A stretch of DNA of 50,592 bases from NCBI GenBank assembly GCA_946411525.1, contig CAMKEI010000010.1:1-50592 (forward strand), in the 5' to 3' direction. The position numbers and the translations under genes were made by a program. The first letter of the stretch is position 1, and the number at the start of each line of letters is the position of its first letter. This document shows positions 1 to 50,592 of the stretch, one piece after another. The DNA comes from an uncultured Clostridia bacterium. Its GTDB lineage: Bacteria; Bacillota; Clostridia; Christensenellales; Aristaeellaceae. Below the pieces are notes generated by a model. The model did no database searches and was not told the origin of the DNA. It saw only the letters and a list, made by a program, of their open reading frames with translations.

Positions 1-6
1 CTTGCC

Positions 7-45
7 AAGAAGCGGGGCTGTCCCCCTCGCAGGAGACAGCCCCGC
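7..45 (-). terminator. Intrinsic terminator of the substrate-binding protein gene
   Basis: An 11-bp perfect stem (12-22 with 35-45, GCGGGGCTGTC and its complement) is followed on the minus strand by a short TTCTT run. It lies 40 bases past the stop codon, so transcription of the neighbouring gene probably ends here and any permease genes are not co-transcribed downstream. Confidence 0.75.
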
Positions 46-85
46 AAGGCTGCTTGTCAGCAGTCTTTTTCAGGCATTCAATTGA

Positions 86-1456
86 TTATTCCACGGTGAT
101 GGTGGTGATGGTGGAAGCGATCTGATCCTTGAAGGTGGCCAGAGCATCGTCAATGCTCTCTACTTCGCCCTTGGTGTAGGGAGTGGTAACGTACTTGTCC
201 CACGCATCGTTGATGTCAGCATCATATTCGCTCATCAGAGAACCGTTGGCCAGAGCCGCAGCCTTGGCGAAGATAGCATAGTGATCCTGTCCGCCCAGGA
301 AGGGGTTCGGGGTGCCGCCGTTGGCCAGGATGGTCTCCACAGCCTTTGCGCTGCCCACGAAGTCGCCGCTGTCCGCAGCATACTGGGTCAGGAAGTCATC
401 GTTCAGGGTGAAGAAATAGATCAGGTCATGCATAGCGGCCTTCTTGGCATCGTCCGCGACAGCAGCCTTAGCAGCATTGGTGCCCATCCAGGTGCCGCCC
501 CAGCTGTAAGCCACGGGGCCATCGGTGATGCGCCAGTCGCCATAGGTGCCGTTTTCGGTAGCATTCTTGATGTTCTCTTCGCTGTCAGGATTCTCAGCAT
601 CCCAGCCAGCCACGCAGTTGGGCTTCAGGGTGTAGTGCAGACCCCAGGTGGGGAGGAAGTAGCACAGGGTCTCGATTTCGCCGCGCATACCAGCGAACCA
701 GGTCTCGCCCCAGGCACCGGCCTTCTGGGTCAGGTCATCCTGCTCCAGAGTTTTGCACAGTTCTTCGAAGTCAAGCAGCTCGTCATCGATGTTCAGTTTG
801 CCATCGACAACCCAGCCAGCGGAGCGCTGATACTGATAAGCGTTCCAGATGTCGCCGGAGCCGCAAACCATCTTGCAGGCGCCTTCAGATTTCTCTTTCA
901 GTTCTTCAGCAGTCTCGAGGAAGGTGTCCCAGTCAGCAACCTTTGCCTGCATTTCTTCAGGAGAGGTGACGCCCAGGTACTTCTCAGCCAGGGAAGCACG
1001 ATACATCAGAACGCCGGGGGTGGACTGCCAGGACAGGCCCTTCTGGACGCCGGCAGCATTCTGGCCGATCTGAGCCATGACGGGGAACGCGACGGACAGT
1101 TCGTCATCGGTGAAGCCGATCTCTTTCAGATCGCCGGTCCAGTCGGTTTCGACATAGTGCTTAACGAAAGCAGCTTCCAGGGTGAAGATGTCGGGAGCTT
1201 CGTCAGAAGCGGCAGCATCCGGCACACCCAGGGTGTTGTCAACCTTGTCCTGATAGGCATGGCCATCAGTCGGATAAATCTGGAATTCGAACTCGATTTC
1301 CGGATGATTCGGAGCATAGTACTTTTCGATCATGCCCTGCAGTTCGTTGGTGAAAGACCAGACAACCAGTTTGATTTTGCCCTCTTCAGCAGTCGCGATG
1401 CTCATGCAACCGAGCACGAGAGCCAGAGCCAGGACCAGGGAAAGGACCTTTTTCAT
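86..1456 (-). CDS. ABC transporter extracellular substrate-binding protein (carbohydrate type)
   Basis: A 456-residue family 1 extracellular solute-binding protein, which would capture a sugar or oligosaccharide outside the membrane for an ABC importer. The N-terminus is a hydrophobic signal peptide; VLGC at about residues 14-17 fits a lipobox, but an ATA-E type I cleavage site follows, so anchoring is uncertain. The mature part opens with the KLVVWSF-type strand usual for this family and is rich in Trp and Tyr, as in sugar binders. Start: ATG preceded by AAAGGAGG. A terminator follows and no permease gene is visible in the window, so its partners lie elsewhere. The ligand cannot be told from sequence. 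Confidence 0.88.
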   Translation of the reverse strand: MKKVLSLVLALALVLGCMSIATAEEGKIKLVVWSFTNELQGMIEKYYAPNHPEIEFEFQIYPTDGHAYQDKVDNTLGVPDAAASDEAPDIFTLEAAFVKHYVETDWTGDLKEIGFTDDELSVAFPVMAQIGQNAAGVQKGLSWQSTPGVLMYRASLAEKYLGVTSPEEMQAKVADWDTFLETAEELKEKSEGACKMVCGSGDIWNAYQYQRSAGWVVDGKLNIDDELLDFEELCKTLEQDDLTQKAGAWGETWFAGMRGEIETLCYFLPTWGLHYTLKPNCVAGWDAENPDSEENIKNATENGTYGDWRITDGPVAYSWGGTWMGTNAAKAAVADDAKKAAMHDLIYFFTLNDDFLTQYAADSGDFVGSAKAVETILANGGTPNPFLGGQDHYAIFAKAAALANGSLMSEYDADINDAWDKYVTTPYTKGEVESIDDALATFKDQIASTITTITVE

Positions 1457-1504
1457 GATGGGTTTCCTCCTTTTTATTTTCGCGGCAATGCCGCAATATT
1501 CTCA

Positions 1505-1522
1505 AACAGCGATCCCGCTGTT
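1505..1522. promoter_or_regulatory. Inverted repeat in the leader of the substrate-binding protein gene
   Basis: AACAGCG-ATCC-CGCTGTT is a perfect 7-bp inverted repeat between the predicted promoter and the start codon. It could be an RNA hairpin or an operator. Function is unknown. Confidence 0.4.
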
Positions 1523-1572
1523 ATCGACTTCTTTTGATTTCCGTTCAATATCATCTTCATTCAGCACAGTAA

Positions 1573-1600
1573 AGTATACTCACTTTTTGACAATTTGCAA
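1573..1600 (-). promoter_or_regulatory. Sigma-A type promoter of the substrate-binding protein gene
   Basis: On the minus strand TTGCAA (1595-1600), a 16-bp spacer and TATACT (1573-1578) lie about 115 bases before the start codon. The rest of the 400-base gap 1457-1856 holds two inverted repeats and the terminator of the GH3 gene; I see no gene in it. Confidence 0.65.
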
Positions 1601-1704
1601 GCACAAAATGTAGATTTTACGGGCATTCCTCCCCTTTTCGTACATGTTCTGCGTTGTATGGTATCGTTAACAATCCATATATATCAACGATTATCTTTTG
1701 TTCG

Positions 1705-1718
1705 TTTGTCCGGACAAA
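1705..1718. promoter_or_regulatory. 14-bp perfect palindrome, candidate operator
   Basis: TTTGTCCGGACAAA is fully self-complementary and sits about 105 bp upstream of the promoter at 1573-1600 in an AT-rich gap. Position and symmetry suit a dimeric regulator of the sugar-binding protein gene. This is inference; no regulator gene is adjacent. Confidence 0.4.
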
Positions 1719-1776
1719 TTGTGCATTTTTCTACGATTTTGTTTCGTTTTTTTTCTGTATTCCCACCAACGAATCG

Positions 1777-1812
1777 TAAAAACAGGAAACAGGACCTTTA
1801 CGCCCTGTTTCC
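1777..1812 (-). terminator. Intrinsic terminator of the GH3 gene
   Basis: A 9-bp perfect stem (GGAAACAGG at 1785-1793 with CCTGTTTCC at 1804-1812) is followed on the minus strand by TGTTTTTA. It begins about 45 bases after the GH3 stop codon. Confidence 0.8.
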
Positions 1813-1856
1813 AACCACAATATATAGTGGTATACCTCTGAGACGATTCTGTCCCC

Positions 1857-4130
1857 TCAGCCTTCCCCGTTCAGCTTCTTCAGCAGCTCATCCGCCTGCT
1901 CCGCAGGAATGCCGCCGCCAAAGCTGAACACGCCGCGCAGCGGCATATAGTTCATCATGGCCACAGTCATATCTTCCGTGACAGCTTCCTTCGCCGCCTC
2001 AGTACCGCCTTCCCGTTCATTGTTGCCGAAGATCGCCATGGTCTGCCGGATAACGGGCATCATAACTGCCTTCGCTTTCGGATCCGCCATGATATCCATA
2101 AAGATACTGTCCATGGTGTAACGCCGCGGCAGCTCCACCGTGGATTCCACGACCACTTCCGCCTTCAGCGGCAGATCCCGGCTGGACCCTCCCGCTTCGA
2201 TCGTGAATGTGCCGCTTTCCACGTGCCAGTCGTGGATCTGCCGATTCCAGTAAGCAAAGGCCCGCTTATCCAGCGTAAAGAACACTTCCTTACTTTCTCC
2301 GGGCTGCAGAGCAATCTTCACGAACCCCTTCAGTTCTCTGACAGGTCGGATAGGAGTACTTTCCGCGTCGCCGACATAAAGCTGAACGACCGTCTTGCCG
2401 GCGCAGCTTCCGGTGTTCTTCACCGTTACGGTCACGTTCAGAACACCCGTGTCTTTGATCTTTTCCGCGCTGAGCTTCAGGCCGGTGTATTCAAACGTGG
2501 TATAGGACAGGCCGTAACCGAAGGGGAACAGCACTTCCATTTTCTTCTTGTCATAATAACGGTAACCAACAAAGACCCCTTCGCGGTATTCCGCCACATC
2601 GCCTTCACCGCCGTAATAGAGATAGGAAGGATTATCCTCCAGCTTCAGCGGGAACGTCTCCGGCAGTCTGCCGCATGGATTCACATCGCCGAACAGGACA
2701 CGCACCGCTGCCTCGCCCACCGCCTGGCCGCACAGATAGGCTTCCAGCACAGCTTTGACCCTGCTGATCCAGGGCATCTCCACCGGCGCGCCGTTGTGCA
2801 GCACAACCACGGTATTGGGATTGGCTTTCGCCACCGCCTCGATCAGTTTGTTCTGGCAGGCCGGCATCCGCATATGGCTGCGGTCATAACCCTCGGATTC
2901 GTAGGAATCCGGCAGGCCTGCAAACACCACCGCGACTTTTGCTTTCTTCGCCGCAGCAACCGCTTCCGCGATCATTTCCGCAGGGGCGTCATCCGCCGCC
3001 ACATCATAGCCGCGGGCGTAGATGATCTTCAGATCCTTTGCCGCTTCCAGCGCACCTGTGGTCTTAAAACAGTTGATGTGGCTGCTGCCGCCGCCCTGGA
3101 AGCGGGGTTTTTCCGCAAATTCGCCGATAAAGGCGATTTCGTCTGCTTTATTCAGGGGCAGCACACCCTCTTCATTTTTCAGCAGAACCATGCATTCCGC
3201 GGCGATGTCCGCCGCCTGCGCGTGCTGTGCTTCCTTGTCCCAGGGCGTTTCCGGCTTTGCGTTCTCCGCATACCTGTAAACAATATTCAGGATCCGTTCG
3301 CAAGCCAGGTCCACCAGTTTCTCATCCAGTTTTCCGGCTTTGACAGCCTCGACAATCTTCCGGTCGTTCACGCCGCCGGACGACGGCATCTCCAGGTCCA
3401 GGCCGGCCGCCACGCCGGCCACCCGGTCGGATACGGCGCCCCAGTCGGACATGACATAGCCCTCAAAACCCCATTCCTTCCGGAGCACGTCCGTCAGCAG
3501 CCACGGATTCTCCGAGGCGTAGACGCCGTTGATCCGGTTATAGGAACACATGACCGTCCAGGGTTTCGCTTCCTTCACCGCCATCTCGAAAGCAGGGAAA
3601 TATATTTCCCGGATCGTCCGCTCATCCGCGTCCGAAGAGGAACTCATCCGCCGGTGTTCCTGACTGTTGAGGGCAAAATGCTTGATACTCGTGCCGACGT
3701 TCCGGCTCTGGATACCCTGAATAATGGCTGTCGCCATCTTTCCCGCCAGATACGGATCCTCGGAAAAGTATTCAAAATTTCTTCCGCACAGGGGGCTGCG
3801 CTTGATATTCACAGCCGGGCCAAGCACCACGGACAGCTTCTCATGCTGACAGCTGTCGCCGATCGCTTCACCCATCTCCCGGATCATATCCGGGTCAAAT
3901 GATGCGGCCGTGGCGCAGGCAGTCGGGAAACAGACCGCCTTGATACTGTCGTTGATACCCAGATGGTCCGCTTCCTCATCCTGTTTCCGCAGGCCGTGGG
4001 GGCCGTCGCTGACCATGGAGCGCGGAATACCGAGACGCTCCACCGCCTTGGTATGCCAGAAATCATCACCGGAACACAGGCCGGCCTTTTCTTCCAGCGT
4101 CATTTGGGAAACCAGGGCTTTGATATCCAT
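1857..4130 (-). CDS. Glycoside hydrolase family 3, beta-glucosidase-like
   Basis: A 757-residue GH3 enzyme that should remove terminal beta-linked sugars from oligosaccharides; substrate range in GH3 is broad. The N-terminal TIM-barrel contains KHFALNSQE and the nucleophile motif VMSDWGAV (Asp229). An alpha/beta sandwich and a fibronectin III-like domain (VVQLYVGD...PVRELKGF) follow. The last ~90 residues are an acidic, Met-rich extension. There is no signal peptide, so it acts in the cytosol on imported sugars, consistent with the neighbouring ABC binding protein. An open frame extends 50 codons further upstream, but AAGGAGA nine bases before this ATG fixes the start, and the promoter lies inside the extension. 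Confidence 0.92.
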   Translation of the reverse strand: MDIKALVSQMTLEEKAGLCSGDDFWHTKAVERLGIPRSMVSDGPHGLRKQDEEADHLGINDSIKAVCFPTACATAASFDPDMIREMGEAIGDSCQHEKLSVVLGPAVNIKRSPLCGRNFEYFSEDPYLAGKMATAIIQGIQSRNVGTSIKHFALNSQEHRRMSSSSDADERTIREIYFPAFEMAVKEAKPWTVMCSYNRINGVYASENPWLLTDVLRKEWGFEGYVMSDWGAVSDRVAGVAAGLDLEMPSSGGVNDRKIVEAVKAGKLDEKLVDLACERILNIVYRYAENAKPETPWDKEAQHAQAADIAAECMVLLKNEEGVLPLNKADEIAFIGEFAEKPRFQGGGSSHINCFKTTGALEAAKDLKIIYARGYDVAADDAPAEMIAEAVAAAKKAKVAVVFAGLPDSYESEGYDRSHMRMPACQNKLIEAVAKANPNTVVVLHNGAPVEMPWISRVKAVLEAYLCGQAVGEAAVRVLFGDVNPCGRLPETFPLKLEDNPSYLYYGGEGDVAEYREGVFVGYRYYDKKKMEVLFPFGYGLSYTTFEYTGLKLSAEKIKDTGVLNVTVTVKNTGSCAGKTVVQLYVGDAESTPIRPVRELKGFVKIALQPGESKEVFFTLDKRAFAYWNRQIHDWHVESGTFTIEAGGSSRDLPLKAEVVVESTVELPRRYTMDSIFMDIMADPKAKAVMMPVIRQTMAIFGNNEREGGTEAAKEAVTEDMTVAMMNYMPLRGVFSFGGGIPAEQADELLKKLNGEG

Positions 4131-4162
4131 TCGCTCGTTCTCCTTTTTGATGTTCAGTTGTG

Positions 4163-4176
4163 TGTAAACGTTCTCA
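4163..4176. promoter_or_regulatory. cre-like operator (catabolite control) of the GH3 gene
   Basis: TGTAAACGTTCTCA on the plus strand fits the Gram-positive cre consensus TGWNANCGNTNWCA at every fixed position. It lies just downstream of the GH3 -10 box, where CcpA or another LacI-family protein would block transcription. Match seen directly; regulation inferred. Confidence 0.7.
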
Positions 4177-4190
4177 TGCTGTCCGGGTTT

Positions 4191-4219
4191 ATTATGGCAT
4201 TCCTGCAGGGTAATGTCAA
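4191..4219 (-). promoter_or_regulatory. Strong sigma-A promoter of the GH3 gene
   Basis: Minus strand TTGACA (4214-4219), 17-bp spacer, CATAAT (4191-4196). It starts six bases past the stop codon of the upstream CotH-family gene, so GH3 can be expressed independently. Confidence 0.85.
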
Positions 4220-4224
4220 CGCAA

Positions 4225-5562
4225 TCATTCATCTTCGCTGGGTTTATTCCATTGTTCATCGAGCCAGCGGATCCGGGCATTTACATATTCCACTATTTTC
4301 CTGCCATTGTTGAGTTTGCCCGCGTTCTCTTCTCCCAGATCACCGGCCAGGCTTTCGATATCCGCCAGCACCTGCCGGGCCGTATCCGTCAGCGCGCCGC
4401 TGCCGGACAGGGCCTTCCACCGGTTTTTCACGATCCTCCGGAATCCTTCCAGCTTCATTGCCAGCACAAACCAGGGATTGGAGTTGTCCATGCCCTGAAT
4501 ATGGTTCTGAAAAGTGCAGGCGTAAAATCCCCCGTCCGCAGGTTCGGTATAGCCCCAGCTGAGATCCCACGGCCCCAGAAAGGTCAGTTTTTTATACCGG
4601 CTGTCCGCGGAGAAATCCACCGCCATATAGAAACTGCCCGCGCCGACGTCGTAATTCTGAACCAGTTCCTCCAGAATCAGCATATCCGCCAGGGATTCCA
4701 GATCCAGCAGCGCATCCACCGCCTCAAAAGCGGTTATGCCATCCGCCGGCACCGCCTGAAGCCGGTCGTCCAGTATCATCGCCCGGCCGTTGGCTGCCGC
4801 TTCATACAGTACATTGAAGGCGCCGGTCAGCCAGTTTTCGATATACTGTTTCTGTTCCCCGCCCCATATGTCGCTTTTGATGGCGTAGTATTCCTCCTGA
4901 ACCGTACGCTTCCGGCCGGCAATGTCTTCAATATATGGTTTCTCCCCGATGCCGAAGCCGGGATGCTCGCCGTCCGGGTAATTGTCCATCTCCAGCAAGT
5001 AACCGGTGTCAGTCCGTTCATCTCCTTCCACCGGCTCACAGACGTCCATCCGGTCTTTCGCCGCCTGGTTCTGTTCACACAGGAGATATATGCCCAGGTC
5101 CTTCCCGTTCAGGTACAGGTTCACGAACATACAGTCGCTGCTGTAATACTTCCCTTCAAAAATCGTTTTCGCAAGCCTGAACCCCATATAGTCCGGACAC
5201 AGATGCCAGTAAGTGCGCAGCAGCACCCAGTTCCGGTATTTCCGCCCGCCGTGCAGGCCAAGGATATTCTGTTTCTTTTCAAAGCGGATACGGTAAGGTT
5301 TTTCTTCACCCTGTTCGGCAGTGGAATTCCCGCGCACACGAACGCCGCCTTCTTCAGCCATCTCATATGACGTATCGCAGTTAAATACTTTGATAACAGC
5401 AGAAACATATTCTTTCCTGGACAGAACCGGCCGGCCATCTTCGGTGAGGATATGAATACAGGGGTGCTCCTTTCCCGCTCCGATCTCTTCGGAGAAAGCG
5501 CCGCCTGCCGCCATCGCCGTCAGCAGCAGGCAGAAAAACAGAATTACCGTCACCCGTTTCAT
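4225..5562 (-). CDS. CotH kinase-family secreted protein
   Basis: A 445-residue exported protein with a CotH-type protein kinase-like domain. After a signal peptide (about residues 1-25) it carries the family signatures VRVRGNST, KPYRIRFEKK, NWVLLRTY and, later, LGPWDLSWGY. In Bacillus CotH phosphorylates spore-coat proteins; in gut Clostridia relatives occur in extracellular polysaccharide-degrading contexts, so the role here is open. Start: the ATG at 5562 precedes the signal peptide; an in-frame ATG 45 bases upstream overlaps the predicted promoter and is rejected. Its promoter and leader resemble those of the DUF6273 gene at 6880-8031. Confidence 0.8.
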   Translation of the reverse strand: MKRVTVILFFCLLLTAMAAGGAFSEEIGAGKEHPCIHILTEDGRPVLSRKEYVSAVIKVFNCDTSYEMAEEGGVRVRGNSTAEQGEEKPYRIRFEKKQNILGLHGGRKYRNWVLLRTYWHLCPDYMGFRLAKTIFEGKYYSSDCMFVNLYLNGKDLGIYLLCEQNQAAKDRMDVCEPVEGDERTDTGYLLEMDNYPDGEHPGFGIGEKPYIEDIAGRKRTVQEEYYAIKSDIWGGEQKQYIENWLTGAFNVLYEAAANGRAMILDDRLQAVPADGITAFEAVDALLDLESLADMLILEELVQNYDVGAGSFYMAVDFSADSRYKKLTFLGPWDLSWGYTEPADGGFYACTFQNHIQGMDNSNPWFVLAMKLEGFRRIVKNRWKALSGSGALTDTARQVLADIESLAGDLGEENAGKLNNGRKIVEYVNARIRWLDEQWNKPSEDE

Positions 5563-5597
5563 CGGATTGCCCCGTGCTTTCGTCAGATTTTTTTCCA

Positions 5598-5627
5598 ATG
5601 ATATCATACGCGCAAAACTCCCGTCAA
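5598..5627 (-). promoter_or_regulatory. Promoter of the CotH-family gene
   Basis: Minus strand TTGACG (5622-5627), 18-bp spacer, TATCAT (5598-5603). From the -35 to the ATG the sequence closely matches that ahead of the DUF6273 gene. Confidence 0.65.
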
Positions 5628-5652
5628 AAATTGATTGTATTATCTCAGCGTC

Positions 5653-5681
5653 TTTTCAGGGAACCACAGATATGATATATT
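5653..5681 (+). promoter_or_regulatory. Promoter of the serine hydrolase gene
   Basis: TTTTCA (5653-5658), 17-bp spacer, TATATT (5676-5681), about 65 bases before the start codon and divergent from the CotH promoter. Confidence 0.5.
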
Positions 5682-5693
5682 CTGTATACAGAA
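5680..5693. promoter_or_regulatory. 14-bp palindrome at the predicted transcription start
   Basis: TTCTGTATACAGAA is perfectly self-complementary and abuts the -10 box of the hydrolase promoter, as expected for a repressor site. The regulator is unknown; it does not have the TACA/TGTA order of BlaI operators. Confidence 0.4.
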
Positions 5694-5746
5694 CAATCCC
5701 CAATCAAGCATGTGAAATATATACCATATGAGCAGGAGCTGAAAAC

Positions 5747-6883
5747 ATGAAAAAATCGGTTTTGACATTTTTGCTTATCCTGACGGCAGCCGTTCTTCTG
5801 ATCGGAAGCAGCGCATATGCGCTTGACGGGCTGGTGGAAACTGACGAAAACTTTTTGGTCAGTACGGATCCGGCGTATGAAAAGCTCGTTGACCGTGTGA
5901 AAAAGAACTCCCACAACAACAGTTTCACCGGCTCGCTCCTGCTCGCGACAGAGGACCGGGTCATTCTTTACGGCGGCCCGAAAGCCATGACGACAGAAGG
6001 CAAGCCGGTCGATATGTATACGACGTACGATATCGGCTCCTGCTCGAAAACCTTTACAGCCGTAGCTGTTTTCCAGCTGGCTGACGCCGGACTCGTTTCC
6101 CTGGACGATCCCCTCGGCAAGTATTTCCCGGAATATGAAACCGGTAAAGATATCACGGTTTATCAGATGCTCCATATGCAGTCCGGAATCGCGGACTATA
6201 CCAACGATCCCGAGACGTTCTGGGGAGAAGCGGCCGCGCAGGATCCGGATAAGCTCATATACATGTTTTTCAATGACGAACTGTCAGATGAGGATTTCCT
6301 GCAGGCGCTGTTTGCCGCTCCCCTGTATTACACCCCCGGCACTGATCAGAGCTACTGCAATACAGATTACCACCTCCTGGCAATGATCGTCGAACAGGTA
6401 TCAGGAATGAAACTCAATGAATACCTGCAGGAGCATATCTTCGATCCATGCGGCATGGAGCATACGTCATCCATGGCGATCGGGGATGAAACCAGCGTTC
6501 CGAAAGGCTTCAGTGATCTTCTCAGTGCGGGAATCGTCACTGAAGACGGTTACTCCCCGCAGCCGAACACGGAACGGGGAGCCGGAGGAATCCACAGCTG
6601 CGTTGCCGACCTCTGGGCGTTTGATAAAGCACTGCTTTCCGGACTGCTGATCGGCAGTGATTCCCTGGAAGAAATGCTGCATTTTGATCAGGACTACGGC
6701 TGCGGGCTGTATCCGTACGGAAAGAACGCATACGGGCATTCGGGAAGAAACGGTACCTACACCACGGAGAACGTCATTGTTGAATCGGAGCAGTACGGCC
6801 GAATCTACTTTATCGCTTCCACATCGACGGACGCAGGCTCTTACGGGCTTGATACCCTGACAAAACTGATCAGCGGGATTTAA
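5747..6883 (+). CDS. Secreted serine hydrolase of the class C beta-lactamase/DD-peptidase family
   Basis: A 378-residue protein with a signal peptide (about residues 1-26) and a beta-lactamase-fold domain. The catalytic triad motifs are visible: SxxK at Ser98-Lys101 (SCSK), YxN at Tyr203-Asn205 (YCN) and HxG at His331-Gly333. Proteins of this family include esterases and D-amino-acid peptidases as well as penicillinases, so resistance should not be assumed. AGGAGC precedes the ATG. Its stop codon overlaps the stop codon of the convergent DUF6273 gene by 4 bp, with no terminator between them. Confidence 0.85.
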   Translation: MKKSVLTFLLILTAAVLLIGSSAYALDGLVETDENFLVSTDPAYEKLVDRVKKNSHNNSFTGSLLLATEDRVILYGGPKAMTTEGKPVDMYTTYDIGSCSKTFTAVAVFQLADAGLVSLDDPLGKYFPEYETGKDITVYQMLHMQSGIADYTNDPETFWGEAAAQDPDKLIYMFFNDELSDEDFLQALFAAPLYYTPGTDQSYCNTDYHLLAMIVEQVSGMKLNEYLQEHIFDPCGMEHTSSMAIGDETSVPKGFSDLLSAGIVTEDGYSPQPNTERGAGGIHSCVADLWAFDKALLSGLLIGSDSLEEMLHFDQDYGCGLYPYGKNAYGHSGRNGTYTTENVIVESEQYGRIYFIASTSTDAGSYGLDTLTKLISGI

Positions 6884-8031
6884 CACTCGGGAACATTCAC
6901 CGGAACAGGCGCGCCTGCATAATCCGTTTCAAATGCTTCGCTGATGTTTTCAGCGAGGATATACACAAAGTAATCCGCTCCCCAGCCATTCAGATCATAT
7001 CCTTCGGGAATCAGAAACGTTCCGCCCGCATCCGGCGCACTGCCCAGCGCACTGTAGCAAAGGATGCGGGCATCGTTTGTGTTCCCCGGCGTATACTTTT
7101 TATCAAGCATCAGGACAGATACCCGGGTCGCCTCCCCGGCATTTGCTCCGCTGATCACATACGGGATGGTCACTGCTGTTTCCAACGCAGTGACTTTTTC
7201 ATCGTCCGGAACTGAAATGACAAGATCATCATCGATCAGTGTCAGCTTGAATTCATCTGTCCCGGTTCCGACGGACGTCGAAAAGAGAATCGCTTCCTGG
7301 TCAATGTTCAGGGCCGGCGCAACACCCATATAGTATTCTGCACCGATGAGGTTCAGGAGTCCGCCGCAGTTTATATCACCAACACATCCAGGATCGCCAA
7401 CTGCGGAGGAACGTAGCCACCAGTAGTTAAACATGCCGCCTTTGACATGGTTTGGAACCGTATACTTTGGTATAACCCAGATGTTCCATCCACGGTCAGG
7501 AGCATAACCGTAAGCTTCATTAGTCACATCAGAAACGTCAAGCAGGAACACCCTGTCGTTCACATCGACAGGTGTTCCGTATGTACGTGCTTCCGGAGAA
7601 TCTTCCGGCCAGGATCGTCCTCCATCACCAGAGCTGAGCGCGATTGCGTTCTGTTCAGGTGCATCGAATCCATCCAAAAACGAACCGTTCAGGACTGCCC
7701 GGATATCGCTGTTTTTCCATGAGCCTGAATAAGGTTCCGTATTATCAAAACAATCTATGAAGAGAGATTCATCGCTGTCCAGAAAAAGGGCCTTATCTGA
7801 TGTATATGCAGAGGAATCCTTTGCCAGTACACGAAATTTAATCGGAGTTCCGTCATAGGTTCCGAAATACACATAACTTCCGGACCAGGGCGCATCCTTG
7901 TCGGGCGGCGCGTCAGGATTGGACAGGCCTGAAGTCCCGAGCCATGTGTTGTCCTGGGTTTTTTCACCGGCTGCTGCCGTAATAGCCGTCAGCAGCAGAA
8001 AGAGAAGCAGCAACATCAACAAGCGTTTCAT
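6880..8031 (-). CDS. Secreted DUF6273 domain protein
   Basis: A 383-residue exported protein: signal peptide (about residues 1-22), then a DUF6273 region recognised from the YVYFGTY start and the WWLRSSA block, and a C-terminal beta-rich part. DUF6273 is common in gut Clostridia and has no established function; related blocks are seen in surface proteins. The open frame reaches 39 codons further upstream, but the ATG at 8031 is followed directly by the signal peptide and is preceded by the same GGGG-AATCCG context as the CotH gene start, so it is preferred. Confidence 0.72.
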   Translation of the reverse strand: MKRLLMLLLLFLLLTAITAAAGEKTQDNTWLGTSGLSNPDAPPDKDAPWSGSYVYFGTYDGTPIKFRVLAKDSSAYTSDKALFLDSDESLFIDCFDNTEPYSGSWKNSDIRAVLNGSFLDGFDAPEQNAIALSSGDGGRSWPEDSPEARTYGTPVDVNDRVFLLDVSDVTNEAYGYAPDRGWNIWVIPKYTVPNHVKGGMFNYWWLRSSAVGDPGCVGDINCGGLLNLIGAEYYMGVAPALNIDQEAILFSTSVGTGTDEFKLTLIDDDLVISVPDDEKVTALETAVTIPYVISGANAGEATRVSVLMLDKKYTPGNTNDARILCYSALGSAPDAGGTFLIPEGYDLNGWGADYFVYILAENISEAFETDYAGAPVPVNVPEC

Positions 8032-8066
8032 CGGATTCCCCGTTCTTTCATCAGAATCTGTATTCA

Positions 8067-8095
8067 ATGATATCTCAGCCAAAAGTCCCGTCACA
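8067..8095 (-). promoter_or_regulatory. Promoter of the DUF6273 gene
   Basis: Minus strand TGTGAC (8090-8095), 17-bp spacer, TATCAT (8067-8072). The -10 box, its flanks (GATATCATTG) and the leader up to the ATG recur ahead of the CotH gene. Confidence 0.55.
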
Positions 8096-8103
8096 GGAGG
8101 CAA

Positions 8104-8132
8104 TTGCCGTTTTCCCCGGAATAAAGTATGAT
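8104..8132 (+). promoter_or_regulatory. Promoter of the GNAT-nitroreductase gene
   Basis: TTGCCG (8104-8109), 17-bp spacer, TATGAT (8127-8132). It is back to back with the minus-strand promoter at 8067-8095. Confidence 0.65.
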
Positions 8133-8166
8133 AGGATCGGAAATGCACTCCAAAGGAGATAATCGG

Positions 8167-9159
8167 ATGACGATCAGACAGGTAACAAACCCTTCCGAGA
8201 AAGCAGCGATCAGCAGATCCGTCCTGGAAGCGCTGCGCGACTGGTTCGAGGTTGACGAATCACGGGAAACCTATATCCGGGAAAGTAAAGAATGGCCGTT
8301 CTTCGCGGCCTTTGACGGTGAAACGCCCGCCGGCTTCCTTTGCCTGAAAGAGACCGGAAAACAGACCGTCGAGCTTGCGGTCATGGGCGTATTGAAGGAG
8401 TATCATCGCCAAGGGATCGGAAGGCAGCTGTTCGATGCAGCTGCCGGCTACGCCCGGAACGCCGGCTATCAGTTCATGCAGGTCAAAACCGTCAAAGAAG
8501 GCGTATATCCCGACTACGACGCGACGAACCGGTTCTATCAGTCCCTCGGTTTCTGCGAGCTGGAAGTCTTTCCGGATCTGTGGGACAGGGATAACCCCTG
8601 TCAGGTCTATATCATGAATCTTCAGAAATCGGATCCCGGACTGGACCTGCTGATGCGCCGCCGCAGCTACCGCGGAAAATACAGACCGGTTCCTGTTCCG
8701 CGGGAGGATCTGAAAGCCATCATGGAAGCCGGCCTGGCTGCGCCGTCCGGCTGCAACAAACAGACTACCAGCCTGATCGCCGTAGACGATCCAGCGGTGC
8801 TGGAAAAACTGCACCGGGTCATCGATCCCCCCGCCGGCGCCACCGCCCCCGCCATGATCTGCGTCCTGACGCGACGGATCTATGCGTATCGGGACCGGTG
8901 TTTTTCCGTGCAGGATTATTCCGCAGCCATTGAAAATATGCTTCTCGCCGCGGTCGCCCTCGGATACCAGAGCTGCTGGTATGAGGGACACATCACGGAC
9001 GAGGACCGGATCGGCAGAAAGATGGCCGACCTGCTCGGCGTACCGGAGAACTATGATCTGGTCTGCTTCCTGCCTGTCGGCGTCGCGGAATCAGAACCCG
9101 CGGCGCCCCGGAAGAAATCCTTTGACGAGCGCGCCTGGTTCAACGGTTTCCCTTCCTGA
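8167..9159 (+). CDS. GNAT acetyltransferase fused to a nitroreductase-family domain
   Basis: One continuous 330-residue frame holds two enzyme domains. Residues ~1-152 are a GNAT N-acetyltransferase with the acetyl-CoA loop RQGIGR (81-86) and a Y-x-x-LGF block near 124-129. Residues ~160-330 are an FMN-dependent nitroreductase-like domain starting RRRSYRGKYRPVPVP, followed by the AAPSGCNKQ flavin-site segment and a C-terminal LGVPENYDLVCFLPVG strand. AAAGGAGA before the ATG at 8167 fixes the start. The fusion implies that acetylation and a flavin reduction act on one substrate or pathway; the substrate is unknown. Confidence 0.85.
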   Translation: MTIRQVTNPSEKAAISRSVLEALRDWFEVDESRETYIRESKEWPFFAAFDGETPAGFLCLKETGKQTVELAVMGVLKEYHRQGIGRQLFDAAAGYARNAGYQFMQVKTVKEGVYPDYDATNRFYQSLGFCELEVFPDLWDRDNPCQVYIMNLQKSDPGLDLLMRRRSYRGKYRPVPVPREDLKAIMEAGLAAPSGCNKQTTSLIAVDDPAVLEKLHRVIDPPAGATAPAMICVLTRRIYAYRDRCFSVQDYSAAIENMLLAAVALGYQSCWYEGHITDEDRIGRKMADLLGVPENYDLVCFLPVGVAESEPAAPRKKSFDERAWFNGFPS

Positions 9160-9175
9160 ACGGCAGCCGGTCTTT

Positions 9176-9652
9176 TCAGGCTTCCGTAATAACGTCCGCT
9201 TCGTCTTCAGCCGGTTCCTCAAACAGAGATTCCGCTTTCCGGAGAAGTCCTTCGTCCACATAGTACGACGAAGGCTCCTCCGTCTTTTTTTCATTTCGGT
9301 TCCGGATCCTGCGGTCCCATTCATTCTGACCGATCCGGAGATAGTGGATTTCACTTCTGACCCCGTGATCTGAATAAAACCGGCGAAGCCGATCCCGCTG
9401 CGCCCGGGTCCACAGCCCCCAGTCCAGAATCACGTCCGCTCCCGTCCGCAGGATCTGCAGGGACAGGTTCAGCAGATACTGTTCCGCACGGCGGGCATAA
9501 AGATCATGCATTTCCCCCGCTCCTTCCGGAAACAGTGAAAGTGTAATCTCATCAATCGACAGGATCACCGCGTTCCCTTCCGCCTGCAGCCGGCGGGCAT
9601 AAGTGCTTTTCCCGCAGCAAAGCTTCCCGCAGGTCATAATGACTTTGGCCAT
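9176..9652 (-). CDS. Small P-loop NTPase, AAA_33-type kinase
   Basis: A 158-residue protein with Walker A GKLCCGKST at residues 9-17, an LSIDE acidic strand, and the ILDWGLW segment typical of small zeta-toxin/chloramphenicol-phosphotransferase-like kinases. It probably phosphorylates a small molecule; the acceptor is not predictable. Two ATGs compete: 9661 lies only 3 bases from GGAGG, while 9652 lies 12 bases away and starts MAKVIM right before Walker A; 9652 is preferred. It is the last gene of the minus-strand operon, converging on the fusion gene with a 16-bp gap. Confidence 0.7.
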   Translation of the reverse strand: MAKVIMTCGKLCCGKSTYARRLQAEGNAVILSIDEITLSLFPEGAGEMHDLYARRAEQYLLNLSLQILRTGADVILDWGLWTRAQRDRLRRFYSDHGVRSEIHYLRIGQNEWDRRIRNRNEKKTEEPSSYYVDEGLLRKAESLFEEPAEDEADVITEA

Positions 9653-9681
9653 GCCTCTCATTATCCTCCCGGAACTGATTT

Positions 9682-11421
9682 TTATTTCCTGCGGATACTG
9701 TCCGCAGTCTGCAGCATGACTTCCTCGCAGTCCGCCGGACTGAAATAACGGTCGTCCTCAATCATGCACAGCACGAAAACCGCGCTGTCTGTTTCGACAT
9801 AGTATCTCCGTTCCGGATAATCAGAGAATTCTATGCTGAATCCACGCGCCATCCGGATACCCTGCGGGTTAACGTACAGCTCGGAATCCCGGAGCCAGTA
9901 ACATTCCTCCAGCACCTGATCCACATCAGTAAACCGCTGCCCCTGATCTCCCCTGATCTCCCTGTCCAGAATCAGCACGCCCGGTTTTCTGTCGTCCAGC
10001 GTATATTTCCATATCACCTGACGGGTGCTGGTGGATGTCTGGCTGAAACCTGCCGGCGGGGTTACGATCAGGCCTCCGACAGTCTGGCTGCCATCCTTCC
10101 TGAACCCTGTAAGCATGATCACCGCTACCGCCAGCAACAGCGCCGGCCAGATCAGCCACCTGATGATCCGGAGTGCTTTCGCGGCGATCGTTTCTCCCTT
10201 CTGAAGCTTCAGGATCCGCTCCGGCGTCCCGGAACTGCCCGGTTCTTTGTTATGTGCCTGTTTTTTCTTTCGTTCTCCGGTGAGCAACGCAACCGCTGTT
10301 TTCCACAGCCACCGGAACAGCAGCGTGCCGATCGCCGAACAGATCAGTACCGCCGCAATATAGAGCGGGACCTTCCTGATATAGTACAGGCTTTTCGCAA
10401 CGTCCAGAAACCCGTATCCGAACAGTTCCACAAAAAGCCCATGCACCAGGTAAAACTCCAGCGTTACGCTGCCCAGCCAGGCAAGCGCCTTGTTTCCGAA
10501 CCTGACCTTCATCATCAGCAGAAAACAGAAAGCTATGAAAACAATACATACCAGCCACTGGCAGCCCGCGCTCAGCAGGCTGTAAGGAACCTTCATCCGC
10601 GTCCCTTCCCAGTAATATCCCCAGCGATTATCGACAAGATAATCCGACTGTATGTACAGCAGGATCGTTCCGGCAAAGAAGAATATGAGCCAGACCCAGT
10701 ATCCCTTCCGGAAAAAGCGGGTTACCTGTTTTTCATACCTGCCGAAGAGCAGACCGATCGGGAACAGGATGATGCTGTTGTACCACCACTCTCCCCGCAT
10801 CCACCAGTCGTTCTGATGATCGATAAAGGCGCCGAGCACAGTATAGGCAACCGTAAAAACAAAAACCCAGAAGATGGCGAACCCTTCCCTTTTGCAAAAC
10901 CGGAATGCAGCCCAGAATATCAGATAGAAAAACGTGATTGCAATCACATACCAGGCGTTTGTGTTCGCCATATGCAAACCGGACAGATACCAGAGGATCT
11001 TCGTCAGGTTCATCCTTTCGCCCATCATCATGCGAACGGCGGTATAAATGAATTCAGAAAGGTAATATGCGATCACAACCGGCAGAACCCGCCGGCGGAT
11101 AAAGTGTTTCAGATAGTCAGGCTTGGTGTGCAGGCTCCTGTAAAGCCCCAGGCCGCTGCAGAACAGAAATACGGCCACGGCCGGAAATCCGATGCCGACA
11201 AAAAAGTCCAGGCCGTGTACCCGGACTGTCGACGGAATCCAGGGAGCACAGGTTTTCTGCGCCATATGATGCAGCGCAATCCCCAGCGCAGTGATACCCT
11301 GCAAGATTTTTGTCTGCTTCAGAGAGGTAAACTCCTCGTTCCATTCACCCCGCGCGCAGCACTTCGCCCCGAAGAAAATCAGCGCCGCCAGCGCAAAGTA
11401 AAACAGATACATCCAGTCCAT
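9682..11421 (-). CDS. Membrane acyltransferase (acyltransferase family 3) with a C-terminal soluble domain
   Basis: A 579-residue polytopic membrane protein. About ten hydrophobic segments and the early QGITALGIALHHM motif with the His pair-type active site mark the acyltransferase 3 family, which moves acetyl or other acyl groups onto extracellular sugars or peptides. After a last membrane segment near residue 440 comes a ~130-residue hydrophilic, beta-rich tail beginning about TPPAGFS, predicted outside, that I do not recognise. Start: ATG with GGGAGA eight bases upstream. It follows the GNAT gene by 17 bp in the operon. Confidence 0.82.
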   Translation of the reverse strand: MDWMYLFYFALAALIFFGAKCCARGEWNEEFTSLKQTKILQGITALGIALHHMAQKTCAPWIPSTVRVHGLDFFVGIGFPAVAVFLFCSGLGLYRSLHTKPDYLKHFIRRRVLPVVIAYYLSEFIYTAVRMMMGERMNLTKILWYLSGLHMANTNAWYVIAITFFYLIFWAAFRFCKREGFAIFWVFVFTVAYTVLGAFIDHQNDWWMRGEWWYNSIILFPIGLLFGRYEKQVTRFFRKGYWVWLIFFFAGTILLYIQSDYLVDNRWGYYWEGTRMKVPYSLLSAGCQWLVCIVFIAFCFLLMMKVRFGNKALAWLGSVTLEFYLVHGLFVELFGYGFLDVAKSLYYIRKVPLYIAAVLICSAIGTLLFRWLWKTAVALLTGERKKKQAHNKEPGSSGTPERILKLQKGETIAAKALRIIRWLIWPALLLAVAVIMLTGFRKDGSQTVGGLIVTPPAGFSQTSTSTRQVIWKYTLDDRKPGVLILDREIRGDQGQRFTDVDQVLEECYWLRDSELYVNPQGIRMARGFSIEFSDYPERRYYVETDSAVFVLCMIEDDRYFSPADCEEVMLQTADSIRRK

Positions 11422-11438
11422 ATTATCTTTCTCCCGGT

Positions 11439-11873
11439 TCAGATTTCTTCATGTTTGCGTTCAACCCGATGAAAGATCCTCAGGCGCTGAGCCTCGTTGG
11501 CGGAGAAACCGAATTTCTCATAAAACGGGATTTTGTCCGGCATGGCGCAGAGTTCCACAAAGATATCTGTCCCTTCCACGCCATGGTCATTAATGAACTG
11601 AAGGATCTCGCCCATCAGCATACAGCCGATGCCCCTGCCCTGGTATTCCGGTCTGACGATCACATCTTTGATGTAATAATCCAGTCCCATGTCTCCGATC
11701 ACCCGGGCCATGGCTACAATCTGATCGCCGTCAAACACGGACACCCTGAACAGCGTATGCTCCATCGCCAGCCGCGTCTGCTCCTGCGAAGGGCCCTGTC
11801 CCCATACGGTTTCCCATAACTGGATAAATTCCTCGGCACTCAATTCATTGTGCTTAACAATCAGATCCTTCAT
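11439..11873 (-). CDS. GNAT family N-acetyltransferase
   Basis: A 144-residue single-domain GNAT protein. The central block VIVRPEYQGRGIG gives the acetyl-CoA pyrophosphate loop, and the C-terminal FYEKFGF block is typical. It should acetylate an amine on a small molecule or protein; the substrate is unknown. AGGGGA lies six bases before the ATG. It is the middle of three short-gapped genes and adjoins a second GNAT gene of low similarity. Confidence 0.88.
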   Translation of the reverse strand: MKDLIVKHNELSAEEFIQLWETVWGQGPSQEQTRLAMEHTLFRVSVFDGDQIVAMARVIGDMGLDYYIKDVIVRPEYQGRGIGCMLMGEILQFINDHGVEGTDIFVELCAMPDKIPFYEKFGFSANEAQRLRIFHRVERKHEEI

Positions 11874-11897
11874 GCGCTTCCCCTGTCTGCTTCCGGT

Positions 11898-12368
11898 TTA
11901 TGTTCTGTATTTTTCAAGCCTGTACAGCTGCTCATCATCGACCGTTTCTTTTCCGTCCTTGAAAGAATAACCCATTTTCCGATAAAACGGAAGCCCGGTT
12001 ATGGAAGCAGGGATTTCAATCCGTTTTGCCCGCAGGGCAAACTCATCCTGCTCCAGCGTCTCAACGATTGCCCTTCCGACGCCTTTCCCCTGGCAGTCCG
12101 GATGAACGAAGACCGTGAACAGGCTGCTCTCATCTTCTTTACCCCAGTACGGGCCGATCGCACCGCAGCCGATGATCCGGTTTCCTTCCTCCGCCACATA
12201 AAAATGTGTCCAGGACGCCCGCTGCAGTACATGCTCCGGCGTCTCTGTCCTCACCAGTTCCTCCATCAGTTCCACCGGATAATCCCGGGTGTTGGAAATC
12301 CGGATCGTGGTCACGATCAGGTCGGATACTGCCTGCGCATCCTGTTCCTTCAGCCTTCTGATTATCAT
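11898..12368 (-). CDS. GNAT family N-acetyltransferase
   Basis: A 156-residue acetyltransferase with VFVHPDCQGKGVGRAIV as the acetyl-CoA-binding segment and the FYRKMGY C-terminal block. The open frame extends 32 codons upstream into the HAD gene, but AAGGAGA before the ATG at 12368 defines the start and leaves a 19-bp gap after the HAD stop codon. The substrate is unknown; the similar neighbour suggests a pair of related activities. Confidence 0.87.
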   Translation of the reverse strand: MIIRRLKEQDAQAVSDLIVTTIRISNTRDYPVELMEELVRTETPEHVLQRASWTHFYVAEEGNRIIGCGAIGPYWGKEDESSLFTVFVHPDCQGKGVGRAIVETLEQDEFALRAKRIEIPASITGLPFYRKMGYSFKDGKETVDDEQLYRLEKYRT

Positions 12369-12387
12369 GGTTTTCTTCTCCTTCCGT

Positions 12388-13215
12388 TCATCGTCCGGAC
12401 ATCCTGCGGACAAGCCACTTTGCAACCCCGTCGTCCTCATTGCTTTCAATAACCCCTGTCGCAATCGCTTTCAGTTCATCCACCGCGTTGGCCACCGCGT
12501 AGCACTCGTCTGAAATCTCAAACATGGGGATATCGTTCACTGCGTCCCCGAAAGAAATGATCCTGGTGCAGCCCCACATCTTCTTCAGCTTCCTGATAGC
12601 GTTTGCCTTGGACGCAAGAGCGGGCATAATTTCGCACCAGTATTCCGGCCGGTACAGTTCCTGCTGTATCGTACACCGGTAACGGCTGTCGCCGGAAAGC
12701 AGATCAAAGACCGGCTGCAGTTCGTCCTGCTCTCCTATACAGGTATAGTAAAACACGTCCCCTTCGTACAGCGCGTCCGGAGAGAAAACCGCCCGGAACC
12801 GCGGATCTCCCGGCCTTTGGTTCAGATAGCGGCGGATGCCGTCGTTCTCATACCGCGGGATCCAGGATACCCTTTCGATACCGTCAACAAAGGAATAAAC
12901 CAGCGGGCTGATCCGGTGCTGATCCAGCGCCTCCCTTACCCTGTCCCTTTCCCCTTCCGTGAATCCCTCCCTGGAAAGGATCCCGCCGGTGGACGGCTGA
13001 AAGATGAATGCGCCGTTATAGGCAATAACCGGTATCTTCGTGCTCAGTCCCTCGGTCACCCTGGAAGCGGATACCAGTGATCTGGCCGTCGCATAAGTAA
13101 ACAGCATGCCCCTGTCCACCAGCCCGTTGATGGCACGGATGCTGAAATCACTGATACGGTCCCGCCTGTTCAGCAGCGTGCCATCCAGATCGGTAACAAA
13201 CAGTTCCTTTTCCAT
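12388..13215 (-). CDS. Cof-type HAD family phosphatase
   Basis: A 275-residue HAD-superfamily IIB hydrolase. Motif I is DLDGT (Asp9 and Asp11), motif II lies in the YATAR region, and motif IV is SFGDAVND; a Cof-type cap domain lies between. Such enzymes dephosphorylate sugar phosphates or cofactors in the cytosol. The C-terminal DDGVAKWL block is shared with the HAD protein at 13645-14409, so the two are paralogues. AAAGGAG precedes the ATG. Confidence 0.9.
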   Translation of the reverse strand: MEKELFVTDLDGTLLNRRDRISDFSIRAINGLVDRGMLFTYATARSLVSASRVTEGLSTKIPVIAYNGAFIFQPSTGGILSREGFTEGERDRVREALDQHRISPLVYSFVDGIERVSWIPRYENDGIRRYLNQRPGDPRFRAVFSPDALYEGDVFYYTCIGEQDELQPVFDLLSGDSRYRCTIQQELYRPEYWCEIMPALASKANAIRKLKKMWGCTRIISFGDAVNDIPMFEISDECYAVANAVDELKAIATGVIESNEDDGVAKWLVRRMSGR

Positions 13216-13224
13216 GCAGCTCCT

Positions 13225-13632
13225 TTAATGTCCCTGACGCTTTCCGGTTCTGATGAAATCAATCAGTTCCTCAAGATCATCAAATTCGTCATAATCCCCC
13301 ATGATGCCTTCGCGATGATAGACAATGCCCGCCTTTTCGTTCGCCTCCAGGCAGTCCAGCAGCGCTTCCGCCCCGTACCGGCGGGCGTATTCCGTAAAAG
13401 CCAGCGCTTTGATCTTACTGGAGAACAGACCTTTTCTGCATGCCTTGTCCCCGCAGACCCAGCAGGCGCCCAAGCCTTTCGCGATGCAGCATTTCCGGTT
13501 CTCGCACCATTCAGCGTCCCTGCACCAGGACAAATCCAGAAAACCATCCTGTTTGCAGCCTTTGCACTGCACGTTCTCCGAACACAGGCAGCAGGCCAGT
13601 CCGCACCTGGCAATTCCCAGTTCACGTTTCAT
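13225..13632 (-). CDS. Cysteine-rich DUF3795 protein
   Basis: A 135-residue protein with about 15 cysteines in the first two thirds, in pairs such as CGLACCLC, CKGC and CWVCG, which suggests zinc or iron-sulfur binding. The pattern matches DUF3795, whose function is not established. An in-frame GTG directly precedes the ATG at 13632; the ATG has better spacing (seven bases) from AGGAGG. It sits between two paralogous HAD phosphatases with gaps of about 10 bp. Confidence 0.8.
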   Translation of the reverse strand: MKRELGIARCGLACCLCSENVQCKGCKQDGFLDLSWCRDAEWCENRKCCIAKGLGACWVCGDKACRKGLFSSKIKALAFTEYARRYGAEALLDCLEANEKAGIVYHREGIMGDYDEFDDLEELIDFIRTGKRQGH

Positions 13633-13644
13633 CACAGATCCTCC

Positions 13645-14409
13645 TCAGTTCAGAATATGATCCGTCAGCCACTTTGCGACACCATCCTCATCGTTGGACA
13701 GCGTGATCTCATCCGCTGCTTCCAGAATCTCCGGGACAGCGTTCGCCACGGCGACGCCTTTGCCGCACATCTTCAGCATCTCCAGATCGTTCCCGTCATC
13801 TCCGAACGCGACCGTCTCCTCCGGAGCGATACCGCTGGCTTTTGCCAGCGCTTTGATCGCTTCTGTCTTCCCTGCACCGGCCGGCATGAACGCATACCAT
13901 CTTTCTCCCCGGTAACACTGCAGTTTGCAGTCCGCCTGCTCCGCAATCTCCCTGGCGATCCGCTCTTCCGGCAGCTCAGCTACGATCTTGTTCGCGCACA
14001 CATCCAGACCTGCCGCATAATCGCAGTAGACGGCCTTATGCAGTTTTTCGGATGCGCTGATATGCCGGCTGTTCCAATACACGGTCTTTCCATGTGCAAC
14101 GGTGATTTCTGTCCCCGGAACCGCTCCGGCGATGCTCCGCACAATCCGGTTCGTGTCGGATATGGAAAAAGCACAGGAATAAATACACTGACCGTCCGAA
14201 TGGATCAGCGTTCCGTCGGTGGTAATCTCGAAATCGGGTTTCAGCTGTTCGATATACCGCTCGGCGCCGATCCAGTACCGGGCTGTGGCGATCGCAAACA
14301 GGATCCCTTTCGCCCGGCAGTCTCCGAGCACCCGAAGGGTTTCTCCGGATATACTGCCGTCCTGCCTCAGCAGCGTATGGTCCAGGTCCGTCAGAATCAT
14401 TCTGATCAT
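13645..14409 (-). CDS. Cof-type HAD family phosphatase
   Basis: A 254-residue HAD-IIB hydrolase. Motif I reads DLDHT (Asp8 and Asp10), with His where Gly is usual; motif IV is FGDDGND, and the cap domain is of the Cof type. It should cleave phosphate from a small metabolite. The ATG overlaps the stop codon of the upstream MATE remnant (ATGA), a sign that the two were once translationally coupled. GGAGA lies about six bases upstream. Confidence 0.9.
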   Translation of the reverse strand: MIRMILTDLDHTLLRQDGSISGETLRVLGDCRAKGILFAIATARYWIGAERYIEQLKPDFEITTDGTLIHSDGQCIYSCAFSISDTNRIVRSIAGAVPGTEITVAHGKTVYWNSRHISASEKLHKAVYCDYAAGLDVCANKIVAELPEERIAREIAEQADCKLQCYRGERWYAFMPAGAGKTEAIKALAKASGIAPEETVAFGDDGNDLEMLKMCGKGVAVANAVPEILEAADEITLSNDEDGVAKWLTDHILN

Positions 14410-14630
14410 AAGCGTTCTCCATTCCCGGCCGCAGTCTGCCCGACCCGGTTCATTTTTCTGAGAATACCGGAAACAATGAAAGCCGCAGCAACCCCCGTAA
14501 GCAGGTCAGATGCCGGCTGAGCCAGAAGGATCCCGGAAAACCCGAGCCATGCGGTCAGCACTGTAATCGCAATGAAAAAAGGATACCCCGACGGGATGCG
14601 GAAAAGATCAGCTCGCCGGCACAGCCAGCT
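14406..14630 (-). pseudogene. C-terminal remnant of a MATE efflux transporter
   Basis: This stretch has no intact gene, but minus-strand translation reads about 74 codons to a TGA and contains ITVLTAWLGFSGILLAQPAS and then a hydrophobic segment, the typical last two helices of MATE multidrug exporters. An in-frame stop lies just upstream at 14631-14633, and the ten preceding helices are gone. A promoter and an AGGAGG remain upstream, so it looks like an internal deletion of the operon's first gene. It is absent from a plain gene list because no start codon is linked to it. Confidence 0.65.
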
Positions 14631-14707
14631 TCATGTACGCACAGCAGCGGAGCGTTTTCAAACAGATCCCGCTGCAAAACAGGTTCCTCCTGAAAGCTGA
14701 TACACCC

Positions 14708-14736
14708 ATCATATCAGCAGCGGCATGCGCTGTAAA
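14708..14736 (-). promoter_or_regulatory. Promoter of the HAD/GNAT/acyltransferase operon
   Basis: Minus strand TTTACA (14731-14736), 17-bp spacer, TATGAT (14708-14713). AGGAGG follows, now leading into the MATE remnant. It probably drives the seven genes down to 9176. Confidence 0.75.
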
Positions 14737-14744
14737 CGAGAATA

Positions 14745-14753
14745 TGATATAAT
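14745..14753 (+). promoter_or_regulatory. Extended -10 promoter of the histidine phosphatase gene
   Basis: TGATATAAT is a TGN-extended -10 about 35 bases before the start codon; no good -35 is visible. It is divergent from the operon promoter next to it. Confidence 0.6.
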
Positions 14754-14786
14754 TGCCTTATCAGATGAAAGGAACAGGACAGGGAA

Positions 14787-15338
14787 ATGCTGTATATTAT
14801 CCGGCACGGAAGAACAGACTGGAACGATCTGCACAAACTGCAGGGCCAGACCGATGTGCCGCTGAATGACGAAGGCCGGCTGATGGCGGAAAAAGCCCGG
14901 GAAACATACCGGGACGTTCATTTTGATATCTGCTTCTGCTCTCCGCTGATCCGTGCGAAGGAAACCGCGGAGATTCTCCTCCGTGGCAGAAACATCCCCC
15001 TCCTGACCGACGACCGGCTGATGGAAATGAGCTTCGGCAGCTTTGAAGGCCTGGAAAACAGTTTTGATATTCCGGACTGCCCGATCAACACGCTGTTTTT
15101 TGCGCCGGACCGGTACATTTCGCCGCCCGGCGGTGCGGAGAGCCTGGATGATCTGTTCGCCCGCACAGGGGCATTCCTGCGGGAATGCGTGGATCCGCTG
15201 CTGAAGGAAGAAAAAGATGTGCTGATTGTCGGCCACGGCGCAATGAACTCCAGCATCGTCTGCCGGATCCGGAATCTTCCGCGGGCGCAGTTCTGGAGCG
15301 CCGGAATTGAAAACTGCCGGCTGATGCGGCTGATCTGA
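14787..15338 (+). CDS. Histidine phosphatase (phosphoglycerate mutase-like)
   Basis: A 183-residue member of the histidine phosphatase superfamily. The phospho-acceptor motif IIRHGRTDWN lies at residues 4-13, SPLIRAKETAEIL gives the second Arg, and VGHGAMN near residue 150 holds the second His. Related clostridial proteins act as alpha-ribazole phosphatase or general phosphatases; without cobalamin genes nearby, the substrate is open. The promoter has an extended -10; the ribosome site (AGGACAGGG) is moderate. Confidence 0.88.
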   Translation: MLYIIRHGRTDWNDLHKLQGQTDVPLNDEGRLMAEKARETYRDVHFDICFCSPLIRAKETAEILLRGRNIPLLTDDRLMEMSFGSFEGLENSFDIPDCPINTLFFAPDRYISPPGGAESLDDLFARTGAFLRECVDPLLKEEKDVLIVGHGAMNSSIVCRIRNLPRAQFWSAGIENCRLMRLI

Positions 15339-15362
15339 CAGCATTTCAGGCGTTTGTTCGCC

Positions 15363-15391
15363 TTCCCTTTCCCGTGGGATTACAGTATAAT
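15363..15391 (+). promoter_or_regulatory. Promoter of the rarA-SpoIID operon
   Basis: TATAAT (15386-15391) with a weak -35 TTCCCT (15363-15368) at 17 bp; GAGGGAGG follows before the rarA start. Confidence 0.5.
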
Positions 15392-15421
15392 AATCGCAAT
15401 AAACTGAGGGAGGAAGCGCCC

Positions 15422-16753
15422 ATGAGCGAGAATAACCTGCTGCCGGAACAGGCGCCGTCCATGTTCGGCCAGCCCCTGGCTGCCCGGATGCGGCCTGCCT
15501 CGCTGGATGAAATCGCGGGGCAGCAGCATCTGCTGGGCGAGGGAAAAGTCCTCCGACGGCTGATCTCTTCAGACAATATCGGATCCATGATCTTCTGGGG
15601 CCCGCCCGGCGTCGGCAAAACGACACTTGCCCGGGTCATCGCCCTGCAGACGAAGGCTTCTTTCATTGACTTTTCCGCCGTAAACAGCGGCATCAAGGAG
15701 ATCCGCCAGGTCATGAACCAGGCAGAGGAGAACCGCGTCTACGGCATCCGTACAATTGTTTTTGTGGACGAAATCCACCGCTTCAACAAGGCGCAGCAGG
15801 ACGCCTTCCTCCCCTTTGTGGAAAAAGGCAGCATCGTGCTGATCGGCGCGACGACCGAGAATCCCTCCTTTGAAGTCAACAGCGCGCTCCTGTCCCGGTG
15901 CAAGGTTTTCGTGCTGCACGCCCTGAACCGGGAGGACATCCTCGCCCTCCTTCGCCGCGCGCTGACGGACGAACGCGGCTTTGGCCGGGATAAAGTGGAA
16001 ATCAGCGAAAATGCCCTCAGTGCCATCGCGGATTTCAGCAACGGGGACGCCCGCAGCGCCCTGAGTTCCCTGGAGATGGTCGTTCTCAACGGCGAAGCCG
16101 GGGAGGACGGGATCCGCGTTACGGACGAGATTGTTGCACAGTGCCTGAGCCGCAAGAACCTGATGTACGACAAGAACGGCGAGGAGCATTACAACATTAT
16201 CTCCGCCCTGCATAAATCCATGCGCAACTCCGATCCGGACGCCGCCGTCTACTGGATGATGCGGATGCTGGAAGGCGGAGAGGATCCGCTGTATATTGCC
16301 CGGCGGGTGCTGCGTTTCGCCGCGGAAGACGTAGGTCTGGCCGATCCCCGGGCCATGGAGGTCGGGGTCGCCGCCTATCAGGCGTGCCACTTCATCGGCG
16401 TACCGGAATGCAACGTCCACCTGGCCGAAGCCGTTGTATATATGTCCCTCGCTTCCAAGTCCAACGCCATGGAAATGGCGGTGACCGAAGCCCGGGAAGC
16501 TATTGAGAAAGAGCCGGACGCGCCGGTTCCGCTGGTGATCCGCAACGCACCGACCCGCCTCATGAAAGATCTGTCCTATGGCAAAGGCTATCAGTATGCC
16601 CATGATTATGAGGAAAAGATCACGGCTATGCAGTGCCTGCCGGACGGCCTGAAGGACCGGCAGTTCTACCACCCTACAGACCAGGGGCAGGAAAGCCGAT
16701 ACAAGGAACGCCTGGAACAGATCCGGGCGTGGAAGAAGGAACACCGCAAATGA
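15422..16753 (+). CDS. rarA: Replication-associated recombination protein A (RarA/MgsA)
   Basis: A 443-residue AAA+ ATPase of the RarA/Mgs1/WRNIP1 family, which acts at stalled replication forks with SSB. Walker A is GPPGVGKTT (residues 60-68), Walker B is VFVDEIHRF, sensor 1 is GATTEN, and the C-terminal tetramerisation region ends with the family's DLSYGKGYQYAHDYE and LPDGLKDRQFYHPT blocks. An in-frame ATG 16 codons upstream overlaps the promoter region; GAGGGAGG selects 15422. Its stop overlaps the start of the SpoIID-domain gene (ATGA). Confidence 0.95.
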   Translation: MSENNLLPEQAPSMFGQPLAARMRPASLDEIAGQQHLLGEGKVLRRLISSDNIGSMIFWGPPGVGKTTLARVIALQTKASFIDFSAVNSGIKEIRQVMNQAEENRVYGIRTIVFVDEIHRFNKAQQDAFLPFVEKGSIVLIGATTENPSFEVNSALLSRCKVFVLHALNREDILALLRRALTDERGFGRDKVEISENALSAIADFSNGDARSALSSLEMVVLNGEAGEDGIRVTDEIVAQCLSRKNLMYDKNGEEHYNIISALHKSMRNSDPDAAVYWMMRMLEGGEDPLYIARRVLRFAAEDVGLADPRAMEVGVAAYQACHFIGVPECNVHLAEAVVYMSLASKSNAMEMAVTEAREAIEKEPDAPVPLVIRNAPTRLMKDLSYGKGYQYAHDYEEKITAMQCLPDGLKDRQFYHPTDQGQESRYKERLEQIRAWKKEHRK

Positions 16754-18390
16754 ATTCTGAACAGAAACACACCGCGCCGCGGCGGATTCTCCTACTGCTT
16801 CTGTGCCTGGCGCTTCTCCTGCCGCAGGCTTCCCTTGCCGCCGGATCGAAGAAGCCGTCAGGCGCCGGGATCCGTGTGCTGCTCACTCGCCTGAACCTGA
16901 AAGACGAGGCATGGATGACGCTGGAAGGCCGCTATCTGGCCTGTGGAGCCAACGGTTCCGAGGTGCTGCTGCCCGCCGGCGCACACGTTACGGTCCTGCT
17001 GCGGAAAGGTCAGCTTGTTTTGTTCCACGACGGACTGTCCCTGGCCGCCGGCACCTCGCTGCAGCTGCTGCGCAGGCAGGACGGCGACATTGAATCCGGC
17101 ATCCGTTTCAACCTGCTTGCCGGCGTATATCCCGGCGATCTGACGCTCTCCGCACAGGACGGCGTCATCCGCCCGGTGCTGAACCTGCCGCTGGAACAGT
17201 ACCTGCTGGGCGTCGTGCCCTATGAAATGAGCGATTCCTTCCCGCTCGAAGCCCTGAAAGTGCAGGCCATCTGCGCCCGGACCTACGCCCTGAGCAAAAT
17301 GAAACAGAACAGTACCGCAGAATATGACGTCGTTGACAATACAAACGATCAGGTCTTTCGGGGCACCCCCGCACAGAATGAAAACTCCTCCCGGGCTATC
17401 GAAGAAACCGCCGGCCTGATTCTGACATACAGGGACAAACTGATTACCGCATGGTACAGCGCTTCCAACGGCGGCCAGACGGAGCTGCCCGGAAACATCT
17501 GGAGCGGAAAAGATATTCCCGGCTGTTTCGCCATGAAGGATGATCCCTGGGACACACAGAATCCGGAAAGCACCGTCCGCACCGCCGTGCTGGAAAAAGA
17601 CGGATCCGGCCTGTCCAAAGGAATGCTGCGCCTGATCCGTACCGAACTGGCAAAAGATTCAAAGCTGGCCGGTCAGCTTCCGGAAAGACCTGAAGACCTG
17701 AAGGTTGACGCCATCCGGTCGGTCACGCTTACCACCCCGCGGTACCCGGCTCCCAGCCGGCTGATGACCAGGATGGAGATTGCACTGGACGTCTGCGGCG
17801 GCACATATGACGTGACACTGGAACTGTTCCCGGAAACAGTCTTCATGCTGGGTTTAAGCGTTTACGGCGCCGACAATGAAATCATCTCCGTATCGGAAGA
17901 TGAAACATCCTTTACGCTGACCGCCGGCCGCTACGGCCACGGAGTCGGCATGAGCCAGCGCGGCGCGCAGTATATGGCTTCGGAAGGCAAAAAAACATTC
18001 AAGCAGATCCTGGATTTCTATTATCCCGGCGTAAAGATCAAACGCTACCGGGAAGATACCGTTCCCCCGCCCACACCGGATCCGGTACTGGGTGAGACGC
18101 CCGGGCCGGCGCCCACCGCCACGCCCCGGCCGACACTGATGCCCGTAACGGGAGATTTGCCGGAGAATGCCTGGCTCGCCACCGTCGAACATATCGACGA
18201 CGACAGCACACTGAACCTGCGCGAAAAGCCCTCCGCCGGCGCGAAAATTGTCCGTCGGCTGTATAAACACCAGACGCTGGTCGTGCTGGAAGAGGCGGAA
18301 GTGGCCGGCTGGGTGAAAGTGAAAACAGATGCTGCCGAAGGATATGTGATGGTCTCTTTCCTGCAGATCAAAGAAGAATCCCCCGACTGA
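16750..18390 (+). CDS. SpoIID/LytB-domain protein with C-terminal SH3-like domain
   Basis: A 546-residue exported protein: signal peptide (about residues 1-31), an N-terminal beta-rich region, the SpoIID domain at ~140-430 (LEQYLLGVVPYEM, ALKVQAICARTYAL, SNGGQTE, GHGVGMSQRGAQ), a Pro/Thr-rich linker and a C-terminal SH3b-like repeat with the LNLREKPSAGAKIVRRL signature. SpoIID is a lytic transglycosylase that trims peptidoglycan during engulfment; SpoIID/LytB paralogues also occur in vegetative walls, so this need not be the sporulation enzyme. It is translationally coupled to rarA by ATGA overlap. Confidence 0.87.
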   Translation: MNSEQKHTAPRRILLLLLCLALLLPQASLAAGSKKPSGAGIRVLLTRLNLKDEAWMTLEGRYLACGANGSEVLLPAGAHVTVLLRKGQLVLFHDGLSLAAGTSLQLLRRQDGDIESGIRFNLLAGVYPGDLTLSAQDGVIRPVLNLPLEQYLLGVVPYEMSDSFPLEALKVQAICARTYALSKMKQNSTAEYDVVDNTNDQVFRGTPAQNENSSRAIEETAGLILTYRDKLITAWYSASNGGQTELPGNIWSGKDIPGCFAMKDDPWDTQNPESTVRTAVLEKDGSGLSKGMLRLIRTELAKDSKLAGQLPERPEDLKVDAIRSVTLTTPRYPAPSRLMTRMEIALDVCGGTYDVTLELFPETVFMLGLSVYGADNEIISVSEDETSFTLTAGRYGHGVGMSQRGAQYMASEGKKTFKQILDFYYPGVKIKRYREDTVPPPTPDPVLGETPGPAPTATPRPTLMPVTGDLPENAWLATVEHIDDDSTLNLREKPSAGAKIVRRLYKHQTLVVLEEAEVAGWVKVKTDAAEGYVMVSFLQIKEESPD

Positions 18391-18446
18391 TCAATACCGC
18401 GCCGGCCTGTGATTCCGTTTAGGAAGAGGGATCGGAAAAACGCACA

Positions 18447-18480
18447 CGAAAACGGGACGCAGTCTGAGCTGCGTCCCGTT
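18447..18480 (-). terminator. Intrinsic terminator between convergent genes
   Basis: A 12-bp perfect stem (AACGGGACGCAG at 18451-18462 with 18469-18480) around a 6-base loop; the minus strand continues TTTTCG. It serves the carbohydrate-binding protein gene and may also slow plus-strand transcripts from rarA-SpoIID. Confidence 0.8.
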
Positions 18481-18498
18481 CAGCATGCCGCGGAGTGA

Positions 18499-18999
18499 TT
18501 ACAGAGCGCCTTCCGGTCCGTAGATCGTGAAGTTGCGGATCTTGTAATCGTTGGTGTTCTGGGGGCTTTCCACGTAAAGCTGATACTTGCCGAAGGGCTC
18601 CAGTGTAAAGACGGCTTCCAGGGTTGTCCACTCGCCCTTGTTCACAACCGGATCCTCTTCTCCGCAGAGGTGCCGCCAGTTGGCGTCATCCTGCGCAATG
18701 GTGATGCTGAACATCGCCGTATCCAGCGCGTCCTGATACACTTCCACTGTTACCTTGTACTCAACACCGGGCTGCAGCGGGAAGGTTTTGATGGGAGCCA
18801 TCCAGTCAGACGTGCGTCCGGTGATCACAAAATTGCCTTCTTCGTCCACATTGCCGGTCGCGTTGTTTGCAACCCAGCCGTCCATGCCTTCCTTGGTGAA
18901 GTCAGACTTGTACAGCTCGACAAGCTCGCCTTCCGCGAAAACGGAAACACCACCAAGAACCAGAACCAGTGCCAGTACTGCCGCGAGAATCTTTTTCAT
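18499..18999 (-). CDS. Secreted single-domain carbohydrate-binding module protein
   Basis: A 166-residue protein made of a signal peptide (cleavage near VFA-E, residues ~23-24) and one beta-sandwich domain resembling CBM4/9/22 modules: DFTKEGMDGW near the start, aromatic residues in the middle, and the closing YKIRNFTIYG strand. Such modules bind beta-glucans or xylan, usually attached to an enzyme; here the module stands alone. GGAGGAACG before the ATG at 18999 sets the start. It has its own promoter and terminator. Binding without catalysis is inferred. Confidence 0.75.
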   Translation of the reverse strand: MKKILAAVLALVLVLGGVSVFAEGELVELYKSDFTKEGMDGWVANNATGNVDEEGNFVITGRTSDWMAPIKTFPLQPGVEYKVTVEVYQDALDTAMFSITIAQDDANWRHLCGEEDPVVNKGEWTTLEAVFTLEPFGKYQLYVESPQNTNDYKIRNFTIYGPEGAL

Positions 19000-19027
19000 G
19001 TTCGTTCCTCCCTGCATATTCATTTTT

Positions 19028-19041
19028 CAGAGTTTACTCTG
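19028..19041. promoter_or_regulatory. Palindrome at the transcription start of the binding-module gene
   Basis: CAGAGTTTACTCTG has 6-bp arms around a TT centre and begins about seven bases downstream of the -10 box, a position suited to a repressor. Function inferred. Confidence 0.35.
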
Positions 19042-19048
19042 TGCCGGC

Positions 19049-19077
19049 ATTATATAGCACTTTTTTCTTTTTTGCAA
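19049..19077 (-). promoter_or_regulatory. Strong promoter of the binding-module gene
   Basis: Minus strand TTGCAA (19072-19077), an A-rich 17-bp spacer, TATAAT (19049-19054). Confidence 0.85.
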
Positions 19078-19096
19078 TCAATGAATCGTCAGAAGA

Positions 19097-19122
19097 TGAA
19101 AAGAGGCAGCAAATGCTGCCTC
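19097..19122 (-). terminator. Terminator of the purine operon
   Basis: GAGGCAGCA (19103-19111) pairs with TGCTGCCTC (19114-19122); TTTTC follows on the minus strand. It lies 35 bases after the fhs stop codon. Confidence 0.8.
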
Positions 19123-19156
19123 CTGATAACCATACTGTTTACACCCCGCGTCCGGA

Positions 19157-20836
19157 TCAGAACAGGCCTGTGATCTTCCCGGTCGTATCGTCGACGTCGA
19201 TGCGTTCGGCGGCAGGGGACTTCGGCAGTCCGGGCATGGTCATGATCTCACCGGTCAGGGCGACCAGGAAGCCTGCACCGGCGGACACTTTCAGGTTGCG
19301 CACTGTGACGGTAAAACCTTCCGGCGCGCCAAGCAGGGTCGGATCATCCGAGAAGGAATATTGGGTTTTGGCCACGCACACCGGCATTTTGTCAAAGCCC
19401 AGCTCAGTCAGGCGCTCGGCCTGCTTTTTCGCGGCAGTCGTCAGCAGGACGCCGGCACCGCCGTAGATTTTCTTCGTAACAGCTTCGAGCTTTTCCTCGA
19501 TGGAAGCATCCAGCTCATAGGAGAAGGTGAAATTTCCTTTCTCCTCCTCGCACAGGCGCACAACCTCTCGGGCAAGCTCTTCGCCGCCCCTGCCGCCTTC
19601 TGCCCATACGGTGGACAGCACGGTATTGACTCCAAGTTCCCGGCACTTGCGGATGATGAAATCGATCTCCGCGTCGGTATCTGTCGGGAATCGGTTGATC
19701 GCCACCACACAGGGCAGTTGATAGACGTTCTTGATGTTGTTCACATGCCGCAGCAGGTTCGGAATGCCTTTCTCCAGCGCGGCCAGGTCTTCATTGACCA
19801 GCTGCTTTTTATCCAGGCCGCCGTGCATCTTCAGCGCGCGCACGGTACCGACAACGACCACCGCGTCCGGGGTCAGGCCCGCCATACGGCACTTGATATC
19901 CAGGAATTTCTCCGCGCCCAGATCTGCACCGAAGCCAGCTTCCGTTACGGTGTAGTCGCCCATCCGCATGGCCATGCGGGTCGCCATCACGGAGTTGCAG
20001 CCGTGGGCGATGTTCGCAAAAGGTCCGCCGTGAACAAAGGCCGGAGTGCCTTCCAGGGTCTGGACCAGGTTCGGCTTCAGCGCGTCGCGCAGCAGGGCTG
20101 CCATGGCGCCGGTAGCCTTCAGGTCGCCCGCGGTCACAGGCTTGTCGTCATAGGTATAGGCCACAATGATCCGGCTCAGGCGCTCCTTCAGGTCTTTCAT
20201 GGAGGAAGCCAGGCAGAACACCGCCATGATCTCGCTCGCCACGGTGATATCGAAGCCATCCTCCCGCGGGGTACCGTTGGCTTTGCCGCCCAGGCCGTCC
20301 ACCACAAAGCGCAGCTGGCGGTCGTTCATATCCACACAGCGTTTCCAGGTGATTTTCTTCACGTCGATACCCAGGGCATTTCCCTGCTGAATGTGGTTGT
20401 CCAGCATGGCCGCGAGCAGGTTGTTCGCCGCGCCGATGGCGTGGAAGTCGCCCGTAAAGTGGAGATTGATGTCCTCCATCGGCACTACCTGGGCATATCC
20501 GCCGCCGGCAGCGCCGCCCTTGATGCCGAAGACCGGGCCGAGGCTCGGCTCACGCAGGGCTACGGTCACGTCCTTTCCGATCCGGTTCAGGCCGTCCGCC
20601 AGGCCGATGGTGGTCGTGGTCTTGCCTTCACCCGCGGGGGTGGGGGTAATGGCGGTGACCAGCACAAGCTTACCGGGTTTCCGGTCGGTCTCATCGATCA
20701 GGGCGGGATCGATCTTTGCCTTGTAACGGCCGTACTGCTCCACATACTTCTCAGCTACATGGGCTTTCTCAGCAATCTCCATAATCGGCTTCATTTCGCA
20801 CTGCTGGGCAATTTCGATGTCGGTTAAGTAAGCCAT
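19157..20836 (-). CDS. fhs: Formate--tetrahydrofolate ligase
   Basis: A 559-residue, full-length ligase that joins formate to tetrahydrofolate using ATP, giving 10-formyl-THF. The P-loop region [17 protein letters not shown] lies near residues 62-78, and the conserved [21 protein letters not shown] block follows; the C-terminus [13 protein letters not shown] is typical. AAAGGAGAAACC precedes the ATG. It is the last gene of the purine operon, where its product feeds the two formyl-transfer steps (PurN and AICAR transformylase). A pathway role in acetogenesis is possible but not indicated by neighbours. Confidence 0.96.
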
Positions 20837-20853
20837 GGCGGTTTCTCCTTTAA

Positions 20854-20888
20854 TTCATAATACACAATTCATAATTCATCATTATGAA
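20854..20888. repeat. AT-rich inverted-repeat element between purL and fhs
   Basis: TTCATAAT and ATTATGAA form 8-bp arms around a core containing AATTCATAATTCAT. The same words build a larger element at 25993-26076. It lies within the operon transcript and would form a weak hairpin. Confidence 0.55.
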
Positions 20889-20900
20889 CAGTCTTTCGGA

Positions 20901-23900
20901 TCACTTAAAGTACTTCACGGCAGATTCGAACATTCTGATGTCGTAGTTGCCGGGCACATTCTTATACAGATCTTTGCCGACCCGCTCGCTGTGGCCCATC
21001 TTGCCGAAGACGCGGCCGTCCGGACTGGTGATACCCTCGATGGCGAACAGGCTGCCGTTCGGGTTGAAGCGCAGGTCCATCGTCGGCTGATCTTCCAGAT
21101 CCACATACTGGGTGGCGATCTGTCCCTTCGCCGCCAGCTCGCGGATCAGGCTCTCCTCCGCCAGGAACCGGCCTTCGCCGTGGCTGATCGGCACGCTGTA
21201 AACCGCACCGACCTCGGCGCCGCGCAGCCAGGGACTCAGGTTGCTGGCTACCCGGGTACGAACAATGCGGCTCTGGTGGCGGCCGATCGTGTTGAACGTC
21301 AGGGTCGGGCAGTGCTCGTCGGTCTCCAGGATTTTCCCGAAGGGTACCAGGCCAAGCTTGATCAAGGCCTGGAAGCCGTTGCAGATACCGCACATGAGGC
21401 CGTCCCGTTTGTCCAGCAGGTCCGTAACCGCCTCGCTGATCCCCTTGTTCCGGAAGAACGCGATGATGAACTTCGCGCTGCCATCCGGCTCGTCACCTCC
21501 GGAAAAACCGCCGGGAATAAAAATCATCTGGCTTTCACGTACTTTGGCCGAGAAGATTTCCGCACTGCGGGCGATCTCCCCTGCCGTCCGGTTCCGGACC
21601 ACGAAGATCTCCGCCTCGGCGCCGGCGTCTTCCACGGCCCGGGCGCTGTCGATCTCGCAGTTGGTGCCGGGGAAGGCCGGGATCAGCACCTTCGGTTTCG
21701 CAATGCGGACCGCCGGAGCTTTCCAGTCTTTCGCCGTAAAGGTAAAGGTTTCGGTCCGGTCCGCTTTCCGGGCCGCCGGCCAGCAGGCGTCCGCCTCGGC
21801 GCGGTCTTCAAGGGACCATTCCGGATTCAGGGTCGGATACACTTTTTCGAGCTTGTCCCGGCCGATGGCACGGAGTTCCTTCACGTCCGCGGTCTGTCCG
21901 CGCCAGGTCAGCACAGGCGCTTCGATCACGGTACCGAGCTTCTTCCCGATGCCGAGATCTTCGGTTGTTTCCGCAATGAAGCTTCCGTAAAGGACCTCCG
22001 CCAGCTCGCTGAGCTCAAGACTGTCTTCGAACGCGAAGCCCAGGCCGTTGCCCAGCGCCATCTTCAGCACGGAAGCCAGGGCGCCGCCGGTCTCCGGCGT
22101 ACGGCAGGAGACGATCTTTCCGCCGCGGATCAGTTCTGTCACCCGGCTGTAAAGCGTCAGCAGGGATTCCGTTCTCGGGATACCCTGTTCGTCATATTCC
22201 GGCTCCAGCACGGTCACTATGTGACCGGCCTTCTTGAACTCAGGGGAGATAATGTCTTCGGTCTTCGCCGTGGTCACCGCGAAGGAGACCAGCGTGGGCG
22301 GCACGTCCAGCTTCTCAAAGGAACCGGACATGGAGTCCTTGCCGCCGATGGCGCCGATACCCAGGTTCATCTGGGCCTCAAAAGCTCCCAGCAGGGCAGC
22401 CAGGGGCTTGCCCCAGCGTTTTCCGTCCGTACCGGGTTTCTCAAAATATTCCTGGAATGTCAGGTACACGTCCTCAAAAGCCGCGCCGGTCGCAATCAGC
22501 TTGGTGACAGAATCCACCACCGCAAGATACGCCCCGTGCCAGGGACTGAAGGAAGTCAGTACCGGATCGTAGCCCCAGGCCATCAGGGAGCAGTCGTCTG
22601 TATGTCCCTTTTCGAGGCTGATTTTCTGCACCATCGCCTGAATGGGGGTCAGCTGATTCTTTCCGCCGAAGGGCATGAGCACTGTACCCGCGCCGATGGT
22701 GGAGTCGAACCGTTCGCTCAGGCCCCGGCGGGAGCAGACCGCCAGGTCGGCGACAGTGTTTTTCAGATATTCAACAAAGTCCGCCGGCGCCTGCTTCGGC
22801 AGATCCGAAACGGGGCGGGAGGCCGCCGGGGTGATCGCCGTGTGCTTGGGCGCGCCGTTGGAGTTCAGGAATTCGCGGCTGATGTCCACAATGGTCTTTC
22901 CGTTCCAGACCATGGTCAGGCGGGGATCCTCCTTCACCTTTGCCACGATGCAGGCCTGCAGGTTCTCTTCCGCCGCCAGGGCCAGGAAAGCGTCCGCGTC
23001 TTCCGCAGCCACGACCACAGCCATGCGCTCCTGGCTCTCGGAGATGGCCAGTTCCGTGCCGTCCAGGCCTTCATATTTCTTCGGCACCGCATTCAGGTCG
23101 ATATCCAGGCCGTCCGCCAGTTCGCCGATGGCGACGCTGACGCCGCCCGCGCCGAAGTCATTGCAGCGCTTGATGAGCTTCGTCGCCTTCGGGTTGCGGA
23201 ACAGCCGCTGCAGCTTGCGCTCCTCGGGCGCGTTGCCCTTCTGGACCTCCGCGCCGCAGGTCTCCACGCTGTGGGCGTTATGGGCCTTGGAGGAACCCGT
23301 CGCGCCGCCGATGCCGTCGCGGCCGGTGGAGCCGCCCAGCAGGATCACCACGTCCCCGGGAGCGGGGCGTTCCCGGCGGACATTTTCCGCCGGCGCCGCG
23401 GCGATCACCGCGCCGATCTCCATGCGCTTGGCGGCGTAGCCGGGATGGTATACTTCGTCCACAATACCGGTCGCCAGGCCGATCTGGTTGCCGTAGGAGG
23501 CATAGCCGGCCGCGGCCGTGGTCACCAGCTTGCGCTGGGGCAGTTTGCCGGGGATCGTTTCGGAAACGGGTCGGGTCGGGTCCGCCGCGCCGGTCACGCG
23601 CATGGCGCCGTAGACATAGGCCCGGCCGCTCAGCGGATCGCGGATCGCGCCGCCGATGCAGGTCGCCGCGCCGCCGAAAGGCTCGATCTCCGTGGGATGG
23701 TTATGCGTCTCGTTCTTGAACAGCAGCAGCCAGGGTTCCTTCACCCCGTCCCGCTCCACATCCATCTTCACCGTGCAGGCGTTGATCTCTTCGCTCTCGT
23801 CCAGCTTGTCTAGCTTTCCGTGCTTCTTCAGGTATTTCACCGCCACGGTGGCAAGGTCCATCAGGCACACGGGCTTCTTTTCCCGGCCCAGCTCGGCGCG

Positions 23901-24656
23901 TACGTCCATGTAGCGCTTCCAGGACTTCTCCAGCACCGGATCCTCAAAACTGACGCTTTCGATCTCCGTCAGGAAAGTGGTATGACGGCAGTGGTCGCTC
24001 CAGTAGGTATCCAGCATCCGGATCTCCGTAATGGTGGGTTCCCGGCCTTCCGCCCTGAAATAGGACTGGCAGAATGCGATATCGTCCGCGTCCATGGCCA
24101 AGCCCAGGTCGTTCACGAGCTTTTCCAGGCCCGCCCGGTCCAGGGCGGTGAAGCCTTCCAGCGTCGCCACCTCGGTGGGCACTGCGTACTCGGTCTTCAG
24201 GGTTTCCGGCATGTCCAGGGAAGCCTCCCGGGCTTCCACCGGGTTGATCACATACTTCTTGATCTCGGCGATTTCTTCAGCGGAGAGGCTGCCGTAGAGC
24301 AGGTAGACCTTCGCGCTGCGCACGGGGGGCCGCTCGCCCTGGGAAAGGAACTGGATGCACTGGGCAGCGGAATCCGCCCGCTGGTCAAACTGGCCGGGCA
24401 GGTATTCCACCGCGAACACGGCGGCTGCGCCTTCCGCGGAGATTTCCGGGAAGGTATCGTCCAGCTGGGGCTCGGAAAACACTTCCCGCACCGCCAGGGA
24501 GAACAGGTCTTCCGCGATGTTTTCCGCGTCGTAGCGGTTCAGCAGGCGGACCTTTTCCAGGCCTTTGATGCCCAGGAACTTTCTCGCGTCCGCCAGCAGC
24601 GCCCGGGCTTCATTGTCCAGGCCGGGCTTTTTTTCAACGAAGATTCTGTAAACCAT
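20901..24656 (-). CDS. purL: Phosphoribosylformylglycinamidine synthase, single chain
   Basis: A 1251-residue FGAM synthase fusing synthetase and glutaminase. It converts FGAR, ATP and glutamine to FGAM. The N-terminal PurS-like part leads to the DTYWSDHCRHTTF signature (~residue 215), two AIR-synthase-type halves (NETHNHPTEIEPFGGAATC; GGKDSMSGSF), and a class I glutamine amidotransferase near 1000-1251 with the PAFPGTNCE start, nucleophile Cys in MCGICNGFQ and the SHGEGRF His. Length and layout fit the clade II PurL of Clostridia and streptococci. AGGAGCAGATAT precedes the ATG. It follows purD by 24 bp. Confidence 0.95.
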   Translation of the reverse strand: MVYRIFVEKKPGLDNEARALLADARKFLGIKGLEKVRLLNRYDAENIAEDLFSLAVREVFSEPQLDDTFPEISAEGAAAVFAVEYLPGQFDQRADSAAQCIQFLSQGERPPVRSAKVYLLYGSLSAEEIAEIKKYVINPVEAREASLDMPETLKTEYAVPTEVATLEGFTALDRAGLEKLVNDLGLAMDADDIAFCQSYFRAEGREPTITEIRMLDTYWSDHCRHTTFLTEIESVSFEDPVLEKSWKRYMDVRAELGREKKPVCLMDLATVAVKYLKKHGKLDKLDESEEINACTVKMDVERDGVKEPWLLLFKNETHNHPTEIEPFGGAATCIGGAIRDPLSGRAYVYGAMRVTGAADPTRPVSETIPGKLPQRKLVTTAAAGYASYGNQIGLATGIVDEVYHPGYAAKRMEIGAVIAAAPAENVRRERPAPGDVVILLGGSTGRDGIGGATGSSKAHNAHSVETCGAEVQKGNAPEERKLQRLFRNPKATKLIKRCNDFGAGGVSVAIGELADGLDIDLNAVPKKYEGLDGTELAISESQERMAVVVAAEDADAFLALAAEENLQACIVAKVKEDPRLTMVWNGKTIVDISREFLNSNGAPKHTAITPAASRPVSDLPKQAPADFVEYLKNTVADLAVCSRRGLSERFDSTIGAGTVLMPFGGKNQLTPIQAMVQKISLEKGHTDDCSLMAWGYDPVLTSFSPWHGAYLAVVDSVTKLIATGAAFEDVYLTFQEYFEKPGTDGKRWGKPLAALLGAFEAQMNLGIGAIGGKDSMSGSFEKLDVPPTLVSFAVTTAKTEDIISPEFKKAGHIVTVLEPEYDEQGIPRTESLLTLYSRVTELIRGGKIVSCRTPETGGALASVLKMALGNGLGFAFEDSLELSELAEVLYGSFIAETTEDLGIGKKLGTVIEAPVLTWRGQTADVKELRAIGRDKLEKVYPTLNPEWSLEDRAEADACWPAARKADRTETFTFTAKDWKAPAVRIAKPKVLIPAFPGTNCEIDSARAVEDAGAEAEIFVVRNRTAGEIARSAEIFSAKVRESQMIFIPGGFSGGDEPDGSAKFIIAFFRNKGISEAVTDLLDKRDGLMCGICNGFQALIKLGLVPFGKILETDEHCPTLTFNTIGRHQSRIVRTRVASNLSPWLRGAEVGAVYSVPISHGEGRFLAEESLIRELAAKGQIATQYVDLEDQPTMDLRFNPNGSLFAIEGITSPDGRVFGKMGHSERVGKDLYKNVPGNYDIRMFESAVKYFK

Positions 24657-24680
24657 ATATCTGCTCCTATGCTCAGGGTA

Positions 24681-25943
24681 TTATTTTGCGGCAAGCGCCC
24701 TTGCGCCGATGTCCCGTCTGCAGTACTTGCTGCCGAATGTGATCCTGTCAGCCATGGCGTAGGCTTCTTTTACGGCGTCCGCCAGGGTATCCGCCACTGC
24801 GGTAACGCCGAGCACGCGGCCGCCGGAGGTCAGCAGCTTACCGTCCGCCAGCTTCGCACCGGCTACATAGACATGTTCCTGCACATCCGCGGGGACCGTG
24901 ATCTCATAACCTTTTTCATAACTGAGCGGATAGCCTTTGGAGGCAAGCACCACGCAGCAGGCGTTGGCGTCTTTGAACTTCACTTCGCAGTCCGCCAGGG
25001 TGCCGCTGGTCACCGCCTGCATCACCGTCAGCAGGTCGCTCTCCAGCAGGGGCAGTACCACCTGTGTCTCCGGATCGCCGAACCGGCAGTTGTACTCGAT
25101 CACTTTCGGACCGTCTTTCGTAACCATCAGCCCGAAATAAAGGCAGCCGCGGAATTCCCGGCCCTCCGCCTTCATCGCCCGGATTGTCGGCAGGAAGATC
25201 GTATCCATGCAGGTCTTCGCCACCGCGTCCGTATAGAAGGGATTCGGCGCGACGGTGCCCATGCCGCCAGTATTCGGGCCTTTGTCGCCATCCTCCGCCC
25301 GCTTATGATCCATGCTGGAAACCATGGGCTTCACGGTGGTGCCGTCGGTAAAAGCGAGCACGGAGACTTCGGGGCCTTCCAGGTATTCCTCGATAACGAT
25401 CTGATCGCCGCTCCTGCCGAACTTCTTGTCCTCCATGATCTCACGCACGGCGTTCTGCGCCTCTTCCCGGGTCATGGCCACGGTCACGCCCTTGCCCAGG
25501 GCCAGGCCGTCCGCCTTCACCACGGTCGGGATCGGAGAGGTTTCCAGGTATTCCAGCGCTTTTTTCGGATCGGAGAAGACTTCGTAGGCAGCCGTGGGGA
25601 TGCCGTACTTCTTCATCAGGTTCTTGGAGAAAACCTTGCTGCCTTCGATGATGGCGGCGTTCGCCCGGGGACCGAAGCACGGGATGCCTTCCGCTTCCAG
25701 CGCGTCCACGCATCCCAGCACCAGCGGATCATCCGGCGCGACGACGGCGTAGTCGATCTTCGTCGTCTTCGCGAAGGCCGTGATGCCGTCGATGTCCGTT
25801 GCTTTAACGTCCACGCAGGTCGCGTCCGCCGCGATGCCGCCGTTGCCCGGCAGGGCGTAGATCGTTTCCACAGACGGATTCTGTTTCAGTTTCTTGATGA
25901 TGGTGTGTTCACGGCCGCCGCCGCCGACAACAAGGATATTCAT
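24681..25943 (-). CDS. purD: Phosphoribosylamine--glycine ligase
   Basis: A 420-residue ATP-grasp enzyme making GAR from phosphoribosylamine and glycine. It begins MNILVVGGGGREH, then has PGNGGIA, the ATP-grasp VVKADGLALGKGV strand, NTGGMG and the FGDPETQ metal site. The ribosome site AAAGGAAG is about 12 bases from the ATG, a wider gap than its neighbours. It is preceded by a 157-bp gap with an AT-rich inverted-repeat element. Confidence 0.96.
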   Translation of the reverse strand: MNILVVGGGGREHTIIKKLKQNPSVETIYALPGNGGIAADATCVDVKATDIDGITAFAKTTKIDYAVVAPDDPLVLGCVDALEAEGIPCFGPRANAAIIEGSKVFSKNLMKKYGIPTAAYEVFSDPKKALEYLETSPIPTVVKADGLALGKGVTVAMTREEAQNAVREIMEDKKFGRSGDQIVIEEYLEGPEVSVLAFTDGTTVKPMVSSMDHKRAEDGDKGPNTGGMGTVAPNPFYTDAVAKTCMDTIFLPTIRAMKAEGREFRGCLYFGLMVTKDGPKVIEYNCRFGDPETQVVLPLLESDLLTVMQAVTSGTLADCEVKFKDANACCVVLASKGYPLSYEKGYEITVPADVQEHVYVAGAKLADGKLLTSGGRVLGVTAVADTLADAVKEAYAMADRITFGSKYCRRDIGARALAAK

Positions 25944-25992
25944 AACTTGCTTGATCTTCCTTTCATACGATCAGGATATCCAATTCACAATT

Positions 25993-26076
25993 CATAATTC
26001 ATAATTTGATTAGTCTTTACTTTCGTCCGATCAGTTCAAACCAGCTATAATGATGAATTCTTAATTATGAATTATG
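25993..26076. repeat. AT-rich inverted-repeat element between the AICAR transformylase gene and purD
   Basis: CATAATTCATAATT (25993-26006) and AATTATGAATTATG (26063-26076) are perfect 14-bp inverted repeats around a 56-bp core. Short additional copies of the arm words lie just outside. It resembles a small non-autonomous hairpin element. No coding capacity. Confidence 0.65.
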
Positions 26077-26100
26077 CATTTCGCATGAGGTTCTCCACCA

Positions 26101-27285
26101 TTAATGATGGAACAGCCTCATGTGGGTGAACGCCATGGTCATGCCATACTTGTCGCAGCATTCGATGACCGCGTCGTCACGGATGGATCCGCCGGGTTCG
26201 GCGATGTACTTGACGCCGCTGCGGTAGGCACGCTCGATGTTGTCGCTGAAGGGGAAGAACGCGTCGGAACCCAGGGCTACATTCTGCCGGGTGCTCAGGA
26301 AAGCTTTCTTCTCCGCCTCGGTCAGGGGAGCGGGGCGGGCAGTGAAATACTTCTGCCAGTTGCCGTCCGCGCAGACATCCTCCTCGTTCTGGTTAATATA
26401 TCCGTCAATAACGTTGTCGCGCTCCGGCCGGCCCAGATCGTCACGGAAGGGCAGATTCAGAACCTTTTCGTGCTGGCGCAGGAACCAGGTGTCCGCCTTG
26501 GAGCCCGCCAGGCGCGTGCAATGGATGCGGCTCTGCTGGCCGGCACCGACGCCGATGGCCTGGCCGTCCACCGCGTAGCACACGGAGTTGGACTGGGTGT
26601 ACTTCAGGGTGATCAGGGCAACAATCAAGTCGCGGGCAGCGGAATCCGGCAGGTCCCTGGTCTTCGTCACGATATCCGAGAGCAGCTCCCGATTGATCTC
26701 AAAGTTGTTGCGGCCCTGCTCAAAAGTGATGCCGAAAACCTGCTTGGTTTCCTGCACTTCGGGTATATAGTCCGGATCGATTTCCACGATGTTGTAATTT
26801 CCCTTGCGCTTTGTCTTCAGGATTTCCAGGGCTTCGGGCTCATAGCCGGGCGCGATGACACCGTCCGATACTTCCCGCTTGAGCATTTTCGCGGTGGTCA
26901 CGTCACATACGTCACTCATGGCAACCCAGTCGCCGAAGGAACACATCCGGTCCGTGCCGCGGGCACGGGCGTAAGCGCAGGCCAGGGGTGAATCGTCCAG
27001 ACCTTCGATATCGTCCACAAAGCAGGCCTTCTTCAGATCAGCGGACAGCGGGATGCCGACCGCCGCCGAAGTGGGGCTCACATGCTTGAAGCTGGTCACC
27101 GCAGGCATGCCCAGAGCAGCCTTCAGTTCCTTTACCAGCTGCCAGCTGTTGAAAGCATCCAGGAAGTTGATATAGCCAGGACGGCCGGACAGGATTCTGA
27201 TCGGCAGTTCGCCGCCGTCCTTCATGTAGATCTTCGCGGGTTTCTGGTTGGGGTTGCAGCCGTACTTGAGTTCGAATTCTTTCAT
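26101..27285 (-). CDS. Stand-alone AICAR formyltransferase (PurH C-terminal activity only)
   Basis: A 394-residue AICAR transformylase that transfers the formyl group of 10-formyl-THF to AICAR, giving FAICAR. It starts with LKYGCNPNQKPA and contains TSFKHVSPTSAA (Lys-His catalytic pair), GDWVAMSD, YTQSNSVCYA, GAGQQSRIHC and GSDAFFPF, all AICARFT hallmarks. The ~200-residue MGS-like IMP cyclohydrolase half of bifunctional PurH is missing. The upstream PurO-type gene supplies that step. AAGGAGACC selects the ATG at 27285. Confidence 0.92.
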   Translation of the reverse strand: MKEFELKYGCNPNQKPAKIYMKDGGELPIRILSGRPGYINFLDAFNSWQLVKELKAALGMPAVTSFKHVSPTSAAVGIPLSADLKKACFVDDIEGLDDSPLACAYARARGTDRMCSFGDWVAMSDVCDVTTAKMLKREVSDGVIAPGYEPEALEILKTKRKGNYNIVEIDPDYIPEVQETKQVFGITFEQGRNNFEINRELLSDIVTKTRDLPDSAARDLIVALITLKYTQSNSVCYAVDGQAIGVGAGQQSRIHCTRLAGSKADTWFLRQHEKVLNLPFRDDLGRPERDNVIDGYINQNEEDVCADGNWQKYFTARPAPLTEAEKKAFLSTRQNVALGSDAFFPFSDNIERAYRSGVKYIAEPGGSIRDDAVIECCDKYGMTMAFTHMRLFHH

Positions 27286-27299
27286 GGTTCCGGTCTCCT

Positions 27300-28019
27300 T
27301 CACTTATTTTTGTTTACCAGACGGTTCTCCGACGCACCGGTCTTCAGGTCCACATAGCGCACATAAAGGCTGATTCTGTTCTGTTCGTTCAGATTCTTCC
27401 ACAGCACATCCGTCATCTCGTCGATGTCGTTGCAGACCGCGATACGTTCCGGCTCGCCCTGGAAGGTAGGGATCGGGTTTCCGTCACACACATAAGTGTG
27501 GATGAAGTGGCCCAGGCCGTTCAGCGGCGCATAGCTGTATGTGAAGCGATTGCAGGCGGAGCCTTCCGCATCAGCACTCTTCAGAATGCTCATCTGATAG
27601 GTAAAGTCTCCGTCGCCGAAGGTCAGCATACCGCTGATGCGGGGCGTGAAATTCGGGCCGTCCGGCTCAAATTCCCGGCTTTCCAGCGCTACAGAAAAGG
27701 TCCTTCCTTCCTTCAGGCCATCGTAAACGGTATCAGTCTGGTTGCCGTTAGTCACGATCAGGTTGTTCTTATACGCACGGATCGCGGCGTAGATAATCAG
27801 GGAGGGGTCCTGAACCTTCGCAGCGTCAAAGGGCTCCGTAAACACTTCACCGTTTTTTTCGGTAAAAATACGGTTGCGGCTGTTGTCGCTGCGGCCCATG
27901 ATAAAATAGGCGGTCATGGCCTTCGCGCCGTCCGGCGTCTTGCCGATAATGATGCCGCGGCCGGGATAGGTGTTATCCTTCAGCAGTTCCTCGGGAGTGT
28001 TGATTCTGTAGATGTCCAT
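27300..28019 (-). CDS. purO: IMP cyclohydrolase, PurO type
   Basis: A 239-residue protein of the PurO/IMP_cyclohyd family (Pfam PF07826), known first from archaea; it closes FAICAR to IMP. Recognisable parts are YPGRGIIIGKTPDG, AYFIMGRSDNSRNR, DPSLIIYAA and FTPRISG. It directly precedes the AICAR transformylase, 14 bp apart, so the two proteins together replace bifunctional PurH. AAGGAGGG before the ATG at 28019 gives the start. The family call is from memory of its signatures. Confidence 0.87.
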   Translation of the reverse strand: MDIYRINTPEELLKDNTYPGRGIIIGKTPDGAKAMTAYFIMGRSDNSRNRIFTEKNGEVFTEPFDAAKVQDPSLIIYAAIRAYKNNLIVTNGNQTDTVYDGLKEGRTFSVALESREFEPDGPNFTPRISGMLTFGDGDFTYQMSILKSADAEGSACNRFTYSYAPLNGLGHFIHTYVCDGNPIPTFQGEPERIAVCNDIDEMTDVLWKNLNEQNRISLYVRYVDLKTGASENRLVNKNK

Positions 28020-28105
28020 GGGAGCCCTCCTTGTTAATAATTCATCATTCACAGTTCAAAGCTGAGGATGGTTTCACCGGGAAAGAAGCAAACCGGAAGA
28101 AATAA

Positions 28106-28717
28106 TCATAATCCGGAAACGATCTCCTTTGAGATTGCTTCCACACTGCGGGGCAGGATTACCCATTCCGCCTGTTCCATGACCCGGCGCTGCAGCACTT
28201 CGGGCGTGTCACCCGGCAGTACTTCCACCGCCTTCTGGGCGATAATCTCCCCGCCGTCCGGAATCTCGTTGACAAAGTGCACGGTCGCCCCGGTCACCTT
28301 CACACCCCGGGCCAGCGCCGCCTCGTGCACCTTCAGGCCGTAAAAGCCTGCGCCGCAGAAACTCGGAATCAGGCTCGGGTGTACATTAATGATCCGCCGG
28401 GCATACAGGGTGGTGAAATCCTCCGTGAGGATGCTCAGGAAACCGGCCAGCACGATCAGATCGGTCCGGTTCTTCTCCAGCGCTTCGACCAGTTTCCCTT
28501 CAAAAGCCTTCTGGCCGCCGCAGCCCTTCTTGTTGATCTCCAATCCCTGGATCCCGGCTTTCACCGCACGCTCCATGGCATAGGTGCCGAGCCGGTCGCT
28601 GACAACCAGCGTAATCTCTCCGTCCGGGATTTCTCCCCGGGCCTTGGCGTCCAGGATTGCCTGGAGATTGGTTCCGCCTCCGGAAACCAGCACAGCGATA
28701 CGGGCTTTCTTGCTCAT
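28106..28717 (-). CDS. purN: Phosphoribosylglycinamide formyltransferase
   Basis: A 203-residue folate-dependent GAR transformylase. It starts ARIAVLVSGGGTNLQAIL and has the catalytic INVHPSLIPSFCGAGFYG (His within NVHPSLIP) and VTGATVHFVNEIPDGGEII blocks. It uses 10-formyl-THF, supplied by Fhs encoded at the end of the operon. AGAGGAAAC before the ATG at 28717 gives the start; the open frame runs 19 codons further upstream into purM. Confidence 0.95.
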   Translation of the reverse strand: MSKKARIAVLVSGGGTNLQAILDAKARGEIPDGEITLVVSDRLGTYAMERAVKAGIQGLEINKKGCGGQKAFEGKLVEALEKNRTDLIVLAGFLSILTEDFTTLYARRIINVHPSLIPSFCGAGFYGLKVHEAALARGVKVTGATVHFVNEIPDGGEIIAQKAVEVLPGDTPEVLQRRVMEQAEWVILPRSVEAISKEIVSGL

Positions 28718-28733
28718 TGTTTCCTCTTTCCGA

Positions 28734-29774
28734 TCAGACAATCGTGATCTTTTCTTCGCTTTCAGTGATCTCACCGATGATATAGGCGTCCTCTCCGTTT
28801 TCCTTCAGGATCCGCAGCGCCTTGTCTGCGTCCGCCGCAGAAACCACGATGCTCATGCCCACGCCCATATTGTAGGTGTTGAACATATCGCGCTCGGTAA
28901 TACCGCCTTTTTCAGCGATGAGACGGAAAACCGGCAGGATCCGGATTTTTGCTTTTTCGACCTTCGCACCCAGTCCGTCCGGAATGCTCCGCGGGATGTT
29001 TTCATAAAATCCGCCGCCGGTAATGTGGCTGATCCCTTTCACCGCAACTTCCTTCAGCAGGGCGAGCACCGGCTTCACGTAGATTTTCGTGGGAGTCAGC
29101 AGGGTTTCACCCAGGCTTTTCCCGCCCAGTTCCGCGACCGGCGCCTTCAGGTCCGCGTTTTCCACATCGAACACCTTGCGCACAAGGGAGAATCCGTTGG
29201 AGTGTACGCCCGTGGACGGCAGCGCGATGATGACGTCCCCGGCCCGCATGGCCTTGTTGTCAATAATCTTCGCCCTGTCCACGATACCTGTGGAATAACC
29301 GGCCAGGTCGTATTCATCCTCGGGCATCATTCCGGGATGTTCCGCGGTCTCTCCGCCGACCAGGGCGCAGCCTGCCTGTACGCAGCCTTCGCAGACCCCT
29401 TTGACAATCTGCTCAATCACCTCGGGCACGTTCTTTCCGCAGGCAATATAGTCCAGGAAAAACAGCGGCCGCGCGCCGCAGCAGATGATATCATTCACAC
29501 ACATGGCCACGCAGTCAATCCCGATGGTGTCATGTTTGTCCATCAGGAAGGCGATTTTCAGCTTAGTGCCTACGCCGTCGGTGCCGGATACCAGCACCGG
29601 TTCCTTCATACCGGCCAGATCCGGTATGAACAGTCCGCCGAATCCGCCCACATCTGAGCAGACACCGGGGATCTCTGTTCTCCGGATATGCTTCTTCATC
29701 AGCTCGACCGATCTGTAACCGGCAGTGATATCAACGCCAGCGGCGGCGTAGGCTTCGGAGCGTGAATTTTCCAT
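28734..29774 (-). CDS. purM: Phosphoribosylformylglycinamidine cyclo-ligase (AIR synthetase)
   Basis: A 346-residue PurM converting FGAM to AIR with ATP. It contains YAAAGVDITAGYRSVELMK, the LVSGTDGVGTKLKIA nucleotide site, GIDCVAMCVNDI, ALVGGETAEHPGMM and GISHITGGGFYENIPR. AAAGGAAAC precedes the ATG. A 132-bp gap with a structured repeat separates it from the purF-like gene upstream. Confidence 0.96.
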   Translation of the reverse strand: MENSRSEAYAAAGVDITAGYRSVELMKKHIRRTEIPGVCSDVGGFGGLFIPDLAGMKEPVLVSGTDGVGTKLKIAFLMDKHDTIGIDCVAMCVNDIICCGARPLFFLDYIACGKNVPEVIEQIVKGVCEGCVQAGCALVGGETAEHPGMMPEDEYDLAGYSTGIVDRAKIIDNKAMRAGDVIIALPSTGVHSNGFSLVRKVFDVENADLKAPVAELGGKSLGETLLTPTKIYVKPVLALLKEVAVKGISHITGGGFYENIPRSIPDGLGAKVEKAKIRILPVFRLIAEKGGITERDMFNTYNMGVGMSIVVSAADADKALRILKENGEDAYIIGEITESEEKITIV

Positions 29775-29805
29775 AATGCGTTTCCTTTCTGTATCCTCTC
29801 GTCCA

Positions 29806-29860
29806 CAACCTCAATCGTCGCATGTCGCCCTTGGGGCGGGCTCCCTGCTTGTTTCGGTTG
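29806..29860 (-). repeat. Dispersed structured repeat, copy 1 (purF-like/purM gap)
   Basis: CAACCTCAATCG, a short hairpin (CGCCC-TTG-GGGCG) and CTTGTTTCGGTTG in that order on the plus strand. The same frame with a different hairpin stem recurs at 35740-35789. In operon direction it reads CCGAAACAAGC ... CGATTGAGGTTG. Confidence 0.7.
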
Positions 29861-29906
29861 ACTCAGTCGGCTCGTTTCCGTCTTCGATGTAAAACCCGCC
29901 GGGCTG

Positions 29907-31337
29907 TCACTCGTCTTCTTCCCCGTTCCAGCAGTAAGTACACAGTTCACAGGGATCAATTCCGATCGCTTTGATGACACCTTCCAGTGTCTGGAATTCC
30001 AGCGAGGCAAAGTTAAACTTCCTGCAGATGCATTCCCGGAGCTTCTTTCCGCGCTCCGTCGTACCATCCGCGTATTCTTCAATGTGTTCGAAACCCTCCT
30101 CGCCTTCCAGTTCAAGGATCACCCGGCGGGCGATCAGCTCCAGGTCGCTGTTGGAGCGGGAGAAGTTCAGGTACTTGCAGGCATACATAATCGGCGGGCA
30201 GGCGCTGCGCATATGTACGGATTTGGCGCCGCTCTCATACAGGAACTCAACCGTTTCCCGCAGCTGGGTGCCCCGAACAATGGAGTCGTCCACAAACAGC
30301 AGGTTTTTATCCTTTATCAGCGCGTTCACCGGAATCTGCTTCATCTTGGCGATCTTATCCCGGTCCGTCTGATTGGCGGGCATGAAGCTGCGGCTCCAGG
30401 TGGGCGTGTACTTAATGAACGCCCGGGCAAAGGGGGTCCCGCTGCGGTTTGCGTAACCGATCGCGTGGGGCGTACCGGAATCCGGCACCCCACCGATGTA
30501 GTCGATCGGATCATCCCGGCCGGCTGCCCTGTCGTTGTCCGCCATGATCGCGCCGTTGCGGTAACGCATCTCTTCCACATTCACGCCCTCATAACAGGAC
30601 GTGGGATAACCGTAATAGCTCCACAGGAAGGAACAGATTTTCTTTTTCTTTCCCGGAGGCACCAGCTGAGTCATGCTGTCCGGGGTCAGTTCCACAATTT
30701 CCCCGGGACCCAGTTCACAGACGTCCTCATAACCGGTTTTGTGATAGGCAAAAGACTCAAACGCCACAGCGTAACTGTCTTCCCGCTTTCCGACCGCCAC
30801 CGGCAGCCGTCCCATGCGGTCCCGTGCGGCAATGATCGAGCCCCTGTCCGTAAGGATCAGGATCGAAGCCGTACCGACGATGGACTTCTGGGCGAAGCGG
30901 ATACCTTCAGCGAAATCGCTCTTCTGGTTGATCAGGGCGCTGAGCAGCTCCGTCTGGTTGATCCTCCCGCCGGTCATGGAGTCGAAGTGGCCGCCGCTGA
31001 AACTCAGGTACTGGTCAATCAGCTCTTCGGCGTTGTTGATAACACCGGTCATGCAGATCGCGTAGGTGCCCAGGTTGGACCGGATCAGCAGCGGCTGGGG
31101 ATCGGCGTCCGAAATGCAGCCGATGGCGGATGTGCCGCGCATCTCTTCGAAAATGTGCTCAAACTTGGTACGGAACGGCGCGTTGCAGATGTTATGGATC
31201 TTCCGCTGCAGGCCGATCTCCTCGTCCCATGCGGCCATCCCCGCCCTACGGGTGCCCAGATGGCTGTGATAGTCCACGCCGAAAAACACGTCCAGCATAC
31301 AGTCCTTTTTGGATACAATACCGAAAAAACCGCCCAT
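29907..31337 (-). CDS. Amidophosphoribosyltransferase homologue lacking the N-terminal catalytic cysteine
   Basis: A 476-residue PurF homologue. The C-terminal phosphoribosyltransferase half is intact, with LLFVDDSIVRGTQL as the PRPP loop, and CELCTYC near the end suggests the iron-sulfur cluster of Bacillus-type PurF. The N-terminal glutaminase half is recognisable, but PurF proteins need Cys as the first mature residue, and here residue 2 is Gly (MGGFFGI). AAGGAGC fixes this start, so no upstream Cys is hidden. It sits in the purF position. It may use ammonia, rely on another glutaminase, or have changed role. I recall Gly-type homologues in other Clostridia. Confidence 0.85.
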   Translation of the reverse strand: MGGFFGIVSKKDCMLDVFFGVDYHSHLGTRRAGMAAWDEEIGLQRKIHNICNAPFRTKFEHIFEEMRGTSAIGCISDADPQPLLIRSNLGTYAICMTGVINNAEELIDQYLSFSGGHFDSMTGGRINQTELLSALINQKSDFAEGIRFAQKSIVGTASILILTDRGSIIAARDRMGRLPVAVGKREDSYAVAFESFAYHKTGYEDVCELGPGEIVELTPDSMTQLVPPGKKKKICSFLWSYYGYPTSCYEGVNVEEMRYRNGAIMADNDRAAGRDDPIDYIGGVPDSGTPHAIGYANRSGTPFARAFIKYTPTWSRSFMPANQTDRDKIAKMKQIPVNALIKDKNLLFVDDSIVRGTQLRETVEFLYESGAKSVHMRSACPPIMYACKYLNFSRSNSDLELIARRVILELEGEEGFEHIEEYADGTTERGKKLRECICRKFNFASLEFQTLEGVIKAIGIDPCELCTYCWNGEEDE

Positions 31338-31353
31338 GGTTCAAAAGCTCCTT

Positions 31354-31842
31354 TTACAGTCTTTCTGTGATGCCCATGTCCTTTGCCAGCACGGCTTCCG
31401 CGTCGGCCCTGCGTTTTGCGTCCAGTTTCGCTGCCAGCTCAGCGTCCTCCACGGCCAGGATCTGCGCTGCCAGCAGCGCCGCGTTTGCCCCGCCGTTCAC
31501 CGCCACCGTCGCCACAGGGATGCCCGTGGGCATCTGAACCGTGGAAAGCAGCGCGTCCAGTCCTTCCAGGCAAGGCCCCTGGCACGGGATACCGATCACC
31601 GGAAGGGTCGTGTTCGCCGCAACGGCGCCGGCCAGATGGGCCGCCATGCCGGCAGCCGCGATGACCGCGCCGAATCCGTTCTTTCGGGCATTGACAGCAA
31701 AAGCCCGGGCTTCTTCCGGTGTGCGGTGCGCCGAATACACATGCACCTCAAAGGGAATGCCCAGGCTTCTGAGTTGATCCGTTGCTTTTTTTATCACGGG
31801 CAGGTCACTGTCACTGCCCATGATGATACCGACTTTTCTCAC
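31354..31842 (-). CDS. purE: 5-(carboxyamino)imidazole ribonucleotide mutase
   Basis: A 162-residue PurE with the family signatures VGIIMGSDSDLPV near the start and YSAHRTPEEA, then AAAGMAAHLAG. It converts N5-CAIR to CAIR (class I) or uses CO2 directly with AIR (class II); the SDLP and SAHR blocks fit class I, though no purK is in the window. The start is a GTG at 31842, nine bases after AGGAGG; the longer open frame covers the promoter. It is the first gene of the purine operon, following a strong promoter with a PurBox-like sequence. Confidence 0.92.
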   Translation of the reverse strand: MRKVGIIMGSDSDLPVIKKATDQLRSLGIPFEVHVYSAHRTPEEARAFAVNARKNGFGAVIAAAGMAAHLAGAVAANTTLPVIGIPCQGPCLEGLDALLSTVQMPTGIPVATVAVNGGANAALLAAQILAVEDAELAAKLDAKRRADAEAVLAKDMGITERL

Positions 31843-31881
31843 GGTGGAAATCCTCCTGAATACCAATTGAAAACCGCTCCC

Positions 31882-31910
31882 AATATAGCGCAAAATACGA
31901 ACATTGTCAA
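31882..31910 (-). promoter_or_regulatory. Promoter of the purine operon
   Basis: Minus strand TTGACA (31905-31910), 17-bp spacer, TATATT (31882-31887), about 40 bases before the purE GTG. The leader is short, leaving no room for a purine riboswitch. Confidence 0.88.
31893..31905 (+). promoter_or_regulatory. PurBox-like PurR site
   Basis: AAATACGAACATT on the plus strand agrees with the Gram-positive PurBox consensus AWWWCCGAACWWT at 12 of 13 positions. It lies between the -35 and -10 of the purine promoter, where PurR would repress. Known PurR sites come as two boxes about 16-17 bp apart; a second at that distance is not clear. Confidence 0.5.
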
Positions 31911-31939
31911 TTGAAAACAAAGCAAATTCATACTAATTT

Positions 31940-31982
31940 AATCAAAAATCCGAACGTTCGGAAATCAAACGTTCGGATTTTT
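31940..31982 (-). terminator. Terminator of the pyrimidine operon
   Basis: A perfect 15-bp stem (AAAAATCCGAACGTT at 31944-31958 with 31968-31982) and 9-base loop, 39 bases after the pyrI stop codon, with TTTTTGATTAA on the minus strand. The arms contain CCGAACGTT, close to a PurBox core, so it may double as a distal PurR site of the purine promoter. Confidence 0.8.
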
Positions 31983-32020
31983 CGTGTTTTGTGCTTTTTG
32001 GTGCGCCATTTGATGTACCG

Positions 32021-32443
32021 TTACAAATTGGAAGCTTTCGTCTCGCAGTACATACAGCGGTATTCCCGTTTTGCCCGGTCCGTCAGGCAGAAAACCTGAT
32101 CCAGTTCCTGCTCGCAGGAGGTAATACAGCGCGGATTTTTGCAGAAAAGCACATTTACAAGCTTTTCGGGCATTTCAATCCGTTTCTTTTCCTTCAGTTC
32201 CCCGTCCCGGATTATGTTCACCGTAGCGCCGGGATCCACGTACCCGATAATGTCCAGGTTCACCTCGATGGCGGCGTCAACCTTAATAATGTCCTTGCGT
32301 CCCAGTTTGCCGGAAACCACGTTCGTAATCATTGCGACCGGCGCGTCCAGATTTTCCAGCCCCAGCAGACGGTACAGTTTCATACCGCAGCCCGCTGCAA
32401 TGTGGTCAATGACGATCCCGTCCCGGATGGAGTCCACGTTCAT
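32021..32443 (-). CDS. pyrI: Aspartate carbamoyltransferase regulatory subunit
   Basis: A 140-residue PyrI with a nucleotide-binding N-domain ([19 protein letters not shown]) and a C-terminal zinc domain. Cys101, Cys106, Cys130 and Cys133 have the spacing of the four Zn ligands in E. coli PyrI. It binds ATP/CTP and should tune the PyrB trimer allosterically. The ATG overlaps the pyrB stop (ATGA), so the subunits are coupled in translation. It is the last gene of the pyrimidine operon. Confidence 0.94.
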
Positions 32444-33366
32444 ATCGTTCCCGCCCCTTTCAGCAGCATTAAAATCAGGGCCATGCGCATGTACTTTCCG
32501 TTCAGTACCTGCTTGAAATAACATGCCCGGGGATCATCGTCCACTGCGACGCTGATCTCGTTTACCCGGGGCAGCGGATGCATTACGCTCAGGTCTGCCC
32601 GGGCTTTCTTCATTTTGTCCGGCGTCAGGATATAGCTATCCCGCAGGCGCAGGTAATCTTCTTCGTTAAAGAACCGTTCCCGCTGTACCCGGGTCATATA
32701 CAGAATATCCAGGTCGCCGATAACCTGCTCCAGGTCCGTTGTCTGGCTGTAAGGGATATTTCTCTTTTTCAGGGATTCGTTTTTCACATAGCTTGGGAGT
32801 TTCAGTTCCTCCGGACTGATCAGCACGAAGTTCAATCCATCGTAACGGGACATGGCGTTGATCAGGGAATGTACCGTACGGCCGAATTTCAGGTCGCCGC
32901 ACAGGCCTACGGTCAGGTTCCCCAGCCTGCCCTTCTCCCGGCGGATCGTCAGCAGGTCCGCCAGCGTCTGGGTCGGGTGGCAGTGACCGCCGTCTCCTGC
33001 GTTGATTACCGGCACAGAAGCGTTCCGGGCCGCGACCGCCGCCGCGCCTTCCTTCGGATGGCGCATGGCAATAATATCTGCGTAACAGGAAACGGTCTTC
33101 GCGGTATCCGCCACACTCTCTCCTTTCGCGGCGGAGCTCGTGGCGGCGCCGGTCACGCTCAGCACGTTTCCGCCCAGCTCATACATCGCCGCCTCAAAGC
33201 TCAGCCGGGTCCGGGTGCTGGGCTCAAAGAAGAGCGTTGCCAGCTTCTTCCGGCAGCAGGCGTCCGCATAGTCATCCGGGCGGGCGATAATGTCTTCCGC
33301 GGTGTCCATGAGACTGTCCAGTTCTTCCGGCGTCAGGTCCGGAACGTCGATCACACTTCTGATCAT
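32440..33366 (-). CDS. pyrB: Aspartate carbamoyltransferase catalytic subunit
   Basis: A 308-residue ATCase catalytic chain, transferring carbamoyl from carbamoyl phosphate to aspartate. [12 protein letters not shown] (residues 48-59) is the carbamoyl-phosphate site, [17 protein letters not shown] and MHPLPR are also present. The presence of pyrI fits the E. coli-like B2 holoenzyme with allosteric control. GGAGGTAAAGT precedes the ATG; pyrE ends 18 bp upstream. Confidence 0.96.
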
Positions 33367-33383
33367 ACTTTACCTCCGCAAAA

Positions 33384-34031
33384 TCAGTCAGCCCAGGAAC
33401 TGTCACCGGGGTTATTCCTGAATTTGATCAGCCGGGAAATGTCCTCGGGACGGATATATCCTTCCCTGGCTGCTTCCTCTGCAATCATGTCAAAGTTTGT
33501 CAGGGAGACGTTCTTCACCTTTGCGGCAGCCAGCCGGTCAAGCCCTTTCTGCATGCCATAGGTGAATATGCTTACGATGCCCAGCACTTCCGCGCCGGCC
33601 TGCCGCAGGATATCCACCACTTCCAGCACGCTGCCGCCGGTGGAAATCAGATCTTCAACCACGACCACCTTCTGGCCGGGTTCCAGTTTTCCTTCGATCT
33701 GGTTCTGCCGGCCGTGATCCTTCGCCCCGGACCGCACATATCCCATGGGCAGTCCCATGATGTGCGCAGTAATCGCCGCGTGGGCTATGCCCGCCGTGGA
33801 TGTACCCATCAGCACCTCTGCGGACGGGTATTCCTCGCCGATCAGCTGGGCCAGCCCTTTTTCCACGTCCGTGCGGACTTCGGGCGCCGTCAGCGTCAGC
33901 CGGTTATCGCAGTACACCGGACTCTTGATGCCGCTGGCCCAGGTAAAAGGCTCCTCCGGCCGGAAAAACACCGCCCTGATTTTCAGCAAATCCTTTGCGA
34001 TCAGCTGGTTCAGTTCTTCTCTGGTCATCAT
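33384..34031 (-). CDS. pyrE: Orotate phosphoribosyltransferase
   Basis: A 215-residue PRTase joining orotate and PRPP to OMP. WASGIKSPVYCDNR is the orotate-site segment and VVVVEDLISTGGSVLE the PRPP loop. AGGAGG lies eight bases before the first of two adjacent ATGs; 34031 is chosen. The open frame would run 21 codons further upstream into the pyrF end. Confidence 0.95.
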   Translation of the reverse strand: MMTREELNQLIAKDLLKIRAVFFRPEEPFTWASGIKSPVYCDNRLTLTAPEVRTDVEKGLAQLIGEEYPSAEVLMGTSTAGIAHAAITAHIMGLPMGYVRSGAKDHGRQNQIEGKLEPGQKVVVVEDLISTGGSVLEVVDILRQAGAEVLGIVSIFTYGMQKGLDRLAAAKVKNVSLTNFDMIAEEAAREGYIRPEDISRLIKFRNNPGDSSWAD

Positions 34032-34090
34032 GGACTTCGCCTCCTGTCTATCATTCACAATGATTATTGCCGGTATCTGTCTGTGTCCGG

Positions 34091-34795
34091 TCAACCGATG
34101 AATTCGTCACAGCAGCGCTGATAGGCTGCAACCGGATCTTCAGCCGCCGTAATCGGCCGGCCGACCACAATGTAGTCACTGCCGGTCTTCTTCGCTTCCG
34201 CAGGCGTCATGACCCGCTTCTGGTCATCTGTATTACCGTCCGCAAACCGCACCCCCGGCGTCACCGTCAGGAAGTCCGCGCCGCAGGCTTCATGTACCTT
34301 GCCTGCCTCCAACGGGGAGCAGACTACGCCGTCCAACCCGGCTTTCCTGGCATTTTTTGCATAGTGCATGACCACTTCGTCGATTGGTTTCTCAATCCAC
34401 AGGTCTTTCTCCATCGCCTCCTGATCCGTGCTGGTCAGCTGGGTCACGGCAATCAGCAGCGGCCGGCTGCCGTCCGGCCTGGTCAGGCCTTCCAGCGCAG
34501 CCTCCATCATACGGACCGTACCCGCCGCGTGGACGTTGCAGATGTCCACATCCATCCGGCTCAGCACCGCCATGGCCTTTTTTACCTGGTTCGGGATATC
34601 ATGCAGCTTCAGGTCCAGAAAAATCTTATGACCCCGGGCTTTGATCTCCCGTACAATCTGCGGCCCTTCGGCGTAATACAGTTCCATGCCGATCTTCACA
34701 AAGGGCTTCCGTACCTGCCCTTCAAACCTGTCCAGGAACGCCAGCGTCTTTTCCATACTGTCAAAGTCACAGGCTACGATCACATCTTTTCCCAT
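34091..34795 (-). CDS. pyrF: Orotidine 5'-phosphate decarboxylase
   Basis: A 234-residue OMP decarboxylase of the short bacterial group I type, forming UMP. DFDS near the start, KIGMELYY, and the catalytic [12 protein letters not shown] (DxKxxD) are visible, then TPGVRF and VVGRPIT for phosphate binding. AAAGGAGCGTG precedes the ATG. It abuts pyrD, with 1 bp between stop and start. Confidence 0.95.
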
Positions 34796-34796
34796 C

Positions 34797-35714
34797 TCAG
34801 CACGCTCCTTTCAGTTCGTTCAGCGTTTTAATTCCGTATTTATCCATGACAGCCGGCAGATCATTGATGATCTTTTTGCATGCACAGGGATCGGTCAGGT
34901 TTGCGGCGCCGACCTCCACTGCCGCAGCGCCGGCCATCATCATCTCCAGCACATCCTCCGCGGTTGTCACGCCGCCCATGCCCACCACCGGGATCTTTAC
35001 CGCCCGGCACACCTGCCAGACCATCCGCAGCGCCACCGGAAAAACCGCCGGACCGCTGACACCGCCCATTACATTTCTGATCACCGGTTTCCGGGTCCTC
35101 AGATCGATGCGCATGCCCTGCAGTGTGTTGATCAGGGATACACCGTCCGCGCCGGCATCCTCACAAGCCTTCGCGATGGCAGCAATGTCCGTCACATTCG
35201 GGCTGAGCTTCATGATGACTGGCTTGGCCGTAACCTTCTTCACCGCCGCTGTCACTTCTGCCGCTGCTTTCGGATCCGTGCCGAAGCTCATGCCGCCGCC
35301 GTGAACATTCGGGCAGGAGATGTTGACTTCGAGCCAGCCGACCTGTTCCTCTTTGTCCAGCTTTTCGCAGGTGAATGCGTAATCCTCCACGCTGAAACCG
35401 CTGACATTCGCCATCACCGGCTTATGGAAAACTTCCTTCAGCTTCGGCAATTCCTCTGCAATCACTTTCTCGACACCGGGGTTCTGCAGGCCCACCGCGT
35501 TGATCATACCAGCTGCGCATTCCGCGATGCGGGGCGTCGGATTCCCGAATCGGGGATCCTTCGTCGTACCCTTGAAAGAAAAGGTGCCCAGACAATTGAT
35601 GTCGTACCACTGCGCAAACTCATAGCCGAAACCGAAAGTGCCGCTGGCGGGGATGACCGGGTTGTCCAGTTCGATCCCGCACAGGTTCGTTGATAAACGT
35701 TTGTTGTCCACCAT
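34797..35714 (-). CDS. pyrD: Dihydroorotate dehydrogenase, class 1B catalytic subunit
   Basis: A 305-residue FMN enzyme oxidising dihydroorotate to orotate. [13 protein letters not shown], the NISCPN loop with the class 1 active Cys, [11 protein letters not shown], and [19 protein letters not shown] match class 1B. It works with PyrK, encoded upstream, which passes electrons to NAD+. A TTG precedes the ATG; ATG at 35714 is taken although GGAGA is close. A 239-bp gap of structured repeats separates it from pyrK. Confidence 0.94.
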
Positions 35715-35739
35715 CAATTCTCCATTCCTCAGCGTTCCG

Positions 35740-35789
35740 CAACCTCAATCGGCGCGACTCCGCACAGCGGAGCTCGCTTGTTTCGGCTG
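35740..35789 (-). repeat. Dispersed structured repeat, copy 2 (pyrK/pyrD gap)
   Basis: CAACCTCAATCG, hairpin CTCCGC-ACA-GCGGAG, then CTTGTTTCGGCTG: the same frame as 29806-29860, with the hairpin stem changed on both arms. It ends about 26 bases before the pyrD start, in the mRNA leader of pyrD. Confidence 0.7.
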
Positions 35790-35803
35790 GATACCCAGGG
35801 CTG

Positions 35804-35953
35804 CCGCCCGATTTCCGCTGAGAAAGAGCCACCGGCTCTTTCTCCAGGCGCTCCAAACCCCAGAATCGATGAGATTTCATGCCAGGGCTCCGCCCGTTCT
35901 CCACTGAAAACGATCCACTGGATCGTTTTCCGGGCGTTTCGAACCCACGGCGG
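35804..35953 (-). repeat. Two tandem hairpin repeat units in the pyrK/pyrD gap
   Basis: Units start at 35804 and 35890, each opening CCGCCCG. Each carries an 11-bp perfect hairpin with a 3-base loop (35820-35844, GAGAAAGAGCC arm; 35906-35930, GAAAACGATCC arm) followed by a CC.GGCG.T.C.AACCC-like tail. Stem bases differ between units yet pair in both. Neither hairpin has a T-run, so they are not ordinary terminators. Confidence 0.75.
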
Positions 35954-36694
35954 TCATCGATTCTTCGCCCACAGGATCTCCTCCTTCTCCAGCACCGGGC
36001 CTTCCCGGCAGATGCGCTTGTATCCGGTGACAGTTTTGCAGCTGCAGCCCATGCAGGCGCCGAAACCGCAGCCCATTCGCTCCTCGAAGGAGAACTGGCC
36101 GGAAGTCTTTGCCGCCCGCCAGACCGCCCGGAGCATCGGTTCCGGTCCACAGGTAAAAAAGTAACTGTAATCCGCCGGAAGGGCGTCGGTCACAAATCCT
36201 TTTGTCCCATAACTGCCATCCGCAGTGGTCACCGCAACCTCACAGCCGAGGGCTTTGAAATCCTCCTCACCAAAGACTTCCTCCGCCGTGTTGAATCCCA
36301 GCACCACATGTACGTTTTTACCCGCTGCAGTCAGCCGTTTTGCCAGCAGGTACAGGGGCGGCACGCCTGCTCCGCCACCCAGCAGCAGCGGTGAATCCCC
36401 TGCTTTGGACAGGTCGTAGCCGTTGCCGAGACCGGTCAGCACGTCCAGGGTGTTCCCCGCTTTCATGCCTGCCATCTGCTCCGTACCTTTGCCCACCACC
36501 TTGTACAGGATCGTCAGGCTACCGGGTTCGGAATCATATACGGAGATCGGCCGGCGCAGGAACAGTCCGTCCAGGCGGATATTCACAAACCCGCCGGGCT
36601 TCTGCTGCTCCAGACCCGGTGCCTCCAGCCGCATGCGGTATACGGCAGCGGTAACCGGTGTGTTTTCTGTAACGGTCAATAACTGCTGTTTCAT
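35954..36694 (-). CDS. pyrK: Dihydroorotate dehydrogenase electron-transfer subunit
   Basis: A 246-residue ferredoxin-reductase-like protein. The FAD segment LRRPISVYD and NAD segment LLLGGGAGVPPLYLLAKRL are present, and four cysteines in ERMGCGFGACMGCSCKT and RICREGPV bind the 2Fe-2S cluster. It takes electrons from PyrD and reduces NAD+. AGAGGAAAAG precedes the ATG. The last codons merge into the tandem hairpin repeats that follow. Confidence 0.95.
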   Translation of the reverse strand: MKQQLLTVTENTPVTAAVYRMRLEAPGLEQQKPGGFVNIRLDGLFLRRPISVYDSEPGSLTILYKVVGKGTEQMAGMKAGNTLDVLTGLGNGYDLSKAGDSPLLLGGGAGVPPLYLLAKRLTAAGKNVHVVLGFNTAEEVFGEEDFKALGCEVAVTTADGSYGTKGFVTDALPADYSYFFTCGPEPMLRAVWRAAKTSGQFSFEERMGCGFGACMGCSCKTVTGYKRICREGPVLEKEEILWAKNR

Positions 36695-36784
36695 CTTTTC
36701 CTCTTTTATCAGGGAGCTCCCTGCTTTGCCCGTGATGGCTCCCTTCAGCTTCCTGCCTTCATCATTCTGAATGATAAATTGATC

Positions 36785-39700
36785 TTACGCGTCAATGGTC
36801 GAAATCGTCAGGGTTGTTTCTTCCAGGACATCCAGCAGCACGCGGACCGTATCGAGGCTGGTAAAGATCGTCGCGTTGTTCTCGGTGGCGCAGCGGCGGA
36901 TCTGCAGGCCGTCGCTTTCGCTCTCCGGCTCGCCGATTTCCCGGGTGTTGATGATGTACGCCACATGACCCTGGCGGATGCTGTCCAGTATTTCGCCTGA
37001 ACCCTGGCTGATTTTCAGCATCGAATGTGTACGGATGCCGTTTTCCTTCAGGAAGCGGGCTGTGCCACGGGTTGCCTCAATGTTGAAACCCAGATTATAA
37101 AAACGGCGGATCAACGGGAGCGCCTCATTCTTATCCCGGTCGGCAATGGTCGCGAGCACCGTACCGTAATTTTGCAGCCGGGTGCCTCCGGCCTGCAGCG
37201 CCTTGTACAGCGCGCGGTTCAGTTTGTCGTCATAGCCGATCGCTTCACCCGTGGATTTCATCTCAGGGCTCAGGTAAGCGTCAAGGCCCTTGATTTTGTT
37301 GAAAGAGAAGACCGGTACCTTGACGTAGAAGCGCTTCTTTTCTTCCGGATAGAGATCGAAGAACCCCTGCTCCTTCAGGCTTTTGCCGAGGATGACCTCG
37401 GTGGCGATATCCGCCAGGGAATAGCCGGTCGCCTTGCTCAGGAACGGCACAGTGCGGCTGGAGCGCGGATTCACCTCAATGATGTAGACGTTCTCGTTCT
37501 CATCCACAATGAACTGGATATTGTACAGCCCGACGATACCGATGCCCAGGCCAAGCTTCTTCGCATACTGCAGGATGATCCCCTTCACCCTGTTGCTGAT
37601 GGAGAAAGTCGGATAGACGGAAATGGAGTCACCGCTGTGGATACCGGTGCGCTCCACCAGTTCCATGATGCCCGGCACGAAAACGTCCCGGCCGTCGCAG
37701 ATCGCGTCAACCTCGACTTCCTTCCCCCGGATATACTTGTCGACCAGCACCGGTTTATCCGCGTCGATCTCCACCGCGGTGCGCAGGTAATGGCGCAGCT
37801 GCTCCTCATCCCCGACAATCTGCATCGCGCGGCCGCCCAGCACGAAGCTGGGCCGCACCAACACCGGATAGCCGATCTCCTCGGCCGCCTTTACACCGTC
37901 CTCAATGCGGGTAACCGCCCGGCCTTGAGGCTGCGGAATGTTCAGACTCTCTAGGATTTTTTCGAAGCTGTCCCGATTCTCAGCCCGCTCGATTGCCGCA
38001 CAGTCCGTGCCGATGATCTTCACACCGCGTTCCATCAGCGGTTCGGCAAGATTGATGGCTGTCTGGCCGCCGAGGGAAGCAATAACGCCTTCCGGCTGCT
38101 CAAAGTCGATAATCGCCATGACGTCTTCCGGCGTCAGAGGCTCGAAATAGAGCTTGTCGGCGGTGGTGTAGTCCGTGGAAACAGTCTCCGGATTATTATT
38201 GATGATGATCGCCTCATAGTCCGCGCGACGAATGGTCTGCACCGCGTGCACGGTGGAATAGTCAAACTCCACGCCCTGGCCGATACGGATCGGTCCGGCG
38301 CCCAACACGACAATTTTCTTCTTCTCCGTCAGAATGGAATCATTCTTTCCTGAATAGCTGGAGTAGAGGTAGGCGATGTACTTGCCGGTATGCAGGGTAT
38401 CCACCATGCGGAAAACCGGCACGATGCCGTTCTTTTTCCGAAGGGCATAGACGTCCGTTTCCTTCATTCTCCAGAGCAGGGAGATTTCCCGGTCCCCGAA
38501 GCCCATGACCTTCGCTTCCTTAAGAAGCACGGTGTCTCCCGGGGCAGCCTTCAGACGGTTCTCCATCTCTGTGATCTTTTTGATGCTCTCCAGGAAAAGC
38601 TCTGTGATCAGGGTCTTTTCATGGATCATATCAATTGAGACGTTCCGGCGCAGCAGCTCTGAGACTGCAAAGAGCGTATCCGCCCGGAAGTCCTTTACAT
38701 AATCCAGCAGTTCCTCCGTGTTCTTACCGTCGAACTTCGCCAGATGCAGATGGCATACGCCGGTTTCCAGGCTCCGCACACTCTTGAGGATGCATTCTTC
38801 CAGGTTGCTGCCGATGCCCATGACTTCGCCGGTCGCTTTCATCTGCGTGCCCAGCATGTTGCTGGCGGAAGTGAACTTGTCAAAGGGGAAACGAGGGAAC
38901 TTCGCCACAATATACTCGAGGGAAGGTTCCATTGCGGCGGTACCGCCGGCTACCGGGATCTCCTCCAGCGCCATACCCAGGGCAATTTTCGCCGTAACCC
39001 GGGCGATCGGGTAACCGCTGGCTTTGCTCGCCAGGGCGGAAGACCGGCTGACCCGGGGGTTGACCTCGATCAGGTAGTATTTGCTGCTGTTTGGGTCCAG
39101 CGCGAACTGCACATTGCAGCCGCCCTCGACCTTCAGCTCACGGATGATTCTGATCGCGCTGTCATTGAGCATCTTCAGATCATGCTCGTTCAGACTCAGG
39201 ATCGGCGCGACCACGACACTGTCGCCGGTATGTACGCCAACGGGATCCACGTTTTCCATGCCGCAGATCGTAATCGCCCTGTCATTGCTGTCCCGCATGA
39301 CCTCGAATTCGATCTCCTTGTAGCCGCGGACGCTCTTTTCAACCAGCACCTGGTGAACAGGACTGAGCCGGAAGGCGTTCGTGCCAATCTCAATCAGTTC
39401 CTCCTCGTTGTTGGCAAAGCCTCCGCCGGTGCCGCCCAGCGTGAAAGCCGGCCGCAGCACGACCGGATAACCGATATCCAGCGCAGCTTTCTTTGCCTCT
39501 TCCAGATTGTAGGTGATTTCACTGGGAATAACCGGTTCGCCGATGGACTCGCACATTTCCTTGAACAGCTCACGATCCTCCGCCCGCTCAATACTACGGC
39601 TGCTGGTGCCCAGCAATTCCACGCCGCATTCCTTCAGCACGCCTTTTCGCTCCAGCTGCACCGCCAGGTTCAGGCCGGTCTGTCCGCCGATGCCGGGCAC

Positions 39701-39958
39701 GATCGCGTCAGGGCGCTCATACCGCAGGATCTTCGCGATATATTCCAGTGTCAGCGGCTCCATATAGACTTTGTCCGCGATAGAGGTGTCTGTCATGATC
39801 GTCGCCGGGTTCGAGTTGCACAGCACGACCTCGTATCCTTCCTCTTTCAGCGCCAGGCACGCCTGGGTGCCGGCATAGTCAAATTCCGCCGCCTGACCGA
39901 TAACAATGGGGCCGCTGCCGATAATCAGTACTTTTTTGATGTCTGTCCGCTTTGCCAT
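36785..39958 (-). CDS. carB: Carbamoyl-phosphate synthase large subunit
   Basis: A 1057-residue CarB with two homologous ATP-grasp synthetase halves: IGSGPIVIGQAAEFDYAG at the start and GAGPIRIGQGVEFDYSTVH near residue 550, then the C-terminal MGS-like allosteric domain. It makes carbamoyl phosphate from bicarbonate, ammonia and 2 ATP. The glutaminase partner CarA, usually encoded next to it, is absent from this operon. GGAGGAATAAAG precedes the ATG; pyrC ends 18 bp upstream. Confidence 0.96.
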   Translation of the reverse strand: MAKRTDIKKVLIIGSGPIVIGQAAEFDYAGTQACLALKEEGYEVVLCNSNPATIMTDTSIADKVYMEPLTLEYIAKILRYERPDAIVPGIGGQTGLNLAVQLERKGVLKECGVELLGTSSRSIERAEDRELFKEMCESIGEPVIPSEITYNLEEAKKAALDIGYPVVLRPAFTLGGTGGGFANNEEELIEIGTNAFRLSPVHQVLVEKSVRGYKEIEFEVMRDSNDRAITICGMENVDPVGVHTGDSVVVAPILSLNEHDLKMLNDSAIRIIRELKVEGGCNVQFALDPNSSKYYLIEVNPRVSRSSALASKASGYPIARVTAKIALGMALEEIPVAGGTAAMEPSLEYIVAKFPRFPFDKFTSASNMLGTQMKATGEVMGIGSNLEECILKSVRSLETGVCHLHLAKFDGKNTEELLDYVKDFRADTLFAVSELLRRNVSIDMIHEKTLITELFLESIKKITEMENRLKAAPGDTVLLKEAKVMGFGDREISLLWRMKETDVYALRKKNGIVPVFRMVDTLHTGKYIAYLYSSYSGKNDSILTEKKKIVVLGAGPIRIGQGVEFDYSTVHAVQTIRRADYEAIIINNNPETVSTDYTTADKLYFEPLTPEDVMAIIDFEQPEGVIASLGGQTAINLAEPLMERGVKIIGTDCAAIERAENRDSFEKILESLNIPQPQGRAVTRIEDGVKAAEEIGYPVLVRPSFVLGGRAMQIVGDEEQLRHYLRTAVEIDADKPVLVDKYIRGKEVEVDAICDGRDVFVPGIMELVERTGIHSGDSISVYPTFSISNRVKGIILQYAKKLGLGIGIVGLYNIQFIVDENENVYIIEVNPRSSRTVPFLSKATGYSLADIATEVILGKSLKEQGFFDLYPEEKKRFYVKVPVFSFNKIKGLDAYLSPEMKSTGEAIGYDDKLNRALYKALQAGGTRLQNYGTVLATIADRDKNEALPLIRRFYNLGFNIEATRGTARFLKENGIRTHSMLKISQGSGEILDSIRQGHVAYIINTREIGEPESESDGLQIRRCATENNATIFTSLDTVRVLLDVLEETTLTISTIDA

Positions 39959-39976
39959 GTTCTTTATTCCTCCATC

Positions 39977-41158
39977 TCAATATGCATACACCGTTCTGCC
40001 CGCATGCACCGTTTTCAGGCACCGGCCATAAACGACGCACCCCTCGAAGGGCGTTGCTTTTCCCTTGCTTTCAAACTCCTCCGGATCGATCCTGTAACAC
40101 GCATCCAGATCCCATTCACATAAATCGTCCTCCCGAAGCGGAATCCCGAAGCGTTCCCGCGGCGCAACCGCCATCAGGCCGATCAGCCTTTCCAGCGGCA
40201 GGATCCCGGTCTTCACCAGCCCGGTGTACAGTACCGGGAAAGCGCATTCCAGTCCAACAACGCCGAAAGCGCTCCCCGCGAGCCCGCGGCTCTTCTCCTC
40301 CGGGCTGTGCGGCGCATGATCCGTGGCGATCATATCGATCGTGCCATCCGCGAGGGCTTCCAGCAGGGCTTCCCGGTCTTCCTTTGCCCGCAGCGGCGGA
40401 TTCATCCGGAAACGACCGTCTTCCTGCAGGTCGTTCTCATCCAACAGCAGATAATGCGGTCCGGTCTCGCAGGTTACGTCCACGCCGTCTTTCTTTGCCT
40501 TCCGGATCAGTTCCGCGCTTTCCCTGCAGCTGATGTGGCATACATGGTAGGCGCATCCGGTTTCCTTTGCCAGATTCAGATCCCTGGCGATCGGACCCCA
40601 CTCGCTTTCGGAACAAATCCCCCTGTGCCCGTGAGCCGCAGCGTATCTTCCGTCATGGATATACCCGCCCCTGACCAGCGTTTCGTCCTCACAGTGTGCG
40701 GCGAGCACGCGGCCGAGTTTCCGGCAGCGCTCCATCAGGGAGCGCATCATGCTTTCACTCTGAACGCCTTTTCCGTCATCCGAGAAAGCGATTACCCGGG
40801 GTGCCAGCTCTTCCAGCGCCGCAGCTTCCTCTCCCTTCTCCCCGACGGTCAGCGCCGCATATGGCCAGATATCCACAATCCCGCCTGCCGCACGGATCAG
40901 CTGCTCTTCTTCCTGCAGATGGGCCGGACTGTCCGGAACCGGGTTCAGGTTCGGCATCGCGCATACGGCGGTATACCCGCCGCGGGCTGCCGCCCTGCTC
41001 CCGGTAACCATTGTTTCCTTATAAGAAAAACCCGGCTCCCTGAAGTGTACATGCACATCACAGAAGCCGGGAAAGATAACGCTGCCTTTCTCTTTGCGGA
41101 CAAGTATCCCCTGGGGCGCTCTGGCGGGGATCCAAGCCGTTTCCTGTCTGACCGTCAC
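39977..41158 (-). CDS. pyrC: Dihydroorotase
   Basis: A 393-residue class I dihydroorotase cyclising carbamoyl aspartate. The metal site DVHVHFREPG (His36, His38) and IATDHAPHS Asp are visible. The N-terminal beta part before HxH is only about 35 residues, shorter than usual. No ATG fits: the in-frame ATG at 41257 lies inside the attenuator leader and lacks a ribosome site, so the GTG at 41158 after a G-run (GGGGGGG) is preferred. This start is uncertain. First gene of the pyrimidine operon. Confidence 0.88.
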   Translation of the reverse strand: MTVRQETAWIPARAPQGILVRKEKGSVIFPGFCDVHVHFREPGFSYKETMVTGSRAAARGGYTAVCAMPNLNPVPDSPAHLQEEEQLIRAAGGIVDIWPYAALTVGEKGEEAAALEELAPRVIAFSDDGKGVQSESMMRSLMERCRKLGRVLAAHCEDETLVRGGYIHDGRYAAAHGHRGICSESEWGPIARDLNLAKETGCAYHVCHISCRESAELIRKAKKDGVDVTCETGPHYLLLDENDLQEDGRFRMNPPLRAKEDREALLEALADGTIDMIATDHAPHSPEEKSRGLAGSAFGVVGLECAFPVLYTGLVKTGILPLERLIGLMAVAPRERFGIPLREDDLCEWDLDACYRIDPEEFESKGKATPFEGCVVYGRCLKTVHAGRTVYAY

Positions 41159-41190
41159 CTTGCAGCCCCCCCTGTTCCAATAGTCAAATG

Positions 41191-41217
41191 AAAAACCCTG
41201 CCGGAGATTCGGCAGAG
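41191..41217 (-). terminator. Attenuator (intrinsic terminator) in the pyrimidine leader
   Basis: Minus strand CTCTGCCG pairs with CGGCAGGG (one G-U) around AATCTC and is followed by TTTTTC. It lies about 30 bases before the pyrC GTG and would stop transcription before the operon. Confidence 0.8.
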
Positions 41218-41267
41218 TTCGGATCGCATAATGACAGCGTCTGCTGCACCGCAGCATGCGCGCAATC

Positions 41268-41306
41268 CCAATCTTGCCGATATCTCTGTATCGTCTTAAA
41301 GATCGG
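41268..41306 (-). promoter_or_regulatory. Candidate PyrR-binding anti-antiterminator hairpin
   Basis: Minus strand: lower stem CCGATCTT/AAGATTGG (41299-41306 with 41268-41275, one G-U), a purine-rich internal loop TAAGA opposite GC, upper stem CGATA/TATCG, and hexaloop CAGAGA (41283-41288). The hexaloop equals the CNGNGA loop of PyrR binding sites. TCGGCA on its 3' side can also pair with TGCCGA in the attenuator (41209-41214), giving an antiterminator. Confidence 0.7.
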
Positions 41307-41317
41307 TACCGGGATAT

Positions 41318-41346
41318 TTTTTATCATATCACCGTACCCTTGTCAA
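41318..41346 (-). promoter_or_regulatory. Promoter of the pyrimidine operon
   Basis: Minus strand TTGACA (41341-41346) with an AT-rich -10 at 17 bp (TAAAAA, 41318-41323); TATGAT nearby is too close for a standard spacer. The -35 contains the TGA stop of the preceding gene and lies in the palindrome CCCTTGTCAAGGG (41337-41349). Confidence 0.6.
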
Positions 41347-42569
41347 GGGTCATTTTGTGCCTGTTTCTGTTCTTCTTCAGATTCCGCTTTCTGTTCAGCA
41401 GCGGATCCGTTTCCGTTCATCGCGACGTCCAGCATCTCCTGCCGTTTCTCCGGCGACATGGTCTCCCAGCTGCGTTCAGTGCTTTCCTCCCGGCGACCGC
41501 GGACCCAGTCGATCACATTGCCGAAGCCCAGGGTCACCGCCTGTGCCGTCAGGCGGGCGAATACCCGGCGTATCTCCGGATCCACCTCTTTCCGGTTGCC
41601 GACCATGGTCAGAAGCGTCCTCAGCTTTTCACCGGTCAGATCGCTCATCTTCGTCGCCTTCGTGGATTCCGCCATGCCGAACAGCGCATCAACAAATGCA
41701 GCGCGCTGTTCCGGTGTGCTGTTCTGCAGCCATTCATGCAGGGTGTCCCGCACAACCACCGCCGTCTGATCAACCGCCCGGAGCGTCTCAAACCGTGGTC
41801 CGTAAATCCGCCAGCTCATGGGGTCATGCTGGCTGATACCGCTGGCGGTGGAACGTACCACTGTGTAAGGCTCATAATAATCCATCAGCATGCCGATGAT
41901 GCTGGTCTGGGGAACAAAGGAGTGGATTTTGTCCTTGATCCGCAGATATTCTTCTGTCTGGGACGTCTCCCGGTTCATACCCGGCCCGTCGTAGGACCAG
42001 ATGCCTTCGATCCTGTCCTGGACCCGCTTTTTCGCGTAAACCGCGGCGTAGACCGCCAGGTTGCCGCCCTTGCTGTGGCCGACCAGGCGCAGCGGGCGCT
42101 TCGACAGCGCAGCTGCGCGGCCCAGATACAGGATCGCCGCCTCCTGGGCGGGTACCCGCGTCGTATAGGCCATGTTAAAATCTTCATGCCAGCCGATGAG
42201 CGTGTTGTCCGTGCCCCGGAAAGCCACGCAGGTGGTTCCATCCGGCAAATCCAGGCAAAGAGCGGAGAATTGCATCCCGATATCAGCATCCGTCAGGGCG
42301 ATGGCATGGTGCAGTTTGCATCCGCGGAAACGTTCAGAAGCCGACATGCCCTGAAATACCTTCTTCCGACCGGGGAAACTGCTGCTTGTTCCTTCCTGTA
42401 CCAGGTCGATCCGGCCCATTTCTTCCAGGGTCCAGCCCTTTGGATCCCGTCCGCCGTGAAAATTCAGATAGCTGAGGGTGGCTACCAGCAGACCGTCAAT
42501 CTCGTTCCATGGCGAAACCTCAAAAGGGATATCTCCCCGCCAGGCCAGATAGTCCACCATGTTCGCCAT
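41343..42569 (-). CDS. DUF2974 (Mbeg1-like) alpha/beta-hydrolase
   Basis: A 408-residue cytosolic protein with a lipase-like fold: VAFRGTDNTLIGWHEDF (oxyanion-type lipase strand), LVGHSKGGNLAVYAA as the nucleophile elbow (Ser in GHSKG), and SYDGPGMN. This matches DUF2974, found widely in Firmicutes with unknown substrate. The C-terminal ~130 residues are charged and helical, ending Glu/Gln-rich. It starts just after ftsK's stop, with AAGGAA about 11 bases from the ATG, so it may be expressed by readthrough of that operon. Confidence 0.82.
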   Translation of the reverse strand: MANMVDYLAWRGDIPFEVSPWNEIDGLLVATLSYLNFHGGRDPKGWTLEEMGRIDLVQEGTSSSFPGRKKVFQGMSASERFRGCKLHHAIALTDADIGMQFSALCLDLPDGTTCVAFRGTDNTLIGWHEDFNMAYTTRVPAQEAAILYLGRAAALSKRPLRLVGHSKGGNLAVYAAVYAKKRVQDRIEGIWSYDGPGMNRETSQTEEYLRIKDKIHSFVPQTSIIGMLMDYYEPYTVVRSTASGISQHDPMSWRIYGPRFETLRAVDQTAVVVRDTLHEWLQNSTPEQRAAFVDALFGMAESTKATKMSDLTGEKLRTLLTMVGNRKEVDPEIRRVFARLTAQAVTLGFGNVIDWVRGRREESTERSWETMSPEKRQEMLDVAMNGNGSAAEQKAESEEEQKQAQNDP

Positions 42570-42572
42570 GTA

Positions 42573-45509
42573 TCAGCTCATTCCTTCCGCAGTTTTTTTC
42601 ATTTCTTCCCATTCTTCCCGGGTAATCAGGCACTTGCGGGGCTTGCTGCCGTCCTTGGCTGCCACAATGCCCCGCTCTTCCATCTCATCCGTCAGCCGGC
42701 CTGCCCGGGCATAACCGATCTTCAGCCGCCGCTGCAGTGTGCTGGTGGAGATCTGACCGTCCTGAATCGCGAACTCCACCGCCTGCTCGAACAGGCCGCC
42801 GTCGCCTCCGCTCATATCGGACGAATTGATGATGATATCCGCGCCTCCGCCCTCAGCACTGTCGCTGGCCAGCTGGTCCAGCCGTTCCAGAATGTCCGGA
42901 TCAAAGGTGCTCGGGTTTGCATCTTTTACGTGTTTCACGATGCGGTTGACTTCGTCGTCACTCAGGAAACAACCCTGCACACGCGTTGGCGAGAAGCTGC
43001 CGGTCGGCGCGTAAAGCATATCGCCCCAACCCAGCAGCTGTTCGGCGCCGTTGCGGTCCAGAATCGTCCGGCTGTCCACGGAGCTCGCCGTCTTGAAAGC
43101 GATCCGGCTGGGGATATTGGCCTTGATCAGACCGGTAATCACGTCCACGGAGGGACGCTGGGTCGCCACAATCAGATGGATGCCCGCCGCGCGCGCCAGC
43201 TGCGTAAGACGGCAGATATACTCTTCCACGTCCTTCTTGCAGACCATCATCAGGTCCGCCAGCTCGTCGATTATGATCACGATCCGGGCCATCGGTTTCT
43301 CGCCGGTTTTCTCAACCAGCAGGTTATATCCCTCAAGGTTCCGGACCTTTTTCTCGGAGAATCTGTCGTAACGTTCCTTCATTTCCGCCACCGCCCAGGC
43401 CAGCGCGGCCGCGGCCTTGCGCGGATCATTCACCACCGGGATCAGCAGGTGGGGAATGTTGTTGTAGCACTGAAGCTCGACCACTTTCGGGTCAACCAGG
43501 ATCAGCTTCACCTCATCCGGGCTCGCCCGGTACAGGAGACTGTTGATAATTGCGTTGATACACACCGACTTACCGCTGCCGGTCTGGCCGGCGATCAGCA
43601 TATGCGGCATTTTCGCCAGATCGCACACGATCGGTGTGCCGGCAATATCCTTACCCAGCGCGACGGTCAGAATCGACTTCGCGTTCTGCATCGGTTCGCT
43701 TTCCATGACCTCCCGCAGGGTCACGGTGGTCACTTTCTGGTTCGGCACTTCTACGCCGACCAGGCGCTTGCCCGGAATCGGCGCCTCGATGCGCACAGAA
43801 GTGGCGGACATGCCGTAGGCGATGTCTTTCTCGAGCTCTGAAACCTTGTTAACCTTGGTCCCTGCTTCCAGCTCCAGCTCGAACCGGGAAATTGCCGGGC
43901 CATGAGTTACATGAACCACACGGGCCGGTACACGGAAGCTTGCCAGTGTTTCCTCCAGCTTGCGGGAGCGGGCTTCGTCCTCCGCGCGGGTATCCGCAAC
44001 CCCCTGCAGCGGCCTGGCCAGATCGGTGATGGGCGGATAATTATACGGCGTGGGCATCCAGGGACCTTCGTCCTCTTCCTCTGTCTTTTTTTCCGGTACC
44101 TTGACTGTCGGTTTCCAGGTTTTTTCACCGATGGGCTCCGTCACGGGAACTGCAGGCCGAGCCGGCGTCCTGCCCGGCTCCCTGTCAGGCTGTTTTCCTT
44201 CTTCAGCTGTCGGCCGGCGGTACCGGGAATCATCCCGTGCCTGTTCTTTCCCGGATGCTGTTCCGGTCGGGACCGTTGACCCAGCGGCAGATTCTTCCCG
44301 CCGCTTCGTTTCCTTCGCAGGCGCATGCCATCCAGGGGTTTCTTCCGGAGCTTCAAAAAGGTTCTGCTGCGCCGGTTCGTTCCGCCGTCTCCGGGCTGAT
44401 TCCCTTTCGGGTACCATCCCGTCCGAAACAGGAAATTCTCCCCGCCGCTGTGATTCGTTCTCTTCTTCCGGCTTCTGTTTCCAGTCCGTCCGGGGCTGCG
44501 CCGGTTCACCTGTCGCGGTCCGACGGACAGGCTTTGCCGCCTGTGCCAGCGTGGACCCGTCGCTCAGGCCGTCATATTCCTCTTTCCTGTCCCGGTTGAA
44601 GATCCGGCTTACAAAGGACCTGCCGGAAGCAGCCGGTTTCTGCTGGCTCGTTCGGCCGAAGATCTGACTCTGGTGTCCGGTGGTATCCATCCTGCCCGCC
44701 GCCATCTGCTCCTGCCAGTCACGTATTCCACCGTCATCCTGTGCAGGCCAGGGCCGGACCGGCTGAGCCGGGGGCTGCTGCATCTGGTATTGCTGCTGTT
44801 GTTCGATAATCTGCTGCTGTTGCTGCCAGGCAAGCTGTTGCTGCTGCTGCCAGGCAAGCTGCTGCTGTTCCATGCGTTCCCGTTCCAGTCGCTGCTGCTC
44901 CTTCCGGACGCCTGCCTGACCGGTAAAAAGATCGTGCAGCCGGGAGGGCGTCAGGTTCATCGCCAGCAGGAGGCAGAACGCCGTCAGCACGAAAATGACC
45001 GCTGTGCCCAGCACCGAACCCAGGAAGTTCCAGAAAGGCCATGCCAGAATCGCGCCCAGGGCCCCGCCACCGCCGGCAACCGCCATCCTGTCGTGGCTGT
45101 CCGTATAGACACTGTTGATCACCGCGCCCCAGTTGCTGGTATTGATCATCCCCTGCCGTCTCATCCAGTCCAGGGCACCGCTGATAATCATGATAAAAGC
45201 GCATAATCCGAGGAAAGCGAGGAACGCGAACAGCCAGGGACGGACAGGCGCACGTCGCTGGGTAGACCAGATCACCAGTACGCCGGCCCAGACCGGCAGC
45301 GCCGGCAGCACATACGCCGTCACCCCGCACAGACCGAAACAGAGCCTGCGCAGGCCTTCAAAGATATTGCCCGGCAGTCCCAGTTCCACCGCCATAAAAA
45401 TCAGCGCGCCCAGCGCGATCAGCGCCAGCCCGGCCATATACCGCACCGCCATCGCGTCCGCGGAATACGCGGGTGCCTGTCTTCTTTTTCCGCTCCCTTT
45501 CTGAGCCAT
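42573..45509 (-). CDS. FtsK/SpoIIIE family DNA translocase
   Basis: A 978-residue hexameric dsDNA pump that clears DNA from the septum at division or sporulation. About four membrane segments lie in residues 20-190, then a long hydrophilic linker (~190-470) with a Gln-rich stretch including LAWQQQQQ twice. The motor domain has Walker A AGQTGSGKS, Walker B IVIIIDELADLMM, RPSVDVITGLIKANIP and the C-terminal gamma winged helix (TSTLQRRLKIGYARA), which reads orientation sequences. GGAGGAAAG selects the ATG at 45509. FtsK and SpoIIIE cannot be told apart here. Confidence 0.94.
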   Translation of the reverse strand: MAQKGSGKRRQAPAYSADAMAVRYMAGLALIALGALIFMAVELGLPGNIFEGLRRLCFGLCGVTAYVLPALPVWAGVLVIWSTQRRAPVRPWLFAFLAFLGLCAFIMIISGALDWMRRQGMINTSNWGAVINSVYTDSHDRMAVAGGGGALGAILAWPFWNFLGSVLGTAVIFVLTAFCLLLAMNLTPSRLHDLFTGQAGVRKEQQRLERERMEQQQLAWQQQQQLAWQQQQQIIEQQQQYQMQQPPAQPVRPWPAQDDGGIRDWQEQMAAGRMDTTGHQSQIFGRTSQQKPAASGRSFVSRIFNRDRKEEYDGLSDGSTLAQAAKPVRRTATGEPAQPRTDWKQKPEEENESQRRGEFPVSDGMVPERESARRRRNEPAQQNLFEAPEETPGWHAPAKETKRREESAAGSTVPTGTASGKEQARDDSRYRRPTAEEGKQPDREPGRTPARPAVPVTEPIGEKTWKPTVKVPEKKTEEEDEGPWMPTPYNYPPITDLARPLQGVADTRAEDEARSRKLEETLASFRVPARVVHVTHGPAISRFELELEAGTKVNKVSELEKDIAYGMSATSVRIEAPIPGKRLVGVEVPNQKVTTVTLREVMESEPMQNAKSILTVALGKDIAGTPIVCDLAKMPHMLIAGQTGSGKSVCINAIINSLLYRASPDEVKLILVDPKVVELQCYNNIPHLLIPVVNDPRKAAAALAWAVAEMKERYDRFSEKKVRNLEGYNLLVEKTGEKPMARIVIIIDELADLMMVCKKDVEEYICRLTQLARAAGIHLIVATQRPSVDVITGLIKANIPSRIAFKTASSVDSRTILDRNGAEQLLGWGDMLYAPTGSFSPTRVQGCFLSDDEVNRIVKHVKDANPSTFDPDILERLDQLASDSAEGGGADIIINSSDMSGGDGGLFEQAVEFAIQDGQISTSTLQRRLKIGYARAGRLTDEMEERGIVAAKDGSKPRKCLITREEWEEMKKTAEGMS

Positions 45510-45537
45510 TCTTTCCTCCGTATGCTGTTCCGTCCGC

Positions 45538-45564
45538 AAAACCCGTTCAGGTGTTTCCCTGAAC
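45538..45564 (-). terminator. Possible terminator between the DUF3298-like gene and ftsK
   Basis: GTTCAGG (45545-45551) pairs with CCTGAAC (45558-45564); GGGTTTTG follows on the minus strand. The T-run is short, so readthrough into the translocase gene is likely. Confidence 0.45.
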
Positions 45565-45583
45565 GAAGGGAAGGATCTTTCCG

Positions 45584-46747
45584 TTATTCCTTCAGCACGA
45601 TGCTGATCAGCGTTCCGTCTCCGTCGCTGTAAAGCTGAAGGGAATAATTGCCGCAGCGGTATTCGTCACGGATTCCCGGTACAAGCCGGTTCACTTCCGC
45701 TTTTTCCTCGCCGATTTCTGTCGATACGTCCGGTTCTCCCAGCACGGAAAGCCAGTCTTCCCGCGCGGTCTCACCGACACACAGTCCCCACAGGCAGCCC
45801 TGATCCATCCGGATACCGTCAACCCGGCTGTTCTCCCAGCCGCGGGTCAGGTCATCCGTCAGGAGAAAAACACCGCGAAAGCAGCCGCCTTCCAGTGAAA
45901 ACAATCGTCCGCCTTCATATCCGTCCGGATCGTTCAGCAGGTGATACCGGTCCGTCAGCTCCTGCACGCTGTCCCCGATCGTTATCGGAATACCGGTCAG
46001 CATTCCTTCCGCTGCGTCCGCCCGAAACTTCGCCGCGCCCTGTCCGGTCAGCTCGATCATATCGGGCACGCCAATTCGTTCCGGAACGCTGTCCTCACTC
46101 AGATCCAGCTCGTCCTTCAGCACGATCCAGCCGATACGGATATCCCCGGCCCGGTCGCTGAGCGTACTCAGCCGGCTGACCGGATAAAGCAGCGTCAACC
46201 CGGACTGCTCAAGGAAAAAGAGATCCGGCAAGGGCGTCAGTTCGCTGTTGGACAGATGGGCGCTCAGCTCCGGCGCAACCGTTTCCTCCAGATACGCTTC
46301 GATCTTTTCACGCGCGGCATCCCCGTCGGTAAAGAGTTCCTCGAACATGATTTCATGCCCGTCCCGAAGATCCACGGAAACAGCCGTCCACACATGCGTT
46401 CGGCGGACGCTCTCCACAGCGCCCTCGGCGGACACCGCACAGCTGAATACGCCGCCAAGAATACTTCCCTTCCATTCCGCCTTCAGGCTTCCGCCGGAAA
46501 GCAGCTGGGGCATCCGCGTCAGATAGTCTCCGATCCTGCACTTCTCCCTGATCAGGCCATTGATCCTCGAAAGCAGTTCTTCGTCCGCGCCTCCGGATAC
46601 GACAGGATAGTGAACGCTGATCGCCTCTGTGAGATCCAGCCCTTCATCCCCGATCCCATACGTTTCCTCCGCGCAGCAGGCAACCGCAAAAATCAGCAGC
46701 ACCGCGGTCAGGCAGAGTATCCTGCGGATCGTGTGAAAGAACTTCAT
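45584..46747 (-). CDS. Secreted protein with a DUF3298-like domain
   Basis: A 387-residue exported protein, signal peptide about residues 1-26. Residues ~40-220 look like the DUF3298/PdaC-type fold: an early ISVHYPVV strand, the VSVDLRDGHEIMFEELFTDG block and FFLEQSGLTLLYP. The C-terminal ~160 residues are unassigned. Family members include RsiV-like anti-sigma factors, but there is no sigma factor next door and no membrane anchor, so the role is open. GGAGGGATGG precedes the ATG. Confidence 0.7.
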   Translation of the reverse strand: MKFFHTIRRILCLTAVLLIFAVACCAEETYGIGDEGLDLTEAISVHYPVVSGGADEELLSRINGLIREKCRIGDYLTRMPQLLSGGSLKAEWKGSILGGVFSCAVSAEGAVESVRRTHVWTAVSVDLRDGHEIMFEELFTDGDAAREKIEAYLEETVAPELSAHLSNSELTPLPDLFFLEQSGLTLLYPVSRLSTLSDRAGDIRIGWIVLKDELDLSEDSVPERIGVPDMIELTGQGAAKFRADAAEGMLTGIPITIGDSVQELTDRYHLLNDPDGYEGGRLFSLEGGCFRGVFLLTDDLTRGWENSRVDGIRMDQGCLWGLCVGETAREDWLSVLGEPDVSTEIGEEKAEVNRLVPGIRDEYRCGNYSLQLYSDGDGTLISIVLKE

Positions 46748-46770
46748 TCTCCATCCCTCCGTATCTTATT

Positions 46771-46799
46771 ATTTTACATCCTTTTCATATCCTGAGCAA
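46771..46799 (-). promoter_or_regulatory. Promoter of the DUF3298-like gene and translocase operon
   Basis: Minus strand TTGCTC (46794-46799), 17-bp spacer, TAAAAT (46771-46776). Confidence 0.65.
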
Positions 46800-46834
46800 G
46801 TCCGGCCCTGTCTTCCGGTACCTTCCGGGATCAT

Positions 46835-46864
46835 TTGACAGTGCTGTTACGCCCCGTATATAAT
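46835..46864 (+). promoter_or_regulatory. Promoter of the membrane-anchored protein gene
   Basis: TTGACA (46835-46840), 18-bp spacer, TATAAT (46859-46864). Both hexamers are consensus. Rubrerythrin downstream may share this promoter. Confidence 0.85.
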
Positions 46865-46924
46865 GAACGAAACTGCAGGCTGAAAACCTGCCGTTCCATT
46901 CCCGTACAGAAGGAGGACGCGTTC

Positions 46925-47518
46925 TTGGCAGGCGGGAAACATTTCCGGAAACTCCTGTTCAGGATCATCGGAGCCGCGATAACCGTTGCCCTGCTGGCGC
47001 TGCTCGCCGTTTCCCTGATTATCGCCAGGCCGCAGGACGAAGGCCCTGCCGCCGCCGCGGCCCTGCCGTCCGCAAACGCCAGCCCTGCCGTTTCGGCGGA
47101 AAGCGAGCAGGATCTCCCCGAACTGATTGCCGCGTTCCCGGCACCGGTCATGAGCTTTATGAGCGGATCCGGTATGACTTTTGTTTCCGCCACCTCCGCA
47201 GACTCAGCATATAACGGCGGCTTCGGGCGAATCGCAACCCTGAACTGGCAGACAGCCGAAGGTGAACCCGTCGTACTCCGCACCATCTGGCCGGCTGACG
47301 CGCTGGCACTGCTGGAGGACGGTTTTCACTTCATGCCCTACGCCGGTCCCGCGCTCTTCGGCAGCAGCTCCGTACGAATGGAAAACGACGAAGCCGTCCG
47401 CGTTCATACCGCTACAGACCAGGCGCTGTACGCAGTGCTTCTGCCCCGTACGCTCAGTGCACAGACCGGCGCGATCTGCCGCTCCCTTCAGCTTTTTACC
47501 GTCAAAACGAACGATTGA
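46925..47518 (+). CDS. Small membrane-anchored protein of unknown function
   Basis: A 197-residue protein I do not recognise. A basic N-terminus ([11 protein letters not shown]) and one membrane helix near residues 12-32 are followed by an Ala-rich extracytoplasmic linker and a ~120-residue globular part. The start is a TTG at 46925, seven bases after AAGGAGG; longer ATG frames would cover the promoter. It is 37 bp upstream of rubrerythrin and on the same strand, so co-expression is likely, but a joint function is not shown. Confidence 0.7.
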
Positions 47519-47555
47519 CGGAATCATATATCATCACATAAAGGAGGAGACAAAC

Positions 47556-48098
47556 ATGGCAAAAAACCCCTATGCTGGAACACAGACTGAAAAAAACCTG
47601 GAAGCCGCTTTTGCCGGCGAATCCCAGGCACGGAACAAGTACACCTATTTTGCTTCCGTCGCCAAAAAGGAAGGGTATGAACAGATTTCCGCGCTCTTCC
47701 TGAAGACCGCAGAAAACGAAAAAGAGCACGCCAAAATGTGGTTCAAGGAACTCAAAGGAATCGGCTCCACACCGGAAAACCTGGCTGCCGCAGCCGACGG
47801 CGAGAATTATGAGTGGACCGATATGTACGAGTCTTTCGCAAAAACGGCAGAGGCGGAAGGGTTCCCGGAACTGGCCGAAAAGTTCCGCGGCGTCGCCGCC
47901 ATTGAGAAGCATCACGAGGAACGCTACCGCGCCTTGCTGAAGAACGTCGAAATGCAGCAGGTCTTTGAAAAGAGCGAGGTTAGAATCTGGGAATGCCGTA
48001 ACTGCGGCCATATTGTTGTCGGCATCGCGGCACCGGACGTCTGCCCCGTCTGCAATCATCCGCAGAGCTATTTCGAAATCGCCGCAGAAAACTACTGA
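47556..48098 (+). CDS. Rubrerythrin
   Basis: A 180-residue classical rubrerythrin, an NADH-linked peroxidase of anaerobes that removes hydrogen peroxide. The ferritin-like diiron domain has E-rich helices ([39 protein letters not shown]), and the C-terminal rubredoxin domain has two CxxC pairs (CRNCG and [12 protein letters not shown]). AAAGGAGGAG precedes the ATG. It marks an anaerobe handling oxidative stress. Confidence 0.95.
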
Positions 48099-48110
48099 TT
48101 TCCTGAAAAC

Positions 48111-48146
48111 AAGAAACCACCCCCCTGGACAGGGGAGTGGTTTCTT
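48111..48146. terminator. Bidirectional terminator between convergent genes
   Basis: AAGAAACCAC pairs with GTGGTTTCTT, and CCCCTG with CAGGGG inside it, with one C-A mismatch between. T-rich sequence follows on both strands. Confidence 0.88.
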
Positions 48147-48173
48147 ATATTGCTCTTTTTCGGGCTTTTCGCT

Positions 48174-49490
48174 TCAGTGCCAGTTGGAAACAGCTTTTTC
48201 CGGGACCCAGACGCGTCGCTGCACTTCACGGTTCACGTCATAGTAATCAATCTCCACATATCCGTTTTCTCGGCCGTAGTACTCGACCTCGTCCTCGAAG
48301 AACAGCACGTCTCCCAGCTTGGCGTATTTTGTTCCGGGTCCGGCGTATGCCTCCGTCGCGTCCACATGTACCAGACCGGATTTCTTGCTCTCCTTCACCT
48401 TTTCCAGGTCAACATCTACCCGCTTTTTTCCGGTCCAGAGCCGGTATACGGTTCCTTTGTACGTAAATTCCACCTGAACCCACCAGATCTTGTTCCTGTT
48501 GTCCCAGCCTTTCCGGAGTACTTTGACCGTCTGATCCTGCCAGTTGTTGATGAAGTAAGTGTGATGTTCTTCATACTCGGTTCCCGGACCGGTCCGGGTC
48601 GCAAGCTTCATCAGCAGTTTGCACCCGCTTACGCTCGTATTTCCTCCGTACACTACAGGCGCCTGCTGCGGAGCAGGTTCTTTCGCGGTTGCAGCCGGAG
48701 CGTTCCGTACCAGCATTACCTCGGACAGGCATACGTCATTTTTGTACTTTGTACCCGCATATGAAGACTGAATCGTAATCTTTACAGCCATCACATGCTC
48801 ATGGTGTCCGATATTATCATACCGCTGCCAGTCCGTAAACGCCTCGTCCTTCAGCTGCAGATTGACCGCGTCCCGGAATCCGCTTTCTCCGCTGTACAGG
48901 AATTCCACCGTGATGTCCCTGGGCTTGGAATTTATGACGTTCTGATCTTTTCCCTGCGTGCTGCGTCCCCAGAATCCGTTCTTGAACCAGATAGCATCTA
49001 CCGTCTGTTCCGTTCCGGTATTCAGCCGGAGCCAGATCCGGTTATTCTTAAATCCGTCCTTAGAAGAAACCTGCCAGCAGGTGGTTTCGTTCCCGTCCAC
49101 AGCAAGCGACGGAAGCCACTTGTTCGGTTCTTTTGACGGCGAGATATAATCCGAGGCGTCCACGCTCGCCAGACGGATCTTCACCTTGTTTTTCTCTCCG
49201 GGAATCTGCTCCAGCCATTCGTTCACTGCCGTCTGGCTGCTTTCCGCCGGCTTTGACGCGCCGCAGTTTGTACAGAAATTACCCGTGTTCCCGGTCTGGC
49301 CGCAACTGGCGCAGGTCCAGTCTCCGGCAGGTTTCCCCGTGCCGCAGTTTGAGCAGAAGTTCCCGGTGTTCCCGGTCTGGCCGCAGCCCGGGCAGTCCCA
49401 GGTCCCGCTGTCCGCGGCAGCACAGGTTGTTCCCAGCGCGATCACAGCTGCCAGTACGACGGCAAATAAGCGGATCACTGCCTTCTTCAT
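48174..49490 (-). CDS. Exported protein with two zinc ribbons, a discoidin-like glycan-binding domain and SH3-like repeats
   Basis: A 438-residue protein. After a signal peptide (about residues 1-26) come two tandem zinc-ribbon repeats (CPGCGQTGNTGNFCSNCG and CASCGQTGNTGNFCTNCG) at ~32-82. Residues ~100-265 resemble the discoidin/NADase-type glycan-binding fold (LPSLAVDGNETTCWQVSS; DAIWFKNGFWG). The rest has SH3-like repeats with TRTGPGTEYEEHHTYF and EAYAGPGTKYAKLGD. It is likely a cell-surface or secreted binding protein. Zinc ribbons are uncommon after export. GGAGGAAACC precedes the ATG. Confidence 0.78.
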   Translation of the reverse strand: MKKAVIRLFAVVLAAVIALGTTCAAADSGTWDCPGCGQTGNTGNFCSNCGTGKPAGDWTCASCGQTGNTGNFCTNCGASKPAESSQTAVNEWLEQIPGEKNKVKIRLASVDASDYISPSKEPNKWLPSLAVDGNETTCWQVSSKDGFKNNRIWLRLNTGTEQTVDAIWFKNGFWGRSTQGKDQNVINSKPRDITVEFLYSGESGFRDAVNLQLKDEAFTDWQRYDNIGHHEHVMAVKITIQSSYAGTKYKNDVCLSEVMLVRNAPAATAKEPAPQQAPVVYGGNTSVSGCKLLMKLATRTGPGTEYEEHHTYFINNWQDQTVKVLRKGWDNRNKIWWVQVEFTYKGTVYRLWTGKKRVDVDLEKVKESKKSGLVHVDATEAYAGPGTKYAKLGDVLFFEDEVEYYGRENGYVEIDYYDVNREVQRRVWVPEKAVSNWH

Positions 49491-49537
49491 GATGGTTTCC
49501 TCCCTGATTTATTTGTCCGGCTTTGTCTTTCGCTGCC

Positions 49538-49565
49538 ATTATATCAGAAGAACCGGTGAAATAAA
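49538..49565 (-). promoter_or_regulatory. Promoter of the zinc-ribbon surface protein gene
   Basis: Minus strand TGATATAAT, a TGN-extended -10 (49538-49546), with a weak TTTATT -35 at 49560-49565 (16-bp spacer). Confidence 0.65.
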
Positions 49566-49592
49566 AGGGTTGCCTGACGACACCCCTGACAG

Positions 49593-50162
49593 TTATTCCG
49601 CGCCCGTGCCTTCCAGGCCAATCTCCGCCGCATGCGGCCTCATGCCCTCAATGCAGATTGCCGCAACTTCGCTGACCTCCATACCGAGCATGTCACAGCC
49701 CTTCCGGATCAGTTCCCTGTCACACTTGGCCGCAAACTTTTTGTCCTTGTATTTCTTCATAAAACTTTTGATTTCCAGGTCGCTGATTCCGTTCGGCCGC
49801 ATCCGTGCGCAGGCCTGGATGATCCCTGTCAGTTCGTCCACAGTAAACAGGCTTTTTTCCAGGTTTGTCTCCGGCTTTACATCTGAACAGATTCCCCAGC
49901 CGTGGCTCAGAATTGCCCGTACGTCTTCTTCTGAAACGCCCGCCGCCAGCAACGGTTCCTTTGTATGCTGCAGATGTTCCTCCGGATATTTTTCGTAGTC
50001 ATAATCGTGCAGCAGTCCGATTGCCTGCCAGTGCTCTGCGTCTTCCCCGAAGTGTTCCGCCATGGCACCCATGGCATAGCTCACATTTTTAGCGTGAATG
50101 ATCAGGTGCTCATCCGTCACCATCGTCCCGTTCAGTTCCGCCGCTCTTTCCAGACTCAGCAT
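49593..50162 (-). CDS. HD-domain protein (predicted phosphohydrolase)
   Basis: A 189-residue HD-superfamily protein with the HDxxxY-type metal motif GLLHDYDYE near residue 60 and an upstream conserved His (LIIHAKNVSYAM). Related short HD proteins hydrolyse nucleotides or sugar phosphates; the substrate is unknown. GGAGGATAAG before the ATG at 50162 gives the start; the longer frame lies over the promoter. It is monocistronic with its own promoter. Confidence 0.85.
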   Translation of the reverse strand: MLSLERAAELNGTMVTDEHLIIHAKNVSYAMGAMAEHFGEDAEHWQAIGLLHDYDYEKYPEEHLQHTKEPLLAAGVSEEDVRAILSHGWGICSDVKPETNLEKSLFTVDELTGIIQACARMRPNGISDLEIKSFMKKYKDKKFAAKCDRELIRKGCDMLGMEVSEVAAICIEGMRPHAAEIGLEGTGAE

Positions 50163-50196
50163 GTTTCTTATCCTCCGTTCATATTCTCTGAAACAC

Positions 50197-50225
50197 ATGA
50201 TACAGAATTACATAAGAATCATCAA
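50197..50225 (-). promoter_or_regulatory. Promoter of the HD-domain gene
   Basis: Minus strand TTGATG (50220-50225), 17-bp spacer, TATCAT (50197-50202). Confidence 0.7.
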
Positions 50226-50251
50226 CTGGAATTTGCCGTTCCGGAGGACAC

Positions 50252-50279
50252 AAAAAAGCCTGATCGGACGATCAGGCTT
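50252..50279 (-). terminator. Terminator of the rRNA/tRNA operon
   Basis: AAGCCTGATC (50256-50265) pairs with GATCAGGCTT (50270-50279), followed on the minus strand by TTTTTTG. It lies just past the CCA end of the tRNA. Confidence 0.92.
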
Positions 50280-50282
50280 CTT

Positions 50283-50357
<75 letters not shown>

Positions 50358-50365
50358 ATGTGGGA

Positions 50366-50481
<116 letters not shown>

Positions 50482-50583
50482 AATGGTTCAGTGTCCTTGC
50501 GCACACTGACAACTGCACAGCATGATTCAGGATATTATAGACCTGTTTGTTTGTTTCCAATTGGCTCAAGATCATGTCTGAAA

Positions 50584-50592
50584 TCAAGCCCT
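50584..50592 (-). rRNA. Probable extreme 3' end of 23S ribosomal RNA (partial)
   Basis: The last bases read AGGGCTTGA on the minus strand, which matches the usual 23S 3' end sequence CGAGGGCTTGA. Only this fragment is inside the window. The stretch 50482-50583 is the 23S-5S spacer. Confidence 0.45.

Follow-up and report, generated by a model that had tools for sequence, protein, structure and literature searches.

A PurF family without the glutaminase site in Clostridia and many other anaerobes

The purine locus and its PurF homologue

On the minus strand of the window, by which we mean the whole stretch of 50,592 nucleotides analysed, a gene at 29907..31337 encodes a PurF homologue of 476 aa, here called Gly-type, that has lost the glutaminase site and kept the PRPP site and the Fe-S cysteines. 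It occupies the purF slot, as a sequence-only reading of this DNA had stated: it lies between purE (31354..31920; TIGR01162, 196 bits) and purM (28734..29774; TIGR00878, 441 bits), on the strand common to purN (28106..28774; TIGR00639, 182 bits), a PurO-like IMP cyclohydrolase (27300..28052; NF003167, 55 bits, under the cut-off of 150), a stand-alone AICAR formyltransferase (26101..27303; NF005492, 682 bits), purD (24681..25943; TIGR00877, 529 bits) and a single-chain purL (20901..24656; TIGR01857, 1809 bits). All window features given here are on this minus strand. The cyclohydrolase is archaeal in kind and stands beside the stand-alone formyltransferase, with no bifunctional PurH.

The best solved relatives of the Gly-type protein are the Bacillus subtilis PurF structures 1ao0 and 1gph (E 1e-42). 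It scored 163.5 bits against the 350-bit cut-off of TIGR01134 (NCBIfam), the model of glutamine-dependent PurF, and among the Pfam models GATase_7 alone exceeded its cut-off (34.4 vs 25), GATase_6 and Pribosyltran remaining below theirs. The open reading frame begins with MGGFFGIVSKKDC, and a ribosome-binding site, AAAAGGAG, can be read from the sequence at 31348..31355, its GGAG (31348-31351) standing 10 nt 5' of the ATG, which bears out the start that had been assumed. Because Gly3 pairs with Gly2 of mature B. subtilis PurF in the alignment to 1ao0/1gph, Gly2 (codon 31332..31334) is at the position of the catalytic Cys1. The open frame starts just one codon 5' of the ATG (T-M-G-G), and therefore no upstream start supplies a Cys; the next Cys of the protein is, as had been noticed, at residue 13, but relatives do not conserve this Cys (they have, for example, SKHDAIAD or SRRDAISD there), and so it cannot be a replacement nucleophile in general. 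An alternative start, upstream or downstream, that would give an N-terminal Cys is thereby ruled out.

Relatives were sought in 293 genomes of the same class (Clostridia) at a completeness filter of 90%, with the window genome included. A strong relative was found in 85 of them: the window itself, one fragment at a contig edge, and 83 further genomes whose relatives share 51-76% identity. Below these the scores fell from more than 300 bits to about 180 bits, the level at which normal PurF sets in. The alignment held 84 clade rows from 83 genomes, one of which is a shortened copy of another, and 36 normal PurF rows; the contig-edge fragment and a relative that does not start with ATG, GTG or TTG were left out. 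At position 2, 80 clade rows have Gly, 4 have Ser and none has Cys (0/84), so that the window gene is no isolated oddity; at position 1, 35 of the 36 normal rows have Cys and one has a gap. The earlier observation was right and larger than stated, for the other glutaminase residues are gone too. The R-Y-x-T loop (R72, Y73, T75, G77), present in 36/36 normal rows, is deleted in 84/84 clade rows; Arg26 is replaced by Leu in 84/84; Asn102, kept in 36/36 normal rows, is Val, Ile, Thr or Leu in 84/84; and Asp127, likewise present in 36/36 normal rows, is replaced in 83/84, by Gln in the window protein, with one row (L105) keeping Asp. We take R-Y-x-T, Asn102 and Asp127 to be glutamine-site residues of PurF.

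The PRPP loop and the C-terminal CxxC had been described as retained, and this holds throughout the clade. The loop, DDSIVRGT (residues 350-357; 30267..30290), keeps DDS and VRGT in 84/84 rows and I353 in 83/84, and Lys305, Arg311, Phe313, Arg321 and Lys328 (B. subtilis numbers), among them the basic residues of the flexible loop (Arg311, Arg321, Lys328), are kept in 84/84. Cys235 (30633..30635) and Cys387 (30177..30179), equivalents of B. subtilis PurF Cys236 and Cys382, are found in 84/84 rows each, and both cysteines of Cys466-x-x-Cys469 (29931..29942), equivalents of the C-terminal ligands, in 82/84, with gaps in the other two rows. Cys236, Cys382 and the two C-terminal cysteines of B. subtilis PurF are its Fe-S ligands, and a cluster of that type is predicted here from the same four positions.

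In addition, the clade has acquired features of its own. DYHSHLGT (residues 22-29; 31251..31274) replaces the canonical LQHRGQE region, with D22, H24, S25, H26, L27 and G28 in 84/84 rows, Y23 in 83 and T29 in 81, and K309-Y310 with T311-P312-T313-W314 is found in 82-84 of the 84 rows. The PRPP half carries clade-specific changes (KYTPTWxRSF, Cys380 and Gln358, the residue that follows the loop, which is Gln in 84/84 clade rows vs Thr in 36/36 canonical rows), so the reaction could differ. Overall, the clade shows at least 95% identity at 133 alignment positions, and at 63 of these its commonest residue is not that of normal PurF; the Gly-type protein is therefore not decaying. The rebuilt N-domain is itself highly conserved, which speaks against simple decay and would allow a role in ammonium handling or partner docking.

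Distribution and the presence of a normal PurF

A wider contig scan, which used a 24-member alignment and two patterns, returned at least 594 pattern matches, at least 562 of them relatives, a number that may include normal PurFs because one of the patterns is the shared PRPP loop. Among the matches listed, 80 loci that align along almost the full length of the protein were kept; position 2 in these is Gly in 71, Ser in 8 and Val in 1, the start of the Val row being uncertain and the set possibly overlapping with the 84 aligned rows. The records that hold these 80 loci are named Clostridia, Oscillospiraceae, Lachnospiraceae, Adlercreutzia, Thermophilibacter, Treponema, Planctomycetota, Acidobacteriota, Lentisphaerae, Desulfobacteraceae, Bacteroidales, Prevotella and a Lokiarchaeote, although some of the metagenome labels may be wrong. 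This is a large family without the glutaminase site, found in many anaerobes, with records from several bacterial phyla and the Lokiarchaeote. On the contig labelled Lokiarchaeota (L265), a canonical purF lies close to the Gly-type gene on the opposite strand. In a quick LG+G4 tree of 96 rows (88 clade and 8 normal), the split between Gly-type and normal PurF received an SH-aLRT value of 100.

The window genome (G000; 113 contigs, 85% complete) contains a second PurF, one of the possibilities that the sequence-only reading had raised. It is the sole PurF over the cut-off in that genome (C13:36112-37443), has the intact Cys, R-Y-x-T, Asn and Asp, and begins with a short leader followed by ECGVFG. 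Its gene lies directly 3' of glnA, an ANTAR-domain regulator (PF03861), gltB and gltD; asnB and guaA are close by on the opposite strand. The run glnA-ANTAR-gltB-gltD-Cys-type purF (L005:6247-15501, on C13) is on one strand with short gaps, like one nitrogen-controlled operon; ANTAR proteins work by antitermination. In six sources (the window, L005, L078, L157, L160 and L177), the surroundings of either purF gave no riboswitch or other regulatory RNA at the Rfam gathering threshold; the only two matches were one 5S rRNA and one tRNA at the end of the window.

Searches of the 293 genomes then covered normal PurF (E<=1e-70) and purD (E<=1e-60), PurD being the enzyme that consumes the product of PurF. 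Both types of PurF occur in 59 of the 85 carriers, so the Gly-type protein is not always a substitute, and the Gly-type alone occurs in 26. purD is present in 59/59 genomes with both types, in 170/172 with normal PurF only, in 25/26 with the Gly-type only and in 3/36 with neither, one of these three being a partial hit. Normal PurF is thus absent from 25 of the 84 purD-bearing carriers vs 3 of the 173 purD-bearing non-carriers (Fisher p 6e-11, kinship ignored). Counted over 80 carriers, the Gly-only status requires at least 15 changes on the tree and therefore recurs. It is seen in all four sampled genomes of one genus (g54), and in the single-contig genome G211, which has no PurF over the cut-off and whose complete purine operon reads purE-purC-Gly-purM-purN-purO-purB-purV-purD-purL. 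Among the 40 carrier loci with wide flanks, the Gly-type gene is inside the purine operon in 15 and outside it in 25; for the Gly-only loci of this set, it is in the operon in 8/25.

With regard to contig size and breadth, a further 44 genomes were selected among the 80 named loci; 24 of them yielded no PurF above the cut-off, and all 24 have purD. However, a long-type PurF (614-646 aa, although one is truncated at 481 aa) that has the Cys and R-Y-x-T is encoded in nine of the 24, Oligosphaera ethanolica and eight more, which leaves 15 as Gly-only. The window protein has neither the Cys nor the R-Y-x-T of these nine, and also lacks their QHNRGQ and greater length. The long-type PurFs (L288-L296, from Bacteroidales-type genomes and Oligosphaera) also have the PRPP loop, score far under the TIGR01134 cut-off and are close to glmS, carB, gltBD or asnB in L288-L292 and L295. 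Bacteroides ihuae was the sole control of 14 without a PurF over that cut-off, and its PurF may thus be overlooked or given a wrong name in automatic annotation. A search for long-type PurF in the 26 and 15 Gly-only genomes gave 0/41, with 4/4 positive controls recovered (one being the query's own genome), and a long-type PurF hidden in these genomes was rejected on that basis; the search is weak for far relatives, since it detected the Cys-type PurF of the window genome only at E 4e-7, and a very diverged long-type PurF may be missed, weaker TIGR01134 matches being partly listed. For Evtepia gabavorous KLE1738 and Adlercreutzia equolifaciens DFI.6.87, both among the 15, the records show purD, no PurF over the cut-off and no long-type PurF; the E. 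gabavorous locus reads purE-Gly-purM-purN-purO-purV-purD-purL.

The neighbourhood of normal PurF was compared over about 8 kb on each side, less at contig ends, in 41 of the 59 two-type genomes and in 19 of the 172 PurF-only genomes, the latter taken from high-scoring search rows and not at random. Normal PurF is in the purine operon in 9/41 two-type vs 16/19 PurF-only genomes (Fisher 9e-6, kinship ignored); the 18 two-type genomes left out of this comparison include four (G081, G166, G169 and G175) whose two genes were known beforehand to lie near each other, within the purine operon in G081 and G166. It is instead near glnA, the ANTAR gene, gltB, gltD, asnB or carB in 16/41 vs 0/19 (Fisher 0.001, kinship ignored), three of the 16 placements resting on carB alone, and near neither gene group in 16/41 and 3/19. 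At L093, L096, L101, L106, L226, L237 and L249, the Cys-type and Gly-type purF genes are in tandem or a few genes apart, which may hint at a hetero-complex.

Proposed function and competing explanations

With the glutaminase site gone and the PRPP loop intact, the Gly-type protein most likely builds purines from free ammonia. We consider it probable, judging from sequence and genomic distribution, that it is an ammonia-dependent PRPP amidotransferase able to replace PurF, which would form 5-phosphoribosylamine (PRA) from PRPP and free NH3 and retain the old glutaminase domain as a remodelled, non-hydrolysing scaffold. In the window genome, the Gly-type enzyme would act from the purine operon, and the glutamine-dependent PurF encoded with glnA-gltB-gltD is probably for ammonia-scarce conditions; in other genomes, the Gly-type would be the only PurF. 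The ammonia-dependent reading fits best because the PRPP half is kept, the glutaminase site is lost, the protein stands in for PurF and E. coli PurF without Cys1 uses ammonia, the change of Cys1 to Ala or Ser abolishing glutamine activity and leaving ammonia usable (PMC3261824). The recurrence of the Gly-only status and the placement of normal PurF in carriers, less often in the purine operon and more often near the nitrogen genes, also speak for it. Several points tell against it, namely the clade-specific changes in the PRPP half, the normal PurF kept by 59 of 85 carriers, the position of the gene outside the purine operon in 25 of the 40 wide-flank loci, the 16 of 41 carriers whose normal PurF is near neither gene group, the lack of a regulatory RNA at the Rfam threshold near either purF in the six sources, and the one carrier row that keeps Asp127. 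Enrichment of AsnA, an ammonia-using enzyme, was considered as a sign of an ammonia habit and discarded, as asnA showed no association across the 293 genomes and is no commoner in carriers (Gly-only 17/26, both types 36/59, canonical-only 101/172).

It would be tempting to go further and see in the former glutaminase domain a dedicated ammonium-capturing device that serves as the standard start of purine synthesis across many anaerobes. In DYHSHLGT, which sits at the place of the canonical LQHRGQE segment, the invariant His-Ser-His might together with the rebuilt KYTPTW loop take up ammonium, deprotonate it and pass NH3 to PRPP. We regard this extension as speculative and rather unlikely.

The nitrogen could also come from a separate glutaminase protein that docks onto the Gly-type protein, which would still make PRA. 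The N-domain, with its invariant DYHSHLGT and no decay, could be a docking or delivery site, and the canonical and Gly-type genes adjoin or lie near each other at the seven loci named above. However, compact Gly-only operons leave no space for such a gene beside the Gly-type one, the gaps between tblastn matches being 17-49 bp (L070, L071, L076, L220), and in 9 of 25 Gly-only genomes a search limited to PurF-family proteins gave no second hit to TIGR01134 at E<=1e-6. We hold a split amidotransferase to be improbable, and of the two nitrogen sources proposed by the sequence-only reading, free ammonia is the better supported.

That reading had also suggested that, should a second PurF exist, the Gly-type protein might be a regulator or a diverged enzyme. 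Pseudo-enzymes often become regulators, and the presence of normal PurF in 59/85 carriers would suit a PRPP-binding regulator or structural partner of normal PurF that is not itself an enzyme. Yet 26 of the 85 carriers have the Gly-type only, 25 of these 26 keep purD, and a long-type PurF was found in none of the 26 or of the 15 further Gly-only genomes; the second PurF of the window genome therefore does not make the Gly-type a mere regulator. PRA can form non-enzymatically, but in Salmonella PurF-independent routes had reportedly so far given too little PRA to meet the purine need (PMC3485032). A regulatory role is, in our estimate, no more probable than a docking glutaminase.

A PRPP transferase that uses another amine acceptor and feeds a different pathway would be in line with the YTPTW stretch, Gln358 and Cys380, which flank the transferase site, and with the 25/40 loci outside the purine operon; it is very improbable, given that the Gly-type gene occupies the purF slot in complete purine operons and that purD outlives the loss of normal PurF almost only where the Gly-type is present. 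Finally, many of the assemblies consist of dozens to hundreds of contigs, the window genome is 85% complete, and of the three genomes that have purD but no PurF at all, two are 92-93% complete and may themselves reflect assembly gaps, but such gaps are ruled out as a general explanation of the Gly-only genomes by the 25/84 vs 3/173 contrast under the same completeness filter and by single-contig G211, with genus g54 (4/4) also standing against them, and the 133 conserved positions oppose a decaying duplicate, so that we give this pair of explanations hardly any weight.

Significance and relation to known systems

PurF is regarded as the enzyme that opens purine synthesis with glutamine as nitrogen donor. 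If the ammonia-dependent reading is true, many anaerobes start purines from ammonia, glutamine analogues would be poor inhibitors of the first purine step, and an apparent gap in the purine pathway is closed in genomes such as that of Evtepia gabavorous. We found no account of the bacterial Gly-type clade in the literature searched, which covered few subscription journals.

The Gly-type protein resembles PurF of the B. subtilis 1ao0/1gph type (EC 2.4.2.14) in family by sequence, PRPP loop, Fe-S ligand cysteines and operon slot, and differs from it in having no Cys1, R-Y-x-T loop, Asn102 or Asp127, in scoring under the TIGR01134 cut-off and in forming a separate clade. The proposed swap of nitrogen donor recalls the ammonia- and glutamine-dependent forms of asparagine synthetase (AsnA and AsnB) and of the NAD synthetases. 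AsnA and AsnB have unrelated folds, whereas the loss of the donor in the Gly-type falls inside one family. In lacking Cys1, the Gly-type is like the E. coli PurF Cys1 mutants, which lost glutamine use and still used ammonia (PMC3261824), but those carry one residue changed in the laboratory, whereas the Gly-type is a natural clade with a rebuilt domain.

The nearest parallel by description is the crenarchaeal PurF', a PurF paralogue without the catalytic Cys that is close to purine genes (Brown et al. 2011, PMC3261824); the Gly-type also lacks this Cys and can sit with purine genes. Many PurF' proteins have Ala or Val for the Cys, and each crenarchaeon studied also has a normal PurF (PMC3261824). 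In contrast, the Gly-type has Gly or Ser, belongs mainly to bacteria and is found without normal PurF in 26 of the 85 carriers among Clostridia. For PurF', its authors put forward ammonia dependence as a suggestion (PMC3261824). The ammonia idea has thus been proposed before, and the bacterial Gly-type clade is a variant, with which the 2011 proposal becomes testable in culturable bacteria.
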